Source: Anaerolineae bacterium (GTDB lineage: Bacteria > Chloroflexota > Anaerolineae > Aggregatilineales > Phototrophicaceae). Taken from it: a stretch of DNA of 64,000 nt. The DNA is taken from positions 62,001 through 126,000 of the forward strand of contig JAJEFB010000048.1 of assembly GCA_022820665.1 (NCBI GenBank), in the 5' to 3' direction. Position numbers and translations under genes: made by a program. Below the pieces are notes generated by a model that was not told the origin of the DNA, searched no databases, and saw nothing but the letters and a program-made list of their open reading frames with translations. Of this stretch, positions 1 through 64,000 are shown piece after piece; within the stretch, counting starts at the first letter, position 1, and each line of letters opens with the position of its first letter.

Positions 1-50
1 AGCCGCTGAAGGCTAGGCGCGCGCATATCTCAACGCCTACTGTCATGGAA

Positions 51-82
51 GCGCCGGGTCAAGCCCGGCGTTTTCTGTTTTA
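51..82 (+). terminator. Rho-independent terminator
   Basis: A perfect 7-bp stem (CGCCGGG / CCCGGCG) with loop TCAAG is followed by TTTTCTGTTTT. It would end a plus-strand gene lying left of the window. It may also serve the minus-strand cupin gene, whose transcript runs into an A-rich flank and the same stem. Confidence 0.7.
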
Positions 83-90
83 TTGGGCGC

Positions 91-480
91 TCACACGAGC
101 CAGCGTCCGGCATCCAGCAGGATCGCCTCATCCTCGCCGGGCCAGGGCGGCGTGGTCGCGATCAGGAACTCCAGCGGGACGTCGCCGGCATTGCGGAACT
201 GAAAATGCGTGCCCAGCGGGATCGTCAGGCTGATGCCCGGTCGTACATCCAGCACGTCCTCGCGGTCAGCCTGCGCTCGCCAGACCTGTCCCTGACCTGC
301 CAGGAAGTACCAGATCTCTTCGACGCTGCGGTGCTTCACGGGGATTGAGACAGCGCCAACCGGAAGCGTACAATGCACGACGCTCGCGCCATCTACTTGA
401 TGCAGTAGCCGAATCTCCGAGCCATCGGGCGCCAGGGCATCGTAATCGTCCGAGACATTCCCAGTTTCGAAGAGCCGCAT
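91..480 (-). CDS. Cupin-domain protein
   Basis: Small single-domain cupin of 129 residues. The first cupin motif is visible around VKHRSVEEIWYFLAGQG, with the His and Glu pair that normally binds a metal. The second half has GTHFQFRNAGDVPLEFL. Such proteins bind small sugars or acids or act as simple isomerases or dioxygenases; the substrate cannot be read from sequence. It is the last gene of a minus-strand trio, starting 6 nt after the stop of the hydroxyacid dehydrogenase, so it is very likely co-transcribed with it and the HpaI-type aldolase. A role in sugar-acid breakdown is inferred from context only. Confidence 0.8.
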   Translation of the reverse strand: MRLFETGNVSDDYDALAPDGSEIRLLHQVDGASVVHCTLPVGAVSIPVKHRSVEEIWYFLAGQGQVWRAQADREDVLDVRPGISLTIPLGTHFQFRNAGDVPLEFLIATTPPWPGEDEAILLDAGRWLV

Positions 481-486
481 CCCCGC

Positions 487-1491
487 TTACCCCCGAGTCG
501 CTTCCCAGCGCGCCCGCACTGTATCCCAGACTTCGGCATTGATCAGGTTGGGCGGGCGCTCGCCGCGGAGGACTTGCAAGATCTGTTGCATGGCGTGCTC
601 GAACAGGCGGCGCCTTCCCAATACCGACGCGCCGCCAATATGCGGGAGTATGACAACATTGTCGCGCTGGAGCAGTGGATTGTCCGCCAATGGCGGCTCA
701 ACTATGGTGACATCCAAGCCGGCGCCAAATAGCTGGCCGCTGTCCAGCGCGGCCACCAGCGCGTCTTCATCCACCAGTTTCCCGCGCGATACGTTGACGA
801 AGATCGCGCCCCGCTTCATTTGCGCGAAACGCTCGGCGTTCATGATTTTCTTCGTTCGCTCATTCAGGGGCAGGTGCAGCGAAACGACATCGGAGCCGCT
901 TAGCAGGGCTTCCAGCGAATGGGCGCGGGCGACATTCAATTGTTCGCAGCGCTCGGCGCTGATATGGGGATCGTAGGCGGCGACCCGCATGTCCAGAGCC
1001 GCCCCGACGCGGGCGACGCGTCCGCCGATCCGCCCCAAGCCGACCAAGCCGAGCTGCTTGCCAGCCAACTCGATGCCGACATAGACATCCCAGGCCCTCA
1101 GCTTCTCGCCTCGGTCAAGCGCCCGTCCCAGGTCATTTTCGATCTGTTTGACGCTGCGCGCCACATTCATCATCAGCGCGATGGCGGTCTCGGCAGTGGG
1201 GATGGTCGGCGCGTCCGGGGCATTGACAACCGCAATGCCGCGCTGAGTCGCGGCATCGACATCCACCGTGTCGTAGCCGATGCCCGTGCGCGAGATAACC
1301 AACAAATGCGGCGCGCGGTCCATGGCTGCGCTGTCATAGATTCTTCCGCTTGCCATCACGCCGTGAGCAAGCTCCAACTGATGATAAGGATCCCCGTCCA
1401 CCTGGTTGCCCGGGCAGATGCCCGCCGCGATATCTTCGAACATGCTTGCGTGTTCCCGGGGCACATCGCGTTCAAACCAAATTTTATACAT
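487..1491 (-). CDS. D-isomer specific 2-hydroxyacid dehydrogenase
   Basis: 334-residue NAD(P)-dependent dehydrogenase of the D-2-hydroxyacid (phosphoglycerate/glyoxylate reductase) family. The dinucleotide-binding motif is GLGRIGGRVA near residue 150. The catalytic Arg sits in NVSRGKLVDEDAL, the Glu in IVEPPLADN and the His in ILPHIGGAS. It would interconvert a 2-keto acid and a D-2-hydroxy acid in the cytoplasm. It lies between the aldolase gene (42-nt gap upstream) and the cupin gene (6-nt gap downstream), which suggests reduction of a glyoxylate- or hydroxypyruvate-like product. Length and motifs are normal; the exact substrate is open. Confidence 0.92.
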   Translation of the reverse strand: MYKIWFERDVPREHASMFEDIAAGICPGNQVDGDPYHQLELAHGVMASGRIYDSAAMDRAPHLLVISRTGIGYDTVDVDAATQRGIAVVNAPDAPTIPTAETAIALMMNVARSVKQIENDLGRALDRGEKLRAWDVYVGIELAGKQLGLVGLGRIGGRVARVGAALDMRVAAYDPHISAERCEQLNVARAHSLEALLSGSDVVSLHLPLNERTKKIMNAERFAQMKRGAIFVNVSRGKLVDEDALVAALDSGQLFGAGLDVTIVEPPLADNPLLQRDNVVILPHIGGASVLGRRRLFEHAMQQILQVLRGERPPNLINAEVWDTVRARWEATRG

Positions 1492-1532
1492 CCGCTGCGC
1501 TTTCCTGTCGTTTGTCTATTGGTTCCGTGAAC

Positions 1533-2342
1533 CTAGAAGTGCACGTTTTCGTCGACGATCTGTCCGACATCGTCCGTCGCTTCGCGGATGGCTTTGAACT
1601 CGGCAGTCAGCGCGCGATTGAAAGAGGAGATGTCCGAGCTGTGCATGACGAGGTTGGCGCCGGCTTTGATCCATTCGATCTCGTGATGCGCGAAATTATG
1701 GTGGATGCCGACGCCGACATTATGCGCGCGCGTCGTCGTGATGATCTTGCGGATAGCCTCGTCGAAAACCGGATGATCGTATTGCTCCGGCAAACCCAGA
1801 CTGCATGAGAGATCGTGGGGACCGACCAGCGCGCAATCGACATAGGGCACGCTGAGAATCTCGTCGAGCCGCTCCAAAGCCGGAACGCTTTCGATGTTGA
1901 TGAAGAGGGCTTTGTTGGCGTTGCGCTCCGCCAGGTAGTCCCTCAATTCTGGTTCTAATTCGATGTCGCCGTCCAGCGCGGCGCGCAGGCGGTCGCCCTT
2001 GAGCGGACCCATTTTGACCGCGCCGCCCAGGACCTTGGCTTGTTCCGGGGATTCGACATAGGGCGCGATAATGCCATGCGCGCCGCCGTCCAGCACCATC
2101 TGCGCCAGATAGGGGTCGGGCTCGGGGATGCGCACCACCGGCGCCAGATCGAGGGCGCTAAAGGCTTGACAGAGCCAGGAGACCGTCTCTCGGTTGTGGG
2201 GCGTATGCTCGGTATCGATGAAGACCATATCGAGATCGAGGTTCGTGACCACGCGGGGCCATATCGGCGAGGGCGAATAAATCGCCGTGCCGTAGACGCG
2301 TTCGCCGGCGCGGAGGGCTTGTATCAGTTGCTGTCCATTCAT
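1533..2342 (-). CDS. HpcH/HpaI family aldolase
   Basis: Class II pyruvate-dependent aldolase of the HpaI type, which cleaves 2-keto-3-deoxy (or 4-hydroxy-2-keto) acids to pyruvate and an aldehyde. Visible family motifs are FIDTEHTPHNRE, VRIPEPDPYLAQMVLDGGAHGII, NIESVPALE (metal-binding Glu) and ALVGPHDLSCSLG (metal-binding Asp). The ORF track begins at a TTG ten codons earlier; the ATG at MNGQQLIQAL fits the family N-terminus better and has a weak purine-rich site (AGAGAA) upstream. It is first in the minus-strand trio with the dehydrogenase and the cupin. The natural substrate is not determinable. Confidence 0.92.
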   Translation of the reverse strand: MNGQQLIQALRAGERVYGTAIYSPSPIWPRVVTNLDLDMVFIDTEHTPHNRETVSWLCQAFSALDLAPVVRIPEPDPYLAQMVLDGGAHGIIAPYVESPEQAKVLGGAVKMGPLKGDRLRAALDGDIELEPELRDYLAERNANKALFINIESVPALERLDEILSVPYVDCALVGPHDLSCSLGLPEQYDHPVFDEAIRKIITTTRAHNVGVGIHHNFAHHEIEWIKAGANLVMHSSDISSFNRALTAEFKAIREATDDVGQIVDENVHF

Positions 2343-2501
2343 CTTGTTTTCTCTTGAATTTGTCGTTGGCAAAAGGCTAGGCAGATATTAGCGGCAGGCG
2401 AATGATAAGTCAAAGCTGTGAATCAAATTCGTGCTTGTCCACATCTAAGACCTATGCGACACTCGCAAATCGGTGATTAACATTAAGTTACGGTTAATTG
2501 C

Positions 2502-3524
2502 ATGAACTACAGAGGATCCTATAGAAAGCTGCTTTCAAATTCAAAGGCCGCCATGCTCGCTGCTATTGAGATATACAACAAGCCACTCTTCAATTACCGC
2601 GATGAGTGCTTCTGTATACTTCTGATAAACGCGTGGGAGCTGCTGGCAAAGGCGATTCTCTCAAAAAACAGACAGCGAATTATGTATACCAAAAAGGAAG
2701 CAGGTGTGTCCTATCGCACCTATTCGCTAACCGACTCGCTGCGGAAAGCTAAGCCGTATTTTCCTGAAAACACCCCTTACGAACCTATAAGAGCAAATAT
2801 CCAGCAAATAGTGGAGTTTAGGGACAATGCTACTCATTACTATAATGAAACTGGGTTTGGAGTGATGATTTACGGGCTCGCTCAAGCTGCAATCATAACT
2901 TACAAGGATTTGCTGCTAACGCTTTTCAATTATGACATTACAGAAGACGTTACTATTGTTTTACTTCCCCTTGGTTTTGGTGCTATGCCAGATCCAGTAC
3001 AATTCCTGCGTTCGAAACATACTAAAGTTCCACGCAATAAAGTTGTGGCAAGTTTCTTGCGAAGCGTAATAGAGATCACCAAAAAACTCGAGGACCAAGG
3101 CTATGATTTACAACGCTTTCTGACGAGATTTGACGCGAATCTTGTATCAGTAAAGAAGTTTTCTCACGCAGATATTGTCGTTGGAATTGACGGAACGTTG
3201 CACGGAACAGAAACGAGCGTGACAGTCGAAAAAATCATTGACCCGAACAAAAAGTTTCCGATAAGACGTAAAGATTTGTTGGAAAAGATCGGCCACAGTC
3301 TTAATGGTGCGAAATTCAATCAATACACATTGAATGCTATTATCTTCAAGTACAAGATTAAAGAAAACGACAATTACTATTGGAAAGCAATCAGCGGCGG
3401 CGCTATGCAGTTTTCTCCCGAATTTGTGACTTTTCTCCGTACGCTAACTAGTTCACAGATTGATGAGTGCATATCTGCATACCGAGATTATCAAAGAAAG
3501 AAAAGAATGTTGCGAAAACGGTGA
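2502..3524 (+). CDS. DUF3644 domain protein
   Basis: 340 residues. The N-terminal half matches my memory of the DUF3644 family: KLLSNSKAAMLAAIEIYNKP, then CFCILLINAWELLAKAILSK and EFRDNATHYYNE. The alpha-helical pattern with the conserved R-D-N-A-x-H core is HEPN-like, but I see no clear R-x4-6-H ribonuclease motif. The second half is less conserved and ends in a basic stretch (YQRKKRMLRKR). The gene is markedly AT-richer than its neighbours and stands alone, with no obvious ribosome-binding site, so horizontal acquisition is likely. DUF3644 genes are often met in accessory or defence regions. The function is unknown. Confidence 0.8.
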   Translation: MNYRGSYRKLLSNSKAAMLAAIEIYNKPLFNYRDECFCILLINAWELLAKAILSKNRQRIMYTKKEAGVSYRTYSLTDSLRKAKPYFPENTPYEPIRANIQQIVEFRDNATHYYNETGFGVMIYGLAQAAIITYKDLLLTLFNYDITEDVTIVLLPLGFGAMPDPVQFLRSKHTKVPRNKVVASFLRSVIEITKKLEDQGYDLQRFLTRFDANLVSVKKFSHADIVVGIDGTLHGTETSVTVEKIIDPNKKFPIRRKDLLEKIGHSLNGAKFNQYTLNAIIFKYKIKENDNYYWKAISGGAMQFSPEFVTFLRTLTSSQIDECISAYRDYQRKKRMLRKR

Positions 3525-3604
3525 TAAGTGTAATTCCGAGCTCCTCTTGTACCTCTTCGACGGCTGTGCGACACTGCAAGGCATAGGACACAGGGAAAAG
3601 CGAT

Positions 3605-4636
3605 ATGCGACTAGGACTGATGGTCGGTTATTCCGGCGCGCGGATCGAACTGCCGATGGATCTGATCCTCGAGGCGGACCGGCTGGGCTATCAGGCTGTC
3701 TGGACCTCGGAAGCTTACGGATCGGATTGCGTCAGTCCCCTGGCTTGGATCGGCGCGCTGACGGAGAATATCAAGCTGGGCACAGCCATCATGCAGATGC
3801 CGGCGCGCAGCCCAGCCATGACCGCCATGACCGCCATCACGCTCGATCAATTGTCCGGCGGGCGGGCGCTGCTGGGGCTGGGGCTCTCGGGTCCACAGGT
3901 GGTGGAAGGCTGGCATGGGCGCCCCTACGGCAAGCCCCTGGCAAAGACGCGCGAATACGTGGGCATCGTGCGGCAAATTCTGGCGCGCGAAGCGCCGCTG
4001 GCGCATGATGGCGCGCATTATCAGATTCCCTACCAGGGCGAAGACGCGACCGGATTGGGCAAACCGCTCAAGAGCATTGTTCATGGCCGCGTCGATATGC
4101 CAATTTATCTGGCGTCGATCGGTCCCAAGAATGTCGCGCTGACCGCGGAAATCGCTGATGGCTGGCTGCCGATTTTCTTTTCGCCGGCCGCCTACGACAA
4201 TTGCTACCGCGAGGCTTTGGAAGCGGGTTTTGCCAAAGCGGGACAAGGCAAAAGCCCCGCCGATTTCGATATCGCGGCGTCGGTCACGGTGGTGATCGAA
4301 GCAGATCTGGAAGCGGCTTACAACCAGATCAAGCCGGTATTGGCGCTGTATATCGGCGGCATGGGCGCCAAAGGCAAGAATTTCTATTACGATTTGGCTT
4401 GCCGCTATGGCTTCCCCGAGGCGGCGGATAGCATACAGGAACTTTACCTGGGCGGGCGCAAGGGCGAGGCGGTGATGGCGGTTCCCGACGCGCTGGTGGA
4501 CGCGGTGGCGCTGGTTGGATCAAAAGCCCGTATCCGCGATCGGATTCAGCTTTGGCGGGATTGCCCGGTTGATACGCTTAACATCACAGCCTTCAGCGTC
4601 GATACAATTCGCTTTATGGCGGAATTGCTGCTTTAG
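3605..4636 (+). CDS. LLM class F420-dependent oxidoreductase
   Basis: 343-residue luciferase-like monooxygenase family protein (TIM barrel). Typical segments are [75 protein letters not shown] and [22 protein letters not shown]. These match the subgroup that uses coenzyme F420 rather than FMN. Such enzymes transfer hydride to or from small carbonyl or alcohol substrates; the substrate is not predictable. The dus gene starts 17 nt downstream on the same strand, suggesting a two-gene unit. An F420-type enzyme fits a chloroflexotal or actinobacterial host. Confidence 0.9.
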
Positions 4637-4653
4637 CCTCCAGAAGAAGACAG

Positions 4654-5700
4654 ATGCTGGCGACGACGAATGTAGGATTGAAACCGCTGCAAATTGGCGA
4701 CATCACGATCGATAGTCCGCTACTGCTGGCGCCGATGGCCGGGCACAGCAATTACGCGCTGCGCAGCCTCTGTCGGGAGTTGGGCGGCTGCGGGCTGGTC
4801 TGTACAGAACTCATCAGCAGCAATATCGTCAAGAATTCGCGAGCCCGCGCTCTGCAGCGCTTCGATTGGCGCGCGAGCGAGCGCCCGGTGGCGGCGCAGC
4901 TATTTGGGGTTGAGCCGGCGATCGTGGCCGAGGCTGCGCGCGTGGTGGTCGATCATGGCGCCGATATTGTCGATATCAACATGGGCTGCTGGGTGCCCAA
5001 GATCGCCAAGAAGGGCGGGGGCGCCGCTCTCTTGCGAGATGTGAAAAAAGCGACAGCGGTAGTCGCAGCCGTTGTGGAAGCGGTGAACGCGCCGGTGACG
5101 GTCAAGGTGCGCAGCGGCTTTGAAGACGGCGCGGTGACGGCGGTTCCCTTCGCCAAAGCAGCTGAAGAAGTCGGCGCGCGGGCAGTGGCTATACATGCGC
5201 GCTTCGCCGGACAAGGTCACGGCGGCGACGCCGATTGGGATGTCATCGCGGCTGTCAAGGATGCCACATTAGAGATGCCGATCATCGGCAACGGCGATGT
5301 GCGCTCGGGCGCTGACGCCACCCGCATGTTGGAAGAAACCGGTTGTGATGGCGTGATGGTGGGTCGCGGGGCTTTGGGGCGTCCCTGGCTCTTTCATCAT
5401 ATCGAACACTTCCTGGCGACCGGCATCGAACTGCCCGAGCCGTCACGCGCCGAGCGGGCGCGCATCGCGCTGCGACACGCGCAATTGACGCTGCAGACGA
5501 CGGCTCTGCCGGAGCAGAGAGCCGTCCTGGAGATGCGCGGGCAGATTTCCAAGTACCGTCTGGACGAGCCCGGGTCGCGTCGAGTGAGGAATCGGCTGGT
5601 GAGGATTGAATCTTATGCTGAGTTGGAGTCGATTTTGCTGGAAGTGGGGATAGAGGAAACTGAGCAAGTAGGCCTACGCAAAATGACAGACATTGCTTAG
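4654..5700 (+). CDS. dus: tRNA-dihydrouridine synthase
   Basis: 348-residue FMN-dependent Dus, reducing uridine to dihydrouridine in tRNA D-loops. The N-terminal FMN-barrel motif is LLLAPMAGHSNYALRSLCRELG. The catalytic Cys region reads DINMGCWVPKI, followed by KKGGGAALLRD; VKVRSGF and IGNGDVRSGADATRMLEETGCDGVMVGRGALGRPWL complete the barrel. The usual Pro after the catalytic Cys is Trp here (codon TGG). The C-terminal helical tRNA-binding domain is present. The start ATG follows the purine-rich AGAAGAAGACAG. It is probably co-transcribed with the LLM gene. Subfamily assignment (A, B or C) is not attempted. Confidence 0.92.
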   Translation: MLATTNVGLKPLQIGDITIDSPLLLAPMAGHSNYALRSLCRELGGCGLVCTELISSNIVKNSRARALQRFDWRASERPVAAQLFGVEPAIVAEAARVVVDHGADIVDINMGCWVPKIAKKGGGAALLRDVKKATAVVAAVVEAVNAPVTVKVRSGFEDGAVTAVPFAKAAEEVGARAVAIHARFAGQGHGGDADWDVIAAVKDATLEMPIIGNGDVRSGADATRMLEETGCDGVMVGRGALGRPWLFHHIEHFLATGIELPEPSRAERARIALRHAQLTLQTTALPEQRAVLEMRGQISKYRLDEPGSRRVRNRLVRIESYAELESILLEVGIEETEQVGLRKMTDIA

Positions 5701-5975
5701 ATCTTTCTCAGTCGTAGCTCGAAAACCGATGGTAAGCCAGCAGCTAGACATGCGATTCGCCGTTGTCCGATACGCATCTGAGCATGGGAGTAGTCCGCGA
5801 ATATGTCTGGCGAGCGACTCCGCGCTCATATGTATACATATGTGCCATCGCGACAATATTCGTCGCTGACTATCAATGTCGTAGCATAGCAAATAAAGTC
5901 ACATATCTTGTAAGGTTCGATGACTCTGAGAGACTTCGCTTATGATCGGTTTTGAATTTGGAGAGCATTGAACAC
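5701..5975. other. AT-rich intergenic stretch
   Basis: No convincing gene. The small ORFs here (5674-5892 minus, 5763-5945 plus) lack family resemblance and good starts. Base composition drops in GC right after the dus stop and stays low to about 6.6 kb, suggesting an inserted segment. A purine-rich site (GGAGAG) near the end serves the next gene. Confidence 0.4.
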
Positions 5976-6392
5976 ATGATTGACTGGATAAGCCACACCA
6001 TAGTGATCCCCCTTTTTCCGCTGTTAGCAGCATTAATCATCGCAATTTTGAAAGGCGAGGACATTCAATACCACACTATCTTGGGAGGCACGGAACTTTA
6101 CATGCTTTCCGTCATTGTGTTGGCCTCTACCAAGAAAGATATCGACAATTCGGGAATAGATTTCTCCGCGCTTCTGAAATACAGACGCCTCATAAAGATC
6201 CTGATTCCGGCATTGGTTTTTGGCAGCATCATATATGGTATAGTATTTATGAACGTTCGCTCTACAAACCCAGATATCTCTGAAGTTTCGGTTGCGAATC
6301 TCGGGGTGGCAATTGCTGTAGCAACGTTCTCATTATGCACGGTTCTTCAAGTCAAGCTAAACAAAGTGACCAGGGATAAGGCGACATCATGA
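5976..6392 (+). CDS. Small polytopic membrane protein, unknown
   Basis: 138 residues with about four hydrophobic segments: WISHTIVIPLFPLLAALIIAIL near the start, YMLSVIVLAS, ILIPALVFGSIIYGIVF, and NLGVAIAVATFSLCTVLQV near the end. I chose the ATG at 5976 rather than the track's TTG at 5952 because GGAGAG lies about 10 nt upstream of it. No family is recognised. The stop overlaps the ATG of a second small membrane protein (ATGA), so the two are translationally coupled. The pair sits in an AT-rich islet, which suggests transfer. Possible roles such as ion flux, toxin or immunity are speculation. Confidence 0.55.
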   Translation: MIDWISHTIVIPLFPLLAALIIAILKGEDIQYHTILGGTELYMLSVIVLASTKKDIDNSGIDFSALLKYRRLIKILIPALVFGSIIYGIVFMNVRSTNPDISEVSVANLGVAIAVATFSLCTVLQVKLNKVTRDKATS

Positions 6393-6562
6393 CAATGTGG
6401 TCTGCGGAATGGATGATAGTCTATGTGATTGTTCTGTTAATCGGGAACATTCTTATACTTGCGTTGACCGAGCGTTTCAGCCGTAGGGGGAAGACCGCTA
6501 GAACCCCGGAAAGTGATCGTAACCAAAGTCTGACTACCGAAACGCGCCGGCATTTGACATAG
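6389..6562 (+). CDS. 57-residue single-span membrane protein
   Basis: Too short for the ORF track. It starts at the ATG overlapping the previous stop (ATGA) and encodes MTMWSAEWMIVYVIVLLIGN followed by ILILAL, then a basic, polar tail (ERFSRRGKTARTPESDRN). The layout is one membrane span with a positively charged cytoplasmic tail. Support comes from the coupling geometry and the clean hydrophobic/basic pattern; no homologue is recognised. It probably works with the preceding four-span protein. Confidence 0.45.
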   Translation: MTMWSAEWMIVYVIVLLIGNILILALTERFSRRGKTARTPESDRNQSLTTETRRHLT

Positions 6563-6802
6563 ACTCTTATAATTGACCACTGTAGTCATATAACCGATTG
6601 ACAAGACGTCCACTCGGAAATCCCATATGATCCCGCATGGATTAGACCGTCGTCTACGATACGCGGACGCGACATTCCTGGGACCTTTTCGCCGGTTACA
6701 GGCCGAGCGGCTCTGTATCTTTATGGCAAATTGATCCCCCCAAAAGTCAGCAACGGTGAAGCGCACCGTGTATAAATGAGCCAAGTAAACGAAGGGCAGG
6801 GT

Positions 6803-7756
6803 ATGACCTATCTCATAACCGGCGGGGCGGGTTTTGTTGGCAGTCACGTCGCCGAAGCACTGCTGCAGCGCGGCGAAGTCGTGATCGTCATCGACAACTT
6901 CAACGACTATTACGATCCCGCCATCAAGCGCGGGAATGCCGCGCGGCTCGACGCCTACGAGAATCTCAAATTGATCGAAGGCGACATTCGCGACCTGGCA
7001 CTGCTGGAGCGGCTTTTCGCCGATGAAGGGATCAGTCACGTGGCGCACCTGGCGGCGATGCCCGGCGTGCGCACCAGCGTCGAGCAAGTTCGCCTGTACA
7101 TGGACGTCAATCTAACCGGCACCATGAACCTGTTGGAAGCGAGCAAAAAAGCCCAGGTCAAGCAAATTGTTCTGGCGTCAACCTCTTCGGTCTACGGCAA
7201 GACCGAAGTCCTCCCCTTCATCGAAAGCGATAGCGCGGACCGCCCGCTGGCTGCCTACCCCGCCAGCAAACGGGCGGCGGAATTGCTGGCGCATACTTAT
7301 CACAATCTCGTCGAAATGAACGTCACAGTCTTGCGCTTTTTCAACGTTTACGGTCCGGCCGGGCGCCCGGACATGATGCCCTGGAAGCTGATGGACGCGA
7401 CACAGTCGGGTGAAGTCATCAAGCTATTCAATAACGGCGATATTCACCGCGACTGGACCTATATCTCGGACACGGCGCAGGGCGTGCTGGCGGCGCTGGA
7501 CAAGCCCCTGGGCTACCAGGTCATCAATCTCGGCTGCGGGGCGCCAATCTCTCTTTCGGAATTTGTCGAAATCATTGAAGAATACGCCGGCAGAACCATC
7601 AACAAACTAGCGGTACCCACGCCGCCCAGCGACCCGCCGATCACCTACTGCGATAACAGCAAGGCGCGTGAACTGCTGGGATTCGCGCCGACGGTGAGTA
7701 CGCGCGACGGTCTTTGGCGCACCTGGCAGTGGTATCGGGAGTTTCGGGCTTTGTAA
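6803..7756 (+). CDS. NAD-dependent epimerase/dehydratase (UDP-glucuronate 4-epimerase-like)
   Basis: Extended SDR enzyme of about 317 residues. The nucleotide-binding motif TGGAGFVGSHVAEALL lies at the N-terminus, with DNFNDYYDPAIKR as in nucleotide-sugar epimerases. The catalytic Ser/Tyr/Lys lie in ASTSSVYGKT and YPASKRAAE. RFFNVYGPAGRPDMMPWKL closely resembles the signature of CapI-type UDP-glucuronate 4-epimerases. The track starts at 6776, but MTYLITGG at 6803 matches the family start and has AAGGGCAGG just upstream. It would supply an activated uronic acid or other sugar for surface polysaccharide. It is convergent with the sulfatase gene. Confidence 0.9.
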   Translation: MTYLITGGAGFVGSHVAEALLQRGEVVIVIDNFNDYYDPAIKRGNAARLDAYENLKLIEGDIRDLALLERLFADEGISHVAHLAAMPGVRTSVEQVRLYMDVNLTGTMNLLEASKKAQVKQIVLASTSSVYGKTEVLPFIESDSADRPLAAYPASKRAAELLAHTYHNLVEMNVTVLRFFNVYGPAGRPDMMPWKLMDATQSGEVIKLFNNGDIHRDWTYISDTAQGVLAALDKPLGYQVINLGCGAPISLSEFVEIIEEYAGRTINKLAVPTPPSDPPITYCDNSKARELLGFAPTVSTRDGLWRTWQWYREFRAL

Positions 7757-7773
7757 GTTGCAGGCGTCGCAGC

Positions 7774-9168
7774 TCACCGGTCAACTGTCCGCCAAGCCTC
7801 AGACAGATTGTGCCTTGGCAACTTTCGCACGCGCAATCCGCTTTTTTGGGCGTCTTGATAGTGGTCGAAATAGCTATCAAGCTCGCCGGTCAGAGCTTCG
7901 ACGACGGGCTGATAGGCTTGATCATCATAGCGATTATGCGACTCGGTCGGATCGCGCCCCAGGTCGAATAATTCACAGGGCGCATCACTGTAATAGCGGC
8001 GCAGGAGTTTATACTGTCGCGCGCGCGCCATGCGCAAGTCGCCATACTCGCCGAACTGTATCTGCCGCCAGTCGGGCAAGGCGGCCGAATTATCCAGCAG
8101 TGGCAGGAAACTGCGCCCGGGATATTTGCGGCTGGCATCGAGCTTGCTCAAAACGCCGGTGTATTCGGCGATGGTCTGAAACGTGTCCAAATGATCGACG
8201 AACTCCGACCGCCGTTGACCAGCGAACAGCGTTCCCGGGTGATTAAATATCAGCGGCACGCGGATCGATTCTTCGAGCATGTTCAGGGGCAGCGTGGCGT
8301 TGCCCTTTCCCCACAAGCCGTGATGCCCGCAGCAGAGGCCGTGATCTGAGGTGAACACAATGAGCGTCTGTTCGCGGAGCTGGAGCGCTTCCAGCTCGTC
8401 CAGCAGTCGGCCAATCGCTTCGTCAATATGGGAGACCGCGGCGAAATACTGCGCCAAGGCTTCGCGGGGGTTTAAGCGCGTTGGCAGGGTTGATTCAAGC
8501 GCTTGTTTTCCGAAGGGATAGGCGGGTTGATCAAGCATGTCGGCGAAATCGTTGTGACGATGTCGAGCGACCAGACGCTCAGGTTGGCCGCGCCAGGGAT
8601 TATGCGTGCCGAAGTAGCCGATGTGCAGGAAGAAAGGAGAACTCGCATCGCGATCCCGCAGGAATTCTATCGCCTTGTCCGTGATGACCTGCGTCCGCTG
8701 ACCGGGTATCGTCTGGATATCGCCGTTCAAGCTGAATCGGTGGTCGCCCCCGTGTTCCGCGGGATAATCTCCAACGCCGCTGAACCAATGGCTAAACCCA
8801 GCCTGGGGCCGGTCATCGTCCCCCAAATGCCACTTGCCGCAATGCGCGGTTTGGTAGCCGGCCTCCGATAGCAACTGGGCAAGCGTAAGCTCGTCTTTCA
8901 GCCAGGGACGACGATGAATCTCCGGAATCGTCGACGACAAATAGTCGTGGATGCCATGCTGTGAAGCCAGCCGGCCGGTTAGCAAAGAGGCGCGGGCGGG
9001 CGAGCAGACGGGGGTCGGCGTGAAGGCGTTTTCCATAAGTACGCCGGTCGCCGCCAAGTAATCCAAAGTCGGCGCGCGGATCTCGTCATTGCCGTAAGAT
9101 CCCAGCGCCCATTGCGCCAGATCATCATTGACAACCAGGATCACATGCTTCATGTCACTTGCGGACAT
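7774..9168 (-). CDS. Sulfatase (arylsulfatase family)
   Basis: 464 residues. The sulfatase signature CSPARASLLTGRLASQHG has the Cys that is converted to formylglycine, in a C-x-P-x-R setting. An N-terminal metal site is VVNDDLAQ, and FTSDHGLCCGHHGLWGK near residue 300 gives further metal and catalytic residues. No signal peptide is obvious, so the enzyme may be cytoplasmic, acting on imported sulfated sugars. Its start overlaps the end of the upstream sulfatase by 14 nt; an alternative ATG at 9153 lies 1 nt after that stop. No sulfatase-maturing enzyme is in the window. Confidence 0.93.
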   Translation of the reverse strand: MSASDMKHVILVVNDDLAQWALGSYGNDEIRAPTLDYLAATGVLMENAFTPTPVCSPARASLLTGRLASQHGIHDYLSSTIPEIHRRPWLKDELTLAQLLSEAGYQTAHCGKWHLGDDDRPQAGFSHWFSGVGDYPAEHGGDHRFSLNGDIQTIPGQRTQVITDKAIEFLRDRDASSPFFLHIGYFGTHNPWRGQPERLVARHRHNDFADMLDQPAYPFGKQALESTLPTRLNPREALAQYFAAVSHIDEAIGRLLDELEALQLREQTLIVFTSDHGLCCGHHGLWGKGNATLPLNMLEESIRVPLIFNHPGTLFAGQRRSEFVDHLDTFQTIAEYTGVLSKLDASRKYPGRSFLPLLDNSAALPDWRQIQFGEYGDLRMARARQYKLLRRYYSDAPCELFDLGRDPTESHNRYDDQAYQPVVEALTGELDSYFDHYQDAQKSGLRVRKLPRHNLSEAWRTVDR

Positions 9169-10723
9169 CGTTCACTCTTGCCCGGCGCGCCATCAATTCC
9201 CGCATACGCTGCTTGTCCAGTTCGCGAAACGCGTCGCTGACGGGTTGGGAGAAATCGCGGTCGCCCGTTGCCTCCAGCCAGCGCTGCAGTTCCGCTTCCA
9301 TGTCAGCGACGAGTTGCTGGCTGCCAGCATCATTCATGAGATTGTTCAGTTCATAGGGGTCCGCTTCGAGATCGTAGAGTTCGCCAGCGTGATTCTGGTA
9401 GCTTATCAACTTGTATTGATCTTTGATGACGGCTCGGCCCATCTCAACCGTTCCAAAGCCGTGTCCGTATGTCTCCACCAACAGGGATTGCCTGCCGTCA
9501 ACAGATCTCCCGCTGGCCAGAGGCAGGAGACTTTCTCCATCGACTGGACGCTCGAATCGCGATCCGCCCGCGTCCAGAATGGTAGGCGCGATATCGGTGC
9601 CGCAAGCCAGCGCCTCGGAAGCCTGCCCGGCGGGGATCGAGCCCGGATAGCGCATCGCCAGCGGCACGCGCAGCACCTCCTCGGTCAGATAGGAGCCTTT
9701 GTCGAATCGCCCGCCATGGCTGGCCAGGGCGTCGCCGTGATCGGCTGTCCAGATGACCAGGGTGTTGTCCGCAAAGCCTAACTCGTCCAGCTTGTCGAGC
9801 ACAAAGCCGCCGGCAGCGTCAACCATGGTGATATGGGCGAAGGCGCGGGCGATGATCCGTTGCCATTCGCCCCAATTTAGCGCGCTCGGCGTCGCGAATC
9901 GTCCGTCCTCATCGGTCAATTGTTCATGTGGGTCATGCCAGAAGATCTCAGGTTTGCCCGCCAGCGAATCGTTGAAATTGCCGTATACGGGGATATCTTC
10001 CGGATCATACAAGTCGGCGAACTCTTTGGTCGGGAAGAAGGGCTGATGAGGTCCCCAGAAGTCCAGCCGCAGATGAAAGGGCTCGTCACCGTCGGCGGCA
10101 GCCAGCGCCTCCAATTGCCCGCAAGCCATGTCCGCCAGGAAGAATGCCTCGTGGGTCTCTTTGGCTGTGGTTGTGATTCCCGTGGCATGTTCTCCACACC
10201 AATAACGGTCGCTCCGGTAAGACGCCCCTGCCTCCAGATTTGGAAACTCGCGATTCATCACGAAGCTGTCGAAAACAAATTCGACCTGGTGTTGCGCTGG
10301 CGGCAGGCGCTTCCGCTCGAGATAGTCCCGGTATTCCGGCGTGATATAGGGATTGCCATAATCTTCCAGCGAGAACCCGTCGCAATCGAAGTCGAGGGCA
10401 GTGCCGGCGCCGGCATGCCATTTGCCAAAGTAGAAGCACTTGTAACCGACTTGCGCCAGATTGCTCAGATAGACCTCGTGGTCGTAAAGCGAATTTGAAT
10501 AGTTGTAGTAATTGCGATGATTGTGCGGATACAAGCCGGTTAACAGCGTGCGTCGCGAAGGACCGCAGAGCGGCGTCGCGCAATATGCGCGGTCAAAGCG
10601 TATCCCGCCCGCCGCCAAGCGATCAAAATTGGGCGTTAAGGGTCGCGGTCCGCCATCCCAGCCGTGTCGATAATAGGCTTGATGATCATTTACCAAGAGC
10701 AGAATGTTGGGGCGCTGATTCAT
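9155..10723 (-). CDS. Sulfatase (arylsulfatase/choline-sulfatase-like)
   Basis: 522-residue sulfatase. The formylglycine site is CGPSRRTLLTGLYPHNH (C-x-P-S-R). LLLVNDHQAYYRHGWDG carries the N-terminal metal Asp and WTADHGDALASHGGRFDKG the second metal site. LTPNFDRLAAGGIRFDRAY is typical of the family. It overlaps the downstream sulfatase gene by 14 nt, so the pair is one transcript. It is divergent from the sugar ABC importer gene at 10940, so both may share a regulated intergenic region. The substrate is probably a sulfated carbohydrate, by context. Confidence 0.93.
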   Translation of the reverse strand: MNQRPNILLLVNDHQAYYRHGWDGGPRPLTPNFDRLAAGGIRFDRAYCATPLCGPSRRTLLTGLYPHNHRNYYNYSNSLYDHEVYLSNLAQVGYKCFYFGKWHAGAGTALDFDCDGFSLEDYGNPYITPEYRDYLERKRLPPAQHQVEFVFDSFVMNREFPNLEAGASYRSDRYWCGEHATGITTTAKETHEAFFLADMACGQLEALAAADGDEPFHLRLDFWGPHQPFFPTKEFADLYDPEDIPVYGNFNDSLAGKPEIFWHDPHEQLTDEDGRFATPSALNWGEWQRIIARAFAHITMVDAAGGFVLDKLDELGFADNTLVIWTADHGDALASHGGRFDKGSYLTEEVLRVPLAMRYPGSIPAGQASEALACGTDIAPTILDAGGSRFERPVDGESLLPLASGRSVDGRQSLLVETYGHGFGTVEMGRAVIKDQYKLISYQNHAGELYDLEADPYELNNLMNDAGSQQLVADMEAELQRWLEATGDRDFSQPVSDAFRELDKQRMRELMARRARVNDVRK

Positions 10724-10863
10724 TGCGCGGCTGCTGTCCTCTCTAGCGCGCGGCTCTCGGCGCTCAAGCGCGATTCTATAACGAGGTCTTCGTCATCAAG
10801 ATTCCTGGCGCTGTCGCGGTCGGCCACGGGTGATTCTTACACATTTTTCTCAATCCCGCAAAA

Positions 10864-10892
10864 TTGGCAAGCATGGGAGAAGTGTGTTAGAT
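10864..10892 (+). promoter_or_regulatory. Sigma70-type promoter for the sugar importer
   Basis: TTGGCA (10864-10869), a 17-nt spacer and TTAGAT (10887-10892) lie about 47 nt before the binding-protein start. A strong ribosome-binding site, AGGAGAG, follows directly before the ATG at 10940. Confidence 0.5.
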
Positions 10893-10939
10893 TTTTCAGA
10901 TGAGACGGGCTGATCGAAAGCTATGTTTAGGAGAGAAAA

Positions 10940-12217
10940 ATGTTGAAGAAAAGCATAACGCTAATTTTGCTGCTACTTGTCGCATTGACGTCCTTTTCTG
11001 TTCCAGCCTTCGCGCAGGACGAGGTTACGATAGATTTTTGGATCCCCGGCGGGCGGGGCCGTGATGAGGGAACCGCCGCGGTCATCGCGGCATTTGAAGC
11101 GCAGAATCCGAATATCAAAGTCGAACTGACGGCAATTCCCTTCGGCGAGTTCTTCGATGCATTGCAGGTCGCCTTCGCCGGCAACAGCCCGCCTGACGCC
11201 GCATTGATCGATGGCGTCGGCGTCCAGAATCTTGCCTTCAACGGCGCGCTCTTGCCAATTGAAGATATGTTTAGCGACGAGGACATGGATGATTTCATGG
11301 CCGACCTGGTCGAGATGGTGTCGCTGGATGGTCACATGTTCGGCGCGCCCTGGGCCAATGCCGCCGATGCCATGTATTACAACGTGGATATGTTTGAAGC
11401 TGCCGGCGTCGAAGCGCCGAAGACGCTGGAGGATGGCTGGACCTGGCTCGAATTTGTCGAGAATGTCAACACGGTGCGGGCGCATCAAGCCGAACAGGGC
11501 AATGAGGTTTGGGGCATGATGGGATTCAACAATCCCTTGAGCGGCGCATTCTTCACCTGGACCATCATCCGCAGCGCCAGCAGCCCGGGCGAACCGCTCT
11601 GGGAAACAATCGCGCCGGATTTGTCCACTTTCGCTGGCTATATTGATACGCCGGAAGCGCTGGAAGCCTATGCGTTTTATCAAGGGCTGTATACCGACGG
11701 TTTCATTCCCACGGACAACATCCCCGATGCCTTCCCGAATGGCTTGACGGCCACCTTCTTCGCGATACCGCCGACCGGCACGGTCTTGGCGCGCAACTTC
11801 CCCGATTTGAATTGGGATGTCATGCCCATGCCATATATCAAGACGCCGATCACGCACACCGGTTCCTTCGCGCCCGGCGTCGCCGCCAAGAGCGACAACC
11901 CCGAAGAAGCCAAAGCCTTTGTCAAGTATTTCACCAGCCAGGAAGGCTACGCGACCTATCATAATGTCACCAAGGTCGTGCCCGGGCGCAAGTCCATGCA
12001 AGCGCAGTTGCCCGATTTTCAGGAAGGCTTTCTGGCATTGCTCTTTGATGAAATGGTGGAATGGGGCGTGGCGCGGCCCGGCGGACCGGCGCATACGATC
12101 TTCAATCGCATCATCGCGAGCGACATGATGATTAATATCGCTTTGGGCGGCGACATTGAAGAAGAAGTCGCCAACGCGATCCTGGAAGCCGACGCGCAAC
12201 TCATGCAATTCAGATAA
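10940..12217 (+). CDS. ABC sugar-binding protein (family 1)
   Basis: 425-residue extracellular solute-binding protein of the maltose/glycerol-3-phosphate type. A Sec signal peptide (MLKKSITLILLLLVALTSF) ends in PAFAQDE with a signal-peptidase I-like A-x-A site and no lipobox Cys. The mature part begins VTIDFWIPGG and has AAFEAQNPNIKVEL and PFGEFFDALQVAFAGNSPPDAAL, typical of the family. A clear AGGAG site precedes the ATG. Two permease genes follow after a strong hairpin. Flanking sulfatases suggest an oligosaccharide or sulfated sugar as cargo. The missing ATPase is presumably a shared MalK/MsmK-like protein encoded elsewhere. Confidence 0.92.
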   Translation: MLKKSITLILLLLVALTSFSVPAFAQDEVTIDFWIPGGRGRDEGTAAVIAAFEAQNPNIKVELTAIPFGEFFDALQVAFAGNSPPDAALIDGVGVQNLAFNGALLPIEDMFSDEDMDDFMADLVEMVSLDGHMFGAPWANAADAMYYNVDMFEAAGVEAPKTLEDGWTWLEFVENVNTVRAHQAEQGNEVWGMMGFNNPLSGAFFTWTIIRSASSPGEPLWETIAPDLSTFAGYIDTPEALEAYAFYQGLYTDGFIPTDNIPDAFPNGLTATFFAIPPTGTVLARNFPDLNWDVMPMPYIKTPITHTGSFAPGVAAKSDNPEEAKAFVKYFTSQEGYATYHNVTKVVPGRKSMQAQLPDFQEGFLALLFDEMVEWGVARPGGPAHTIFNRIIASDMMINIALGGDIEEEVANAILEADAQLMQFR

Positions 12218-12236
12218 AGCGCTTTAGCGATATCCA

Positions 12237-12278
12237 GCTTCCTTTCCCGTTTTCGTCATCGGCGGCGGGAAAGGAAGC
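12237..12278 (+). promoter_or_regulatory. Intercistronic 13-bp hairpin after the binding-protein gene
   Basis: GCTTCCTTTCCCG pairs perfectly with CGGGAAAGGAAGC across a 16-nt loop. There is no T-run after it, so it is more likely an mRNA-stabilising or partial-termination structure than a full terminator. It lies between the binding-protein stop (12217) and the first permease start (12288), where such hairpins set high binding-protein to permease ratios. Confidence 0.75.
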
Positions 12279-12287
12279 ATTCCTAAA

Positions 12288-13181
12288 ATGGCACAAGTAT
12301 TCTCCAAGAGCCGCAACGCGCAGCGCTATCGAGCGGCGTTTTTGCTGTCACTGCCGGCATTGATCGGTCTATTTCTCTTTCATTATTGGCCTATCGCCGA
12401 AACTGTCCGTCTGAGCTTCACCGATTACAAGGTCTTCACCGGCGAATTCACTTTCACGGGTCTTAAGAACTATGACCTGGCTCGCAGCGATCCGATCCTT
12501 TTGTTGTCTTTGCGAAATACGGCGCTTTTCTTTCTGATCAAAGTGCCGCTGCAAATGGCTTTGGGGCTGTGCCTGGCAATGCTCGTCTCCAAGCCGGGCC
12601 GAGACTCCACCCTGCTGCGCACGTTAATTCTCTTCCCGGCAGTCACTTCAATGGTGGTTGCGTCCATCGTCTGGGGCATGATGTTCCATTCCGACATTGG
12701 TATCGTGAACAGCCTGCTGGAGTCTCTTGGTTTGCCCGCCCAAGGTTTCTTGCGCGACAGGCATCAAGCCTTGCCCGTCCTGGCGTCAATCACAATCTGG
12801 AAAGATGTCGGCTTGAGCATGATCTTCTACCTGGCCGGGCTGCTGGCGATCCCGGCTGTATATTACGAGGCGGCGCGGATTGATGGCGCCGGGCGCTGGG
12901 AGATATTCCGATTCATCACGCTGCCGCTGCTCAACCGCACGCATGTTTTCGTGCTGGTGACGAGCACGATCGCCGCCTTCAAGATCTTTGTGCCGGTTGA
13001 AGTGCTCACTGACGGTGGTCCGTCTAACGCCACGCGCGTGATCGTTCATTATATTTTCCATCTCGCTTTCCGCTTCAACCGTTTCAGTTACGCGACCGCG
13101 CTCTCGGTCATCCTGGCGATCCTGCTCATCGCCATCAGCATCTTTCAGTTGCGCATAACCCGGGACGATGATGATGACTGA
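12288..13181 (+). CDS. ABC sugar permease (MalF/UgpA type)
   Basis: 297-residue inner-membrane permease with about six spans. It starts AFLLSLPALIGLFLFHYWPI and FTDYKVFTGEFTFTGLKNY, the typical N-terminus of UgpA-type permeases. The EAA loop that contacts the ATPase is YYEAARIDGAGRWEIFRFITLPLL. GGPSNATRVIVHYIF is the conserved periplasmic/last-span region. It forms a heterodimer with the next gene product, which it overlaps by 14 nt, and takes cargo from the family-1 binding protein. Confidence 0.93.
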   Translation: MAQVFSKSRNAQRYRAAFLLSLPALIGLFLFHYWPIAETVRLSFTDYKVFTGEFTFTGLKNYDLARSDPILLLSLRNTALFFLIKVPLQMALGLCLAMLVSKPGRDSTLLRTLILFPAVTSMVVASIVWGMMFHSDIGIVNSLLESLGLPAQGFLRDRHQALPVLASITIWKDVGLSMIFYLAGLLAIPAVYYEAARIDGAGRWEIFRFITLPLLNRTHVFVLVTSTIAAFKIFVPVEVLTDGGPSNATRVIVHYIFHLAFRFNRFSYATALSVILAILLIAISIFQLRITRDDDDD

Positions 13182-14046
13182 GGCGGGACGGATCACAGCG
13201 CCAAACCCCGGTCGAGCATTTAGCATGGCGTCGCTGTCGCGGGTTGCTTTGTATCTGGTTATCGTGGCGGTCTTCGCCACGCCCTATCTGTGGATCGCCG
13301 GCTCGACCTTCAAAACCCGGCAGGATCTCTTTGACGATCTCTATCCTGTTTCGATCAAGACCTTCGTGCCGAGCAATCCAACGCTGGAGAACTTGACGGG
13401 CTTGTTTACCCAGACAAATTTCGCGCAGGCTTTTCTCAATAGCGTCTTGGTGGCGGCGATGTCGGTGACTTTCGCGGTCACGATCAACAGCATGATCGCC
13501 TTTGTGCTGGCCTGGCTCAAATTTCCGGGCAGGCGTTTGCTATTTCTGGTGATTTTGGCGACGCTTACCATCGCCTTTGAAGCCAAGCTGATTCCGCTCT
13601 TTCTCACGATGCAGCAATTGCGCATCGATAATACGCTGCCATCAATCTTCCTGCCCTGGATAACAGACGCTTTCATCATTTTCTTGCTGCGGCAGCACTT
13701 CGCCGAGTTGCCGCAGGATCTGTATGACGCCGCCGTCATAGACGGCTGCTCTTTTTTCCGAATGTACTGGCAGGTGATGCTGCCCAATATCACGCCGGCT
13801 TTGGTCAGCGCCGCTTTTATCAAGTTCATTTTTTCCTGGGATTCTTTCATCTGGCCTTCGATCGTTATCACTGACGAGTCAAAGACAGTCATAACAGTCG
13901 CCTTGGCGAAATTGTTCAGCGACGAATATATACGCTGGGAACTGGTCTTCGCCGGCTCTTTCGTGGCGACGGTCCCGGTGGTGGTCATTTTCGTTTTCTT
14001 GCAGCGATATTATGTGCAAGGCTTCGTCCGCTCGGGCTTAAAATAG
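13168..14046 (+). CDS. ABC sugar permease (MalG/UgpE type)
   Basis: 292-residue partner permease. The N-terminus has LYLVIVAVFATPYLWIAGSTFK, the EAA loop is LYDAAVIDGCSFFRMYWQVMLP, and the last part is LQRYYVQGFVRSGLK, the usual end of UgpE/MalG proteins. It overlaps the preceding permease gene by 14 nt. The Thr-variant sulfatase-like gene starts 11 nt downstream, so the transporter and that enzyme are almost certainly one operon. No ATPase is encoded in this operon. Confidence 0.93.
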   Translation: MMMTEAGRITAPNPGRAFSMASLSRVALYLVIVAVFATPYLWIAGSTFKTRQDLFDDLYPVSIKTFVPSNPTLENLTGLFTQTNFAQAFLNSVLVAAMSVTFAVTINSMIAFVLAWLKFPGRRLLFLVILATLTIAFEAKLIPLFLTMQQLRIDNTLPSIFLPWITDAFIIFLLRQHFAELPQDLYDAAVIDGCSFFRMYWQVMLPNITPALVSAAFIKFIFSWDSFIWPSIVITDESKTVITVALAKLFSDEYIRWELVFAGSFVATVPVVVIFVFLQRYYVQGFVRSGLK

Positions 14047-14057
14047 CGAGGTTTGAA

Positions 14058-15428
14058 TTGATGAACGTGATTCTGCTTGTTTCGGACACGCTGCGCCGAG
14101 ACTATTTGCCCTGCTACGGCAATCGGGAGGTCATCACGCCAAATCTGGACCGATTCGCCGAAACGGCGCTGATATTCGAGGACTGTTATGCGGCATCTTT
14201 TCCGACGGTTCCCGCGCGTGCGGACTTGATGACCGGGCGCTATACCTTTGTCTATTTGCCCTGGGGTCCATTACCGCAATCCGAGGTGACACTTGCCGGA
14301 TTGATCAGCGAAGCGGGCTATCGCAGCGCAGCGATAGCCGATACGCCGTTTCTTGCGCGGCGAGGCTATGGACAGGATCGCGGCTTCCAGGAGTTCATAT
14401 ACGTCCGCGGGCAGTTGGATGGTACGGAACGCGCCTATCGTCATCGACAGCGTCAGGTCTCGGAAATCGAGGGCTACTGCGCGCCCAAGACCTTGGTAGA
14501 AGCAGCGGACTGGCTGGAACGCCATCACGAGGATCCCTTCTTTCTCTATATCGATACCTGGGACCCGCACGAGCCTTGGGATCCGCCTGCCTATTACGTA
14601 AAACCCTATATGGCGGATTACCGCGGCGAGGTCATCGCGCCGAGTTACTGGGAGCATCAAGATGACGGCGTGACCGAGCGCGACCTGGAAATCGCGCGCG
14701 CCTGCTACATGGGCGAAATTTCGATGGTCGATCACTGGTTCGGCTACTTGATGGAACGGGTACGGGTACTCAACCTGCTGGACGACACCGCGATCATATT
14801 TGTTTCGGACCACGGTTTTTATTTTGGCGAGCATGGCTTGTTCGGCAAACGGCGCTTCCGTTGGCCCGATGGTAGTGGCTTCGAAGAAGGCTTCGCCAAA
14901 GGGTTGACCGTGCATCAGCGACAGGTGCATCGGTCTCCGCTGCACAACGAGGTAATACAGGCGCCGCTGCTCGCTTACCTGCCGGGAGTAGCTGGCCGAC
15001 GTGTACCCGGTCTGCTGTCACTGCCGGATATCATGCCGACAATACTGAACTTGCTGGAGCTGGAGATTCCGGCGCGGACACAGGCAAAATCGGCGCTGCC
15101 TCTGCTAAAGGGCGAAGCGATTCACGACCAGGTTGTAACAAGCGCGCCCTTTGAAGAAGTGGGCGAATTGTCTAAGACGGTGGATGGGCAGAATCGCGTT
15201 GTAATGGAGATTTCACCAAGTTCGATTACCGACGGCGAGTGGGATCTGCTGTTTGGAATCGAGGGGCAGAAGGTGGAATTGTATCGTACCAAAGAGGATG
15301 CCGGTCATCAGCAGGACTTGAGCGACAGGTACCCTGAGATCGTCGAGGCAATGCACAGTCGGTATGTCCAGTGGCTAATGTCCATTGATACGCCAGAACG
15401 ATATTTGGCGCCGCGACGACGCCTGTAG
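14058..15428 (+). CDS. Sulfatase-fold hydrolase with Thr at the nucleophile position
   Basis: 456-residue alkaline-phosphatase-superfamily protein, clearly sulfatase-like: VSDTLRRDYLPCYGN with the metal Asp, VITPNLDRFAETALIFEDCY, DTWDPHEPWDPP, FVSDHGFYFGEHGLFGK. At the nucleophile site, where sulfatases have C-x-P-x-R, it reads SFPTVPARADLMTGR, that is Thr-x-Pro-x-Arg (codon ACG). Thr cannot become formylglycine, but Thr is the nucleophile in phosphodiesterase members of the superfamily. It may therefore cleave phosphate esters or diesters, or be inactive. It is co-transcribed with the sugar permeases (11-nt gap), so its substrate is probably the imported sugar. Confidence 0.85.
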   Translation: MMNVILLVSDTLRRDYLPCYGNREVITPNLDRFAETALIFEDCYAASFPTVPARADLMTGRYTFVYLPWGPLPQSEVTLAGLISEAGYRSAAIADTPFLARRGYGQDRGFQEFIYVRGQLDGTERAYRHRQRQVSEIEGYCAPKTLVEAADWLERHHEDPFFLYIDTWDPHEPWDPPAYYVKPYMADYRGEVIAPSYWEHQDDGVTERDLEIARACYMGEISMVDHWFGYLMERVRVLNLLDDTAIIFVSDHGFYFGEHGLFGKRRFRWPDGSGFEEGFAKGLTVHQRQVHRSPLHNEVIQAPLLAYLPGVAGRRVPGLLSLPDIMPTILNLLELEIPARTQAKSALPLLKGEAIHDQVVTSAPFEEVGELSKTVDGQNRVVMEISPSSITDGEWDLLFGIEGQKVELYRTKEDAGHQQDLSDRYPEIVEAMHSRYVQWLMSIDTPERYLAPRRRL

Positions 15429-15455
15429 AGAGCTCCGATACCCCTTTTTTACAAA

Positions 15456-15586
15456 CCCCTTCTAAATCTCCCCCATTGCAATGGGTCGCGTAGACACTGA
15501 CCTCCGGGGAGACTTGCTCGCGTTGCGCGAAACTCCCGTTCTATTTCGGATGCGTCCGAAGTGGATGGGGCCGGGGGATGGGTTAG
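15456..15586 (+). repeat. Dispersed hairpin repeat, copy R1
   Basis: About 131 bp, nearly identical to 19225-19356 in the same orientation. It begins CCCCTTCTAAATCTCCC, contains the palindrome CCCATTGCAATGGG and the hairpin TTCGGA-TGCG-TCCGAA, and ends GGGGCCGGGGGATGGGTTAG. The G-rich end is shared with the shorter repeat at 62671. No ORF is supported inside. It lies after the Thr-variant hydrolase gene. Confidence 0.8.
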
Positions 15587-15630
15587 AAAAAGCGCGGTTG
15601 CATGACCCAGTAGCGGACAAGCCTTATAAA

Positions 15631-15660
15631 GCCGTTCCAGGGCAGTAGCCCTGGAACGGC
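15631..15660. terminator. 13-bp perfect hairpin between convergent genes
   Basis: GCCGTTCCAGGGC and GCCCTGGAACGGC form a perfect stem with the 4-nt loop AGTA. It lies between the plus-strand hydrolase gene (end 15428) and the minus-strand surface-protein gene (end 15767). T-runs are weak on both sides, so a bidirectional terminator or 3'-end stabiliser is the best guess. Confidence 0.5.
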
Positions 15661-15766
15661 GCGTCATGTCATTTCATCTTGCTACGGAACTGCGGCGCTG
15701 CAACGCGCATGTCATATAGCTGCAATGCGGCGATATGTCGCTCGCAAAGCCCCGTCCAGGCATAGC

Positions 15767-18649
15767 CTAGCTGGAGTCGCTGGCGACCAGCGCGACGACG
15801 CCCGGTTGGTTGATCTGGCCGCAGGTCATGCCCTCGCTTACATAAGTCTCGACCGCATGTACGGTTCGCTCGGATGTAGCCGTATCGATAAAGGCGAGCT
15901 CGCCCGGGGTTGCGAAGCAGACCTCCGTTCCCGGGGCAAAGTAGGAAGCTTCCGGCGAACAATAAGGACGCAACAGCCACTGGCCGACGGACAGTATATC
16001 TGACGCGAGATTATTGTGGCGTCTGAGGACTTCCACCGTTGTATCGTATTGGATCGCCAAACGAAACAGATTGTCATTTTCAGACACGATGTGCATACAG
16101 TCGTTATTGGACCGCCACAACCTCATGGCGAATCTAATGCCCTCCAGCGCCGGGTGTTTGTCGATCGTAATCGTGTCAATCTCCGCGCATTCCACGTCAT
16201 CGTCGGACGACCTCACGATGATACGATCGTTCACGGGGCAGATATATAGCTCAGGCGTGGGCGTGGGCGTTTGAGTCGCGGGCCTGGGGGTCGCGGTGTC
16301 ATCGGGCTCGGGCGGGTCATCGTCAGGTTCATCAGTCGGCTCTGGAGGTGGCGCGGGCGGCGGATCGGGCGCCCTCGGGTATTCGTACGCGCCGACGTCA
16401 CAGTTGCCGTATTGCGGGCGGGCGGTGTCGGGTTGATCATCAAGCAAACAGTACATCGGATCAGCGGCGTCAATCGCCGGACTTCCCCATTGGAGCGGGT
16501 GGTGCGGCGGATTACCGGTGAGTCCGCCAATCTGGGGATCGTTGTTCGCGCCCGTGTTCTGCGCCTCGGCGACGATGACTTGCTGAGCCTGCGCTTGGCC
16601 GATTGCGCCCACTTCTTGACTCTCGGCTGTTTGAGGCGTACAAGACCCGTCCTGGATGATGTTGCCGGCGAACTCGATAATGATGTTGGGATTGGGTCCG
16701 CTGTGGCAATCGCCGCCGCTCTTGCTGTCTGTAATCAAGGTATTACGGATCTTGAAGTTGCCCGTCCAGCCGATTATGGCAATGCCGCCACCTTGCTCTT
16801 CCGCCGAATTGTAAGCCCAGGTCGTATGCGTGAGAGTCACGAAAGAGCTAAACGAACTCAAGCCCCCGCCTTCTCTGGCGCTGTTGTTGCTGAAGGTGCT
16901 GTTCGTGATGTCAAGTGTGGTTTGACTGCTTTCGATCGCGCCGCCTTCGTCGGCTACGTTTTCGACAAAGGTGCTTTTATTGATAGTCGCGATGCCGCCC
17001 GCGGTTTTCAAAGCGCCGCCGTCTTCGGTAGCCATGTTTTTCTTGAAAGTGGCGCCCACGATGTCCAGCGTGTTCAAGCCGGTAGAGCTGATGAAGTAGA
17101 CGCCGCCGCCGTGGCTCTTCACGGTCATGTTTCCGCTGAACTCAGTATCGGCAATATCAACATCGCTGTCGATGGCGTAGATGCCGCCGCCGATGTCATT
17201 GGCTTTGCTATCCTTAATCACGCTGTCGCTAACGCTCAGAGAACCGCTGTTGACATATATACCGCCGCCCACGGTCGAAGCCAAGCCTTTGGTTATGGTC
17301 AAATCATTAACGCCTAGCTGCCCGCCAACTACCATGAGAACGCGGTGTTCGGCATCGCCGGAGATGGTGTGGCCGCCGCCCTCGATGTGAACTGGGCTCG
17401 TTATGGACGGCAATGGCGCCGTCAAGGTGACATTCTTCGTCAACAGGATGATGTCGTCGCCGGCGTAGGGCGGATTCCTGTCGTCGTACGGGTCGCCCCC
17501 CGCCTCGCAATCGTCATTGCCGTCGGAGTCGCCACTCTCTTCTACCTGGGCATTGCCATTGGCGGAGCGGATCGCGTTTGCCAGGCTGCAATTGTCGTCC
17601 ACTGTGATGACACAGGGGAGCGGGATCGTCGTCGAAACGCTCGAAATATTCGTCGAGCTAGGGAAATCCACATCCATCGTCGTGGTCTGGCCGCAATAAT
17701 CCTCATCATTGATGACCCAGGTCGCTGCCGTCGCCTCCTCACCCTCTTTTTCTTGATCGTCTTGAGCATTGAAATAGGGGAGCCAGTGAGCCGACGTAAT
17801 GGTTTGATCGCCGCCGCTCAGCGCGCAGCTCAGTACGTGCTGGCTGTTTTCGATCAGGTTTTCACAGCTTACGGTCAGGGTGTCGACTGGCTCCGGCGCG
17901 CACTCAAGCGTAATTGTGGTTTCGGCCGCCGGAAGAATTCTGTCGCCAGCCTGCGCCTCCACCTCGACATCCGTGCTCTGGCCGCAATATTCATCGGCGA
18001 TAACCCAGTTCACCGAGGGACGGTCTGTTGTTTGAGCGTATTGAACCTCGAAACTGGGGGTCCATTCAGCGGAGGTTATCGTTAGATCGCCGGCGGTCGC
18101 CGCGCATTGCAGGATGTTGTGGTTGTCGCCGGTCGAGATCTCGCAGCTTAGCGATACGGTGACAACTGCCGTTGGCGTTGCGGTTGCTGTTGGTGTTGTC
18201 GTTGGCGTAGACGTCGGCAGCGCAGTAGTCGGAAAGTCGATCCTGACAAAGTCTGACTGTTCGCTGCGATCATTGCCGCGAATGCTTTTGACCCGATAGG
18301 CGTACCGCACGCCTGGCTCGGTGGCGGTGGTGTCGGTGTAAGTAGTGTCGCTGTCGCCGGTATTATCCACCAGGGTCGTTAGTTCGACTTCGCCTTCCCT
18401 GGGACGACGGCGCAAGATTTCATAGCCGTCTACCGTTCCAGCCGGCGCCGTCCAACTTAAGGCGACGCCCTCGGCGATGACGCGCGCCGTCAAGTTAGTC
18501 GGCGCCGCTAGTGGAGGTTCCTGCGCCAAGACTGGACTCCGCGGCACGGCGCCCAGGGAGAAGGCGCAAAGCAGCGCAAGAATAAGGAACGGAAGGATGA
18601 CCTTCCGGGGACAGATCTTTGTTCTCATCCCGTAAATGCAGAGAATCAT
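15767..18649 (-). CDS. Secreted surface protein: FN3-like, beta-helix repeats, LysM-like C-terminus
   Basis: 960 residues. A signal peptide (KVILPFLILALLCAFSLGAV, site near VLAQEPP) precedes a fibronectin-III-like domain (PTNLTARVIAEGVALSWTAP). Then come a Thr/Pro linker and two Cys-containing repeats (VSLSCEISTGDNHNILQC and VSCENLIENSQHVLSC). A CSLANAIRSANGNA motif opens a right-handed beta-helix with polymorphic repeats (GGGIYVNSGSLSVSDS, GGGIYAIDSDVDIADT, GGGLSSFSS). A Pro/Glu/Asp-rich linker leads to a LysM-like segment (HIVSENDNLFRLAIQYDTTV). It is likely exported and cell-wall-associated. I chose ATG 18649 because AAGGAAGG lies 6 nt upstream; the track start is a GTG two codons earlier. 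Confidence 0.85.
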   Translation of the reverse strand: MILCIYGMRTKICPRKVILPFLILALLCAFSLGAVPRSPVLAQEPPLAAPTNLTARVIAEGVALSWTAPAGTVDGYEILRRRPREGEVELTTLVDNTGDSDTTYTDTTATEPGVRYAYRVKSIRGNDRSEQSDFVRIDFPTTALPTSTPTTTPTATATPTAVVTVSLSCEISTGDNHNILQCAATAGDLTITSAEWTPSFEVQYAQTTDRPSVNWVIADEYCGQSTDVEVEAQAGDRILPAAETTITLECAPEPVDTLTVSCENLIENSQHVLSCALSGGDQTITSAHWLPYFNAQDDQEKEGEEATAATWVINDEDYCGQTTTMDVDFPSSTNISSVSTTIPLPCVITVDDNCSLANAIRSANGNAQVEESGDSDGNDDCEAGGDPYDDRNPPYAGDDIILLTKNVTLTAPLPSITSPVHIEGGGHTISGDAEHRVLMVVGGQLGVNDLTITKGLASTVGGGIYVNSGSLSVSDSVIKDSKANDIGGGIYAIDSDVDIADTEFSGNMTVKSHGGGVYFISSTGLNTLDIVGATFKKNMATEDGGALKTAGGIATINKSTFVENVADEGGAIESSQTTLDITNSTFSNNSAREGGGLSSFSSFVTLTHTTWAYNSAEEQGGGIAIIGWTGNFKIRNTLITDSKSGGDCHSGPNPNIIIEFAGNIIQDGSCTPQTAESQEVGAIGQAQAQQVIVAEAQNTGANNDPQIGGLTGNPPHHPLQWGSPAIDAADPMYCLLDDQPDTARPQYGNCDVGAYEYPRAPDPPPAPPPEPTDEPDDDPPEPDDTATPRPATQTPTPTPELYICPVNDRIIVRSSDDDVECAEIDTITIDKHPALEGIRFAMRLWRSNNDCMHIVSENDNLFRLAIQYDTTVEVLRRHNNLASDILSVGQWLLRPYCSPEASYFAPGTEVCFATPGELAFIDTATSERTVHAVETYVSEGMTCGQINQPGVVALVASDSS

Positions 18650-18651
18650 GT

Positions 18652-18807
18652 TCACCCTTCCTTTCGACTTCGCTTGGGCTTTTCGATCTGGTGCTGCTGG
18701 CGAGCGGTCGCCAACAGCCAGACAGCAGCTTCAACCAAGCGATATATGTAACCGAGTCGACGAGACTCGTCCGCATTAAAAAGAAGCGGCCTCGCAGTTT
18801 GGTTCAT
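18652..18807 (-). CDS. 51-residue ORF coupled to the surface-protein gene
   Basis: Encodes MNQTARPLLFNADESRRLGY, a short amphipathic or hydrophobic run (RLVEAAVWLLATA) and a very basic tail ending PKRSRKEG. The ATG has an excellent Shine-Dalgarno sequence (AGAGGAGATAGT before ATG). The TGA stop ends 2 nt before the downstream ATG and overlaps the alternative GTG, so translation of the two is probably coupled. The ORF track shows it only inside a longer ORF (18652-18870). No family is recognised. It may be a leader peptide or a small accessory protein for the surface protein. Confidence 0.5.
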   Translation of the reverse strand: MNQTARPLLFNADESRRLGYIYRLVEAAVWLLATARQQHQIEKPKRSRKEG

Positions 18808-19533
18808 ACTATCTCCTCTTGAACTCGCGCCAATCCGTGTTTTTTGGTAAAAGGACATATTACAGCGCAAATGTTGCTAAGGCATACGTTATTGTATAAC
18901 CCAATGGAAAAACGCACTTAGCTATTTCCGCTTAATTTAGCAATCCCGCTTTCTTGCCCAAGATGTAAGGCGAATGACGCGGATTAAACGACAGGAGGCG
19001 CTCTAAAAGTCGCCCGGGCAAAGGGGCGCGTCCTGCGCGTTTTGGAGCGTCGGCAAGGAGGCGAAATCTTGCGCGACGGCGGACACATCAATGGATAAAG
19101 TTACGGCAGCCTCGCTAATACTGGATATAAATGCCGATGGCAGCCGTCCATCGGTCTTTTCTGTTATCTCATTTAACACATCCCCTCGCATGAGCAAGCG
19201 CAAGTTAAGTCACGCAAATTTAACTCCCTCTAAATCTCCCTCATTGCAATGGGTCGCGTAGACACTGACCCTCCGGGGAGACTTGCTCGCGCTGTGCGAA
19301 ACTTCCCTTCTACTTCGGATGCGTCCGAAGTGGAAGGTGGCCGGGGATGGGGTTAGCTGGCGCGAATTTCGCAATACTTAACTTGGTTCTACTTGGGTTA
19401 ATATGCCGGCCTGCGCTTTCCTCGCGTCGGCGACAGGTTATACCATGACGAATCCGCAACATTGCCATATCCCTTTGTTCCAAGCCTGGTGTATACTCCC
19501 CCGCATTTATCTATCCGCGCCAGGAACTATTGC
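18808..19533. other. Long intergenic region with repeat R2
   Basis: About 725 nt. Near 18808 are the ribosome-binding site and upstream AT-rich promoter-like sequence of the minus-strand 51-residue ORF. A minus-strand ORF (19003-19191, starting MRGDVLNEITEKTDGRLPSA) has no recognised family and is only weakly supported. Repeat R2 occupies 19225-19356. The rest, to the DMT transporter start, shows nothing definite beyond an AGGA site just before the TTG start. Confidence 0.4.
19225..19356 (+). repeat. Dispersed hairpin repeat, copy R2
   Basis: Second copy of the ~131-bp repeat at 15456. It starts TCCCTCTAAATCTCCC, shares the long core CATTGCAATGGGTCGCGTAG and following bases, has the hairpin ACTTCGGA-TGCG-TCCGAAGT, and ends GGCCGGGGATGGGGTTAG. 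The stem is one pair longer than in R1. R1 and R2 bracket the surface-protein gene pair. Confidence 0.8.
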
Positions 19534-20460
19534 TTGAATATTAAAGCGCTTCCCTATGTGGCTCTGCTCGGTTTCATGTTTGGCTCCTCGATGGTCTTTT
19601 CTCGTTTCGGCGTCGGCCAATTCGAACCGACCACCTACATCGGCATCCGCATGATCGTCTCCAGCCTGATGGCTCTGGCGGTATACCGGATTGCCACCCG
19701 ACGACGCTTGCCGCGGGATCGCGAGTTGTGGAAGCGCGCCGGGCTGCTGGGCGTTTTCGGAACAGCCGTACCGATGACCTGTGTCATCATTTCACTTCAG
19801 TACCTGTCGAGCGGCGTATCCGCGTTATTGTTGAGTACGGGTCCAGCGATCACCATTATTTTGGCGCATTTTACTTTGCCCGACGAACTCCTGAGCCGGC
19901 GCAAGGTCTTTGGGGTCGGTCTGGCTCTCGGTGGGGCTATGCTGCTGGCAGCCAGCGGAGAGGATGGCTTGCCCAATACGCAATCGACGGCGTCCACCGG
20001 TTTCCTCCTGGTAACAGTCGCCATGATCTTCAGTTCGGTGATGATCATTTACGCGCGCAAGCGTCTAACCGGTTATGACGCCTATGACGTGGGCAGCATA
20101 CGCATCTTCAGCACGGCGCTGACTGTGATGCCGCTTTCGCTGCTTACGGTCGGTTTTGATCTCAGCGCGGTCACCGGCGCCGGTTATCTCGCGCTGATTT
20201 ACTCCGCGATTGTAGGCACGTTCCTGGGTTTGCTGCTGTCCTTCTACAACATCAAGCGCTTCGGCGCAACGCCTTCCGTAATGTCTACCTATATCATTCC
20301 CATCGTGGCGGGGATCGGCGGCGTATTGGTGCTGGGAGAAGAAATCACGCTGACGATGATATTTGGCATGGGCGTGATTGTCAGCGGCATCGCACTGTTG
20401 CAGGAGTACAATACGCCGGCCACCTGGATGCGGCGTTACCCGCATCGAGGGTCGTATTAG
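19534..20460 (+). CDS. EamA/DMT-family transporter
   Basis: About 308 residues with ten predicted membrane spans in two EamA-like halves: VALLGFMFGSSMVFSRFGVGQFEP at the start, VFGTAVPMTCVIISLQYLSSGVSALLLSTGP in the first half, and a second half from GFLLVTVAMIFSSVMIIYARKRL to FGMGVIVSGIALLQEY. Members export or import metabolites such as amino acids, sugars or drugs; the cargo is unknown. The track starts at TTG 19462, but TTG 19534 has AGGA 8 nt upstream and gives the normal length. The stop overlaps the convergent gene: TTAG serves both stops. Confidence 0.88.
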   Translation: MNIKALPYVALLGFMFGSSMVFSRFGVGQFEPTTYIGIRMIVSSLMALAVYRIATRRRLPRDRELWKRAGLLGVFGTAVPMTCVIISLQYLSSGVSALLLSTGPAITIILAHFTLPDELLSRRKVFGVGLALGGAMLLAASGEDGLPNTQSTASTGFLLVTVAMIFSSVMIIYARKRLTGYDAYDVGSIRIFSTALTVMPLSLLTVGFDLSAVTGAGYLALIYSAIVGTFLGLLLSFYNIKRFGATPSVMSTYIIPIVAGIGGVLVLGEEITLTMIFGMGVIVSGIALLQEYNTPATWMRRYPHRGSY

Positions 20461-21221
20461 ACACTGACATTGCAGACATCATAGGCAGCCCGCAGGGACG
20501 CTTTCCAATCGCCGGCGGGGACGAATTCCTGGCCGATGTAACCGCTATAGCCGGTCTCCGCGATTGCGCGGCAAATTGCGCGGTAATTCAGTTCTTGCGA
20601 ATCATCAAGTTCGTTGCGACCGGGCACGCCCGCCGTGTGATAGTGGGCGAACCATTGATGATTGTCGCGGATTGTCTGTATGACGTCGCCTTCCATGATT
20701 TGCATGTGATAAATATCGTAGAGAATGCGCGCCCGCGGCGAATTCACGGCGGAGACTACCTGGACTGCCCAGTCGGTATGGTCGCACTGATAATCGGGGT
20801 GATCGAGCTTGCTATTGAGCAACTCCAGGATGAGCGTCACACCGGCTGATTCGGCAGCGCGAGCCAGCACCTCGAGATGTTTAATCGCGTTTTCGGCGCC
20901 TTCCTCGTCCGGCAGGCTCTCTCTATTCCCGCTGAAGACGATCAAATTCGGGATATTCCAGCGCTGCGCGAGTTCAAAGTTTTCTTCCGCCTGCTGTTGA
21001 ATATCGTCCCAGTATTTGGGGTGGCTGATGCCTTGGGTCAGCGGGACGTGCAATTGATGAGCCGCGATCTTCAAGCCGTGATCCCGAACCAGGGCAAACT
21101 GCTCGACCGGCGCCAACTCCATTGCCGCATACCCGATTGCCTTGCAAGTCCGCAGCAAATCGACCGGGTCGATGTCTTCGCGGTCAAAGCACCACCAGGA
21201 TACCGCCTGTGGAATCGTCAT
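20457..21221 (-). CDS. Hydroxypyruvate isomerase-like sugar isomerase (TIM barrel)
   Basis: 254-residue AP-endonuclease-2-fold protein close to the Hyi group: VSWWCFDREDIDP, NLIVFSGNRESLPDEEGAENA, ILELLNSKLDHPDYQCDHT, ILYDIYHMQIMEGDVIQTIRD, HYHTAGVPGRNELDDSQELNY and YIGQEFVPAGD. The metal-binding Glu, Asp, His and Glu are in place. It would interconvert hydroxypyruvate and tartronate semialdehyde or a related 2-keto sugar. It starts 3 nt after the recJ stop and shares that transcript, an unusual pairing. Its 3' end overlaps the convergent transporter stop. Confidence 0.88.
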   Translation of the reverse strand: MTIPQAVSWWCFDREDIDPVDLLRTCKAIGYAAMELAPVEQFALVRDHGLKIAAHQLHVPLTQGISHPKYWDDIQQQAEENFELAQRWNIPNLIVFSGNRESLPDEEGAENAIKHLEVLARAAESAGVTLILELLNSKLDHPDYQCDHTDWAVQVVSAVNSPRARILYDIYHMQIMEGDVIQTIRDNHQWFAHYHTAGVPGRNELDDSQELNYRAICRAIAETGYSGYIGQEFVPAGDWKASLRAAYDVCNVSV

Positions 21222-21224
21222 TTG

Positions 21225-23543
21225 TCATCCCTTAATTTGCATCTTCTGCCAATAATCACGGTAGGCGCGGGTCTCGCGCAGGATCATATCCAAGCGCTTT
21301 TGCAGCCTTTCCAGGTCGTCGCTTGGCGGGTCGTCGCGTCCCGTCAGGTGATATTCGCCCGTCTGCCCCACTCGATAGGCGAGTTTACCGAGCGAACGCA
21401 GCACTTGCAAGCCAACTTGCACGCAGCGTTCGCGCTGTCCCATGGCTGCCGCCAGCGCCTCAATTTGCGCCGCGCCATTCTTGTGGTTCAAGGCGTACTT
21501 GACCAAGGCAGCCAATCGTGCCAGGAATCTCGCCCGGCTATCAACATTGGGGCGGTTGCCAAACAAGATCAGGCGAGTTGGATTCACTGTCGCAAGCGCG
21601 GCCGACCATATTTCCGCAGACGGGGGCGCAGTCCAGACGATCAAGGTTTCCTTCGACCCCAGTCGCAGGCGATCGATCGCGCTCGCGATCTCTTCGACTT
21701 CCGACCAGATCAGCGCATCGGGAAAACGCGCCAACTCAACTTCAAGCTGCTCGGCGGTCGCCATTGACCGACGATGATCAATGAGCTCAAGGGCACGCGC
21801 TTCTTCATGCAATTGTGGCGCAGCGGTCGAGATCAGCCGGTAGTCACCCCATTCGACCAGCGGTTCGCGCAGCCCCTTGTAGTCGTTCGCGCGCAGCGTA
21901 TAAGCCAGGTCGAAGCGCCCCGCCGGCAGATCTTGACCGGCGCCGCGCCACCAGATAACCCGCTGTTGTATCCCCTTGCTGTCTTCAACATGCAGCTCCA
22001 GATGTTCGCCGCGACGCCCCAAACCGGACTGTTTGACCAATTTCAGATCGCGCGTCGCCAGGGTCAGCGGCGGATTGCCGTTGCCGAAGGGCGCCAGGCG
22101 CTCGAAGTCCCGCGTCAGATCCAGCGAAATCTCGCCCAGTTCGAGATAGCCGTCTATGTTCAGGCGCGGTCGCGGCGGACGCCCCCCGACAATCGCGCGC
22201 ACGATCCCCGAGAGGGCGCGACGGAACACGAAGACTTTGTCCGCCGGCAGACTCAAGCCCGCTGCCATACTGTGCCCGCCATAACGGGACAAAAGCGGCG
22301 CCAGCTCTCCAAAAGCAGCGGTGATATCGACGCCGGCAAGGGAACGCGCAGAGCCGCGGGCGGTCTCGTCGGGCGCCGCGAGCAGAACCACCGGACGCGC
22401 GAACTCCTCAACCAGTCTGCTGGCGACAATGCCGATCACGCCGCTGTGCCAATCGCTGTGGCTGAGCACGAGCGCGGCATAATCGAGCAGTGAGGGGTCA
22501 TTTTCGATTTGCGCGATCGCCGATTGATAGACCTGATGCGAGAGGAATTTGCGCTTGGCGTTGAGACCTTCCAGGTTATTCGCCAGTTGACGCGCGCGCT
22601 GCCAATCAACGGTGGTGAGCAGTTCGACCGCCGGATTAGCATCGCCCAGCCGTCCCAGGGCATTCAAGCGGGGCGCCAGTGCGAAGCCGATATGCCCCTC
22701 GTTGAGCTCCGCCGGGGCGATTTGGGCGCGTTCCAGCAGGGCGCGTAGGCCCAGCCGCTGATTCCGCCGCAAGATATCCAAGCCGCGCTGCAGCAAATAA
22801 CGCGTATCATCCACTTGCACCATGACATCGGCAACGATGCCCAGAGCCACCAGATCCAGCAAGAAATCACAGTCGTCGCCACCGTACAGCGCCTCGATCA
22901 ACTTGTAAGCGATACCGACCCCGGGCAATTCGATCAGCGGGTGCCCGGCCGGCAAGCGGCGCGGATTGACCACCGCGCAAGCCCCGGGCAGGTCGGCCGG
23001 CAGCGCATGATGATCGGTGATGATCGTATCCACACTGCGGCTACGCGCGTAGTCCACCGTTTCGTGAGCTGCCACGCCGGTATCGCAGGTCAGAAGGAGA
23101 TTGACGCCCCCGTCCAGTTTTTTGGCGAGCGTAGGCAGATGGATGCCGTGGCCTTCGCTAAAGCGATTCGGCACATGATAGCTCACCTGGGCGCCCTTCC
23201 GCTTCAAGGCGGAGACAAGCAGGGCCGTCGACGTCTGTCCGTCAACATCAAAGTCGCCCCAAACGAGAATCCTTTCGCGCTCGCGAATGGCGCGCTCCAG
23301 GCGATCGAGAGCCCGGTCAATATCGGGCAGGTCGCTCGCCGACGTCGGTTGATAATGGGCAGGCGACAGAAAGCACCGCGCCGCGGCGGGGGTCGTGATG
23401 CCCATGCGCGTCAGGCGCTGGGCGATCAAGGGATGCCCGCCGACAGCGTCGCGCAAGGCTGCGGGCGCGTCTAGCGCGCGGGGTTCCTCCCATTGGCGCG
23501 CGCTGGCTCGGTTTTGAGATTGCAGTGTTTGACCGATTGTCAT
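21225..23543 (-). CDS. recJ: Single-stranded-DNA-specific exonuclease RecJ
   Basis: 772-residue DHH-family 5'-3' exonuclease acting in recombination and mismatch or base-excision repair. Visible motifs: VWGDFDVDGQTSTALLVSAL (motif I, D-F-D-V-D), LLTCDTGVAAHETV, IITDHHALPADLPGACAVVNPRR (the DHH motif), GVGIAYKLIEAL, and the DHHA1 region ending YGGHSMAAGLSLP. It is longer than E. coli RecJ; the C-terminal ~200 residues form an extension of the kind seen in other long RecJ proteins such as that of B. subtilis. It starts 85 nt after the stop of the enolase-superfamily gene. Confidence 0.95.
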   Translation of the reverse strand: MTIGQTLQSQNRASARQWEEPRALDAPAALRDAVGGHPLIAQRLTRMGITTPAAARCFLSPAHYQPTSASDLPDIDRALDRLERAIRERERILVWGDFDVDGQTSTALLVSALKRKGAQVSYHVPNRFSEGHGIHLPTLAKKLDGGVNLLLTCDTGVAAHETVDYARSRSVDTIITDHHALPADLPGACAVVNPRRLPAGHPLIELPGVGIAYKLIEALYGGDDCDFLLDLVALGIVADVMVQVDDTRYLLQRGLDILRRNQRLGLRALLERAQIAPAELNEGHIGFALAPRLNALGRLGDANPAVELLTTVDWQRARQLANNLEGLNAKRKFLSHQVYQSAIAQIENDPSLLDYAALVLSHSDWHSGVIGIVASRLVEEFARPVVLLAAPDETARGSARSLAGVDITAAFGELAPLLSRYGGHSMAAGLSLPADKVFVFRRALSGIVRAIVGGRPPRPRLNIDGYLELGEISLDLTRDFERLAPFGNGNPPLTLATRDLKLVKQSGLGRRGEHLELHVEDSKGIQQRVIWWRGAGQDLPAGRFDLAYTLRANDYKGLREPLVEWGDYRLISTAAPQLHEEARALELIDHRRSMATAEQLEVELARFPDALIWSEVEEIASAIDRLRLGSKETLIVWTAPPSAEIWSAALATVNPTRLILFGNRPNVDSRARFLARLAALVKYALNHKNGAAQIEALAAAMGQRERCVQVGLQVLRSLGKLAYRVGQTGEYHLTGRDDPPSDDLERLQKRLDMILRETRAYRDYWQKMQIKG

Positions 23544-23627
23544 CGCTATTCAAGACGAATTTGGGATTGGACGGGTTGCGAGTGGGCGACGCGGCGGCGT
23601 GCTGATATATCCTGTAATATACCGTAA

Positions 23628-24827
23628 TCAATCAGCCAGTACCCGCTCCTCAACCAGGGTGAGCCCGTCTTCCGCCAGGTCCATGTTCATGCCCGGCGCG
23701 CTGGGCAACTCGATATAGCCGTCGACCGGCGTCAGTTTGTGCTTGTAGAAGACATTGCTGTGCCGACCGGCCTGGAAGAGCCATTCTTGCAGGGGGCAGG
23801 TAGTCAGCGTCTGCGAAGCGATCAGATGGGTCGAGGTCCAGCCGCCATGGTGGGGGATGACGGGAATGTCATGCGCCGAGGCCAGCGCGCAAATCTTGGT
23901 CATTTCGGTCAAGCCGCCAGCCCAGGTGACATCCGGTTGCAGCACGTGTACGGCCTCGGCGTCTAGCAAAGCCTTGATGCCCCAGCGCGTATATTCGTGT
24001 TCGCCGCCGGAGATGAAGACGCCGCGTACCGAGCGCCGCAATTCAGCGTACTGCGGAATCTTGTCCGCCAGGACCGGTTCTTCAAACCAGTAGGGTCGAT
24101 ATTCCGCCGCCAGATCGACCATGCGCAGGGTATAGGGCACATCCCAACTGCTCCAGGCATCGAACATGAGGTCAACATCGGGACCGGCCGCTTCGCGCGC
24201 GGCGCGGATGATAGCGAGGTTTCTGCGGATGCCCGCTTCGCCGTCTTTGGGCATGCCAGGCAGGAACCACTTGAAGGCGGTGAATCCCTGCGCCAGGAAA
24301 TGCCGCGTGCGCTCGATGACTTTCAGCGGCTCTACCGAATAGCCAAGCATGGAGGCGTAGGCGCGGATTTTCTGGCGCGAGGGACCGCCGAGCAGCACAT
24401 ACGCCGGCGCGTCGAGCAATTTGCCTTTGAGGTCCCAGAGGGCGAGATCGACCTTGCTGAGCGCCAGCATCGGCGTGCCCTTGCGGCCGTGTATAGAGAG
24501 GCGGTACATCTTGTCCCAGATGCGCTCGACGGCGTGCGGATTCTCGCCGATCAGCATCTCGGCGAAATAACGCTTGATGATGGCGATGTCTTCGTCGCCG
24601 ACGGGACCGCAGATGCCGGTCGCGCCTTCGTCGGTGTCAATGAGCAAGAAATGAGCATCCACCGGGTAGGGCGGTCCGCCGCTCATGTTCTCGATGGGCC
24701 AGCGCGGCTGCGCCGCTTCCAGTTCGGGATAGATGAAGCTGGGGCGCGCCAAGCCGGTTTCGCCCAGGGGTTCGTGGTAATCCCACTCGGCGCTGACGTG
24801 GATGGCGCGAACGCGGTCGATTTTCAT
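23628..24827 (-). CDS. Mandelate racemase/enolase-family dehydratase (rhamnonate-dehydratase-like)
   Basis: 399 residues. The N-terminal capping domain precedes the barrel. Metal ligands are in DLMFDAWSSWD, YWFEEPVLADK and SGGEHEYTRWGIKALL; the last closely resembles the GEHE-type segment of L-rhamnonate dehydratases. LQPDVTWAGGLTEMTKICALA and PVIPHHGGWTSTHL carry the usual Asp and His. The reaction is probably dehydration of a sugar acid to a 2-keto-3-deoxy acid, the kind of product the HpaI-type aldolase at 1.5-2.3 kb could split. AGGAG precedes the ATG. It lies 20 nt after the nuclease gene. Confidence 0.88.
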   Translation of the reverse strand: MKIDRVRAIHVSAEWDYHEPLGETGLARPSFIYPELEAAQPRWPIENMSGGPPYPVDAHFLLIDTDEGATGICGPVGDEDIAIIKRYFAEMLIGENPHAVERIWDKMYRLSIHGRKGTPMLALSKVDLALWDLKGKLLDAPAYVLLGGPSRQKIRAYASMLGYSVEPLKVIERTRHFLAQGFTAFKWFLPGMPKDGEAGIRRNLAIIRAAREAAGPDVDLMFDAWSSWDVPYTLRMVDLAAEYRPYWFEEPVLADKIPQYAELRRSVRGVFISGGEHEYTRWGIKALLDAEAVHVLQPDVTWAGGLTEMTKICALASAHDIPVIPHHGGWTSTHLIASQTLTTCPLQEWLFQAGRHSNVFYKHKLTPVDGYIELPSAPGMNMDLAEDGLTLVEERVLAD

Positions 24828-24847
24828 GGTTTTTGGCTCCTGTAGGT

Positions 24848-25666
24848 CTAAAATTCAATCTCGGCAATCTGATCAAAATCCAGCACAAAGTCTTCTTCTT
24901 CTAGTTCGTCGTCTTCATCGAGCAAATCAAGGGGACCCGCGCCGCCGCGTTCACAGAGTGATCGGTAGGTGCAGAAGCGGCAAAGGGATTCGTCTTCCGT
25001 CAGCGTGAATTGCTCGGCTCCTTCAATCTCGGCGATTAAATTGAGCAAGTAATCTTCGTCTTTCCGCAGTTGTTCGGCCGAATAGTCGATGCTGAGGCGC
25101 TCGCCTCCCCGCGCGACGAAGCAGTAGACCATGCGGATCTTCTCGGGCGGAATCTGAGCGCCGTAAAGATGCGCGCCGGCTTTTGCCAGCACGTAGCGAT
25201 AAAGAACCGTCTGCAGGCGGCTCTCCAAATAGCTCTGCGCGGGTACCCGGCGCCAGGTCTTCCAGTCGACGATGACCGCTTCCCCGCCGGCATCCAGCGC
25301 CAGCAGATCGTATTTAGCGGTCAGGCGGCGACCGGCTAGATACGTCTGCAAGGTGATCTCGGCCTGACGCTGCTCCGGCAGTCCCGCCAAGCCCGTCCTG
25401 CGGAAGGTCTCCCACCAGGTCGCCAGTTCCGGGTCATCATGCAGCGACCGCGCCAGCGTCTCAGCCGGCAAGCCCAAAAGATGCTGTTGCACCAGTTTAT
25501 GGAAGCGGGCGCCTTGCCGCGTGCGCCGCTCGAACTGGAGCGCGGGCGCGGCTTCCACAGCCGGGTAGCGCAGCCGCTTGATATAGCGCAGCTCAAAGCG
25601 GCGGAGGCAATCGGCGGCGTCTTGCAAGCTGCCTTGCGTGAAGGCGAAGTCATCGGGCAGGTTCAT
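24848..25666 (-). CDS. PD-(D/E)XK nuclease with Fe-S cluster (AddB-nuclease/Cas4-like)
   Basis: 272 residues. The nuclease core is YDLLALDAGGEAVIVDWKTW, followed by a conserved Gln/Tyr helix (RLQTVLYRYVLAKAG), the RecB-like QxxxY element. One Cys near residue 20 (AADCLRRFELRYIK) plus three in ESLCRFCTYRSLCERG form the pattern of a 4Fe-4S cluster, as in AddB and Cas4. The C-terminus is a very acidic tail (LLDEDDELEEEDF). It overlaps the upstream UvrD-like gene by 17 nt. It probably provides the nuclease function for the two helicase-like partners; no cas1 or cas2 is nearby. Confidence 0.85.
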   Translation of the reverse strand: MNLPDDFAFTQGSLQDAADCLRRFELRYIKRLRYPAVEAAPALQFERRTRQGARFHKLVQQHLLGLPAETLARSLHDDPELATWWETFRRTGLAGLPEQRQAEITLQTYLAGRRLTAKYDLLALDAGGEAVIVDWKTWRRVPAQSYLESRLQTVLYRYVLAKAGAHLYGAQIPPEKIRMVYCFVARGGERLSIDYSAEQLRKDEDYLLNLIAEIEGAEQFTLTEDESLCRFCTYRSLCERGGAGPLDLLDEDDELEEEDFVLDFDQIAEIEF

Positions 25667-27899
25667 GGCTCTCGCGCTTTCGCATTTCTCCTTCCCAGAA
25701 GGTTCGCAGCGCCAGCAAAGGCGTGGCTTCGGTGGCGTCGCCGCGGCCGGTATTCCAGGTGATGGTCAGCGCTTTGCGGGCGCGGGTGATGCCGACGTAG
25801 AGCAGCCGCAAGCGTTCGGCAGCGTATTCGACGCGGGCGTCGAGGCTGGCGAATCCCTCGTGATAAGCCTCGCCGCTCTGCAATGCCTCGAGCTGCGCCA
25901 GAGCTTCAGCCGACAGGTTGAGATCGTCGCGGATGTACCATTTTTCGCCGATGAAGGAATCGTTAGGCTCGGCGGAGGGAAAGTCGTAGTTGTTGACCGA
26001 GATGAGGTAGACGCGATCCCATTCCAGCCCCTTGGCTTTGTGCAAGGTGGTGACGGTCACCTTGCCCTTGTGGGCATCGGGATCGAATTGCCCTTCGTCA
26101 TCGCCCAAGCCGGTGAAGCGACGGCGATTGGCGGCGATATCGCGCAGTTCCGCGGCGAAATCCGGCAGGCGCATCTGGGGATGCGTCTCCCCCAGCCGCG
26201 CCAGGTAAAGCGCCACCATATGCGCCGTGGCGATATCGCCGACATCTCTAAAGACATCGCCGGAGACGGTCAGGATCAATTGATCGACGGGCAGCTCCGC
26301 CGCGCGCAGCCAGGCGCCTACGCGCTCTCGAAACTGAGTCAGCTGGGCGTAGAGTTCAGCGTGTTCATCCGCTGACAAGCTGTCCTCGAGCCAATCACTC
26401 AAACGCGGCGCGACATATTCTTCGACCGCGCTGATCCTGCCCAAGCCCCTCGTCACGCGCTCGATAGCTGCCGCGGCTTGGGCATCGTCCTGTTCGTCGC
26501 GGCGCGTCACTTGATAGACCTTCGCCAGCTTCTTGGCGTCTTTGGGATCGGCGAGATATTCCAGGATGAACGCCAGGCTGCCCACAACAGCGCGCGTTGA
26601 CGTGGTGGTGTTGAGGTTTTCCACGTAGGGCACGCGCTTTTCGCGCAGGAATTTGACAATTTCCGAACCGCGCGTATTGCGCGCCACCAGAATAGCGGCT
26701 GTCTGATCGGGATTACTTTCCAGCCAGCGCTTGCAAGATTCGGTGACGATCGTGGCTTCTTTTGTGGCGCTATAGGCTTCCGGGTACAAGACGACCCCAG
26801 CCGGATCATCGGGCGGGTTCGGCTGGGGATCGCCCGCCGGCGTCGGCTGAATAAAAGGCTGGCTCAGCGGGATGCGTTCGCGAATCGCGCCATGGGGATG
26901 TTTTAGCGACCAGGCGATCAGTTGGTTGGCCAGCTTTTGGATGCTGCGGGTGCTGCGCCCGGAATTGGGTAATTCGCGCCCGACGACCTTGTCTGAGGCG
27001 ATGAAAGCCCGCAGATATTTGGGATCGGCGGTGGTGAAGGTCTCGAAGATGGCTTGATTGGGGTCGCCGACCCGCAGCCAATTACCCTCGTCCCCCGCCA
27101 GCAAGCACAAAATGCGCTCCTGCAGCAGGCTGCTGTCTTGGGCTTCGTCTTCGAGAATGTAACGGTATTTTCGCCGCAGCGACTCCAGGTAGGCCGGGTC
27201 GCTTTGCAATACGCGCAGCGCCAGGCAAATCAAGTCCTGAAAATCCACCGCGCCACGGTAGCGCAAGGCGCGCTCGTAATCCGCATAGATCTCAGCGCAG
27301 ATCCGCGCCAAGCCCAGCTCGCCGCCCCGGTCTGCCTGGTCTGTCTGGCGCTGCATCAATTCTTCCGGCGAGAGCAGATCATCTTTAGCCCGCCGGATAA
27401 AGTCTCGCGCGGTATCCGTGAGGGTCTGTCCCCAGCGATAGAAGCGATAATGAGCGTTGTCCCGGTACTTGGGCGCAAGCCAGTCATCGGGCGCCTCGGG
27501 CGATCGCCCCATCCAGGATTCAATGGCGGCTGCCAGGATCTCGTTGCTCTCGCGTTCGTCCACGATGAGAAAAGCCTCGTCCAGCCCGGCAAGCGTCGGC
27601 TTCTGGCGAACGATGTCATTTGCCAGCCCGTGCAGCGTGCGTACGCGGTAACCGAACCCGGGCAACAGACCTTGGGATTTGACGTATTCGTTGATCTGTC
27701 GGGCGAAGTTGGAAACTGCCGAATTGACCAGGGTAACGATCAGGATTTCTTGTCCTTCTTCCAGATCGGTCTCCGTCAGCAGCCTTGCGGCCAGGTAGGA
27801 CAGCGTGGTTGTCTTGCCGCTGCCGGGCACCGCCGCCACGCCCAGGTAGCCCTGGCGATAAGCCAGCACCTCTCGTTGTTTGGGACGGGGCTTAAACAC
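25650..27899 (-). CDS. UvrD/AddA-like SF1 helicase without nuclease domain
   Basis: 749-residue DNA helicase with intact SF1A motifs: Walker A AVPGSGKTTTLSYLAARLL, motif II YILEDEAQDSS, motif III WLRVGDPNQAIFE, motif IV LPNSGRSTRSIQKLANQL, motif V VTVTTLHKAKGLEWDRVYL and motif VI LRLLYVGITRARKAL. It is shorter than AddA (about 1,200 aa) and ends at motif VI, so the usual C-terminal nuclease domain is absent. It overlaps both neighbours (8 nt upstream, 17 nt downstream). I infer that it is the motor of a three-subunit end-processing complex. Confidence 0.92.
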   Translation of the reverse strand: MFKPRPKQREVLAYRQGYLGVAAVPGSGKTTTLSYLAARLLTETDLEEGQEILIVTLVNSAVSNFARQINEYVKSQGLLPGFGYRVRTLHGLANDIVRQKPTLAGLDEAFLIVDERESNEILAAAIESWMGRSPEAPDDWLAPKYRDNAHYRFYRWGQTLTDTARDFIRRAKDDLLSPEELMQRQTDQADRGGELGLARICAEIYADYERALRYRGAVDFQDLICLALRVLQSDPAYLESLRRKYRYILEDEAQDSSLLQERILCLLAGDEGNWLRVGDPNQAIFETFTTADPKYLRAFIASDKVVGRELPNSGRSTRSIQKLANQLIAWSLKHPHGAIRERIPLSQPFIQPTPAGDPQPNPPDDPAGVVLYPEAYSATKEATIVTESCKRWLESNPDQTAAILVARNTRGSEIVKFLREKRVPYVENLNTTTSTRAVVGSLAFILEYLADPKDAKKLAKVYQVTRRDEQDDAQAAAAIERVTRGLGRISAVEEYVAPRLSDWLEDSLSADEHAELYAQLTQFRERVGAWLRAAELPVDQLILTVSGDVFRDVGDIATAHMVALYLARLGETHPQMRLPDFAAELRDIAANRRRFTGLGDDEGQFDPDAHKGKVTVTTLHKAKGLEWDRVYLISVNNYDFPSAEPNDSFIGEKWYIRDDLNLSAEALAQLEALQSGEAYHEGFASLDARVEYAAERLRLLYVGITRARKALTITWNTGRGDATEATPLLALRTFWEGEMRKRESHEPAR

Positions 27900-30186
27900 G
27901 CGCTTTCCCGTTTATATTATCCGCGGCGCTCCGCCGCAACAAGCCATGAATCGCCTCCAGGAGCAAGCCGCGCTGTTCGTAGCCGCTCTCGCTGAGCTCG
28001 CTGTAACCCAGGTAGATTTCTTTTCGGCAGCGCCGCGTCAGCGCCAGGATAAGCCGGCCCAGCGTCTGGCGGTTCATCGCGCTCTCGTCATCATCCGTCC
28101 AGGTTCTGCCCGCGGGCCAGCCCAAGCTCAATACATGAGGATGCGTCAAGGGCTGATACAAGCGGCGCGCCCAGCCTTCGCTGCCGACATTCAACCAGAA
28201 CTGATAATCAACCGCGCGGTTGCTCAATAAAAAGGTATAGGCGGGCGCGATCAAGACGCAGTCGTCATTATCCGCGATCCAATCGCGCAGGTAGAAATCG
28301 GCAATCACGCCGCGGTCCACCATTTCCAGGTAATCTTTGCCCAAGTCCGTACCCTCTTCATAGCGGCGCATGAACTCCAGCGACCAGCGAAAGTTGCGGG
28401 CGGAATCCACCAGGTTCATGCTGACATTGCCGGCATCGCGGTTGTCGTGAAAGCCGAATCCAGCGCGCGACAAGACCTCCCCGAACAACTGGCGAAAGAA
28501 AATATCAAGCGCCTCGGTCGGCGCGCCTTCAATGTAATTGTTCAGCCAGGTCTGCAGGCGGTCGTAACGAGCGCCCAGTTCGTAGGTGATGCGATCTTGC
28601 ATCGCTCCCGATTTGACATCGGAAAAGGGCAGCATTCGACCGTCCCGGTACAGCATCTCGGTCAAGAGCTTGGCGCGGATCAGGTCCAGACCGTCGATGG
28701 CTGTCATCACAGCGAATGCGACATCAAACTCGGCCGGCCTCATATGCCAGCGCGGGTGCGCCAGGCGAGCGAAGGTCAAGAGCGCGCGGGCGGCCGGTTC
28801 ATCGCGCAGAGCCCGCGACGGTCGGTGAGAGCGCGCTCTGATATCACGAGCCCGCAAGCCTTCGACCAGGGCAAAGCGCAGCACATCGGACATGAATGGC
28901 GCCATGACCACGATCTCGCCCGGCGATACGCCCTGACCATTGACGAGTTCGTCGATGCGACCGGCGGCCCAATCCACCATCTGTGGATGATAGCGATGCG
29001 CCTCCGTTATCAGCGAGGGCTGCGGATCGTCTTCGGCGCTCCCGCCTAGAGCGGCGACCAATTGACCCGCCAGCGCTCGTCCCAGGGCGCGACCTTCATC
29101 GGACATGACTTTGCTGTCGGCGAACTGTTCCCGAGCATCACAAAAGCCTTGCAGCCTACGCGCGTTTTCGGGGTCAGCGCCCAGGAAACGGCGAAAGCCA
29201 GCATCGCTGTCGTAGATGACCAGCGCCGACTGGCACAGTCGCAGCAGGTCCGCCAGAATACGGTGCGAGGCTGGATTGTCCTCTTCCACATTGTCCGCAA
29301 TCAGATGTCGGTATCGCATCCTGACATGCTCGCGCGCCTGCGGCAAGTTCCAAACGTGATCCAGGAAAACCTCCAGTTGCAAGGAGAAATCGAGCAAATT
29401 ATTAGCCAGACAATATTCGCGGAAAGCCAGCGCGCAGGTCTGCGCATCGTCGTAGATATGTCCCTGTTCAACGCCGCCGGGCAGCGCCCTCTTGAGCCGG
29501 GGCGCGATCTGGTCGATCGGGAAGCCCACTAGCGCCGCCTTGTTCATGTTGTCGACAATTTGACTATAGAGCCTGGCCCGGTCGATTCGCACGCTGTTGA
29601 AGTAGTCCCGCTGGTTGACCAGCGGCTCGATGATCTTGATCATAAAATACTGCACCGATTCCAGGCTGAGGAAGTTCGGCAGATCGTGGGGATGGCCGAA
29701 GCCGGCCCGCTCGGCAATCAAGAACCAGAAGGCTTCCACCATCTGCAGGGAGAGGCCCCCGATGGTCTGAACGGCGACCTGCCCGCCGCTGTATCCCGAA
29801 TGCCGGCGCAGCGCCTGAAGATAGGGCTGCGCCAGCGAGCGCTGCGGCACATAGATCAGGATCGATTCCGCCGGTATACCAAGCTCCAGCAGGCGCAGCA
29901 AGCGCCCGACGCCGGCGCTGGTTTTACCACTGCCGGCGATGCCTTCCAGCCAGATTTTCGTATCCGGCGGCGCCGCGGCGATGGCGGCTTGTTCCGGCGT
30001 CAATGGGATCTGCAATTTCCCGCTCAGGATTCGTTTTCCAATTTGCCTTTGTCGGTTACGACGATTATAAAACGCCGCCAGTTCAAAGGCGATAATCTGT
30101 TCCGCAATATGCGCCAACGCGGATGCCAGGCGAGACGAAGCGCGCGCATTTCCTAAGTAGTCGCAAGTGATTTCCGGGCGATCCAT
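27892..30186 (-). CDS. Divergent UvrD-like protein with degenerate Walker B (AddB-like)
   Basis: 764 residues. Walker A is WLEGIAGSGKTSAGVGRLL near residue 85. Motif II, normally D-E-x-x-D, reads LIADNVEEDNPA, so the catalytic Glu is replaced by Asn. Motif III-like LVIYDSDAGFRRFLGAD and motif IV-like LITEAHRYHPQMVDWA remain, as does a motif VI-like RLILALTRRCRKEIYLG. This resembles AddB, which keeps nucleotide binding but not helicase action; here the AddB nuclease domain is a separate gene. It is first in the three-gene overlapping operon. Confidence 0.82.
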   Translation of the reverse strand: MDRPEITCDYLGNARASSRLASALAHIAEQIIAFELAAFYNRRNRQRQIGKRILSGKLQIPLTPEQAAIAAAPPDTKIWLEGIAGSGKTSAGVGRLLRLLELGIPAESILIYVPQRSLAQPYLQALRRHSGYSGGQVAVQTIGGLSLQMVEAFWFLIAERAGFGHPHDLPNFLSLESVQYFMIKIIEPLVNQRDYFNSVRIDRARLYSQIVDNMNKAALVGFPIDQIAPRLKRALPGGVEQGHIYDDAQTCALAFREYCLANNLLDFSLQLEVFLDHVWNLPQAREHVRMRYRHLIADNVEEDNPASHRILADLLRLCQSALVIYDSDAGFRRFLGADPENARRLQGFCDAREQFADSKVMSDEGRALGRALAGQLVAALGGSAEDDPQPSLITEAHRYHPQMVDWAAGRIDELVNGQGVSPGEIVVMAPFMSDVLRFALVEGLRARDIRARSHRPSRALRDEPAARALLTFARLAHPRWHMRPAEFDVAFAVMTAIDGLDLIRAKLLTEMLYRDGRMLPFSDVKSGAMQDRITYELGARYDRLQTWLNNYIEGAPTEALDIFFRQLFGEVLSRAGFGFHDNRDAGNVSMNLVDSARNFRWSLEFMRRYEEGTDLGKDYLEMVDRGVIADFYLRDWIADNDDCVLIAPAYTFLLSNRAVDYQFWLNVGSEGWARRLYQPLTHPHVLSLGWPAGRTWTDDDESAMNRQTLGRLILALTRRCRKEIYLGYSELSESGYEQRGLLLEAIHGLLRRSAADNINGKARV

Positions 30187-30208
30187 CGGGCATTGTTGAA
30201 ATTCTCAT

Positions 30209-30252
30209 TTTTCCCCCACCCCAGCCCCTCAGCGATAAAGAGAGAGGGGCTT
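30209..30252 (-). repeat. Short C-rich/G-rich hairpin repeat, copy R3
   Basis: CCCCCACCCC followed by an 8-bp hairpin (AGCCCCTC / GAGGGGCT). On the minus strand it has the same order as copy R4 at 62671: hairpin, then a G-run block GGGGCTGGGGTGGGGG. It lies between the divergent helicase operon and the peptide-type importer. Confidence 0.55.
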
Positions 30253-30424
30253 AAACGCTCTATACGGGTTAATAGACGCTTCTACGGGCTTTCAAGTGCT
30301 TGTTGCTCTTTTTATCAGCCGACTTCGATACCTTGTCGATTGTTTGGTTCCCAATCGAATTGCTGTTAGAATGCTCTTGCAGTACGTTCCGCCCTATCGT
30401 TATCACAATGAAGGAGATCAAGAG

Positions 30425-32161
30425 ATGAATAGACTAATTCGTATCCTATCGCTAAGTATGTTGCTATTGTTTTTTGCGGCGCTTTTCGCGCCTGCCGCGG
30501 CGCAAGATCTCGGCAGCGGCGCTCCTATTATCGAGCCGAACTTCGGCGACGACCCGACAACGTTCAACCCGATTATCGCCAACGATGGCACCTCGTATGA
30601 TGTCATCAACCGCATGTTTCCCGATTTCATCGGCGTCGATTCCGAGACGATCGCCTATATGGGCGGCGCCAAGGGCGGCTTGGTATCCAGTTGGGATATC
30701 GCCGAAGACGGCGTCACTTACACCTTCCACCTGCGCGATGACATGGTCTGGAGCGATGGTACGCCCATCACCGCGGGTGATGTCGCCTGGTTCCTCAAAG
30801 CGACGCTGAGCGGCGAAACGACATCGCCGCGCCAGCAGTTGCAGGACAGCGTCGCCAGTTACGAAGTCGTGGACGATCATACGCTGAACATCGTATTTAA
30901 CGAGGCGAACTGCACGCTCATCGACACGCTCAATCCGGTGTACCCGGTGCCGGCGCATGTCTATGAAGAAGTTTACGGCGACGATTACGCTGGCATGGAC
31001 GAGAACGACTACAACCTGAATCCGACTGTCAGCGGCGGCGAAGCCTTCGTCTTCTCCAACTTCCGCCCGGGCGAACAGACCACCTTGCTCGCCAACCCCG
31101 ATTACACCCAAGCCGAAATGGGCGCGGTCATCCCAGAAGGCTGGGTTTACAAGGTCGTCACCGACCAGGTGGTGCAGATGGAACAATTCTTCGCCGGAGA
31201 ACTGAGCTTCGTTGACAGCGTGCCACAAGCCAACCGCGATGATGTCCGCGCCCGCGGCGAAGCTGGCGAGTTCCAGACTTTCGAGACGCCGGCAGGCACG
31301 ATCCGCTTCCTGTCGCTCAACATAGCCGATCCCAACAACCCGCAGGACGGCCTCGATGAGGACGGCAATGCGATTGATCAGGGACATCACCCGATACTCG
31401 GCGATGTTCGGGTGCGGCAGGCGCTGAACTACGGCATGAACTTCGACGAAATCAACGAAGGCGCCTTTTTCGGCACGGGCGTAGCGGTGGCTTCGCACGT
31501 GCGGCCGACCGACTGGAGCTTCCCGGCGGGCCTTGAGCCTTATCCCTTTGATCCCGACGCGGCAATGGCGCTGCTGGACGAAGCCGGCTTCACCGACGCC
31601 GATGGCGATGGCCTGCGCGAATGCAACGGCTGCATGCACGCGGAAGAGGGCGCGCCGCTGGCATTAACCGTCAAGACCAACGCCGGCAATACCTCCCAGG
31701 AAGCGCTTTACACCATCATGCAGGATCAGTGGAACGAACTCGGCTTCGATATCACCGTCGAATTTGTCGAGTTTGGCACGCTGGTAAGCGAATTCACGGC
31801 GCAAACTTATGACGCCATTGGCGTATTCTGGGGTTTGGCGACGCCAGCGAATCCCAACGGCATCGCCGATATCTTCCTGCCGGGCGCCGATGTAGTTGGT
31901 TCCGGCTACAACACGCAATCCTTCAACAATCCGCGTTTGAACGAATTGATTGAAGAGGCGCGCAACCTGCCAGGCTGTGACCTGGAGACGCGCAAAGCCA
32001 TGTACGGCGAAGCATATCAGATCCTGCGCGACGAATCGCCCTGGATCTGGATCAGCACCGGCAACGTCTTGCTGGCGGCGCAGACCAACGTGGAGAACTG
32101 GGCGCCGCGGGCTGGCGGCGCGCGCTGGAATATCGACGCCTGGACGATAGAAGAGCAGTAG
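30425..32161 (+). CDS. ABC binding protein, family 5 (peptide/opine/oligosaccharide)
   Basis: 578-residue SBP_bac_5 protein. A signal peptide (ILSLSMLLLFFAALFAPAAA) with cleavage before QDLGSG has no lipobox Cys. The mature part has FGDDPTTFNPIIANDGTSYDV, GLVSSWDIAEDGVTYTFHLRDDMVWSDGTP and DPDAAMALLDEAGFTDADGDG, all family hallmarks. The track start is 43 codons too early; ATG 30425 has AAGGAGATC 8 nt upstream and opens the signal peptide. Two Dpp-type permeases follow after a strong hairpin. No ATPase genes are nearby, so ATPases from elsewhere must serve it. Confidence 0.93.
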   Translation: MNRLIRILSLSMLLLFFAALFAPAAAQDLGSGAPIIEPNFGDDPTTFNPIIANDGTSYDVINRMFPDFIGVDSETIAYMGGAKGGLVSSWDIAEDGVTYTFHLRDDMVWSDGTPITAGDVAWFLKATLSGETTSPRQQLQDSVASYEVVDDHTLNIVFNEANCTLIDTLNPVYPVPAHVYEEVYGDDYAGMDENDYNLNPTVSGGEAFVFSNFRPGEQTTLLANPDYTQAEMGAVIPEGWVYKVVTDQVVQMEQFFAGELSFVDSVPQANRDDVRARGEAGEFQTFETPAGTIRFLSLNIADPNNPQDGLDEDGNAIDQGHHPILGDVRVRQALNYGMNFDEINEGAFFGTGVAVASHVRPTDWSFPAGLEPYPFDPDAAMALLDEAGFTDADGDGLRECNGCMHAEEGAPLALTVKTNAGNTSQEALYTIMQDQWNELGFDITVEFVEFGTLVSEFTAQTYDAIGVFWGLATPANPNGIADIFLPGADVVGSGYNTQSFNNPRLNELIEEARNLPGCDLETRKAMYGEAYQILRDESPWIWISTGNVLLAAQTNVENWAPRAGGARWNIDAWTIEEQ

Positions 32162-32182
32162 TCTCGTATCGTTGACCTAGAA

Positions 32183-32212
32183 GCAGTCCTCTCCTTCTCG
32201 TGAGAGGACTGC
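32183..32212 (+). promoter_or_regulatory. Intercistronic 11-bp hairpin after the binding-protein gene
   Basis: GCAGTCCTCTC pairs perfectly with GAGAGGACTGC across an 8-nt loop (CTTCTCGT). There is no long T-run. It sits between the family-5 binding-protein stop and the first permease start, mirroring the hairpin at 12237 in the other importer. Confidence 0.72.
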
Positions 32213-32228
32213 CCATGTTTAGCAACTT

Positions 32229-33356
32229 ATGATCAAGTACATTATTCGACGTCTCTTACAATCGATCCCGATCTTCTTTGGCATCACCATATTCTCTTAT
32301 CTGCTGATTTCGCTCGCGCCCGGTAGCCCGGTCGAGATCCTGGCATTCAACAATCGGCTCAAACCGCGCGAGAGAGAAGAACTCAAATATATACTGGGCG
32401 CCAACGATCCGCTGCCTGTACAGTATTTGCGCTGGCTGCTGGGGGACGACTGGATGCGCTGGGACAGCGATGGCGATGGCTTGGCGGACGCCGCTGTCTT
32501 TTTTGTTGATCTTCACGCGCCCGAACTGAATGACAAAGGCAAACCCCTGATTGACGAAGACACTGGCGATGCGCTCTTGCGCGCTTTGCCAGCAGGCAAT
32601 CAACGCGGTATCCTGCGTGGCGATTTTGGAAATTCAATTTATTACAAACGCGCCGCGTTAGACGTCTTGGTCGAGCGACTCCCAGCCACATTGGAATTGG
32701 GCGTGACCTCGCTGCTGGTCGGTTTGATCATGGGCGTTGCCATAGGCATCATTGCGGCGATCAATCGCGGGGGATGGTTCGATCAAAGTAGCCGTATTGG
32801 CGCGGTCATCGTGAACTCTGTGCCCAATTTTGGACTCGGGCTGCTATTGATACTCGTGTTTGGCGTAACCTTGGGCATTTTGCCTTTGGCCGGTCGCTGC
32901 AAAACCACAATCGACGATTCTTGCCCGCCCCTGCCTTCAAGGCTGGAATATCTGATCTTGCCGACAATCGTGCTGGCGGCGGGCGGCGTGGCAGGTTACT
33001 CGCGTTATATGCGCGCCTCTATGCTTGACGTCGTGTCGCAGGATTATGTCCGGACCGCACGCGCCAAGGGCCTCAACGAGCGCATCATCTGGCTGCGACA
33101 TGGGATGCGCAACGCGCTCATTCCCATCGCCACTTTCCTGGGTCCGTCCATAACCTTTCTGCTGAGCGGCGCGGCTGTTACCGAGTCCGTTTTTTCCTGG
33201 CCTGGGGTCGGTCGCTTGCTCATTCAGGCGCCGCAACGTCGTGACTACACAGTTGTCATGATCGTGGTGGTCTATGGCGCAATCGCCAACATCATCGGTT
33301 ATCTGCTCTCAGATGTCCTTTACGCGTTGATTGATCCTCGTATTCGTTTCGACTGA
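32229..33356 (+). CDS. ABC permease, DppB/OppB type, with extracytoplasmic insert
   Basis: 375-residue permease with six spans. The N-terminus YIIRRLLQSIPIFFGITIFSYLL and the EAA loop DYVRTARAKGLNERIIWLRHGMRNALIPI are standard; SWPGVGRLLIQAPQRRDY is the conserved end. Between the first span and FGNSIYYKR lies an extra segment of about 55 residues containing DSDGDGLAD, a DxDxDG loop of the calcium-binding kind. This makes the protein longer than typical DppB (about 310-340). It pairs with the next gene product. Confidence 0.92.
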   Translation: MIKYIIRRLLQSIPIFFGITIFSYLLISLAPGSPVEILAFNNRLKPREREELKYILGANDPLPVQYLRWLLGDDWMRWDSDGDGLADAAVFFVDLHAPELNDKGKPLIDEDTGDALLRALPAGNQRGILRGDFGNSIYYKRAALDVLVERLPATLELGVTSLLVGLIMGVAIGIIAAINRGGWFDQSSRIGAVIVNSVPNFGLGLLLILVFGVTLGILPLAGRCKTTIDDSCPPLPSRLEYLILPTIVLAAGGVAGYSRYMRASMLDVVSQDYVRTARAKGLNERIIWLRHGMRNALIPIATFLGPSITFLLSGAAVTESVFSWPGVGRLLIQAPQRRDYTVVMIVVVYGAIANIIGYLLSDVLYALIDPRIRFD

Positions 33357-33363
33357 GCAGGCT

Positions 33364-34263
33364 ATGACCAGGCTTAAGAAGAAGTCTTTACATCAAGATA
33401 TTGTCAGCGAATCGCTCACGCGAAAGGCATTACGCTCGATCTGGCGCGACAAGTTGACCATGATCGCGCTCATCTTTGTCCTAACCTTGAGCGTGGTTGC
33501 TCTGTTCGCGCCCTTTATCACCGATACCATCATGCGGGTCGACCCCAACGAACCCACAACTGCGGACAAATTCACGCCACCACTACAGAAGGGATACGCG
33601 CTTGGCGCGGACGACATCGGTCGAGATCAGTTGGCAAGGCTCTTACATGCCAGCGGCGTTTCGATGGGCATCGGCTTCTTTGGCACTGCGCTGTCTTTGT
33701 CCATCGGCTTGGTATTGGGCATGGCTTCGGGTTACTTCGGCGGAGGCGTTGATGACTTCATGAATTGGATCGTCACCACAATTGACTCGATTCCCTCTTT
33801 ATTCCTTCTGATTTTGATCTCGTCGGTATTATCATATAGTGCCGAATCTCTGATCATAACCGTTGGTCTAATCGGTTGGACGGGCACCTACCGCTTAATT
33901 CGCGGGCAGACATTTTCTCTGCGCGCCAAAGAATACGTTATCGCCGCGCAAGCCTTGGGCGCGAATCCCAGACGCATCATATTTCAACACATTCTGCCGA
34001 ATCTCATTTCCGTGACAGTCATATCGCTAATGCTCGGCATCGCGGGCTTGATCCTGGCGGAATCGGCGCTCAGCTATTTGGGCTTGGGCGTGCAGCCGCC
34101 ACAAGCGACCTGGGGCAATATGCTAACCAAGTCGATACAATTTTTCCGCCTCGGACCGCATCTCATCATCTTCCCCATTCTCCTCATTAGCACAACAGTA
34201 CTCTGCTTCTACATCATCGGCGATGGCATCCGCGACGCTTTTGACCCGACATTGCAAAAATGA
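33364..34263 (+). CDS. ABC permease, DppC/OppC type
   Basis: 299-residue partner permease. The DppC N-terminal segment is RSIWRDKLTMIALIFVLTLSVVALFAPFI, then YALGADDIGRDQLARLLHASGVSM. The EAA loop is EYVIAAQALGANPRRIIFQHILPNLI and the end ILAESALSYLGLGVQPPQATWGNML. I prefer ATG 33364 over the track start: it lies 7 nt after the DppB stop and follows GAGCAGG. The operon ends here without OppD/OppF ATPase genes. Confidence 0.93.
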   Translation: MTRLKKKSLHQDIVSESLTRKALRSIWRDKLTMIALIFVLTLSVVALFAPFITDTIMRVDPNEPTTADKFTPPLQKGYALGADDIGRDQLARLLHASGVSMGIGFFGTALSLSIGLVLGMASGYFGGGVDDFMNWIVTTIDSIPSLFLLILISSVLSYSAESLIITVGLIGWTGTYRLIRGQTFSLRAKEYVIAAQALGANPRRIIFQHILPNLISVTVISLMLGIAGLILAESALSYLGLGVQPPQATWGNMLTKSIQFFRLGPHLIIFPILLISTTVLCFYIIGDGIRDAFDPTLQK

Positions 34264-34505
34264 CAACAACTCACAAACCCAGCTTGCCCACAGCGTTCCG
34301 GGTCAAGCAGCCTCGCTGCTCTACTTTGCACGGGTTCGCCCCAGCAGATCTCATCCATCAAGACGGGCGAGGCTACACAAACCCCTTGCTTCGGTGATAG
34401 GATACAGATCCTAATATGATGGTTTCCAAAATATTATTTTTTCATTTGCAAAACATTTGTTGAAAGAGTCTAACCCGAAACCGGCAACGCAACGCCACGA
34501 AGATA
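34264..34505. other. Intergenic region with a nested hairpin element (34309-34374)
   Basis: Between the permease gene and the winged-helix gene. AGCCTCGC (34309-34316) pairs with GCGAGGCT (34367-34374). Inside lie CTGCT/AGCAG and a GGG-TTCG-CCC tetraloop hairpin, giving a compact nested fold of about 66 nt of unknown type. It is not a tRNA: there is no cloverleaf or T-loop consensus. The following 34415-34475 stretch is strongly AT-rich. This is the left edge of the replication/partition module. Confidence 0.4.
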
Positions 34506-34551
34506 TTGCATCCCGATACGATCTGCGCTATAGTGATATAGTATTTATACT
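34506..34551 (+). promoter_or_regulatory. Promoter and operator-like dyad for the wHTH-parAB operon
   Basis: TTGCAT, a 17-nt spacer and TATAGT form a near-consensus sigma70 promoter. Just downstream, AGTAT-TT-ATACT (34540-34551) is a small inverted repeat at the expected transcription start, suitable for a repressor. Autoregulation by the winged-helix protein or ParA/ParB is an inference. Confidence 0.55.
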
Positions 34552-34575
34552 GTTGAATTTAAGGGTGAGTGCCCT

Positions 34576-34845
34576 ATGGTGCAAGATCATCGTCCTAGCT
34601 CCGAAACTCGTCAGATGATGATAGACATCGTCGCCAAGAGCGAAAAGCCTCTCACACGGACGGAAATCGTCAATCGGCTTCAACGAAAGAAGACGCCGCA
34701 TTTGGTCAACATGATGAACTCCCTGGTCGAAGAAGGCATCTTCGTACGCAGCATGGTTACCTTTCGCAATGGGGTAACGGGATACGTTTATTCAACTGCA
34801 GATTCGCGCTCGGCTGTCGCTGCCCGCGCCGCCGCGCGGGCATAG
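34576..34845 (+). CDS. Small winged-helix DNA-binding protein
   Basis: 89 residues. The core TRQMMIDIVAKSEKPLTRTEIVNRL then TPHLVNMMNSLVEEGIFVRS has the helix-turn-helix plus wing layout of MarR/ArsR-like small regulators, followed by an Ala/Arg-rich tail (AVAARAAARA). It lies 73 nt before parA behind a good promoter, as small autoregulators do in plasmid partition operons. AAGGGTGAG precedes the ATG. It may regulate parAB or bind a centromere or origin; its DNA target is unknown. Confidence 0.65.
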   Translation: MVQDHRPSSETRQMMIDIVAKSEKPLTRTEIVNRLQRKKTPHLVNMMNSLVEEGIFVRSMVTFRNGVTGYVYSTADSRSAVAARAAARA

Positions 34846-34918
34846 ACAACCGCGCGTTCTTAATCATTCCGCGCCGTTCGCCCAGTGGCGAGCGTGATTA
34901 TCAACAGGTATCAGGCAT

Positions 34919-35716
34919 ATGAAGATTATCACCCTACTCAATGAAAAGGGCGGGGTTGGCAAGACGACAGTCGCGACGCACATCGCCGCGGGCTTGGCGA
35001 TCCGCGGCAAGCGCGTGATATTGGTGGATGCGGACCCGCAGGGCCATGCCACCATCGCTTTTGGTCTGACCAAGGAACCCGGTTTTTATGACTTAATAGT
35101 TCGTAACGCCCCCTTCCAGCAGGTGTTGCGTCCGGTGCCGCCGGAACGGTTTAACTTGCCAGACGAAGCGCATAATACGCGTGGGCAGTTGTTGATGGTC
35201 CCGTCCAATATTGAAACGCGCAGCATTGCCGGCAACATCTCCGACGCCTTTACGGTATTGAAGCGCTTTAATCAATTGCGCAACGCCATCGATTTTGTGA
35301 TATTCGATACCTCGCCCACACCTTCGCTTCTGCATTCGTCTATTTACATGGCGACGGATGGCATCATCTATCCCACGAAATGCGAAGCCTGGAGCTTTGA
35401 CGGCTTGCGCGAGAGCTTAACGCATAAGGATCAGTTCAGCCCGATCCGTCAACAGTATAATCTGAACGACATCAAGGTCTTGGGTGTCGTGCCAACCATG
35501 TATCGCGGACGAACGCTGGAGCACCAGGACAACCTGCGCCGCCTGCAGGATATCTTTGGCGAACTGGTATGGAAGCCGCTGCCCGTTCGCACAATCTGGG
35601 CTGAAGTAGCCAGCGCGCGCCGCACGGTGTTCTCGCTAGCCCCGACTACAACCACAGCCGATGACGCCTGGTCGCTGGTTGACCAGTTGGAAGGACGCAT
35701 TTATGAGCAGTCGTGA
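34919..35716 (+). CDS. parA: ParA-family partition ATPase
   Basis: 265 residues. Deviant Walker A is LNEKGGVGKTTVATHIAAGLA, Walker A' is LVDADPQGHATIAFGL, and the Walker B region is FVIFDTSPTPSLLHSSIYMATDGIIYPTKCEAWSFDGL. This is the MinD/ParA superfamily, closest in layout to plasmid and chromosome partition ATPases. It has no N-terminal DNA-binding extension, so the separate winged-helix protein upstream may take that role. It overlaps parB by 14 nt. ParA moves ParB-bound DNA by dynamic, nucleoid-bound ATPase cycles. Confidence 0.9.
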   Translation: MKIITLLNEKGGVGKTTVATHIAAGLAIRGKRVILVDADPQGHATIAFGLTKEPGFYDLIVRNAPFQQVLRPVPPERFNLPDEAHNTRGQLLMVPSNIETRSIAGNISDAFTVLKRFNQLRNAIDFVIFDTSPTPSLLHSSIYMATDGIIYPTKCEAWSFDGLRESLTHKDQFSPIRQQYNLNDIKVLGVVPTMYRGRTLEHQDNLRRLQDIFGELVWKPLPVRTIWAEVASARRTVFSLAPTTTTADDAWSLVDQLEGRIYEQS

Positions 35717-36932
35717 ACGGCGCAGAAAAATTCAAGACGAAGAGAATCTTTTATACGCTAATCCCAACACGCTGGACCCCAAAACAGCTGACGCAATTGG
35801 TTTCGGTTTGGGCGAATTGGCAATGGAGATCGCCGCGGCCGACAGCGAGTATCAAGCTATAGAAGCCATTAACATCCAGGATATCCAGCCCAATGCCATG
35901 CAGCCGCGCCATAGCGTCCCCCACGACTTGACCGATATTTACCCGTTGACGCCGGACAACATAGTCGACATCTTCGAGCGCTGGATAATTGAAGTGCAAT
36001 TGGAGAAATCGCAGAACGACTTTGATGTCACAAACTACCTCTTGGGAGAGACGACAGAGCGAGGAGAACGCGCGGAAAAAGACGAGAGCGACGGCAGTTC
36101 TGGCATTGCTTTAGCCGCTTCCACAAAAGAAGACGCGTTGATGAAACTCGTCGATTTGGCTGCCAGTATCCGGCGCGACGGTTTGTCGAATCCTATCAGT
36201 CTCGTCCAGGATGGCGACCGCTACGAGATCGAGACTGGGGAGAGGCGCTGGCTGGCTTACCACATGCTCTATTGGAGGTTCGGCGACGGCGACGCGCGGC
36301 CGGATGGATCCCGGGTTAACTGGTCGCGCATACCAGCGCGCCTGGTGAACCGGGTGGATGTTTGGCGACAAGCGAGCGAGAACAACGCGCGTGATAATCT
36401 CAACGCGATCAGTCGAGCCCGACAGCTTGCCGTGCTCTTGATGGACCTGCACGGCTGGCAAAACTTCACCGCCTATAAAGAATGTGAGAACGAACAAGCA
36501 TTTTACGCCCAGGTCGCGGATGGCGCTCGTTGGCGGATACCCCGCGGTCAAGGCGAGCGCTTGCTAAACGCCATGGGGATGACAGAGGCCAGTCAACTGC
36601 GGCAATATCGGGCGCTGTTGCGCTTGCCGGAAGAGCTTTGGCGCAAGGGGGACGACGAGAACCTGAGCGAAGGCGAATTGCGCAAGATGAAATCCGCTCT
36701 GGCAACCGTTACACGTGTAACGAAATCCTCAGCCGGCAAGCGCAAGAAAGACGTCGTCGGCCGCCTGGCCGTCGACGCCGGACAATGGCGCAAGCGCCTG
36801 CGCAAAGAAATCTCCTCCACAACCGTCGATACACGACCCAAACTCCGCCGCCTCATCGAAGGCGAGATCCGCCAGCTGCTGCGCTTGATGACAGAACTCG
36901 ACGAATCCGAAGCCACGGTTCACTCCGCTTAA
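35703..36932 (+). CDS. parB: ParB-like partition protein
   Basis: 409 residues. The N-terminal ParB/Srx domain includes NPISLVQDGDRYEIETGERRWLAYHML with the GERR-type nucleotide-binding motif. SENNARDNLNAISRARQLAVLLMDL corresponds to the second conserved ParB box. A helical DNA-binding middle follows (RWRIPRGQGERLLNAMGMTEASQLRQYRALLRLPEELW). About 110 residues of acidic insert separate the start from the core, unlike chromosomal Spo0J-type ParB. I chose ATG 35703 (overlapping parA by 14 nt) over the track start inside parA. A parS-like site lies within the gene and another after it. Confidence 0.85.
   Translation: MSSRERRRKIQDEENLLYANPNTLDPKTADAIGFGLGELAMEIAAADSEYQAIEAINIQDIQPNAMQPRHSVPHDLTDIYPLTPDNIVDIFERWIIEVQLEKSQNDFDVTNYLLGETTERGERAEKDESDGSSGIALAASTKEDALMKLVDLAASIRRDGLSNPISLVQDGDRYEIETGERRWLAYHMLYWRFGDGDARPDGSRVNWSRIPARLVNRVDVWRQASENNARDNLNAISRARQLAVLLMDLHGWQNFTAYKECENEQAFYAQVADGARWRIPRGQGERLLNAMGMTEASQLRQYRALLRLPEELWRKGDDENLSEGELRKMKSALATVTRVTKSSAGKRKKDVVGRLAVDAGQWRKRLRKEISSTTVDTRPKLRRLIEGEIRQLLRLMTELDESEATVHSA
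36707..36722. promoter_or_regulatory. parS-like site 1 (inside parB)
   Basis: CGTTACACGTGTAACG is a perfect 16-bp palindrome. Its core GTTnCACGTGnAAC matches the classical parS consensus (TGTTTCACGTGAAACA) at all fixed inner positions. It lies in the 3' part of the parB-like gene, a common position for centromere sites of ParABS systems. Confidence 0.72.
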
Positions 36933-37282
36933 ACGCAACACGGAATCACACAGATTCTACAACTCATCTACTGCCAGAACCGCAGTGGTTGCTTTTCGGT
37001 TGAAATACTTTTAGCAGCTCCTCGACAGAAAGCCGCTTCCCCGAAATACGAGCGGCGTTGCTAGGGACAACTCGACGGGTCGCGTAGGTTGCGCAGACAC
37101 TACGCTTCGATACTGACCTGCGATCGCCTCTACTGCCAACCAGGCGGTTGTTGATCTTTATTTCAAGCAAATGAAGATACATTCGCCTTCAGGCTCCATG
37201 CAAAAAAAGTACCGTTACACATGTAACGGTACTCTCCGGCTTTTATGAGCCGTCAAAAAGCCTCAGGACAATCGTAAGTCAG
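36933..37282. other. Convergent intergenic region with parS-like site 2
   Basis: 350 nt between parB and the primase gene. Near 37078 it has a short degenerate match to repeats R1/R2 (GGGTCGCGTAG, then ACACT and TACTGACC). At 37209-37232 is the dyad GTACCGTTAC-ACAT-GTAACGGTAC, and CGGCT/AGCCG follows at 37238. No gene is supported here. Confidence 0.5.
37209..37232. promoter_or_regulatory. parS-like site 2
   Basis: GTACCGTTAC and GTAACGGTAC are perfect 10-bp arms around ACAT. The inner CGTTACACATGTAACG differs from site 1 by one base in the centre (CACATG instead of CACGTG). It lies between the convergent parB and primase-polymerase genes. It is probably a second ParB binding site with a weakened centre. 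Confidence 0.6.
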
Positions 37283-39307
37283 CTATCCCTCCGCAGCGCG
37301 CATGAGCAATTCCAAGGCGCGCGGGGCTTCTCCCAAACGCAACGCGCGTTTTGCAAAAGCATACAAGAGCTCGCCAGGATCCTCAAATGACGCCAAATAC
37401 ACATTTCCCTCGCCGAATTGCTTCAGCATTCGATACGCGATCCCGCGCTTAACGGGCCGCTCTACCGGCCGTCCATCAGGATCATAAGCCAGCAAGTACC
37501 CCCTGATCGTCTCTGCCACCTTGTCCGGCGCGATCTGCCTCGCAACCGATTCAAAGAACAAGGGAATCCGCTCCACTGCCGCGTCGCGCCCCCGCCGCTT
37601 TACAAAGTCAAAAAGCGCATTAATCGCGCTGTGTACGCGACTATTGGTACTTCCCGCATCACGAAGCGCTCGCGCCCTCACGAAACTCGCTACACTCATT
37701 TTCTCATATTCAACCCGGCTCTCCTCTCCAGACATGACATACCTCGATGGACGCCTCATACAAATCCTTGCATCCCCGTTCCCGGCTTTGAGCAACCACG
37801 ATCCAATATGCCGCCATGCCGGGAATCGCCGACCATCCGCTAATTCAATCCAGTATCCGTTGGTGGAATTCTTCATATCCTGGCGCCGGCGTTTCGGCAA
37901 GCTATCCAATACGCGCCGTGTGAGGGAGCAGGCGCCGACTTTCTCCACAACAGATACTCCCAGCGCTCGGTTGTAGCGCGCAATCGTCCGAGCATTTACA
38001 CCGATCCGCTTCGCCAACCAGCTTTTGGGAACTTCGGGAGACAGTCGCCGCAGGTATTCACGATGGAGCGCAAGACGATAGGAATGCGCAGACTTTATGT
38101 CCTCTACGCCGATGTTATCCGACGGAGACCAGGTCAATCCCAGTTGCCGCACAAGAGCGCTTATAGGAGGCACCTGGTACATGATCTGGCAGGGCCGGCC
38201 CCGCCGCCGCGATTTAAGTCCTCCATTGTCAAGGTATTCTACATATCTTCTTCGTATTATATATCGCCCATCGTACACAGACGCTTCTCCACCCAGCGCG
38301 TCGAGTACGCTTTTCCGATTCAGCCCAAAACCGGCAGCGGTGCCTATTGCTTCGCCCAGCGAAAACCATTCGCCTTCGCGCCACTTGGCCAAGCGAAACA
38401 CCTCAAGCAAACGAATCAACACCGTTGACCTCTGTTTCTGCAAAAGAAACTCTCGCAACGAATTCGGTATCCCAGATCCATACACAGAAATGCCATGGCC
38501 CTTCTTGAAGGCGCTCCCTATCGTACGCAAAGCCTCACTCAAGCGACTCTCCGGACTTTCGGCCCGCATTCCGTGCCTGTCGGCTTCCCATACATGTACC
38601 TGCCCGAGCAAAGCCACGACCTCGCTCTCGCCAAGCCCTTCATCCCGGGCGACTGACGCGCAGCGATAAAGCGCGTTGTTGCGTCCCATCTGTTTAGCCA
38701 GGCGCCTGTACAAAGGGAGGAGATCCGCTTTCTCTTGACTGTCGCCCCTCGGCGTGGCTACCCGATCCACCAAGGGTCCACTCTGCAGAAAATTCAGTAC
38801 CTCATCGAGCTCTTCATTCGACAGTTCCAAGGGAGAGATATCCTTTACCTCGCGATACCGGAAAGCGCCGATTTGCGACGGCGCCGCAATCACGTAGGAA
38901 CGTTCACCTTTGATATCCCCGCCGACGAACTGATGGCTCGGCAGTTTCCGCTCGGTACGAAAGTAGAGATGAAAGCCTCGATTCGTCTTAACAGTATAAG
39001 TGGCGATATGCTGCGGGAAACGGCGGCAGAACTTTCGATACCTCAAAAGATCGTCAAAGTCGATCACCAAAAGTCGCGATACGCTCCCACAGACGATACC
39101 CAAGGCTGTTACACCATCAGGAAACAGGGAGTCAATCTCCGCTGGTGAGGGGATGCGCTTTTGGAACTTCCGCCACTTGATCGCCGGCTTCTTCGGTTGC
39201 TCTGGCAGACTGTCCCCATGTACCGGGATGACAGAATATCCAGCCATTGCCAAATGTTTGGCTCTTTTTATCAGTCTTTTGCCTAAGGAAAACACCTTTT
39301 TTTCCAT
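37283..39307 (-). CDS. Bifunctional DNA primase/polymerase (PrimPol)
   Basis: 674 residues. The N-terminal archaeo-eukaryotic primase domain (about residues 15-200) shows AMAGYSVIPVHG, GIVCGSVSRLLVIDFDD (catalytic acidic motif), TYTVKTNRGFHLYFRT (the His motif) and GGDIKGERSYVIAAPSQIG. A middle region resembles the primase C-terminal part (NNALYRCASVARDEGLGESEV). KSWLAKRIGVNARTIARYNRALG looks like a helix-turn-helix. No helicase domain is fused. AAGGTG lies upstream of the ATG. Such proteins start replication of plasmids and phages; beside parAB it suggests an integrated replicon. Confidence 0.85.
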   Translation of the reverse strand: MEKKVFSLGKRLIKRAKHLAMAGYSVIPVHGDSLPEQPKKPAIKWRKFQKRIPSPAEIDSLFPDGVTALGIVCGSVSRLLVIDFDDLLRYRKFCRRFPQHIATYTVKTNRGFHLYFRTERKLPSHQFVGGDIKGERSYVIAAPSQIGAFRYREVKDISPLELSNEELDEVLNFLQSGPLVDRVATPRGDSQEKADLLPLYRRLAKQMGRNNALYRCASVARDEGLGESEVVALLGQVHVWEADRHGMRAESPESRLSEALRTIGSAFKKGHGISVYGSGIPNSLREFLLQKQRSTVLIRLLEVFRLAKWREGEWFSLGEAIGTAAGFGLNRKSVLDALGGEASVYDGRYIIRRRYVEYLDNGGLKSRRRGRPCQIMYQVPPISALVRQLGLTWSPSDNIGVEDIKSAHSYRLALHREYLRRLSPEVPKSWLAKRIGVNARTIARYNRALGVSVVEKVGACSLTRRVLDSLPKRRRQDMKNSTNGYWIELADGRRFPAWRHIGSWLLKAGNGDARICMRRPSRYVMSGEESRVEYEKMSVASFVRARALRDAGSTNSRVHSAINALFDFVKRRGRDAAVERIPLFFESVARQIAPDKVAETIRGYLLAYDPDGRPVERPVKRGIAYRMLKQFGEGNVYLASFEDPGELLYAFAKRALRLGEAPRALELLMRAAEG

Positions 39308-39464
39308 GAAATTGCACCTTTTTTATCACCGGAAGCCTGGAAAAATCGCCAATAATCTGTTACGGTAAATGGCAAGCAGGAAACCCTTAACGACAAAAGG
39401 CGCCTGCGGAAAAGCAAATGGTCGTCAACTGCGCATACCTAAGGCGACCGGTCGATCCAGCGAT
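39308..39464. other. Primase upstream region
   Basis: Upstream region of the minus-strand primase gene. It holds that gene's ribosome-binding site (AAGGTG on the minus strand) and presumably its promoter; I could not place convincing -35/-10 boxes. No gene is supported here. Confidence 0.35.
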
Positions 39465-39532
39465 TTTGGCATGCCAAACTATCGGTAGTTATGGGAGAAG
39501 GGGTGGCCGCCTCTTCTCTTTTAGTACCGATA
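39465..39532. other. Palindrome cluster, candidate origin or primase site
   Basis: TTTGGCATGCCAAA (39465-39478) is a perfect 14-bp palindrome. Directly after it, TATCGGTA (39480-39487) and TACCGATA (39525-39532) enclose GAGAAG / CTTCTC and a central self-complementary GGTGGCCGCC. The whole forms a long imperfect cruciform. It lies about 160 nt upstream of the primase-polymerase start. Position and structure fit a replication origin or primase assembly site; this is inference. Confidence 0.5.
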
Positions 39533-39603
39533 ATCCCACCTGATTTTCAGGAAAAACTCCTGAGCTAGTTCAAGCAAAACGAATAACTTTCACCCCAATT
39601 AAG

Positions 39604-39633
39604 GGTGACATGTCACCGAATATATGCTACAAT
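39604..39633 (+). promoter_or_regulatory. Promoter with embedded operator palindrome
   Basis: GTGACA (39605-39610), a 17-nt spacer and TACAAT (39628-39633) with an extended -10 TG form a strong promoter. The perfect palindrome GGTGACATGTCACC (39604-39617) covers the -35 box, and an inverted TCACCC/GGGTGA repeat lies just before it. The layout predicts repression by a DNA-binding protein. Confidence 0.6.
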
Positions 39634-39639
39634 ATCGGC

Positions 39640-39711
39640 AGGATTTTATGATTTTGACGTCCCTACTGGCGCAGGGATTTCAAATTAAAGCGAGCTTCAC
39701 GCTCGTTTTTT
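39640..39711 (+). ncRNA. Candidate short regulatory RNA
   Basis: Predicted from a strong promoter (39605-39633) and an intrinsic terminator: CGAGC-TTCAC-GCTCG extended by two outer pairs, then TTTTTT at 39706-39711. The transcript would be about 72 nt, with a second hairpin TCCCT/AGGGA. No convincing ORF fits; the track ORF 39624-39875 runs through the terminator. It is divergent from the primase gene. It could be a replication-control RNA or a short leader; its partner is unknown. Confidence 0.5.
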
Positions 39712-39897
39712 GTTTCACTCAGTACCCGCATCTAGTGTACTGTATGCGCCGCCTCGTCGCAACTGATTCTTTGAAAATACCCGCGACTATGCTTAAATCG
39801 GCAGCGGCGCCAATTCAAGCCACAACCATAGAACAAAATAGCTGGAATCGTTTCTGTTGTTGCTCGCCCCTTTAGTCAGCCCGGAGAAGCAGCGTTC
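39712..39897. other. Leader region of the beta-CASP gene
   Basis: No gene is supported. TTGAAA followed by TGCTTAAAT near 39767-39795 could be the promoter of the next gene. GGAG lies 11 nt before its ATG. Confidence 0.3.
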
Positions 39898-42834
39898 ATG
39901 AAGATCACTTTTCTCGGAGGAGCCGACGAAGTTGGCGCCAGTTGCACGCTGGTCGAGATTGCTGGCAAGCAGTTGCTGGTTGATGCTGGCATCCGGATTT
40001 CGCCACGCTCCAGCCGCGGTATCCAGAACAGCCAGTTGCCGGATCTACAGCCGATCACTGCCATTGGCGGACCCGACTTCGTTCTGGTGACTCATGCTCA
40101 TACCGATCATACCGGCGCCTTGCCCTTGGTCATGGAGCAATACCCGCAGGCGCCTGTCCTGGCTACAGCGGCCACACAGGCGCTTACCCGTGTGCTCCAG
40201 TTAGATGCGCAGCGCATCATGAAAACTCGCCAGGATGAAGAGGGTGAATTGCCGCTCTTCGATGCGATTTCGGTTCAACGCTTGCTCGACGCTTTCCAGA
40301 CGGTCGATTTCAACAAGTCGATCAAACTGGCGGAGAACTTGCAGGTTACGTATTACACAGCGGGACATATTGCTGGCGCGGCGGTACTGGTGCTGGAAAG
40401 CAATGAAGGCACGTTGGTGTTTTCCGGAGACATTTCCAAATCTGAACAACGCACGGTCAGAAGTGTTGCAGTGCCCCCAGTCAAGGCGGACGCGTTGATT
40501 TTGGAGAGCACATACGGTGGTCGGCTGCACGCTAACCGCGTGGGCGAAGAAAAGCGATTGATACAAACATTACAAAAAGTTACAAGCAGGGGCGGTAAAG
40601 TACTGATTCCCGCTTTCGCCCTGGGGCGCGCCCAGGAAGTAATTCAGATTCTTCTCGCTCATGCCGATGAACTGGAAGTCCCTGTCTATGTCGACGGCAT
40701 GGTGCGCACGGTCTGCGATGCCTACCAAAGTTTCAGCGATATTCTGCCAAAATCGGCTGCCCGTATGGCGAGAAAGGACCATCTTTTCTTTCGCGGGAAT
40801 ATACGACCCATACGCAGCAGTCAAGAGAGGCGAGAAGTCGCGCTAAGCGATCAACCTCTGGTTGTCGTCGCTAGTAGCGGGATGCTCACTGGCGGCGCGT
40901 CTGTGGCCTACGCCCGCCATTTTGCGTCAGGTGAAGCGAATGCGATCTTGATGACCGGCTATCAAGACGAAGAGGCGCCTGGACGCTTCTTGCAGCGTTT
41001 GATGCAAGAGCGGCAGCGGGGTGAATCGCCAACGTTGAAACTAGGGGACGCGACCGTAAAAGTACGCTGCGAGATCGATACCTATTCTCTCTCGGCGCAT
41101 GCGGATGAGTCGGAGTTGGTGAGCTTTGCCGAGGCGCTGAGAGCTGATGACATCATGTTGGTGCACGGGGATCCAGCCGCTCGACATAGTTTGGCGACTG
41201 CGCTTCGACAACGGGGAAGGTCGGTTGCCACACCGCGGATCGGTCAAGCCAAGACCTTGATTTACCGAGCGCGACCCTGGTCTGTTGGCAGTGTGAAGAC
41301 CGGCGCCGAAGCCGGCTCGGTGAATTTGCGCCGCCTGTGGGAATCGCTCAAGGCTCGGGCAGGCGATCACTTTAGTGCGCGAGAGTTGTCGCAAATCTGG
41401 TGGGGCGCGTCCGAGCGCGAAGATGAACTCGGGGCAGCCCTGCAAAGCGACAAGAATTTCTACTTCGCGGCGGACTGGCGCGACAAAAAGACATATCGGG
41501 TCAAAACGACCGAGCAAGTCAAGCAGTCGCAAATCAGTCGCGCGATCATGCTGGCGCATCCCGATCTCGTCGGCAAGCTAATTGTCATGCGCAACAGCAA
41601 TGGGCAAGCCCGGCTTGCGGTAGTTATCGGGGCAGAGATTGACAGCTTCACGGCGATTGTCCATCAGCAGCGCGGGACCCGTCATCCGGGGGATGCCTTG
41701 CTTTGGGTGATCGACGACTGGCCCAAAGAAAGGAGCGATAAGAGCACACGCGCTCGTCTGTCGGACTTGATGAAGCAAGCTCGAGGGCTCAAGGACAGTC
41801 TGCTGCCTTTCAGCCGTCGCGAGGCGCTTGTGCGCGCCGGGAAAGCCATTTTGCCGCAGACATTGCTTCCGAGCCCGTTGCCCGAAGGGGTAGATACCAG
41901 ACTCGCGCTGACAGCGATTGTGGTAGCCTTGGCAGAGGACGCTGCTACTTTGGAAAAAGACGGATTGCTGCCCCATCGCGCTCTTGGCCATGGACCGGTG
42001 GACCAAAACGAAGCGCGAGAGCTGGCATTGCGGTTGATGCCGGCGGAATCGCGCCTGCGCAAGGTGGGGATGGAACGCCATCGCAAGCGCCTGACGCTCA
42101 CCTTTGACTTTCCCGCGACGGCGCAAGCGCGTTTTGCCCCGCAGATTGAGCAACTCGGCGCGGAATCCGGCTGGGAGATACAAGTGAGGCCGACCACGAA
42201 TCAGCAGGCGCTAGGCTTGGTGGCTGAAGAACTATTTCCCGAAGAGAGCACTGTCAAGAAAGGTCCAGCCTACTTTATCGACAAGGGACAAGTGCATTAT
42301 GATTTGCTGAATATCAGCGAGGAGCAATCGTCTGAATTGCGGAAACGGTTCCGAGAAATTACTGGCTTCGACCTGGTTATCAGCAAGTTTGGCGGCGCGC
42401 CAGGCGCAGCGGAGGAAGCTGTTGTCGCGCCGGCGCATGTTGAACGGATGGAGATCAATGCCGCCTACGGGTTAATTCGAGCGCGCCTGAAGGAGTCTGG
42501 CTTGGGAAAAACCAGCCTCAAACAGGGACAGATCATATTGGGATTCGTCTCTCCACAGGTGGGCAGACGTCATATGGAACAGATCAATCAATTAGCGGAA
42601 GAAACCGGATACAATTTGGTTATCAGCCCGCATCCCAATCAATATGAGATCTTGCAGGTCGCAAATCGGCTGTTCATTAAGAACAACTGGATGATCGCCA
42701 AAGGACCGGGCATCCATGCGGACCGAGGCGAACTTCGCGTTGTGCTCGCAAAACCGGTTCCCGCGGCGGAGATAGAGGCATTTAGCGAAAAGCTGGAGGA
42801 GCAAACAGGTTTCAAGCTGGCTGTTCAGTCGTAG
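39898..42834 (+). CDS. Beta-CASP metallo-beta-lactamase RNase with long C-terminal extension
   Basis: 978 residues. Residues 1-460 form an MBL/beta-CASP nuclease: ITFLGGADEVGASC, LVTHAHTDHTGALPLV (zinc motif HxHxDH), GHIAGAAVLVLE, LVFSGDISK, LILESTYGG, SSGMLTGG and TYSLSAHADESEL. This is the CPSF73/RNase J-like family that cuts or trims RNA. The remaining ~500 residues are not part of the usual enzyme (about 450 aa). They contain two copies of a ~100-residue unit (about 731-829 and 878-978), each with a W/Y-x-I/L...NQ...VA..LF...KGP...D.G...TGF pattern. The extension's role, perhaps RNA binding, is unknown. Confidence 0.88.
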   Translation: MKITFLGGADEVGASCTLVEIAGKQLLVDAGIRISPRSSRGIQNSQLPDLQPITAIGGPDFVLVTHAHTDHTGALPLVMEQYPQAPVLATAATQALTRVLQLDAQRIMKTRQDEEGELPLFDAISVQRLLDAFQTVDFNKSIKLAENLQVTYYTAGHIAGAAVLVLESNEGTLVFSGDISKSEQRTVRSVAVPPVKADALILESTYGGRLHANRVGEEKRLIQTLQKVTSRGGKVLIPAFALGRAQEVIQILLAHADELEVPVYVDGMVRTVCDAYQSFSDILPKSAARMARKDHLFFRGNIRPIRSSQERREVALSDQPLVVVASSGMLTGGASVAYARHFASGEANAILMTGYQDEEAPGRFLQRLMQERQRGESPTLKLGDATVKVRCEIDTYSLSAHADESELVSFAEALRADDIMLVHGDPAARHSLATALRQRGRSVATPRIGQAKTLIYRARPWSVGSVKTGAEAGSVNLRRLWESLKARAGDHFSARELSQIWWGASEREDELGAALQSDKNFYFAADWRDKKTYRVKTTEQVKQSQISRAIMLAHPDLVGKLIVMRNSNGQARLAVVIGAEIDSFTAIVHQQRGTRHPGDALLWVIDDWPKERSDKSTRARLSDLMKQARGLKDSLLPFSRREALVRAGKAILPQTLLPSPLPEGVDTRLALTAIVVALAEDAATLEKDGLLPHRALGHGPVDQNEARELALRLMPAESRLRKVGMERHRKRLTLTFDFPATAQARFAPQIEQLGAESGWEIQVRPTTNQQALGLVAEELFPEESTVKKGPAYFIDKGQVHYDLLNISEEQSSELRKRFREITGFDLVISKFGGAPGAAEEAVVAPAHVERMEINAAYGLIRARLKESGLGKTSLKQGQIILGFVSPQVGRRHMEQINQLAEETGYNLVISPHPNQYEILQVANRLFIKNNWMIAKGPGIHADRGELRVVLAKPVPAAEIEAFSEKLEEQTGFKLAVQS

Positions 42835-42978
42835 CGAGTCAAGCATTGCCAGATCAACAGCAGACATCAGCATATTGTTTTAGCCGCGATAAGAGAAATG
42901 TAAGTGTCGTTAGTTTTGTTTAATTGTAGTATAGTTATATTAACCGCAGACATTCTCGATCGCAGGAGATCACGTCGT

Positions 42979-43239
42979 ATGAATACCGAAACGCCGGAAG
43001 AAAAGCTGTACAGACTTATACTAGCGGATCTGGATGAGCAGACCAAGATTTTGCGAGATTTTCAATCGGCAGTAACTCCGGTAATCCAGAGGCTGGATTC
43101 CGATGTGGCCATATTGAAGACGGATGTGGCCATATTGAAGACAGATGTAGCGGAACTGAAGACGGATGTGGCAGAACTGAAAGCTAGCGTTGGAAGGATC
43201 GAAACGCTGCTGAGTAACCGGGGCAACGGATATTCGTGA
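42979..43239 (+). CDS. Small heptad-repeat coiled-coil protein
   Basis: 86 residues. Start ATG 42979 has AGGAGAT 8 nt upstream; the track start is 25 codons too early. A helical N-terminus (EEKLYRLILADLDEQTKILRDF) is followed by four 7-residue units, D-V-A-I/E-L-K-T/A, then SVGRIETLLSNRG. This gives a parallel coiled coil that could grow or shrink by whole heptads. No enzyme motif is present. Similar small proteins are common in Chloroflexota and cyanobacteria, but their role is unknown. It stands alone after the nuclease gene. Confidence 0.65.
   Translation: MNTETPEEKLYRLILADLDEQTKILRDFQSAVTPVIQRLDSDVAILKTDVAILKTDVAELKTDVAELKASVGRIETLLSNRGNGYS
43102..43185 (+). repeat. Tandem 21-bp repeat, four units
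   Basis: Units begin GATGTGGCCATATTGAAGAC (twice, nearly identical), then GATGTAGCGGAACTGAAGAC and GATGTGGCAGAACTGAAAGC. Each encodes one heptad of the coiled-coil protein. The first two differ by one base, indicating recent duplication or slippage. Confidence 0.85.
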
Positions 43240-43297
43240 CCAAGCGCTGTGTGAGAAGAATCGGCATTATCCTGTGCATATCTGGCAGCGGGAGAAC

Positions 43298-44098
43298 CTA
43301 ATGCAAGTTGTCATAAACTGCCAGGGGAGTCGCTGCCAGAAGACCGCCGTCGATTGGCAAGACCACGCCGGATATCCAGCGCGACTCGTCACTCGCCAGG
43401 AACAGCGCTGCCCAAGCGACATCCCAGGCATCGCCTTCCGTCCCCAGGGGACCCGCTTTCCTTCGCAACTCGCGGCGCTCGTCGCTGATGTTGGCGACGA
43501 AGGGCGCATACAGGTGACCCGGCGCAATGCAATTCGCGCGGATATTGTCGCGGCCATGGTGCACCGCTGTCACGCGCGTTAATTGCGCCAGTCCAGCCTT
43601 GGCGACAGCGTAGGGCGCATTGGGCGTCCAGCCGGCTCGCAGCCCGTCTATGGAGGAAACGTTGATGATTGAACCGCCGCCGGAGTCGGTCATTGCGGGG
43701 ATGGCGTGTTTGCAGGTAAAGATTGCGCCTTTTAGATTGACTGCGAGCGCGCGGTCAAGATACGCTTCCTCAATTTCGCTGACCTTGCCCGAGCCGATGC
43801 CGCCGACGTTGTTGAACAAAATGTCGAGACCGCCGTAACGCGCGACACAGGCTTCAATCATGGCGCGGCAATCGGCTTCGCTGGTCACATCGGCTTGAAA
43901 AACGGAGGCTGTGCCGCCTTTTGCCGCTATGCTGGCGCGGGTTTCCTCGGCGCGCGCCAGGTCGATATCTGTCAGCAAGACCTTGGCGCCATGCCGCGCG
44001 AAGAGAATCGCCGTCGCCTGACCGGTACCCGGCATGGGACCGCGCGTGCCAGCGCCGCTCACGATGGCTACCTTGTCTTTGAGCCGCGGTTCCGCCAT
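43298..44098 (-). CDS. SDR family oxidoreductase
   Basis: 266-residue short-chain dehydrogenase/reductase. The cofactor motif is VSGAGTRGPMPGTGQATA, a variant of TGxxxGxG with an extra short loop. LFNNVGGIGSG replaces the usual NNAG. The catalytic Ser is in NVSSIDG and the Tyr/Lys in YAVAKAGLA. GGAGG precedes the ATG. It is the last of four minus-strand genes with a second SDR, an acetoacetate-decarboxylase-like protein and the sulfotransferase fusion. The substrate is unknown. Confidence 0.9.
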   Translation of the reverse strand: MAEPRLKDKVAIVSGAGTRGPMPGTGQATAILFARHGAKVLLTDIDLARAEETRASIAAKGGTASVFQADVTSEADCRAMIEACVARYGGLDILFNNVGGIGSGKVSEIEEAYLDRALAVNLKGAIFTCKHAIPAMTDSGGGSIINVSSIDGLRAGWTPNAPYAVAKAGLAQLTRVTAVHHGRDNIRANCIAPGHLYAPFVANISDERRELRRKAGPLGTEGDAWDVAWAALFLASDESRWISGVVLPIDGGLLAATPLAVYDNLH

Positions 44099-44137
44099 TC
44101 GCTTTCCTCCGATCGGCTTTTGAGGCTTGCGCCCCCA

Positions 44138-44959
44138 TTAGTCCATGGACGCGCCACCAGTTACCGAGAGCGCTAATCCGGTCAAAAACTCGGACTGATC
44201 GGATGCCAGGAAGGCAGCCATGTTGGCGATATCCCCGGTAGTCGCCATGCGTCCCAGTACCGCCTTGTTTATGGCGCTCTCGATCATGGCTTGCCGGTGG
44301 GCGGCGGGGCTAATACCAATGGGCGCAAGAGCCCTCGCCATATCGTCGATCCGTTCGGTTGCGATCAGACCCGGGCAGATGGCGTTGACATTGATGCGAT
44401 GAGATCCCAATTCATGCGCCAGGGCTTGGGTAAAGCCGCAGACAGCGAATTTTGAGGTGCAATAAGCAGCATAGCGAGGGACGCCCTGTTTGCCCGCTTG
44501 TGAAGAAATGTTGATAATCTTGCCGCCCTGTCCCTGGGCAATCAGCGCGCGCGCGACCGCTCGACTGCAAAGAAAGGCGCCCTTCACATTGACATTCTGA
44601 ACCAAATCCCAGGCGGATTCTTCTAACTCGACCACTGGCACACGATCTTTCCCGGCAGGCGCGCCGGCATTGTTGACCAGAATGTCGATCCGTCCAAAGT
44701 GAGCGATTGTGTTAGCCACCATGCGCTCGACCTGGTCCGCAATTGTGACATCCGCGTAGACCGGCAGCGCGCTTTGACCAAGAGCCTTGATTTGCGCCGC
44801 CACATCATCCAGACTGCCGCGCCGGCTGTCCGCCCGGTCCAGGTCATTAACCGCCAGGTTTGCGCCTTCCTGCGCCAGCCGCAGCGCAATCGCACGCCCC
44901 AGCCCGCCTTTCCCCGCAGCGCCGGTTACCAGCGCGACTTTGCCGCTCAGGTCGTACAT
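44138..44959 (-). CDS. SDR family oxidoreductase (3-oxoacyl-ACP-reductase-like)
   Basis: 273 residues. TGAAGKGGLGRAIALRLAQEGA is the cofactor-binding motif, NNAGAP the stabilising turn, and the catalytic residues are in NISSQAGKQGVPRYAAYCTSKFAV. GLALSVTGGASMD is the typical SDR end. AGGAGAG lies before the ATG. A 39-nt gap separates it from the next SDR downstream, so they are one operon. The fold and class are certain; the substrate is not. Confidence 0.92.
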   Translation of the reverse strand: MYDLSGKVALVTGAAGKGGLGRAIALRLAQEGANLAVNDLDRADSRRGSLDDVAAQIKALGQSALPVYADVTIADQVERMVANTIAHFGRIDILVNNAGAPAGKDRVPVVELEESAWDLVQNVNVKGAFLCSRAVARALIAQGQGGKIINISSQAGKQGVPRYAAYCTSKFAVCGFTQALAHELGSHRINVNAICPGLIATERIDDMARALAPIGISPAAHRQAMIESAINKAVLGRMATTGDIANMAAFLASDQSEFLTGLALSVTGGASMD

Positions 44960-44982
44960 ATATCTCTCCTGAAAAGAATCGT

Positions 44983-45819
44983 CTAGCGCAAGATCCGTTG
45001 ATCGCTCAAATCTTTACCGCCGACCGTTTTACTCAGGCTTGCGCCGCGATATTCAAGTACTTCGAGGCTGGCGAAGGCATTGACGATATTGTATTGCGTG
45101 GGCATGTCTTCCCAGCGCGCCGGGTGGAATTGAATACTGCCGGCGCCGACATGCCGCTCCAGAATCCTCCGATTCGGCGAGGCGGCCGGCGTCATCACGG
45201 CGTAGGCAAGATCTGCTGTACCCCACTCGCCGGTGCGCGGCATGTACTTATAATGCAGGGTGCCATCGCCGGTTTGGCTCTCCAGCATTTCCTGAATTTC
45301 CGAGTTCGATTGCTGCCGGAGCCCGTTAACCCGCAGATCGAGGAATTTGAAGCCCAACCAGCTTGCCGTCACATGATACTCGCCCCATAGGGCGGTCGGC
45401 TCGGGCAATTCGCAATAGATCTTGGAAAACCCCAGTTCCTCGCGCCCGGTGATGATCGGATCTGTCAGATTTTCCCAGAGAACTGTCAGCAAGCTGCCGC
45501 GCGCATGATCTTCTTCGCCATCAAACCGCGCGGGAAAAGATACGCCGAGGGTGTTGTAGCCGCGTCCCGCCAGCCATTCGATCTGGGTCATGTAGGTCGC
45601 GTTGATGGTGACGACCGGCTGGCCGTCCAGCGCGAAGCCCGGCGGCAAAAAAGCTTCCAGTTGCGCTGCCCTCGTAAGGAAGGAAACCGCGATGGAGGTC
45701 GCATGCGGACTATCAAGGCATTCGAACTTTCTGCCGTCCGGGCTTTGCCGGGGACCCATGCGAGGTCCAAAGTGCGTCGGCATACGGTACATTTTCGCTT
45801 TGTCAAAATGATACGTCAC
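44983..45819 (-). CDS. Acetoacetate decarboxylase-like protein
   Basis: About 278 residues with ADC-like layout: SIAVSFLTRAAQLEAFLPPGFALDG, INATYMTQIEWLAGRGYNTLGVSFP, and ITGREELGFSKIYCELP, the segment around the usual catalytic region. The Lys that forms the Schiff base in true acetoacetate decarboxylase should lie here (GFSKIY) but needs alignment. The track start lies inside the upstream gene; GTG 45819 overlaps that stop (GTGA) and has GGAGA upstream, so the two are translationally coupled. Non-decarboxylating homologues exist. Confidence 0.75.
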   Translation of the reverse strand: MTYHFDKAKMYRMPTHFGPRMGPRQSPDGRKFECLDSPHATSIAVSFLTRAAQLEAFLPPGFALDGQPVVTINATYMTQIEWLAGRGYNTLGVSFPARFDGEEDHARGSLLTVLWENLTDPIITGREELGFSKIYCELPEPTALWGEYHVTASWLGFKFLDLRVNGLRQQSNSEIQEMLESQTGDGTLHYKYMPRTGEWGTADLAYAVMTPAASPNRRILERHVGAGSIQFHPARWEDMPTQYNIVNAFASLEVLEYRGASLSKTVGGKDLSDQRILR

Positions 45820-47915
45820 AGCGAATCTCCACGGGTCTCGATTTCTGAGCGTTGGCCTGAACGCGGCGAAATTGGCGGCGAAAGACGAATCAGCACATAA
45901 CCGGCCAGCCCATATAGTACCGCAGCGACAATTTGGAAACCATGCAAGACGATCCCGATTGCGGCAGCTTCGCCGCCGGCGTATCCGGCAAATCGCGTTA
46001 GCCCCGTCCACCAGGCAGTCTCCACGATACCGAATCCGCTGAGTGTGAAGGGAAAAGCCGAACCAAACATGCCCAGGCTGATTACTGTTATAACGATGGG
46101 CAGATCAGCGTCGAGGCCTACCGCCCGCAGCAAGATATAGTTGGTAAGAAAGGAACTGGTATACGTGAAGCAACTGATGAACAGCGCCGAGAAGAATAGG
46201 CGCGGTTGTCGAATTCGGTCAAATTCTGCGGCGATATCGGTCAGTTTTGATTGCGCCAGGGCAAAGAATGACTCAGGCTTGTCCCTTCCAACAACGGGAA
46301 CCCGCCGCATGAGACCCAGCGCCAGGCGCAAGAGACTCCCGGCGTAATAGAGACCAATGACCGACACCAGGAACGCGGACGATACCCCAGCCATCAGTTG
46401 GTCTCGCTGGGCGGCGAACTGCTCGCCACTCATGAATATGCCAAATGCGAAGACCAATACGATGATGAGCAACTCCAGGATCCGCGCGCCAAACAGGCTG
46501 CCCACACCTTCTTGCATGGTGTAGTTGAGCCGTGTCTTCAATAAGATCACGTAGGAGATTTCGCCCAGCTTGAAGGGAACCACGCGGACCAGACCGTTGT
46601 GATAGAGCGTAATCGGAATCAGCAAGCGCATCGGCGATTCGCGCTTGTCAAGCAAGACGCGGAAGCGCAGCGCTCGCAACAGATTGAGTGTCAGATAAAC
46701 CAGGAGCGCTCCGACCCAACTCCAGATTGGTATGCGTCTGATTAGCTCAGCCAGGTCCGCGCCTTGCAGCTCGTTGACCACAAAATACAAAAGGGCAATT
46801 GTGATCACGATACTCAGGAGGCGCCAGGCCAGTTGAGAGCGCTTGCCGGTTTTCGTCGCCGGCTCGATTGGAATGTCGTGTGCGGTTATGGGCGCTTCTG
46901 ATGAGGCAAGATCCTTATACCAGTGGGAAAGATCGCGCCCGAGCATGTCGCTTAGTTTGTCGATATCGCTTTGGAATTCGCGCGAAAGCCGTCCCCGCAA
47001 GTCGGCAGTCAGGGGCGAGCGCCTTTCATATTTGGTGTAGACCGCGATGACGCCTTTAACCGCCCGCGTTCGATAGGAAATGGGCACCAGCGAGTGCGTA
47101 GTCGCGAGGTAAGTCAGGCGGTCTTTTAAGAGCATCAGCGAGAAACCGCTGCTGACGATCAACTTTTGCAGCCACTCCAACCGCACCTCTTTGTTGGGAT
47201 TGACAATATCGAAAGTCGTCTGGAAGCCGCTGTCGATATCCAGAAACTCGAGTACGTCGCGATAGACAGATGCCGTGTCGGACTTAAAATCGTCGAATAT
47301 GACAACCTTGACGTTTTCGCGACCAAAGAGATCGAAATAGCGCTCCACTTGTTCGCTGAAACGAGCCATGTCGCGGTAGTACAAACCGCTGACGCAATGC
47401 GCGGCGCGGCGGATACGCTTGCCCCGGCGGCGCTCGGGCTCGGCGTCAAGCGCCTCCTCGAAGGTTTCGATCTGCTCGTTGCCACTGTAACGAAATTGTG
47501 ACCACATGGAATACATCATGTCGACCGGGTTGCGCAGCATGATGATGATCTTGGCTTGCGGATTGTAGGCGTGGATTTCTTCGGCGGCGCGCCGGCTGGA
47601 CAGATACCAAGGCGACGATTCTCCAATGCGCTTTTCGCCGCGGGCATCCCGAAAGAGTTTCAGATAACGTTCCGGCTGATCGCGAAATTGTCGAAAGCGC
47701 GAGCCCTCCAGGTCCGATCCAAAAAAGTGCGGCTCTTTGTAGAAGGGCATGAAGACATCGGGATGCCGCTGCAGATATTCGTGCAAGGAAGTCGTGCCGC
47801 ATTTGGGCGCGCCTATGATGAAGAAATTCGGCTTTGCTTCGCTTGCGGTTGTACCGCTATGAGAGATGAGTTGGGGTCGCCGCATCCTGGACCGAGCGCT
47901 CTCCTGTATCAACAA
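45816..47915 (-). CDS. Sulfotransferase fused to a flippase-like membrane domain
   Basis: 699 residues in one frame. Residues ~28-300 are a PAPS sulfotransferase: FFIIGAPKCGTTSLHEYLQRHP (5'-phosphosulfate loop), KEPHFFGSD, GESSPWYLSS, KIIIMLRNPVDMMYSMWSQ (3'-phosphate site). From ~365 on there are about eight membrane spans of the lysylphosphatidylglycerol-synthase-TM/AglD type: LLIPITLYHNGLVRVVPFKLGEISYVILLK, GARILELLIIVLVFAFGIF, SAFPFTLSGFGIVETAWW. This suggests sulfation and handling of a lipid-linked or surface glycan at the membrane. The start is uncertain (TTG 47915 or ATG 47885). It is coupled to the ADC-like gene. Confidence 0.85.
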   Translation of the reverse strand: MLIQESARSRMRRPQLISHSGTTASEAKPNFFIIGAPKCGTTSLHEYLQRHPDVFMPFYKEPHFFGSDLEGSRFRQFRDQPERYLKLFRDARGEKRIGESSPWYLSSRRAAEEIHAYNPQAKIIIMLRNPVDMMYSMWSQFRYSGNEQIETFEEALDAEPERRRGKRIRRAAHCVSGLYYRDMARFSEQVERYFDLFGRENVKVVIFDDFKSDTASVYRDVLEFLDIDSGFQTTFDIVNPNKEVRLEWLQKLIVSSGFSLMLLKDRLTYLATTHSLVPISYRTRAVKGVIAVYTKYERRSPLTADLRGRLSREFQSDIDKLSDMLGRDLSHWYKDLASSEAPITAHDIPIEPATKTGKRSQLAWRLLSIVITIALLYFVVNELQGADLAELIRRIPIWSWVGALLVYLTLNLLRALRFRVLLDKRESPMRLLIPITLYHNGLVRVVPFKLGEISYVILLKTRLNYTMQEGVGSLFGARILELLIIVLVFAFGIFMSGEQFAAQRDQLMAGVSSAFLVSVIGLYYAGSLLRLALGLMRRVPVVGRDKPESFFALAQSKLTDIAAEFDRIRQPRLFFSALFISCFTYTSSFLTNYILLRAVGLDADLPIVITVISLGMFGSAFPFTLSGFGIVETAWWTGLTRFAGYAGGEAAAIGIVLHGFQIVAAVLYGLAGYVLIRLSPPISPRSGQRSEIETRGDSL

Positions 47916-47969
47916 GACAGGATTATAGTACAGTTTATAGATGTTGATAGCCTGTCAGGGCGCGACTAT

Positions 47970-48045
47970 GGCGCTAGGGGGAATAGCATGGTCAGGGAGG
48001 TTGGCCGCGCGGACGTGTTTGATGCTATGGACATTCCCTAGCGCC
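47970..48045. other. Long imperfect inverted repeat
   Basis: GGCGCTAGGGGGAAT pairs with ATTCCCTAGCGCC (2-nt bulge), and inside it ATAGCAT pairs with ATGCTAT. The element of about 76 nt lies in the 345-nt intergenic region between the divergent sulfotransferase and PPK2 genes. It may be a small mobile hairpin element or a structured leader; nothing identifies it further. Confidence 0.45.
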
Positions 48046-48066
48046 GTTCATTGCACAGATTATCTT

Positions 48067-48130
48067 TAACCACCGAGAATCTTGTGCAAATATGTCTTTT
48101 CTTTGTTTCCTTTGTGTCTTTATGGTGAAG
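48067..48130 (-). repeat. HHKDTK-type low-complexity repeat
   Basis: On the minus strand the sequence is rich in CACAAAG/GACACAAAG units. One frame reads HHKDTKETKK, a pattern I know from many intergenic copies in unrelated bacterial genomes. The track ORF 48038-48310 is an artefact of it. Treated as a non-coding repeat. Confidence 0.5.
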
Positions 48131-48260
48131 CTGGATTTGGCTCATTTGAGTTTCAACAGAAAAGGATACATTACCTGGCAGGCGCGGGATTCGTAAGATA
48201 CAGGGAAAATCTGTTATGCTAGTGGATAATCTGCGCGAAACTGTGTTTTCGGAGGCTGGA

Positions 48261-49085
48261 ATGTCCAAGAAGAAGCGGGATATATCCGAAAAACCGCGAC
48301 GCCTGAACAAGAAATTCTACGAGAAAGAATTGGTTCGCCTGCAATTTGAGTTGGTGAAGTGGCAGTATTGGATCAAGCAGCAGGGCATGCGCGTGATGAT
48401 TACTTTTGACGGACGCGATGCCGCGGGCAAAGGCGGAACCATCAAGCGCATCATGGCGCCGCTGCAGCCGCGCGATATTCGACTGGTCGCCTTGGGCAAA
48501 CCATCCGATCGCGAGCAAAGTCAATGGTACTTCCAGCGCTATGTGAGCCACTTGCCAGCAGCCGGCGAGATCGTGCTATTCGACCGCAGTTGGTATAACC
48601 GCGCCACAGTCGAGCGGGTGATGGGCTTTTGTAGCGATCGGGAGTACTGGAACTTCTTGCGCGAGGCGCCGATGTTCGAAAGGATGCTGATCAATGACGG
48701 GATCATCCTGCTCAAATATTGGCTGTCGGTGGATGACGAAGAGCAAGAACGTCGCTTTCAAGAGCGCGCCGCCAACCCGATGCGCCGCTGGAAGCTAAGC
48801 CCGATCGACCTGGAATCGCGCAATCGCTGGGTGGCCTATTCTAAGGCGAAGGACTTGATGATCGAACATACCGATATCCCGGAATCGCGCTGGCGGCAGA
48901 TCAATTCCAACGACAAACGGCGTCTGCGCCTGAATATCATCAACAACATCCTTGAGGCGATACCCTACGAGAACGTAATCCCGGGTCCGATGAAGCTGCC
49001 GGATTTGCCGCCCCGACTTTTTGATTACAAGCGCCCGCCGCGCGATTATCAGTACATCATCAAAGACCACTACGCCAATATGTGA
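48261..49085 (+). CDS. ppk2: Polyphosphate kinase 2 (PPK2)
   Basis: 274 residues. Walker A is TFDGRDAAGKGGTIKRI, the lid/Walker B region is FDRSWYNRATVERVMGF, and SVDDEEQERRFQERAANPMRRWKLSPIDLESR is characteristic of class I PPK2. The enzyme moves phosphate between polyphosphate and nucleotides, usually making GTP or ATP from NDP and polyP. The start at ATG 48261 has GGAGG 5 nt upstream; the track start is 15 codons earlier. It is a single-gene unit convergent with the AlkD-like gene. Confidence 0.95.
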   Translation: MSKKKRDISEKPRRLNKKFYEKELVRLQFELVKWQYWIKQQGMRVMITFDGRDAAGKGGTIKRIMAPLQPRDIRLVALGKPSDREQSQWYFQRYVSHLPAAGEIVLFDRSWYNRATVERVMGFCSDREYWNFLREAPMFERMLINDGIILLKYWLSVDDEEQERRFQERAANPMRRWKLSPIDLESRNRWVAYSKAKDLMIEHTDIPESRWRQINSNDKRRLRLNIINNILEAIPYENVIPGPMKLPDLPPRLFDYKRPPRDYQYIIKDHYANM

Positions 49086-49099
49086 TAGCGAGGCAGGTC

Positions 49100-49804
49100 C
49101 TACTTCTTACCAGTTTTCAGCTTCTTGCGCGTTTCGCGGAGGGCGATGGCGGGCAGGCTGTCGGCTCGCGAATCGAGGAAGTCGCTGATTGCGTCGCGAT
49201 GCTGCTTGATGCCCTTGCGCAGCAGCCAGGAAATCGCCTTGGCGACGCGCTTGTCCTTTTCCGCTTTGAGCCGATCAATCAGCGCTAGCGACAGATTCAA
49301 AATGCGTTCGTCGGCCGACTGGGCGATCGGCGCGGTCAGCAGCACCAGGGCGGCGCGCTGTTTATTGATATTGTCGTCCCCCGACAGCGACTCCAGCAGG
49401 TCGCGCCAGCCTTCCCAGCTCGTCAGTAGATCTTTCGCTGTGAAGACGGTTTGACAAGTGCTGTCGACCTCCGCCCAGCCCTCGAGCAAGCCCAGCCAGG
49501 CCTCCAGTTGTTGAAGCGGCAGTTGTCGCCGGTAGCGCGGGAATTTGACCAGCAGTGTTTGTGGAGCGCAGCGCTCCTCGTAAGATTCGCCCTTGTAGAG
49601 CGAATCGATGAGCGCGAGCCAGTCTTCATAGGGCAGGTCGCGGTTGGCGGCGATGAAATCGAGCATGATGCGGCGGCGCTGTTCGTTCTTGAGCCCGTAC
49701 CATCGTCGCTGCGTGCCGAGATGTTCAGGTCGCTGCGTGGTTTGTCCGCGGCCGGGGCGGGTGTTCTGAAATTGGTCGAGGAGGAATCGGTGCTGCGGGT
49801 TCAT
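49100..49804 (-). CDS. DNA alkylation repair (AlkD-like) protein
   Basis: 234 residues of HEAT-like helical repeats. The C-terminal half matches AlkD proteins: SLALIDRLKAEKDKRVAKAISWLLRKGIKQHRDAISDFLDS. The N-terminus (RRWYGLKNEQRRRIMLDFIA) and DLLTSWEGWRDLLESL fit the family less tightly. AlkD glycosylases excise alkylated bases, but many relatives are uncharacterised. It is convergent with PPK2 (15-nt gap) and follows the bL28 gene and a hairpin on the same strand. Confidence 0.7.
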   Translation of the reverse strand: MNPQHRFLLDQFQNTRPGRGQTTQRPEHLGTQRRWYGLKNEQRRRIMLDFIAANRDLPYEDWLALIDSLYKGESYEERCAPQTLLVKFPRYRRQLPLQQLEAWLGLLEGWAEVDSTCQTVFTAKDLLTSWEGWRDLLESLSGDDNINKQRAALVLLTAPIAQSADERILNLSLALIDRLKAEKDKRVAKAISWLLRKGIKQHRDAISDFLDSRADSLPAIALRETRKKLKTGKK

Positions 49805-49830
49805 GATGTGACGACTCGAGATGAAAACGC

Positions 49831-49850
49831 GGGCGATCGTTGGATCGCCC
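49831..49850 (-). terminator. Hairpin terminator after bL28
   Basis: GGGCGATC-CAAC-GATCGCCC on the minus strand is a perfect 8-bp stem followed by GCGTTTTC, a weak T-run. It lies between the bL28 stop and the AlkD-like start. Similar GGGGCGATC hairpins occur as repeats in related genomes, so it may also be a repeat element. Confidence 0.5.
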
Positions 49851-49886
49851 CTACAGATCGTACGTGGCTACTGCCATCAGGATTGG

Positions 49887-50126
49887 CTAAAGCAGCCGCT
49901 TAAGCGGGATGTTGCGGCGCTTGAGGAATTCCATGAAGCCGATCTTGTCGATGGTCTTGAGTTCCTTGGCAGTGATTTTGACGCGGACCCAGCGGTCGAG
50001 CTCGGGCACGTAGATGCGCTTGTTTTGCAGGTTGGGTTTGAACTGGCGTTTGACAGTGTTGAAGGCTTTGCTGCGCGATTGGCCGAAGAGTGGTTTGACG
50101 CCGGTGATCTTGCGTTTGCCGGGCAT
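49887..50126 (-). CDS. rpmB: 50S ribosomal protein L28 (bL28)
   Basis: 79 residues. MPGKRKITGVKPLFGQSRSK, then AFNTVKRQFKPNLQNKRIYVPE and RVKITAKELKTIDKIGFMEFL are the conserved bL28 order. It is a component of the large ribosomal subunit. No CxxC pairs are present, so it is the zinc-free form. The track begins 22 codons upstream; ATG 50126 has GGGAGC at good spacing and gives the standard N-terminus. The gene is monocistronic, with a hairpin downstream. Confidence 0.93.
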   Translation of the reverse strand: MPGKRKITGVKPLFGQSRSKAFNTVKRQFKPNLQNKRIYVPELDRWVRVKITAKELKTIDKIGFMEFLKRRNIPLKRLL

Positions 50127-50307
50127 GATAGCGCTCCCTAATTGTCGCGCGACTTCGCCTTCCCTTGCCCTGGGCGAATTGGCGCGTGTCATGTCGATTG
50201 CAGGCGACGTATTCTAGCGCATGGTCGGGGATTGTCGAGGGTGTTTTGGCGTCGGCTGGAAAGGAGCGTTACAGGTCATTGTCAGTCAAGTGTTTCCTGG
50301 AGTGAGT

Positions 50308-52602
50308 TCAGTTTTGTAGATTGCCTAACCAGATACGGGCGCGCGACGGAATCGGCGCGGATCTGTCGATCAGGCGCTCAGGGTTGTATGTATGGTTCAG
50401 CGCGCTATCAAGTTCCGTCGGCAGTTGGAGCAGCAACTCGACGTTAAGATCGTCCTTTAGGCGGAAAAGGACAACCTTGCTGAAATTCGTCAGTTGCTCT
50501 ATGTAGTGTATTTTTTTGCTGAGATCGTCCTTGCTGCAGCGGTCCTGAAATCTGCACAGTATAGAGACGCTCGGGCGCCCCTCTTGGTAAAGCAGGTAAA
50601 TGGCGCTGTCCAGCATATTTGACCAAAACTCGCGGATTCCGTTTTGGTCGAAGGCGGCGTCCGACATATCGGTTACAATTAATAGCCTCGCGTTATCGTC
50701 AAAGTGAGGCGCCTGTTCCACTATTTGGGATAGCACTTTTGCTTTGGCGTTTGCGCCTTTGACAAGTGAGGCATGCTGGACAAACAGGCGCGACGCTGCG
50801 GGAAATATGAGCATCAGGCAGAGACAGACAAGGGCAGCCTGGCGCAGGCGACGATTCTTTATGGGCGAGACAATCAAAAGTAAAAGACTCATGACGACCG
50901 CTGCCGCGCCGAAGGGTACATATATGTAGATGCGAAAAAGTTCGTTCTGGTAGGTTTCGAACCACATCAGGACTGCAATTGCGGGCAGAATAAAAAAGAG
51001 CCCAGCGAGCGTCGACTGACTCAATTTTCGCCGTGACGGAAAGCGCGCGTCTTTCGAGTGGCGCGCCAGATAGACAGCGACCACCGCTGTTAGCAGAAGC
51101 GCGGTCAGTGTTGGCGCAAGCCAGGCATTGTGACCAAGGGAATTGAAGGCTTCTTGCCATCCACGGGTAAAGGTGTGAAGATACACGTTTGCAACGACGC
51201 CCAGGTAGTGACTTATCGCTTCGAGAAGCGGGGACCCTTGCTCACGCGCATCGGACAGTTGCCAGTCTCCATAAAACCTCCAACCGGCATTGGCAAGAAT
51301 GAGCAGATAGGTCAATTTCGCTGCTGGCATGAGATACCAGATCACGGTCAGATTGAAGTTGTAGCCGGTCCAACGGGGGGAGCTGCGCCAGAACCATAGA
51401 ATCGGCGCAATGACGATGATCATATAGGCGTTTTCATAGGAGCCGACATTGAAGAATAACGCCAGTAAAATACCTAACAGCCGTAATCTGCTAGGCTTTT
51501 CCATAAAGAGCAATGTCAAATATACCGCCGCAAAGAGCGCTGACACCGAGAATGCAATCGTCGTCGACCGCGACGACATCAAGAGAGCGTTTACCGGGTA
51601 TACCATCGAAAGCATCGTGAAAAGGAAGGCATATAATGGAGCGACGCCAAATTTGCGAACGATGCTATACAGCAAGACCAGCTTGGAGGTTGCCAAAAAA
51701 ATATGCAAATGATGATAAAAAATAATAGGATTTGCGTCCAAGACGTTCGCCAATGGATAAAGCATCAGCGCCCAGAAACGCGAAGTTGCTTCGCTATCTA
51801 CCTTTGATGATCTGCCTTCTAGGAAGGCTTGGGAAACCCATTCTTCATACTGCCAGACAAAATCGAAGCCGAAAGGCAGGTACAGCAGCAAAATCAATGC
51901 AAAGAACGCGCCTATGACGATGAAGTCCTCGCGAAATCCGCTGCGCCATCTGTGCCACAGCGATTGAATTGCCAGCGGGATGAATACCAACCCAGCCATA
52001 ACCCAGCCGAACAGGTACCAGGACTGGTTGGTGAAAAAATTCCCAAGACCGTCTAGCACATCGTCGATGGTGAGGGGCAGGACGGTTTGCATCAGCAGGC
52101 AAACGAGCAGCAATGCCGCTAGCGCAAGCAGCGGAGAGAGGTCCGAAATAGGAGACTCCACCAAGCGCATGGTAGCAAAATAATAGATTGCGATGATGAA
52201 AGGAAGCATGAGCGCCAACAACGCTAGACTGGATACTGCAGCCGCTGGCAGATAGCGAATGTTGAGAAAATAAGTACGCGCTTCGCCATTTGCAGCCGTG
52301 ACTTCAAAATTCAGGCTCGTAACGTCGGTACTGGGGCAGAATGTCATCTCGCTGGCGTCGACTTTGCCATGTCCATCAATGGTTAGCGACTTTATCCCTT
52401 CTAATCGCCATGTGATGTTCACGCACTGTCGCGGAAACAATACCCACGCTCTGTCCGACCGGATGTCGATAGTTGCTCCGCCGAAGCCGGTTTGAATGCC
52501 AGGGGCGGGCATCGCAAGTATCGCCAGCGCCAGCAGAATTAACAGCGCGGTATTGAGTACCAGCAACGCAGGTACAGGAGAAAACGGTAAGTCTGTTTTC
52601 AT
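50308..52602 (-). CDS. Polytopic membrane protein, GT-C-like, unknown
   Basis: 764 residues. After one N-terminal span there is a ~100-residue extracytoplasmic beta-rich domain (TIDIRSDRAWVLFPRQCVNITWRLEG), then ten or more membrane spans and a ~150-residue soluble C-terminal domain (ARLLIVTDMSDAAFDQNGIREFWSN). A loop after an early span has LPFGFDFVWQYEEWVSQ, and later YPVNALLMSSRSTTIAFSVSAL. The overall plan recalls GT-C glycosyltransferases that use lipid-linked sugars, but no catalytic motif is certain. Monocistronic. Confidence 0.6.
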   Translation of the reverse strand: MKTDLPFSPVPALLVLNTALLILLALAILAMPAPGIQTGFGGATIDIRSDRAWVLFPRQCVNITWRLEGIKSLTIDGHGKVDASEMTFCPSTDVTSLNFEVTAANGEARTYFLNIRYLPAAAVSSLALLALMLPFIIAIYYFATMRLVESPISDLSPLLALAALLLVCLLMQTVLPLTIDDVLDGLGNFFTNQSWYLFGWVMAGLVFIPLAIQSLWHRWRSGFREDFIVIGAFFALILLLYLPFGFDFVWQYEEWVSQAFLEGRSSKVDSEATSRFWALMLYPLANVLDANPIIFYHHLHIFLATSKLVLLYSIVRKFGVAPLYAFLFTMLSMVYPVNALLMSSRSTTIAFSVSALFAAVYLTLLFMEKPSRLRLLGILLALFFNVGSYENAYMIIVIAPILWFWRSSPRWTGYNFNLTVIWYLMPAAKLTYLLILANAGWRFYGDWQLSDAREQGSPLLEAISHYLGVVANVYLHTFTRGWQEAFNSLGHNAWLAPTLTALLLTAVVAVYLARHSKDARFPSRRKLSQSTLAGLFFILPAIAVLMWFETYQNELFRIYIYVPFGAAAVVMSLLLLIVSPIKNRRLRQAALVCLCLMLIFPAASRLFVQHASLVKGANAKAKVLSQIVEQAPHFDDNARLLIVTDMSDAAFDQNGIREFWSNMLDSAIYLLYQEGRPSVSILCRFQDRCSKDDLSKKIHYIEQLTNFSKVVLFRLKDDLNVELLLQLPTELDSALNHTYNPERLIDRSAPIPSRARIWLGNLQN

Positions 52603-52797
52603 ACAGACTGCTCAGGCCATTTCACAATGCTACTGCAACGCGCGCATCGCTGGCTGGGGACCGCGCTCGCGCGGGATACAGCCTTGTATACACTTAAAAT
52701 CGCGCGGACGCAAGATCAGCGGGCATTAAAAGATAGCCTGATAATAGCACATAAGATCTGTGTGTCGCCTGAGCCCTCAGCTGAGGCAGTTCACGAA

Positions 52798-55700
52798 TCA
52801 CGAAACCGGGCCCGTCGTCAAATCAATGGAATCCCAAGATAACCAACTTGCATTACTGATTCGCGCGTCAAGGGTGTTGCGGCCCTTTTTGAGCGCCCCG
52901 GCCGGCAGATCAAATACAATTGTCTGCGGGAAAGCCAAATGCGCGGGATCCTCGTTCTGTATGCCCAGCCCGGGCTGCAGAACCCCATCGAAGGCTTGCC
53001 CGTTTATTGTCACCGCCACAACGGGCGCGGGGGCACTGTCTTGATCAGCCGTATGCAAACGCAAGCGCGCGGGCTGATCCCAGCCTCGCGTGACGTCAAA
53101 TCCGAAGCGGAGGCCCCGATCGCTTGTCAACAGCAGGGGCAATCTCGCCGGGTCCGGTCGATTGCCTTCAAGCGTCAGGTCTGGCATGGCGTCGATAAGG
53201 GACAGATCGTCGTAGCCGAGGTAGCCGCGGGTGGTCGCGTCCCGCCGGCCTATGGAGAACAATACATCGCCGCTTGGCGGGATGAGCGCGTCATCAGCAT
53301 TCCAGCAAGAGAGCCGCCAACCGGTCTGCAACAAGGTGAGACCGGGCCATGAGTCGGCGGGCGCGGAGACGGTCATCAAACGCGTCTCGCCGGGCGCGAT
53401 GCAGGTATGATTGCTGTCGATGTTGATATCGGCGCGGTAAACGAGCAGCGGGTGCGGCTCGCAGAAAAGGGCGGTCATATCCCCAAGATTGCTCAATTCG
53501 ATTTGCATGGTTTCGCGCTCGCCGTCCGACCCATGCGAAACGACGGCTGCGCGCAGGGTTGTGCGCTTGACGGTTTGATCGCCCGCGGCAATCCCGGGCA
53601 AGAAAGCGGCAAGAGGCGCTTGCGCTTCCGCAGAGCCGAATAGATGCGCGCGTTCCGTCAGAATTACCCCGTTCCTGTCGCTCAACTGCAGTTCAACCAG
53701 CAGCGCTCCCTGAGCGCCCCTGTCAAGCGAGCCGGTTTTGATCGCTCCCAGCGGGAAGGCTTCGAGAGGCTGTATTGACGCGCGACCCTCGTCTTGAACC
53801 AGGACAGTGCCGGAGGCGTCGCGCGCCAGCCAGCGCCAGCGCAGGTCGTGGCGGGGCTCCGGCGCATCGCTGACCAGCCATAATTCGGCATCCAATCCCA
53901 CTGCGGGATCAAATAAGTTGGAGTCGTGGCGCAGTGACAGGCTGACCGGCGCCAGGGCGTCCTTCAAGAAGTCGTAGTTCATCAGCGGCCGGCCGTCGTA
54001 ATCCACGTGATACGGTCCGCCGCCATTGGGCCAGGGTTCGTTCAAGACCCAGGTCATCAGTCCTCCGAGCCGTCTCCCGCGGCGGCGCAGGGCATCGACG
54101 GCGTAACGCAATCCATGCGCGCCCAGGTACTGCCCGGCTTCCAACATCGCCGGCAGTGAATCCAGCGGACCGAAGAATGAATCCAGAATGGGCTTCAGCA
54201 GCCAATGCTGTTTAGTGAAGACCGCCTGTGCGATATTCTTGCGAATCAACACCGGGTTGTCCTCGTCGTAGGGCGGCAATTGGTCCGCTGGCGGGATCTC
54301 CCGTTGCCAGACTTCCAGATGCGCCAGCGTATGACAGCCGAACTCGCCGTAACGCATCATCTTGTACTCGCCGCGCCGCCAACCGGTATCGAGCAGGTTT
54401 TCGTCGTCATAGTGCGCGTAATGCGTTTCCGGATCATAGTGCCAGGGACTGTGACGCGCGCCCTGGATGGGACAGGTCGCGCGGAAAAGCCGCGTGTCTT
54501 CCTCGGCGACAATGCGCTCAAGCAGATGCAGCGCGGCGTGGTCATCGCCCTGAAACCACCACATCTCGTTGCCGCCGGACCATTCGATGATGCAGGGGTG
54601 GTTGCGGTAGCGCTTGACCAACTGGCTAATCGTCGCCTCCAGATTCGCCAGGAATACGGCATCGGTCTCCGGGCGGCAACTGGACATGGGGAATTCTTGC
54701 GACAGCATGATGCCGAGTTCGTCGGCCAGGTCGAGCATCGCCTCGCTTGGAAATACGCCGCCGCCCCAAACGCGCAGCGTATTCATGCCCGCCGCCGCCG
54801 CCAGCCGTATGAGCCGAAGCCCGCGTTCGTTCATGCGACCGAAGAGCAGGTCCGGCGGCAGGATGTTCGAGCCCAGCATACGCACGGACCGACCGTTGAG
54901 GACCAGTTGATAAGGATTGATAAAGTCGGGCGGCGCGCCCGCCACCTGTTCCCAGCGGATGTCGCGCAGCGCAAAGCGAGTCGACCGTTCGTCCAGGGCT
55001 CCGCCGCTCCCCGCATCCTCCAGACGCGCCTCCAGCGTGTAGAGCGGCTGATCACCCTGGCCGTTGGGCCACCACAGCGCCGGCTCGTCCAAGATTAAAT
55101 CAGCTTCGATTATGTTATTCCCTCGCTCTAGCGCCGCGTCAATCCGCGCCGCCACGGGCTTGCCCTGCCCGTGAACAAGGAAGCGGGCTGTGACATCCGC
55201 CTCGCTCAGGCTGTCGATCTCCAGCTTTACCCGGACCTTGGCGGAACCGTGATCGTCAAGGACTTCGGTCAAAACTTGAAGCCACTCAATACGCGCGGGT
55301 CCTGTGGCCTCCAGGCGGACATCCTGCCAGATGCCCAGCGTGTAGATATTCACGCCCCAGTCCCAGCCGTAATTGGTGGGGCTTTTGAGGTCCTGCAGCA
55401 ACTGCCGCGTCTGGTTAATGCCGTTGACGAAGAAATCGGGACCCCATTCGCGCGGGTAGTTCTCGCCGCCGCCACTCATGGCGCCGTCCGAAGCAGCGAG
55501 GATATGCGCCAGCTCGGGCGGTATGCGCTCAATCCGAACCGCCAACTGGTTGCTCCTGCCCGGCTTGACGACGCCAGCGACATCAAAAGCGAAACGGCGA
55601 AACATGCCTGCGTTCTTTCCCAGATACTGGCTGTTGAGCCAGACTTCGCAGGCGTAGTCTACACCATCAAAAACGAGCTTGAGACGTCTGTCGGCGAAGG

Positions 55701-55974
55701 ATACCGGCGCGTCAAAATCGCGGCGATACCACCAGTCCTTCTGCGCCACATCCGCCAAGCGCGGGTCGCCGGCGCCATACCAGAGCGGGCGCAACTGTTG
55801 CGCCGCTTCCAGGTCGGCTTGCACATTGCCCGGCACCCGAGCCGGAATCCAGCCCGGCGTCGGGATGGCGGCTTCGTACAGCCGGTCTTTTTTGCCGACG
55901 CCAGCCGCATCTTCATGGATAAACCAGTCGGAGCCACTCAATGAGATTGTCGCAGGACAGTTTTCATTGGTCAT
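52798..55974 (-). CDS. Beta-mannosidase (glycoside hydrolase family 2)
   Basis: 1058 residues. The N-terminal sugar-binding domain includes WYRRDFDAPVSFADRRLKLVFDGVDYACEVWLNSQYLG. The barrel has the acid/base Glu in IIEWSGGNEMWWFQGDD and the likely nucleophile Glu in MMRYGEFGCHTLAHLE; LRVWGGGVFPSEAMLDLADELGIMLSQEFPMS is typical of GH2 mannosidases. No signal peptide is visible, so it should act in the cytoplasm on imported mannosides. ATG 55974 has GAGG 8 nt upstream; the track start is 20 codons earlier. It lies directly after the Opp-type transporter genes. Confidence 0.92.
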   Translation of the reverse strand: MTNENCPATISLSGSDWFIHEDAAGVGKKDRLYEAAIPTPGWIPARVPGNVQADLEAAQQLRPLWYGAGDPRLADVAQKDWWYRRDFDAPVSFADRRLKLVFDGVDYACEVWLNSQYLGKNAGMFRRFAFDVAGVVKPGRSNQLAVRIERIPPELAHILAASDGAMSGGGENYPREWGPDFFVNGINQTRQLLQDLKSPTNYGWDWGVNIYTLGIWQDVRLEATGPARIEWLQVLTEVLDDHGSAKVRVKLEIDSLSEADVTARFLVHGQGKPVAARIDAALERGNNIIEADLILDEPALWWPNGQGDQPLYTLEARLEDAGSGGALDERSTRFALRDIRWEQVAGAPPDFINPYQLVLNGRSVRMLGSNILPPDLLFGRMNERGLRLIRLAAAAGMNTLRVWGGGVFPSEAMLDLADELGIMLSQEFPMSSCRPETDAVFLANLEATISQLVKRYRNHPCIIEWSGGNEMWWFQGDDHAALHLLERIVAEEDTRLFRATCPIQGARHSPWHYDPETHYAHYDDENLLDTGWRRGEYKMMRYGEFGCHTLAHLEVWQREIPPADQLPPYDEDNPVLIRKNIAQAVFTKQHWLLKPILDSFFGPLDSLPAMLEAGQYLGAHGLRYAVDALRRRGRRLGGLMTWVLNEPWPNGGGPYHVDYDGRPLMNYDFLKDALAPVSLSLRHDSNLFDPAVGLDAELWLVSDAPEPRHDLRWRWLARDASGTVLVQDEGRASIQPLEAFPLGAIKTGSLDRGAQGALLVELQLSDRNGVILTERAHLFGSAEAQAPLAAFLPGIAAGDQTVKRTTLRAAVVSHGSDGERETMQIELSNLGDMTALFCEPHPLLVYRADINIDSNHTCIAPGETRLMTVSAPADSWPGLTLLQTGWRLSCWNADDALIPPSGDVLFSIGRRDATTRGYLGYDDLSLIDAMPDLTLEGNRPDPARLPLLLTSDRGLRFGFDVTRGWDQPARLRLHTADQDSAPAPVVAVTINGQAFDGVLQPGLGIQNEDPAHLAFPQTIVFDLPAGALKKGRNTLDARISNASWLSWDSIDLTTGPVS

Positions 55975-56043
55975 AGGAAATACCTCTTTTTCAACATCAT
56001 TTAATAAATGGACATGACCCGGGATGGCGCGCAATGCGGAAGA

Positions 56044-57024
56044 TCACTGGTACAAGTAACAAGCAACGTCTCGGTCAGCTTCCGACATAGCATTCGAGTT
56101 TGCCGCTTGCAGAAGCGGTCGCGCGCCCCAACACCTGTCCATGACCGCCGGGCAGCGCTCGGCAAAGAGGCAACGGTCGCGCCCCGACGATATGCCGGGC
56201 CCGACCTCGGCCAGCGGACCGGCCGACAGGTCTTCTTCCCAGCGTTTGCGAGGGTCGGGCGTCGGGATCGAGCTGATGAGCAACTGCGCGTACGGGTGCT
56301 GCGGGTCCTTCATGACGCCCCGCGTCTGACCCCGTTCCATTATCCTGCCTTGGTAGAGCACGATGATTTGGCCCCCCAAATACATGGCTGTCGACAGATC
56401 GTGGGTAATGAACAGAGTCGAGATGCCATGCCTCTCTTGGAAGTCCAGCAAGATGTTCAAGAACGAGGCGCGCATGCCGGCGTCGATCATCGAAACCGGC
56501 TCGTCGGCGATGATCAGGCGCGGGCGCATCAGATAGACCCGCGCCAGCATCAAACGTTGCCGCTGACCCCCGCTCAGCTGATGCGGATGCCTGCCGAGCA
56601 CTTCTTCGGGCCGCAAGTCTACCGCTCGCAGCGCCTCTTCCATGAGGGCTTGCGCTTCGGCTTTGCTTTTGGCGAGGCCAAATTTGCGGATGACCAGCTT
56701 CAATACGCGCTCGGCCTTGTAAACCGGGTTGTAGACGCTGTAGGGGTCTTGAAAGACCGCCTGCACTTCGCCGCGGAATTTGCGATTCCATTTGCGGTCT
56801 CGTGTGAAGATATCAGTCCCTTCGTAAAGTACGCGGCCCGCCGTCGGCTGCAACAGTCCCAAAATGATGCGGGCGATGGTCGACTTGCCACTGCCGCTCT
56901 CGCCAACCAGGCTCACGATCGCCGGTTCCTCGGGTATGCGAAAGCTCACGCCGTCCACCGCGTAGGTCCGGGTCCTCCCGCCGAATACCTGCTGCAGATT
57001 CTCCACGACCAGCAAGTCACGCAT
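56044..57024 (-). CDS. ABC ATPase, OppF/DppF type
   Basis: 326 residues. Walker A is VGESGSGKSTIARIILGLL, the signature LSGGQRQRLMLARVYLM and Walker B RLIIADEPVSMID, with H-loop ITHDLSTAMYLG. The C-terminal oligopeptide-transporter motif with three Cys is CLFAERCPAVMDRC. It powers the OppBC-type permease with OppD. ATG 57024 lies inside the OppD 3' end (8-nt overlap) and has GAGG upstream; the track start is 33 codons earlier. It is the last transporter gene before the mannosidase. Confidence 0.94.
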   Translation of the reverse strand: MRDLLVVENLQQVFGGRTRTYAVDGVSFRIPEEPAIVSLVGESGSGKSTIARIILGLLQPTAGRVLYEGTDIFTRDRKWNRKFRGEVQAVFQDPYSVYNPVYKAERVLKLVIRKFGLAKSKAEAQALMEEALRAVDLRPEEVLGRHPHQLSGGQRQRLMLARVYLMRPRLIIADEPVSMIDAGMRASFLNILLDFQERHGISTLFITHDLSTAMYLGGQIIVLYQGRIMERGQTRGVMKDPQHPYAQLLISSIPTPDPRKRWEEDLSAGPLAEVGPGISSGRDRCLFAERCPAVMDRCWGARPLLQAANSNAMSEADRDVACYLYQ

Positions 57025-58000
57025 TGGAAAGGACCTCGGGCTCATATAGATGGCAAGCCGCCCAGCGCCCGTCGCCTTGCGGCAACAGTGCCGGCGTTTG
57101 CGCTCGGCAGCGGTCGATAACATGCGGGCAACGGGTATGAAAGCGGCAGCCGGCGGGATAATTCCAAGGGCTGGGCGCTTCGCCCGGCAAGCCTTCCACG
57201 CGATGACCGCCCGCCCGCGGAATCGCCCCGATCAGCCCTTGCGAATAGGGATGCAGCGGGGACTCGAAGATGTCATTTACCGTGCCCAGTTCGGCGATCT
57301 TGCCAGCATACATGACGGCGACGCGATCGGCGATCTGCGCGACCACGCCCATATCGTGCGTGATGATGAGGATAGTCGCGCCCAATTCGTCGCGGATGCC
57401 AGCCAATTCCTGGAGGAGTTGTCGCTGTGTGACCACGTCCAGCGCGGTTGTCAATTCGTCGGCCACGATCAAAGCCGGGCGCATGCTCACCGCTGCGGCG
57501 ATGATAACCCGCTGGCGCATCCCGCCGCTCAATTCGTGCGGATAACTGTCCAGCAGCCTGGGTTCCAGGTTGACCATTTCCAGCGCCGCGATGGAACGTT
57601 TTAGCGCTTCCTCTCTGGACAAGCCGTGTTGGATCAATGTGTCTGTCATTTGGCGCTCTATCCGCAAAACCGGATTCAGGGAATTCATTGAGCCCTGCGG
57701 AATATAGGACAGGTGCCGCCAACGTAGCTGACGCAAATCAGTTTCCGGCAGCTCCAGCAGTTCATAGGTATTGCCATCCTTCAGCCGCAGGGTCATAGAT
57801 CCGGATTGCAATACCTGTGGCGGTACCAGCAGGCGCATGATGGCGGTCGCGAGTGTGCTTTTGCCGCAACCGGATTCACCGACCACCCCCAGGATCTCGC
57901 CGCGCTGCACGTCAAGATCAACACTGCTGACAACCTGCGTTATGGACCGGCGCCCTTGCAGCCCGGCCGATAAACCGCGGATTTCCAGGAGCGCCGGCAT
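57017..58000 (-). CDS. ABC ATPase, OppD/DppD type
   Basis: 327 residues. Walker A VGESGCGKSTLATAIMRLL, signature ELSGGMRQRVIIAAAVSM, Walker B ALIVADELTTALD, H-loop ITHDMGVVAQIADRVAVMYAG. The C-terminal Cys motif is CRFHTRCPHVIDRC, and the usual PLHPYSQGLIGAIP is present. It lies 4 nt after the OppC gene and overlaps oppF. Together they form the complete ATPase pair that is missing from the other two importers in the window. Confidence 0.94.
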   Translation of the reverse strand: MPALLEIRGLSAGLQGRRSITQVVSSVDLDVQRGEILGVVGESGCGKSTLATAIMRLLVPPQVLQSGSMTLRLKDGNTYELLELPETDLRQLRWRHLSYIPQGSMNSLNPVLRIERQMTDTLIQHGLSREEALKRSIAALEMVNLEPRLLDSYPHELSGGMRQRVIIAAAVSMRPALIVADELTTALDVVTQRQLLQELAGIRDELGATILIITHDMGVVAQIADRVAVMYAGKIAELGTVNDIFESPLHPYSQGLIGAIPRAGGHRVEGLPGEAPSPWNYPAGCRFHTRCPHVIDRCRAQTPALLPQGDGRWAACHLYEPEVLSNA

Positions 58001-58004
58001 GGCT

Positions 58005-58853
58005 TCACTTCCCCTCTACCGTGGTTTTCAGGCGCGGGTTGAAGACCTCGTCCAAGCCGGTGTTGATCAGATTGAGCGCCAGGAAAACATAAATCAAGGC
58101 GCCGGCCGGCAGCAGCATCTGGCCCAACAAGCCCACGGCGATGACACTTTCGCGGAAGCCCTTGGCGATCATGAAACCCAGGGTCGGCAAGCCGCCCGCG
58201 CCCAAGCCGATGATCTGCAAACCGGCTTCGGCCAGCATGGAGCCAACGATGCTCAAGGAAAAGACGTAGCCGATGTAGGGCAACAATGGCGGCAGCAGCT
58301 CCAGAAAAATGATCTCCAGCGCGTTCTCGCCCGAGAGCACAGCCAAATCGACATAACTGCGTTCGCGCAAGCTCTGCACTTGCGGTCGGATGACGCGCGC
58401 CACAAATGACCAGCCGAACAAGCCCAATATCAGCGAAAGCTTGTACAAGTCCCAACGATCAATATAAGCCGCCAACATCAGCAGCAGAGGCAGCGTGGGA
58501 ATGACCAGCACCATATCGATCAGAATGCGCGACAGCGTATCCAGCCGCCCGCGCGCGTAGCCGGCGAGAAAACCGATCACGACGCCGAGCCCCGTGGAGG
58601 TGGCGCCCGCGATTAAGCCGATTTGCAGGGAAGGTCCAATGCTGGAAATGAAAACCATCAGCCCGTCGCGGCCATCGCCGTCAGTGCCGATGGGATGTTC
58701 AACAGAATCCAGTTGGTATGGGCGGTAGCTGCCGCGCATCGTCGGTCGTTCGCCGGGGAAAAGCAAGCGGCTGACCAGTGACGGGCCCGCCAAGGCGACC
58801 ACCACAATCAAAGCCAGCATGATAGAACCGGCGATGATGCTGGGATTCCTCAT
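58005..58853 (-). CDS. ABC permease, OppC/DppC type
   Basis: 282 residues with six spans. SVEHPIGTDGDGRDGLMVFISSIGPSLQIGL is the standard OppC N-terminal region; the EAA loop is SYVDLAVLSGENALEIIFLELLPPLLPYI. LAEAGLQIIGLGAGGLPTLG is the conserved fifth-span region. The start overlaps the OppB stop by 4 nt. It forms the translocation pore with OppB. Confidence 0.93.
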   Translation of the reverse strand: MRNPSIIAGSIMLALIVVVALAGPSLVSRLLFPGERPTMRGSYRPYQLDSVEHPIGTDGDGRDGLMVFISSIGPSLQIGLIAGATSTGLGVVIGFLAGYARGRLDTLSRILIDMVLVIPTLPLLLMLAAYIDRWDLYKLSLILGLFGWSFVARVIRPQVQSLRERSYVDLAVLSGENALEIIFLELLPPLLPYIGYVFSLSIVGSMLAEAGLQIIGLGAGGLPTLGFMIAKGFRESVIAVGLLGQMLLPAGALIYVFLALNLINTGLDEVFNPRLKTTVEGK

Positions 58854-59929
58854 GCTGTCCTCCGGATGCGGGGATCGAGCAGGGGAAGCGCCAGATCGAC
58901 GATCAGCGTCAACGTCAGAACGGCGAATATGGAGAAGAGAACAACAGCCTGCATGGTATTGAAATCGCGCAGCCCCATCGCCTGGACGAACAAGGTGCCC
59001 AAACCGGGCAATTGGAAGAGTATTTCAATAATAAATGTCCCATTCAATGTGGCGCCTACGATGATGGCTAGCGCCGTGACCTGGGGAATCAGCGCGTTGC
59101 GGAAGGCGTAATCCTTGAGCACCGTGAAAGGCGACAAGCCCTTGGCGCGCGCAAATGTTAAGTAATCCTCGCCCAGCACGCTTATCATCAAGGCGCGCAT
59201 GCCCAGCGTGAAGCCGGCGCCAATGACGATCATATTGGAGAGCATGGGCAAGATCGCATGTGTCAGCAAGCTGCTGATGAATTCCCAAGTCCATTCAGGT
59301 TGCAAATGCCGGGCATAAGGACCCCCGGCCGGCAGAATGCGCCAGATGTAGCCGACGTAGATGATCAGACCCAGGGCGACCAGATAAACCGGCGTGATCT
59401 GCAGCAAGGTGGAAATCACCACCGCCAACTGGGACAAACGGCTGCGCTGCAACCAGCCGATCAGCGCGCCCAAGCCCGTGCCTACGATCCAAGCCAATAA
59501 CACCGACGTGGTGAAAATGCCGATCGTCCAGGGCATTCGCCGGAAGACCAGGTCCTTCGTCTGTGCCGGGTATTCCACGAAGGAAGGACCCAGGTCTAAG
59601 CCGCCTAGGATCGCCTTGCGCAGATAATTGATATATTGCAGCGGCAGCGGATCGTCCATCCCGAAGATTTCCCGGTAGTGGGCGATGATGGCTTCCTCCG
59701 CTGCCGCATCCCGCTGTCGTCCCTCCGCTCGCGTCAAATTGCCCAGCAGGATATTCATCGGGTCGCCCGGCACCAGGCGAAAGACGAAGAAGGCGACGGT
59801 GATCGCCGCCCAAAGCGTGAATAGATAAACGCCGAAGCGCCGTACCGCGTACTGGAAGACTTCGCGCCGCCCGGCGGCCTGCCCTTCCGCAGCGGAATCT
59901 CCCGCACTCGCGTCAGAGTTCGCAGTCAC
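58850..59929 (-). CDS. ABC permease, OppB/DppB type
   Basis: 359 residues. After a polar, Ala/Gly-rich ~25-residue leader the protein has the usual first span (RRFGVYLFTLWAAITVAFFVF) and RLVPGDPMNILLGN. The EAA loop is DYLTFARAKGLSPFTVLKDYAFRNALIPQ, and ETLFQLPGLG-like ILFQLPGLGTLFVQAMGLRDF ends it. The start is probably GTG 59929; a later start would remove the unusual leader. It follows a hairpin after the binding-protein gene. Confidence 0.92.
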   Translation of the reverse strand: MTANSDASAGDSAAEGQAAGRREVFQYAVRRFGVYLFTLWAAITVAFFVFRLVPGDPMNILLGNLTRAEGRQRDAAAEEAIIAHYREIFGMDDPLPLQYINYLRKAILGGLDLGPSFVEYPAQTKDLVFRRMPWTIGIFTTSVLLAWIVGTGLGALIGWLQRSRLSQLAVVISTLLQITPVYLVALGLIIYVGYIWRILPAGGPYARHLQPEWTWEFISSLLTHAILPMLSNMIVIGAGFTLGMRALMISVLGEDYLTFARAKGLSPFTVLKDYAFRNALIPQVTALAIIVGATLNGTFIIEILFQLPGLGTLFVQAMGLRDFNTMQAVVLFSIFAVLTLTLIVDLALPLLDPRIRRTA

Positions 59930-59971
59930 TGTGATGTCACTGAATGAACCTGGTTATGGATGTAGTCGGGC

Positions 59972-60005
59972 AGGTTCGCCGTTCACCTTCGAGAGCGGCG
60001 AACCT
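59972..60005 (-). promoter_or_regulatory. Intercistronic 10-bp hairpin after the binding-protein gene
   Basis: AGGTTCGCCG and CGGCGAACCT form a perfect 10-bp stem with a 14-nt loop. It lies between the binding-protein stop (60013) and the OppB start (59929), the same position as the hairpins in the other two importers. No T-run follows on the minus strand. Confidence 0.68.
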
Positions 60006-60012
60006 ACAGGCG

Positions 60013-61698
60013 CTACCTGTCGGCTGGTTCGAGGAAGTCGATGATCTGGCGCGCGGCCGGCGTCCAGTGCACCCAAGCCTGGCCCACTGCCAAGCCCGTC
60101 CAGTATTCGGTGTTGAAGACCACGCCTTCATTCTCGCCGTACAGAGTCACGTAAGGCGCTTCCTCCGCCCACAGTCGATAAGCCTGCCGGAAGAGCGCTT
60201 GCGCTTCCTCCGAAGCCGGGTTGGCGGTTCTCAACTGCTCAATGATCGCGTCCATGTCCGGATTGCTGTAGCGGCCCGGGACGCCGCCCGTGCGTTCGCC
60301 GATGGGCAGGGCGTAGTCGGAATGCAAGCCCTCAAAGAGCGCGATGGGGTCACCGGGCAAGTTGCCGCAGAACCAGCGGAAGATGATGTCGAACTCGCCG
60401 TTAGGTCCCTGTGTCAAGAAGGTCGGGATGTCGAGTAGACGCGGGTTGATCTCGATACCGACCAACTGCGCTTGCTCGGAAAGCAGCCAAGCCCAGACAG
60501 TCCAGCCCGGGTTGCCGATGTCAATGTATAGGGCATCGAGCGAGATGGGCTCCCCGTCCTTATCGACGCGCGCGCCGTCGACCAGCGGATATCCGGCTTC
60601 ATCCAGCAGCGCCGCCGCCGCTTCCGGATCGAAGGTCGTCACCTGGAATTCCTCAGCCGCCGCCGCATCGTAGTAGCTCTCGTCGGGACTGCCGAGATTT
60701 GGCCAAAGCACTGGCGTTACATAGCCGGGAACGTTGGCAAGGTTGGCGACCGCCTGCCGATTCAACAGCAGACCCAGCGCGCGCCGGAACATATTGTCGT
60801 CCAGCGGCGGAACCGTAGTATTGAATATCAGGCCCCGCGGGCAGGGATCTTGGTGCACCAGCGGCTTGATATGCGGATTCGCGCTCATCATCCGTATCAT
60901 AACGCTGTTTGGCATCCGCCCCAGATCGTAATTGCCCTCTTCCCATTCGAAGACAGCTACATCGGCTTCGGGCCGCTTCAGCCAGACCATATACTTCGGC
61001 GCTGGCATGCGATCCGGATCCCAATAGTCATCGCGCCGCTCCCATATCGTCGTGCGGGTGTCGGCGTTGCTGCTAACCAGACGGTAGGGACCGGAATGGA
61101 TGGCGTCCGGGTTCTTGAAGGTGGTCGGGTCTTGGCCTTCCCAAACGTGCTTGGGCACGGGCGTGAATGTGCCGATGCCGGTGAAGTTGTAATGGAAGCG
61201 CCAGTTTGGCTCCGGCAGGGAAAAGACAATCTCGTTGCCCTCGGCGCTCCAGGTCACATCCCTCAAGAATGACGACCAGTTGATGCCTTTGTCGGCGTTT
61301 TCCTGATTGTATTGGAGGGTGAAGAGCCAGTCGTCCATCGTCAAAGGCGTGCCATCGTTCCAATTGGCGCCCTCGGTGATGACCAGCGTCATTTCCGTGC
61401 CGTCTTCATTGTATTCCCAGGATTGCGCCAGCCAGGCGTGGAAATCATGGCTGGTGATGAAGGACGGTTCAACGATCACGTTGGCATAGCCAGTGGCGTT
61501 GTTATAGGTTGGCGCTTGATAGTAGTTGAAGCTGTCCCAGACATCGTTGTGCGGCGCCTGCGAGGCGACAATGAAGGTCTCGCTGCGCGGCAGATCGCCA
61601 AATACCAGTTCCTCGTCTTGGGCAACGGCGCTGCCTAGCAGGGAGCCCATCACCAAAATCAAAACAGCAATTAACAGTCCTCGTCTTGCATAAAACAT
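60013..61698 (-). CDS. ABC binding protein, family 5, of the Opp-type importer
   Basis: 561-residue SBP_bac_5 protein. The signal peptide (GLLIAVLILVMGSLLGSAVA) is cleaved before QDEELV, with no lipobox Cys. Family motifs include WLAQSWEYNEDGTEMTLVITEGANWNDGTPL and FRRALGLLLNRQAVANLANVPG. An excellent AGAGGAGAACG precedes the ATG. It is followed by OppB, OppC, OppD, OppF and a beta-mannosidase. Because family-5 importers of this kind carry mannobiose and other oligosaccharides in Thermotoga, a mannooligosaccharide cargo is a reasonable inference. Confidence 0.93.
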   Translation of the reverse strand: MFYARRGLLIAVLILVMGSLLGSAVAQDEELVFGDLPRSETFIVASQAPHNDVWDSFNYYQAPTYNNATGYANVIVEPSFITSHDFHAWLAQSWEYNEDGTEMTLVITEGANWNDGTPLTMDDWLFTLQYNQENADKGINWSSFLRDVTWSAEGNEIVFSLPEPNWRFHYNFTGIGTFTPVPKHVWEGQDPTTFKNPDAIHSGPYRLVSSNADTRTTIWERRDDYWDPDRMPAPKYMVWLKRPEADVAVFEWEEGNYDLGRMPNSVMIRMMSANPHIKPLVHQDPCPRGLIFNTTVPPLDDNMFRRALGLLLNRQAVANLANVPGYVTPVLWPNLGSPDESYYDAAAAEEFQVTTFDPEAAAALLDEAGYPLVDGARVDKDGEPISLDALYIDIGNPGWTVWAWLLSEQAQLVGIEINPRLLDIPTFLTQGPNGEFDIIFRWFCGNLPGDPIALFEGLHSDYALPIGERTGGVPGRYSNPDMDAIIEQLRTANPASEEAQALFRQAYRLWAEEAPYVTLYGENEGVVFNTEYWTGLAVGQAWVHWTPAARQIIDFLEPADR

Positions 61699-61827
61699 TT
61701 CGTTCTCCTCTATCCTTCCTTTTTTGCGACGGGCGCTTACTCACTGAACACCTACCAGTCGATTTCTCCTCCTTTCAAGCTCATCCTTGCCTTTGCTCGC
61801 ACCTGCCGAGACAACTGAGGTCGCAGG

Positions 61828-62574
61828 CTACCGATTGGCCACAATGCCGGGCTGAAAGCGCTTGGCTCCCATCAACTGCTGTACGATATCGGACGGCTTG
61901 GCGATGAATCTAAGTTGAGCGAGCATGTCCTCCTGCGTAATATAACAGGGACGCGTATACATGCCCAACAAGGCGCTGCGCGGCTTGTCGCTGTTGTTGG
62001 GGCGGGCTGTGTGCCAGGTCGCGCCGTGATAGACCATCACGCTGCCGCGAAGGCCCGTCAATATCTCGCCATCGGGGTGCCATTTGGCGATCATATTCGC
62101 CGGCGGTCGCTGCCCTTTGCGATGGCTGCCGGGCATGATGCCGGTGCCGCCATTCTCCTCCGAAAAATCGTCGAGCAGCCAAATCGTCTGCCCGCTGATC
62201 CGGCTCTTGGGCCAGGGATAGTTCAGCCACTGGTAGGGAAAATCCGGATGCCACTTGTAGGTCCCGAAACCGGGATAACTGGTATTGGCGGTCCAGGTCG
62301 AACAAACCACATCTTCGTCCAAATACTTTTTCCAGATCGCCACGATCAAGGGATGCGCCATGAGCTCGACAAAGATCGGGTGTTTGACAGCGATGCCGCC
62401 GACGCGCTGTGTTTTCGCCGCGCGGGACGCGTCGGTCGCTTCCGCCTCCAGCAGACCTTCCAAAATAGCGCGCGCTTCGTCGGCTTTTTCCGGCGAAATC
62501 ACCGAAGGAATGATGCAATAACTGCGCTCTTCCATCTCGGCGATGATCCGGTCTACATCATGCTGCATTTCCAC
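61828..62574 (-). CDS. Phytanoyl-CoA dioxygenase family protein
   Basis: 248-residue Fe(II)/2-oxoglutarate dioxygenase. The metal-binding H-x-D is in YKWHPDFPYQWLNYP, IMPGSHRKGQRPP is the family loop, and the distal His with the oxoglutarate-binding Arg are in YHGATWHTARPNNSDKPRSALLG. Members hydroxylate diverse small substrates. It lies between the hydrolase and binding-protein genes; a second PhyH gene lies at the window edge, so paired oxidative steps on one substrate are possible. The substrate is unknown. Confidence 0.9.
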   Translation of the reverse strand: MEMQHDVDRIIAEMEERSYCIIPSVISPEKADEARAILEGLLEAEATDASRAAKTQRVGGIAVKHPIFVELMAHPLIVAIWKKYLDEDVVCSTWTANTSYPGFGTYKWHPDFPYQWLNYPWPKSRISGQTIWLLDDFSEENGGTGIMPGSHRKGQRPPANMIAKWHPDGEILTGLRGSVMVYHGATWHTARPNNSDKPRSALLGMYTRPCYITQEDMLAQLRFIAKPSDIVQQLMGAKRFQPGIVANR

Positions 62575-62642
62575 GTTCTTGTCCCCTTGCCATGAAATCG
62601 TAATCGCTTGGTTTTCTGCTTTACTTCATGTCGCGACGCCCA

Positions 62643-63458
62643 TCATGTAGTACATGTCGCATTTGATGTGCTCCCCCTCTCCAACGCTTTGGGGAGGGGG
62701 CCGGGGGGTGGGGTTGCCAAAGGCGGCTGCCCATGCGCCACCAGCCAGTCTACGAACTTCCTTCGCATCAGCGGCGAGAATCCGTGACCGGAGTTCAGAT
62801 CCACGAAATGTTCCGCTTGCCCGCCCTTCGCGTTGATCAAGCGCGCCGTTTCCGCATTGACGGCGGCCGGGCAGTCGGTATCGAGACCGCCGTCAATGAA
62901 CAAGACGGGCCGATCGCTAAAACGTTCCGGATGCGATTGCGTCGCGTATTCCGCGCACCAGTCGTCGGGCCAGGCGCCCTGTTGCGCGGTCCGGCACCAT
63001 TCATCGGCTTGATAAAAGCTGGAGCGCCCGACTACCGATACCATCGAGACAAAAGCCTTGTTCTCGGCGAAGACCATCTGCGCGATCAACCCGCCCATGG
63101 AACCGCCGGTCACTTGCGGATTTCGCCCGGAAGCGTTGGGCAATGCCATGATTGCTTCAAACAGAGCTTTGGCTTCTTGCCGGGTTTTGTCCATCGCTTC
63201 ACAGATGAATGCCCAGCCGTTGAATTGAACCCGGAACCAGGCATCGGTCTGGCGCTCGCCGTGCTCAAAACAATCCGGGGAGACAACCAGAAATCCCGCT
63301 GATGCCAACTGCGCCAGGCTTTGATCCGGGGTCTCAACCGTCCCCTTGTCCCCGGTCCAACCGTGGTAGCGAATGATGACAGGGGCTTGCTCGACGCGGG
63401 TATCGCGCATCGTGACGCAAGGGATGCCGGCCAACTCGCATCGCTCAATCTCGATCAT
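62643..63458 (-). CDS. Alpha/beta hydrolase (dienelactone-hydrolase-like) with repeat-derived tail
   Basis: 271 residues. The oxyanion region is IRYHGWTGDKG, the nucleophile elbow GGSMGGLIAQM, the acid IDGGLDTDCPA and the His NSGHGFSPLMRR. It would hydrolyse an ester or similar bond of a small substrate. The catalytic domain ends near KFVDWLVAHG. The last ~25 residues (TPPPGPLPKALERG region) are translated from hairpin repeat R4 (62671-62716), so the C-terminus was changed by a repeat insertion. The start overlaps the preceding PhyH stop (ATGA). Confidence 0.88.
   Translation of the reverse strand: MIEIERCELAGIPCVTMRDTRVEQAPVIIRYHGWTGDKGTVETPDQSLAQLASAGFLVVSPDCFEHGERQTDAWFRVQFNGWAFICEAMDKTRQEAKALFEAIMALPNASGRNPQVTGGSMGGLIAQMVFAENKAFVSMVSVVGRSSFYQADEWCRTAQQGAWPDDWCAEYATQSHPERFSDRPVLFIDGGLDTDCPAAVNAETARLINAKGGQAEHFVDLNSGHGFSPLMRRKFVDWLVAHGQPPLATPPPGPLPKALERGSTSNATCTT
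62671..62716 (+). repeat. C-rich/G-rich hairpin repeat, copy R4
   Basis: CTCCCCCTCTCC, a short loop, GGGGAGGGGG, then CCGGGGGGTGGGGTTG. The G-rich end matches those of R1 and R2, and the order matches R3. It overlaps the 3' end of the hydrolase gene and supplies its last codons. Confidence 0.7.
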
Positions 63459-64000
63459 GAATCGCGTCCGTTTTCCAGCAGAGTAGGCCAGGCGCGGAAT
63501 AGCAACTGCTGCTCTTGCGTCAAACGAGCGAATGTGCCGGGCAGGATGTAGGGCTCTTCGTCCATGGTGCTATGATTCTGCGATTTCATCCAATAGGGAC
63601 CGTAACCGACATGCAAGGTTTTTCGCGTCTGTTGGGAGCAGTTGGTCAGCCCGCCGTGTCGCAAGTTCTCGGTGAACAAGATAGCATCGCCGGCTTTGAC
63701 CGGAAGTCCGATCATGCCCGGTTCTGTGTCGGGATTGCTGCCTTCATATGGCGAGGCCATATTGCTCTTGTGGGTGGCGGGCACGACGCAGAATTCTCCC
63801 TGACCCGGTCCCACATCGTGTACGAAGTAAACCATGCGCACCATTATGCAGTCGATGCCTTGGCCCGAATAATAGTAGCGGTGTTTCCGGCCTACCGGTC
63901 CGCCCATGTGCGAACGGGTCTGGTTGCCGGGATAACGAATGCGGATCTCGCAGTTGTTGATCGTGGGACGTTCCTGAACAATGGACTGTATGTAGGCCAT
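63455..64000 (-). CDS. Phytanoyl-CoA dioxygenase family protein (5' end outside window)
   Basis: 181 residues visible; the reading frame is open to the window edge, so the real start is beyond it. VYFVHDVGPGQGEFCVVPATHKSN is the central PhyH segment, and AGDAILFTENLRHGGLTNCSQQTRKTLHVGY holds the distal His and oxoglutarate-binding Arg. The H-x-D part was not identified here and may lie further upstream. The stop overlaps the hydrolase start (ATGA), so the genes are co-transcribed. Confidence 0.82.
   Translation of the reverse strand: MAYIQSIVQERPTINNCEIRIRYPGNQTRSHMGGPVGRKHRYYYSGQGIDCIMVRMVYFVHDVGPGQGEFCVVPATHKSNMASPYEGSNPDTEPGMIGLPVKAGDAILFTENLRHGGLTNCSQQTRKTLHVGYGPYWMKSQNHSTMDEEPYILPGTFARLTQEQQLLFRAWPTLLENGRDS

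Follow-up and report, generated by a model that had tools for sequence, protein, structure and literature searches.

Known bacterial processors of DNA ends are RecBCD, AddAB and AdnAB. In mycobacterial AdnAB, the AdnA and AdnB subunits each carry an N-terminal motor and a fused C-terminal nuclease. In AddAB, one chain, AddA, joins a helicase to a RecB-type nuclease, and the other, AddB, joins a dead helicase to an Fe-S nuclease. Of the two nucleases, that of AddA cuts the 3'-terminated strand and that of AddB the 5'-terminated one; scanning for Chi is done by the inactivated helicase domain of AddB (PMC4824097). A UvrD-type helicase is also linked to a PF12705 nuclease in UvrD-Cas4 fusions and in UvrD plus Cas4-like operons (Hudaiberdiev et al. 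2017, PMC5704561); for the unfused operon of this kind in Clostridiales, a role in repair was proposed, and the fusions sit with restriction-modification genes (PMC5704561). In Synechococcus elongatus, loss of uvrD (a PcrA paralogue), recJcy (a RecJ paralogue) or a PD-(D/E)XK protein favours RSF1010 plasmids, as do losses of ago, cas4 and rpoD2, and these losses also favour natural transformation (PMC10653904).

The locus described here lies in a 4.56-Mb Anaerolineae genome (53 contigs, 95.7% complete), within a window, i.e. the whole 64,000-nucleotide stretch that was analysed, at G000:C10:62001-126000. It consists of three overlapping minus-strand genes, A, B and C, and a nearby recJ gene, recJ2 (Table 1). 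The three open reading frames had been noticed earlier in a sequence-only reading of the window, and both their coordinates and their overlaps (8 and 17 nt) were confirmed. That reading had also placed a RecJ gene two genes downstream; the position was right, but it was missed that this gene is a second RecJ paralogue belonging to the same module. A search of the open-access literature revealed no prior account of the A-B-C-RecJ2 gene set, the nearest being the Clostridiales UvrD plus Cas4-like operon (PMC5704561), and we provisionally regard the module as previously undescribed.

Table 1. Features of the module and its surroundings (window positions).
Feature	Position	Strand	Remarks
gene A	27892..30015	-	predicted inactivated UvrD-fold (SF1) protein, ~707 aa from TTG 30015; ORF open to ATG 30186
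A P-loop GIAGSGKT	29920..29943	-	GxGK[T/S] in nearly all orthologues
A DNVEE	29281..29295	-	in place of helicase motif II (DExQ); nearly always DNxEE in orthologues
A/B overlap, 8 nt	27892..27899	-	A stop and B start; same 8 nt at 16 loci, several genera
gene B	25650..27899	-	complete UvrD/AddA-type SF1A helicase, 749 aa, without nuclease domain
B/C overlap, 17 nt	25650..25666	-	
gene C	24848..25666	-	free-standing Fe-S PD-(D/E)XK nuclease, 272 aa, AddB-nuclease-like
C catalytic D120...D134-x-K136	25259..25309	-	invariant residues
C CxxC(x5)C	24953..24982	-	with C20, predicted 4Fe-4S ligands
mandelate racemase/enolase-like gene	23628..24827	-	between C and recJ2; genus-specific neighbour, outside module
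recJ2	21225..23543	-	long second RecJ, 772 aa, ~200 aa extra C-terminal region; fourth component

Like AddAB, the module has one SF1A motor with intact motifs (B), an apparently inactivated helicase domain (A) and an AddB-type Fe-S PD-(D/E)XK nuclease (C), with the partner genes side by side. Unlike AddAB, it has these domains on three polypeptides, includes a dedicated RecJ paralogue and shares the cell with a true AddAB. In contrast to AddA, B has no nuclease domain; in contrast to AddB, A has no nuclease, and C is encoded by a gene of its own at the loci read. AdnAB shares with the module UvrD-like motors and a nuclease, and AdnB is matched both by B and by the structure model of A, but the nuclease that is fused in AdnA and AdnB is free (C) in the module. 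In the UvrD-Cas4 systems, the helicase and the PF12705 nuclease are fused, whereas B and C are separate genes in the loci read, and neither an inactivated helicase partner nor a RecJ is mentioned (PMC5704561). C also differs from Cas4 in its surroundings: the window flanks gave no match to a PADLOC family and showed no CRISPR genes, and matches of C to Cas4 models were well below the cut-off. B matches the GajB models of Gabija, as a generic UvrD relative; a match to GajA (the OLD nuclease) is missing, and the neighbours of B are instead the PD-(D/E)XK nuclease C and A. The S. elongatus genes can be likened to the module by parts list alone (an extra UvrD, an extra RecJ and a PD-(D/E)XK protein with a common loss-of-function effect), and no counterpart of A is named among them (PMC10653904).

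Orthologues of A begin at the position of the TTG at codon 58 (30015), and because of this the true start is probably there, giving a protein of 707 aa. Only the UvrD N-terminal model scored above the cut-off with A (Pfam, E 2.9e-9). The degenerate motif II seen in the sequence-only reading was recovered as [DE][NG]xEE in 71 of 71 A orthologues. The glutamine of motif III is lost, GAD is mostly retained, and arginines near motif VI (R718, R719) are conserved. When the A profile was compared by hhalign with profiles of the same family's sets, near-equal scores were obtained for AddA (6e-11), AddB (3e-9) and B (1e-9); A is therefore not clearly closer to AddB than to AddA or B. As judged from these profiles, A is a diverged, putatively inactivated SF1 helicase, about equally related to AddB, AddA and B. 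The structure model of A is of moderate confidence (pLDDT 68, pTM 0.60; C-terminal part poor) and matches UvrD, AddB, AdnB and RecB at TM ~0.4, which supports the fold but not the placement. Because dN/dS is 0.14-0.19 and the motif is invariant, which rules out a decaying pseudogene, DNxEE is taken as a fixed specialisation of A rather than decay. A distant A-like protein is encoded by an Ilyobacter polytropus plasmid (L172:11983-13956); it is colinear with A at 20% identity, has DNLEN where A has DNxEE, and is adjoined by no B, C or RecJ gene.

B matches the N-terminal (6e-47) and C-terminal (2e-23) UvrD models of Pfam and retains all SF1A motifs (PGSGKT, DEAQD, GDPNQ, TRAR). It ends after the UvrD C-terminal domain and matches no nuclease among the Pfam models; the earlier description of an intact UvrD-like helicase lacking a nuclease domain thus holds. 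Alignment with the helicase part of AddA gave an hhalign E of 5e-39. C matches PDDEXK_1 along its length (Pfam, 1.6e-24), and C20, H56, E103, D120, D134, K136, Q152, Y156, C229, C232 and C238 are invariant. With four invariant cysteines, it is the free-standing Fe-S PD-(D/E)XK nuclease that had been proposed. The nuclease domain of AddB, including its Fe-S region, is matched by C over residues 4-241 with an hhalign E of 1.3e-10, and that of AddA with 6.6e-5. The profile links of the module proteins as a whole extend to AddA, AddB, AdnB and RecB. Matches of C to the PD-(D/E)XK structures 9iac/9iab were weak (E 1e-3 to 7e-3); 9iac or 9iab is named after an Anabaena protein, a possible link of C to the cyanobacterial gene set. 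When part of the Salinibacter C (see below) was compared with the PDB by phmmer, no match was found. Across A, B and C, dN/dS is 0.14-0.25, and the A-B-C order is maintained across families and into another phylum; because of these two observations we do not consider the arrangement a product of chance.

A RecJ of ~580 aa (RecJ1) is near-universal in genomes of the family, and carriers of the module add a long RecJ of ~760-790 aa, RecJ2. The window's RecJ2 has DHH, DHHA1 and RecJ_OB domains, supported by its orthologue on pSR56. RecJ2 is thus a second paralogue, beside a separate housekeeping RecJ, and is part of the module. Its structure model is poor (pLDDT 53.5), and only the region of ~670-760 is better; a winged-helix-like pattern may be discerned in this part of the C-terminal region (residues ~670-767). 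In the RecJ of Salinibacter plasmid pSR56, the region that matches the C-terminal region of RecJ2 gave a sub-threshold match to PaaX. RecJ2 is directly 3' of C in many genera, with gaps of -4 to 296 nt, and the mandelate-racemase-like gene found between them here is confined to the window's genus. Within this genus the locus is stable and adjoins parAB and an Opp-type transporter; in some members, a break separates A from B-C-RecJ2. Genes for ParA, ParB and a Prim-Pol protein are located at window positions 34919-39307, by the Opp-type transporter that adjoins the module, and their synteny is kept in the genus.

The sequence-only reading had proposed that AddA and AddB were redistributed into the three proteins, possibly as the host's double-strand-break end processor, and had held a complete AddAB elsewhere in the genome to speak against this. 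Such a pair was found on contig C18: an AddA of 1208 aa and an AddB of 1076 aa, both intact. We therefore conclude that the module is not a divided form of the host's AddAB, nor is it the host's sole end processor; what stood of the proposal is the domain correspondence revealed by hhalign. That the module is a split AddAB serving as the only AddAB-like double-strand-break enzyme is, as a sole enzyme, already refuted for this genome, and we consider it very improbable overall, despite the domain-by-domain match to the AddA helicase, the AddB helicase-like domain and the AddB nuclease. Within the family, AddB was present in 59/61 genomes, including 42/42 good ones. Across the class, AddB-sized PF12705 (PDDEXK_1) ORFs were observed in 12/48 carriers versus 4/13 non-carriers (P=0.73, shared ancestry ignored). 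AddB presence is thus unrelated to carriage, and the idea that a genome holds either AddB or the module was rejected. The same counts leave 36 of the 48 class carriers, including the single-contig genomes G371, G164 and G228, with no AddB-sized PDDEXK_1 ORF, and because of this the module may be the main enzyme of the AddAB kind in many class relatives, which speaks for the split-AddAB proposal there.

The presence of each component was recorded in 61 sampled genomes of the class. A and B were found in the identical 48 genomes and neither in the other 13; C was present in 44/48 of these carriers and RecJ2 in 36/48, versus 0/13 non-carriers in both cases (shared ancestry uncorrected in all these counts). 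RecJ1 was found nearly everywhere in the class. In the family, presence of A and B was concordant in 59/61 genomes and discordant in 2. C is absent from one lineage within f1 (G012, G030, G042, G045) and from part of f3, and RecJ2 from 12/48 class carriers; since some carriers are without C or without RecJ2, the minimal core consists of A and B, without a strict need for RecJ2. In three of the genomes that keep A and B and are missing C (G042, G045 and G030; loci L072, L073 and L078), the gene 3' of B looks IMPACT/YigZ-like by inspection. The co-occurrence persists when the genes are dispersed. The single-contig genomes G164 and G371, as well as G401, have A, B and C spread over two or three loci far from each other: in G401, they are at 2.22, 0.20 and 1.03 Mb, respectively, of one contig, and in G164, C is ~0.35 Mb from A and B. 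In G044, A is separated from B-C-RecJ2. The gene overlaps had been taken to imply a fixed stoichiometry; the overlaps are real, but they do not show obligate stoichiometry, because A, B and C occupy separate loci in several relatives.

In 339 sampled genomes from other classes of the phylum, A was not found (E<=1e-20). Among named relatives, the carriers of A are MAGs whose records read Chloroflexi/Chloroflexota or Anaerolineae, and a contig scan with patterns from one sequence returned close relatives only. Beyond Chloroflexota, the scans covered plasmids, phages and viral contigs. In Salinibacter ruber M8, A, B, C and recJ stand side by side in the same order on plasmid pSR56, with 41-44% identity; their annotations there are hypothetical protein, helicase, nuclease and RecJ. 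Ahead of the cassette lie two genes (L171:8059-9925), for an IrrE-like regulator of the HTH-M78 type and for a 202-aa protein, which suggests regulated expression; the 202-aa protein had no Pfam or PADLOC match. A DEAD/DEAH helicase of the same plasmid (L171:21452-24145) strongly matches DpdF and PsyrT models. A phage origin of the module was rejected: neither A nor C was found in phage records, nor A in viral contigs, where matches to B were generic UvrD below 35%.

Pairwise distances between the module proteins were strongly correlated (A-B, r=0.95; A-C, 0.94; B-C, 0.93; A-RecJ2, 0.92; C-RecJ2, 0.96); those of the housekeeping pair AddB-RecJ1 correlated at 0.76. Correlations of A with AddB and RecJ1 were 0.14 and 0.12, respectively. 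Correlations of B and C with AddB were moderate (0.44 and 0.51), and RecJ2 gave 0.69 with AddB and 0.67 with RecJ1, compared in 9 genomes only. In trees, G022 grouped with G042/G045 for A and B, and with G008 for AddB and RecJ1. By these distances, A, B, C and RecJ2 appear to have one common history that is different from that of AddB and RecJ1; it is clearest for A, because B, C and RecJ2 correlate partly with AddB (RecJ2 also with RecJ1). Inheritance, loss and transfer appear to affect the module as a whole. Because co-occurrence survives gene dispersal and distances correlate at 0.92-0.96, the four proteins very probably form one functional unit. An operon of convenience, in which repair-related genes with separate roles merely share a locus, would account for the separability of the genes in several genomes and for carriers that are missing C or RecJ2. 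It is highly improbable in view of the exact A-B co-occurrence in the class, which is kept when the genes are unlinked, the distance correlations and the presence of all four genes together on the Salinibacter plasmid.

The same patterns bear on what the unit does. As an accessory immune module, close to the anti-phage complex that the sequence-only reading had offered as an alternative, the four proteins could unwind foreign DNA (plasmid, phage or transforming DNA, incoming or stalled) and degrade it. The patchy, accessory distribution, with carriers alongside non-carriers in one genus (G034), would fit such a role, as would joint inheritance along a history that departs from that of housekeeping genes, the plasmid copy in another phylum downstream of a regulator that matches PADLOC RmrA models, and the S. 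elongatus losses that favour RSF1010 plasmids, where the similarity is one of parts list only (PMC10653904). Other observations point away from it. The module has no PADLOC match as a system, and a known defence system was rejected, since A, C and RecJ2 matched PADLOC models at most as generic relatives of UvrD and Cas4. In other genera, most of the genes that recur beside the module have housekeeping roles, the locus is fixed and under strong purifying selection within the window's genus, and redundant repair enzymes typically coexist, as the module does with AddAB. The link of C to 9iac/9iab is weak, and neither A nor C turned up among phages, nor A in viral contigs. We consider restriction of foreign DNA possible but rather unlikely, and slightly favour use of the module mainly in repair or recombination.

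The reading that best fits these data, and that we think probable, is a mobile, AddAB-like end-resection machine without an AddA-type 3'-strand nuclease. From the domain content, the function of the module is probably DNA-end processing (resection), parallel to and separate from AddAB and RecJ1. By analogy with AddB/AddA, A and B would form a heterodimer, in which B as the motor would draw the 3' strand through, and A would hold or scan this strand, a task that the dead helicase domain performs in AddB and RecC. The 5' strand would be removed by C, which corresponds to the AddB nuclease, together with RecJ2 acting as a 5'-3' exonuclease. Because the module has no counterpart of the AddA nuclease, the 3'-strand cutter, the default product would be a resected end with a 3' overhang, and both strands would not be destroyed. 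Action on the 5' strand only is a tentative part of this scheme, somewhat more doubtful than not.

A more specific formulation is evenly balanced in our judgement: a previously undescribed, horizontally transferred machine of four proteins that spreads the AddAB domains over three of them, has a dedicated RecJ paralogue in place of the 3'-strand nuclease, includes A as a pseudo-helicase with its P-loop retained and a DNxEE signature, and acts either in constitutive 5'-strand resection or as a foreign-DNA restriction engine. If this is true, the module would be a new architecture beside RecBCD, AddAB and AdnAB, in which motor, dead-helicase partner, nuclease and exonuclease are separable, and the role of each domain would be testable through single-gene omission. 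The module may also supply a biochemical basis for the effect of the cyanobacterial uvrD, recJ-paralogue and nuclease genes on foreign DNA. More generally, it would mean that end-processing machines can travel on plasmids and coexist with AddAB.
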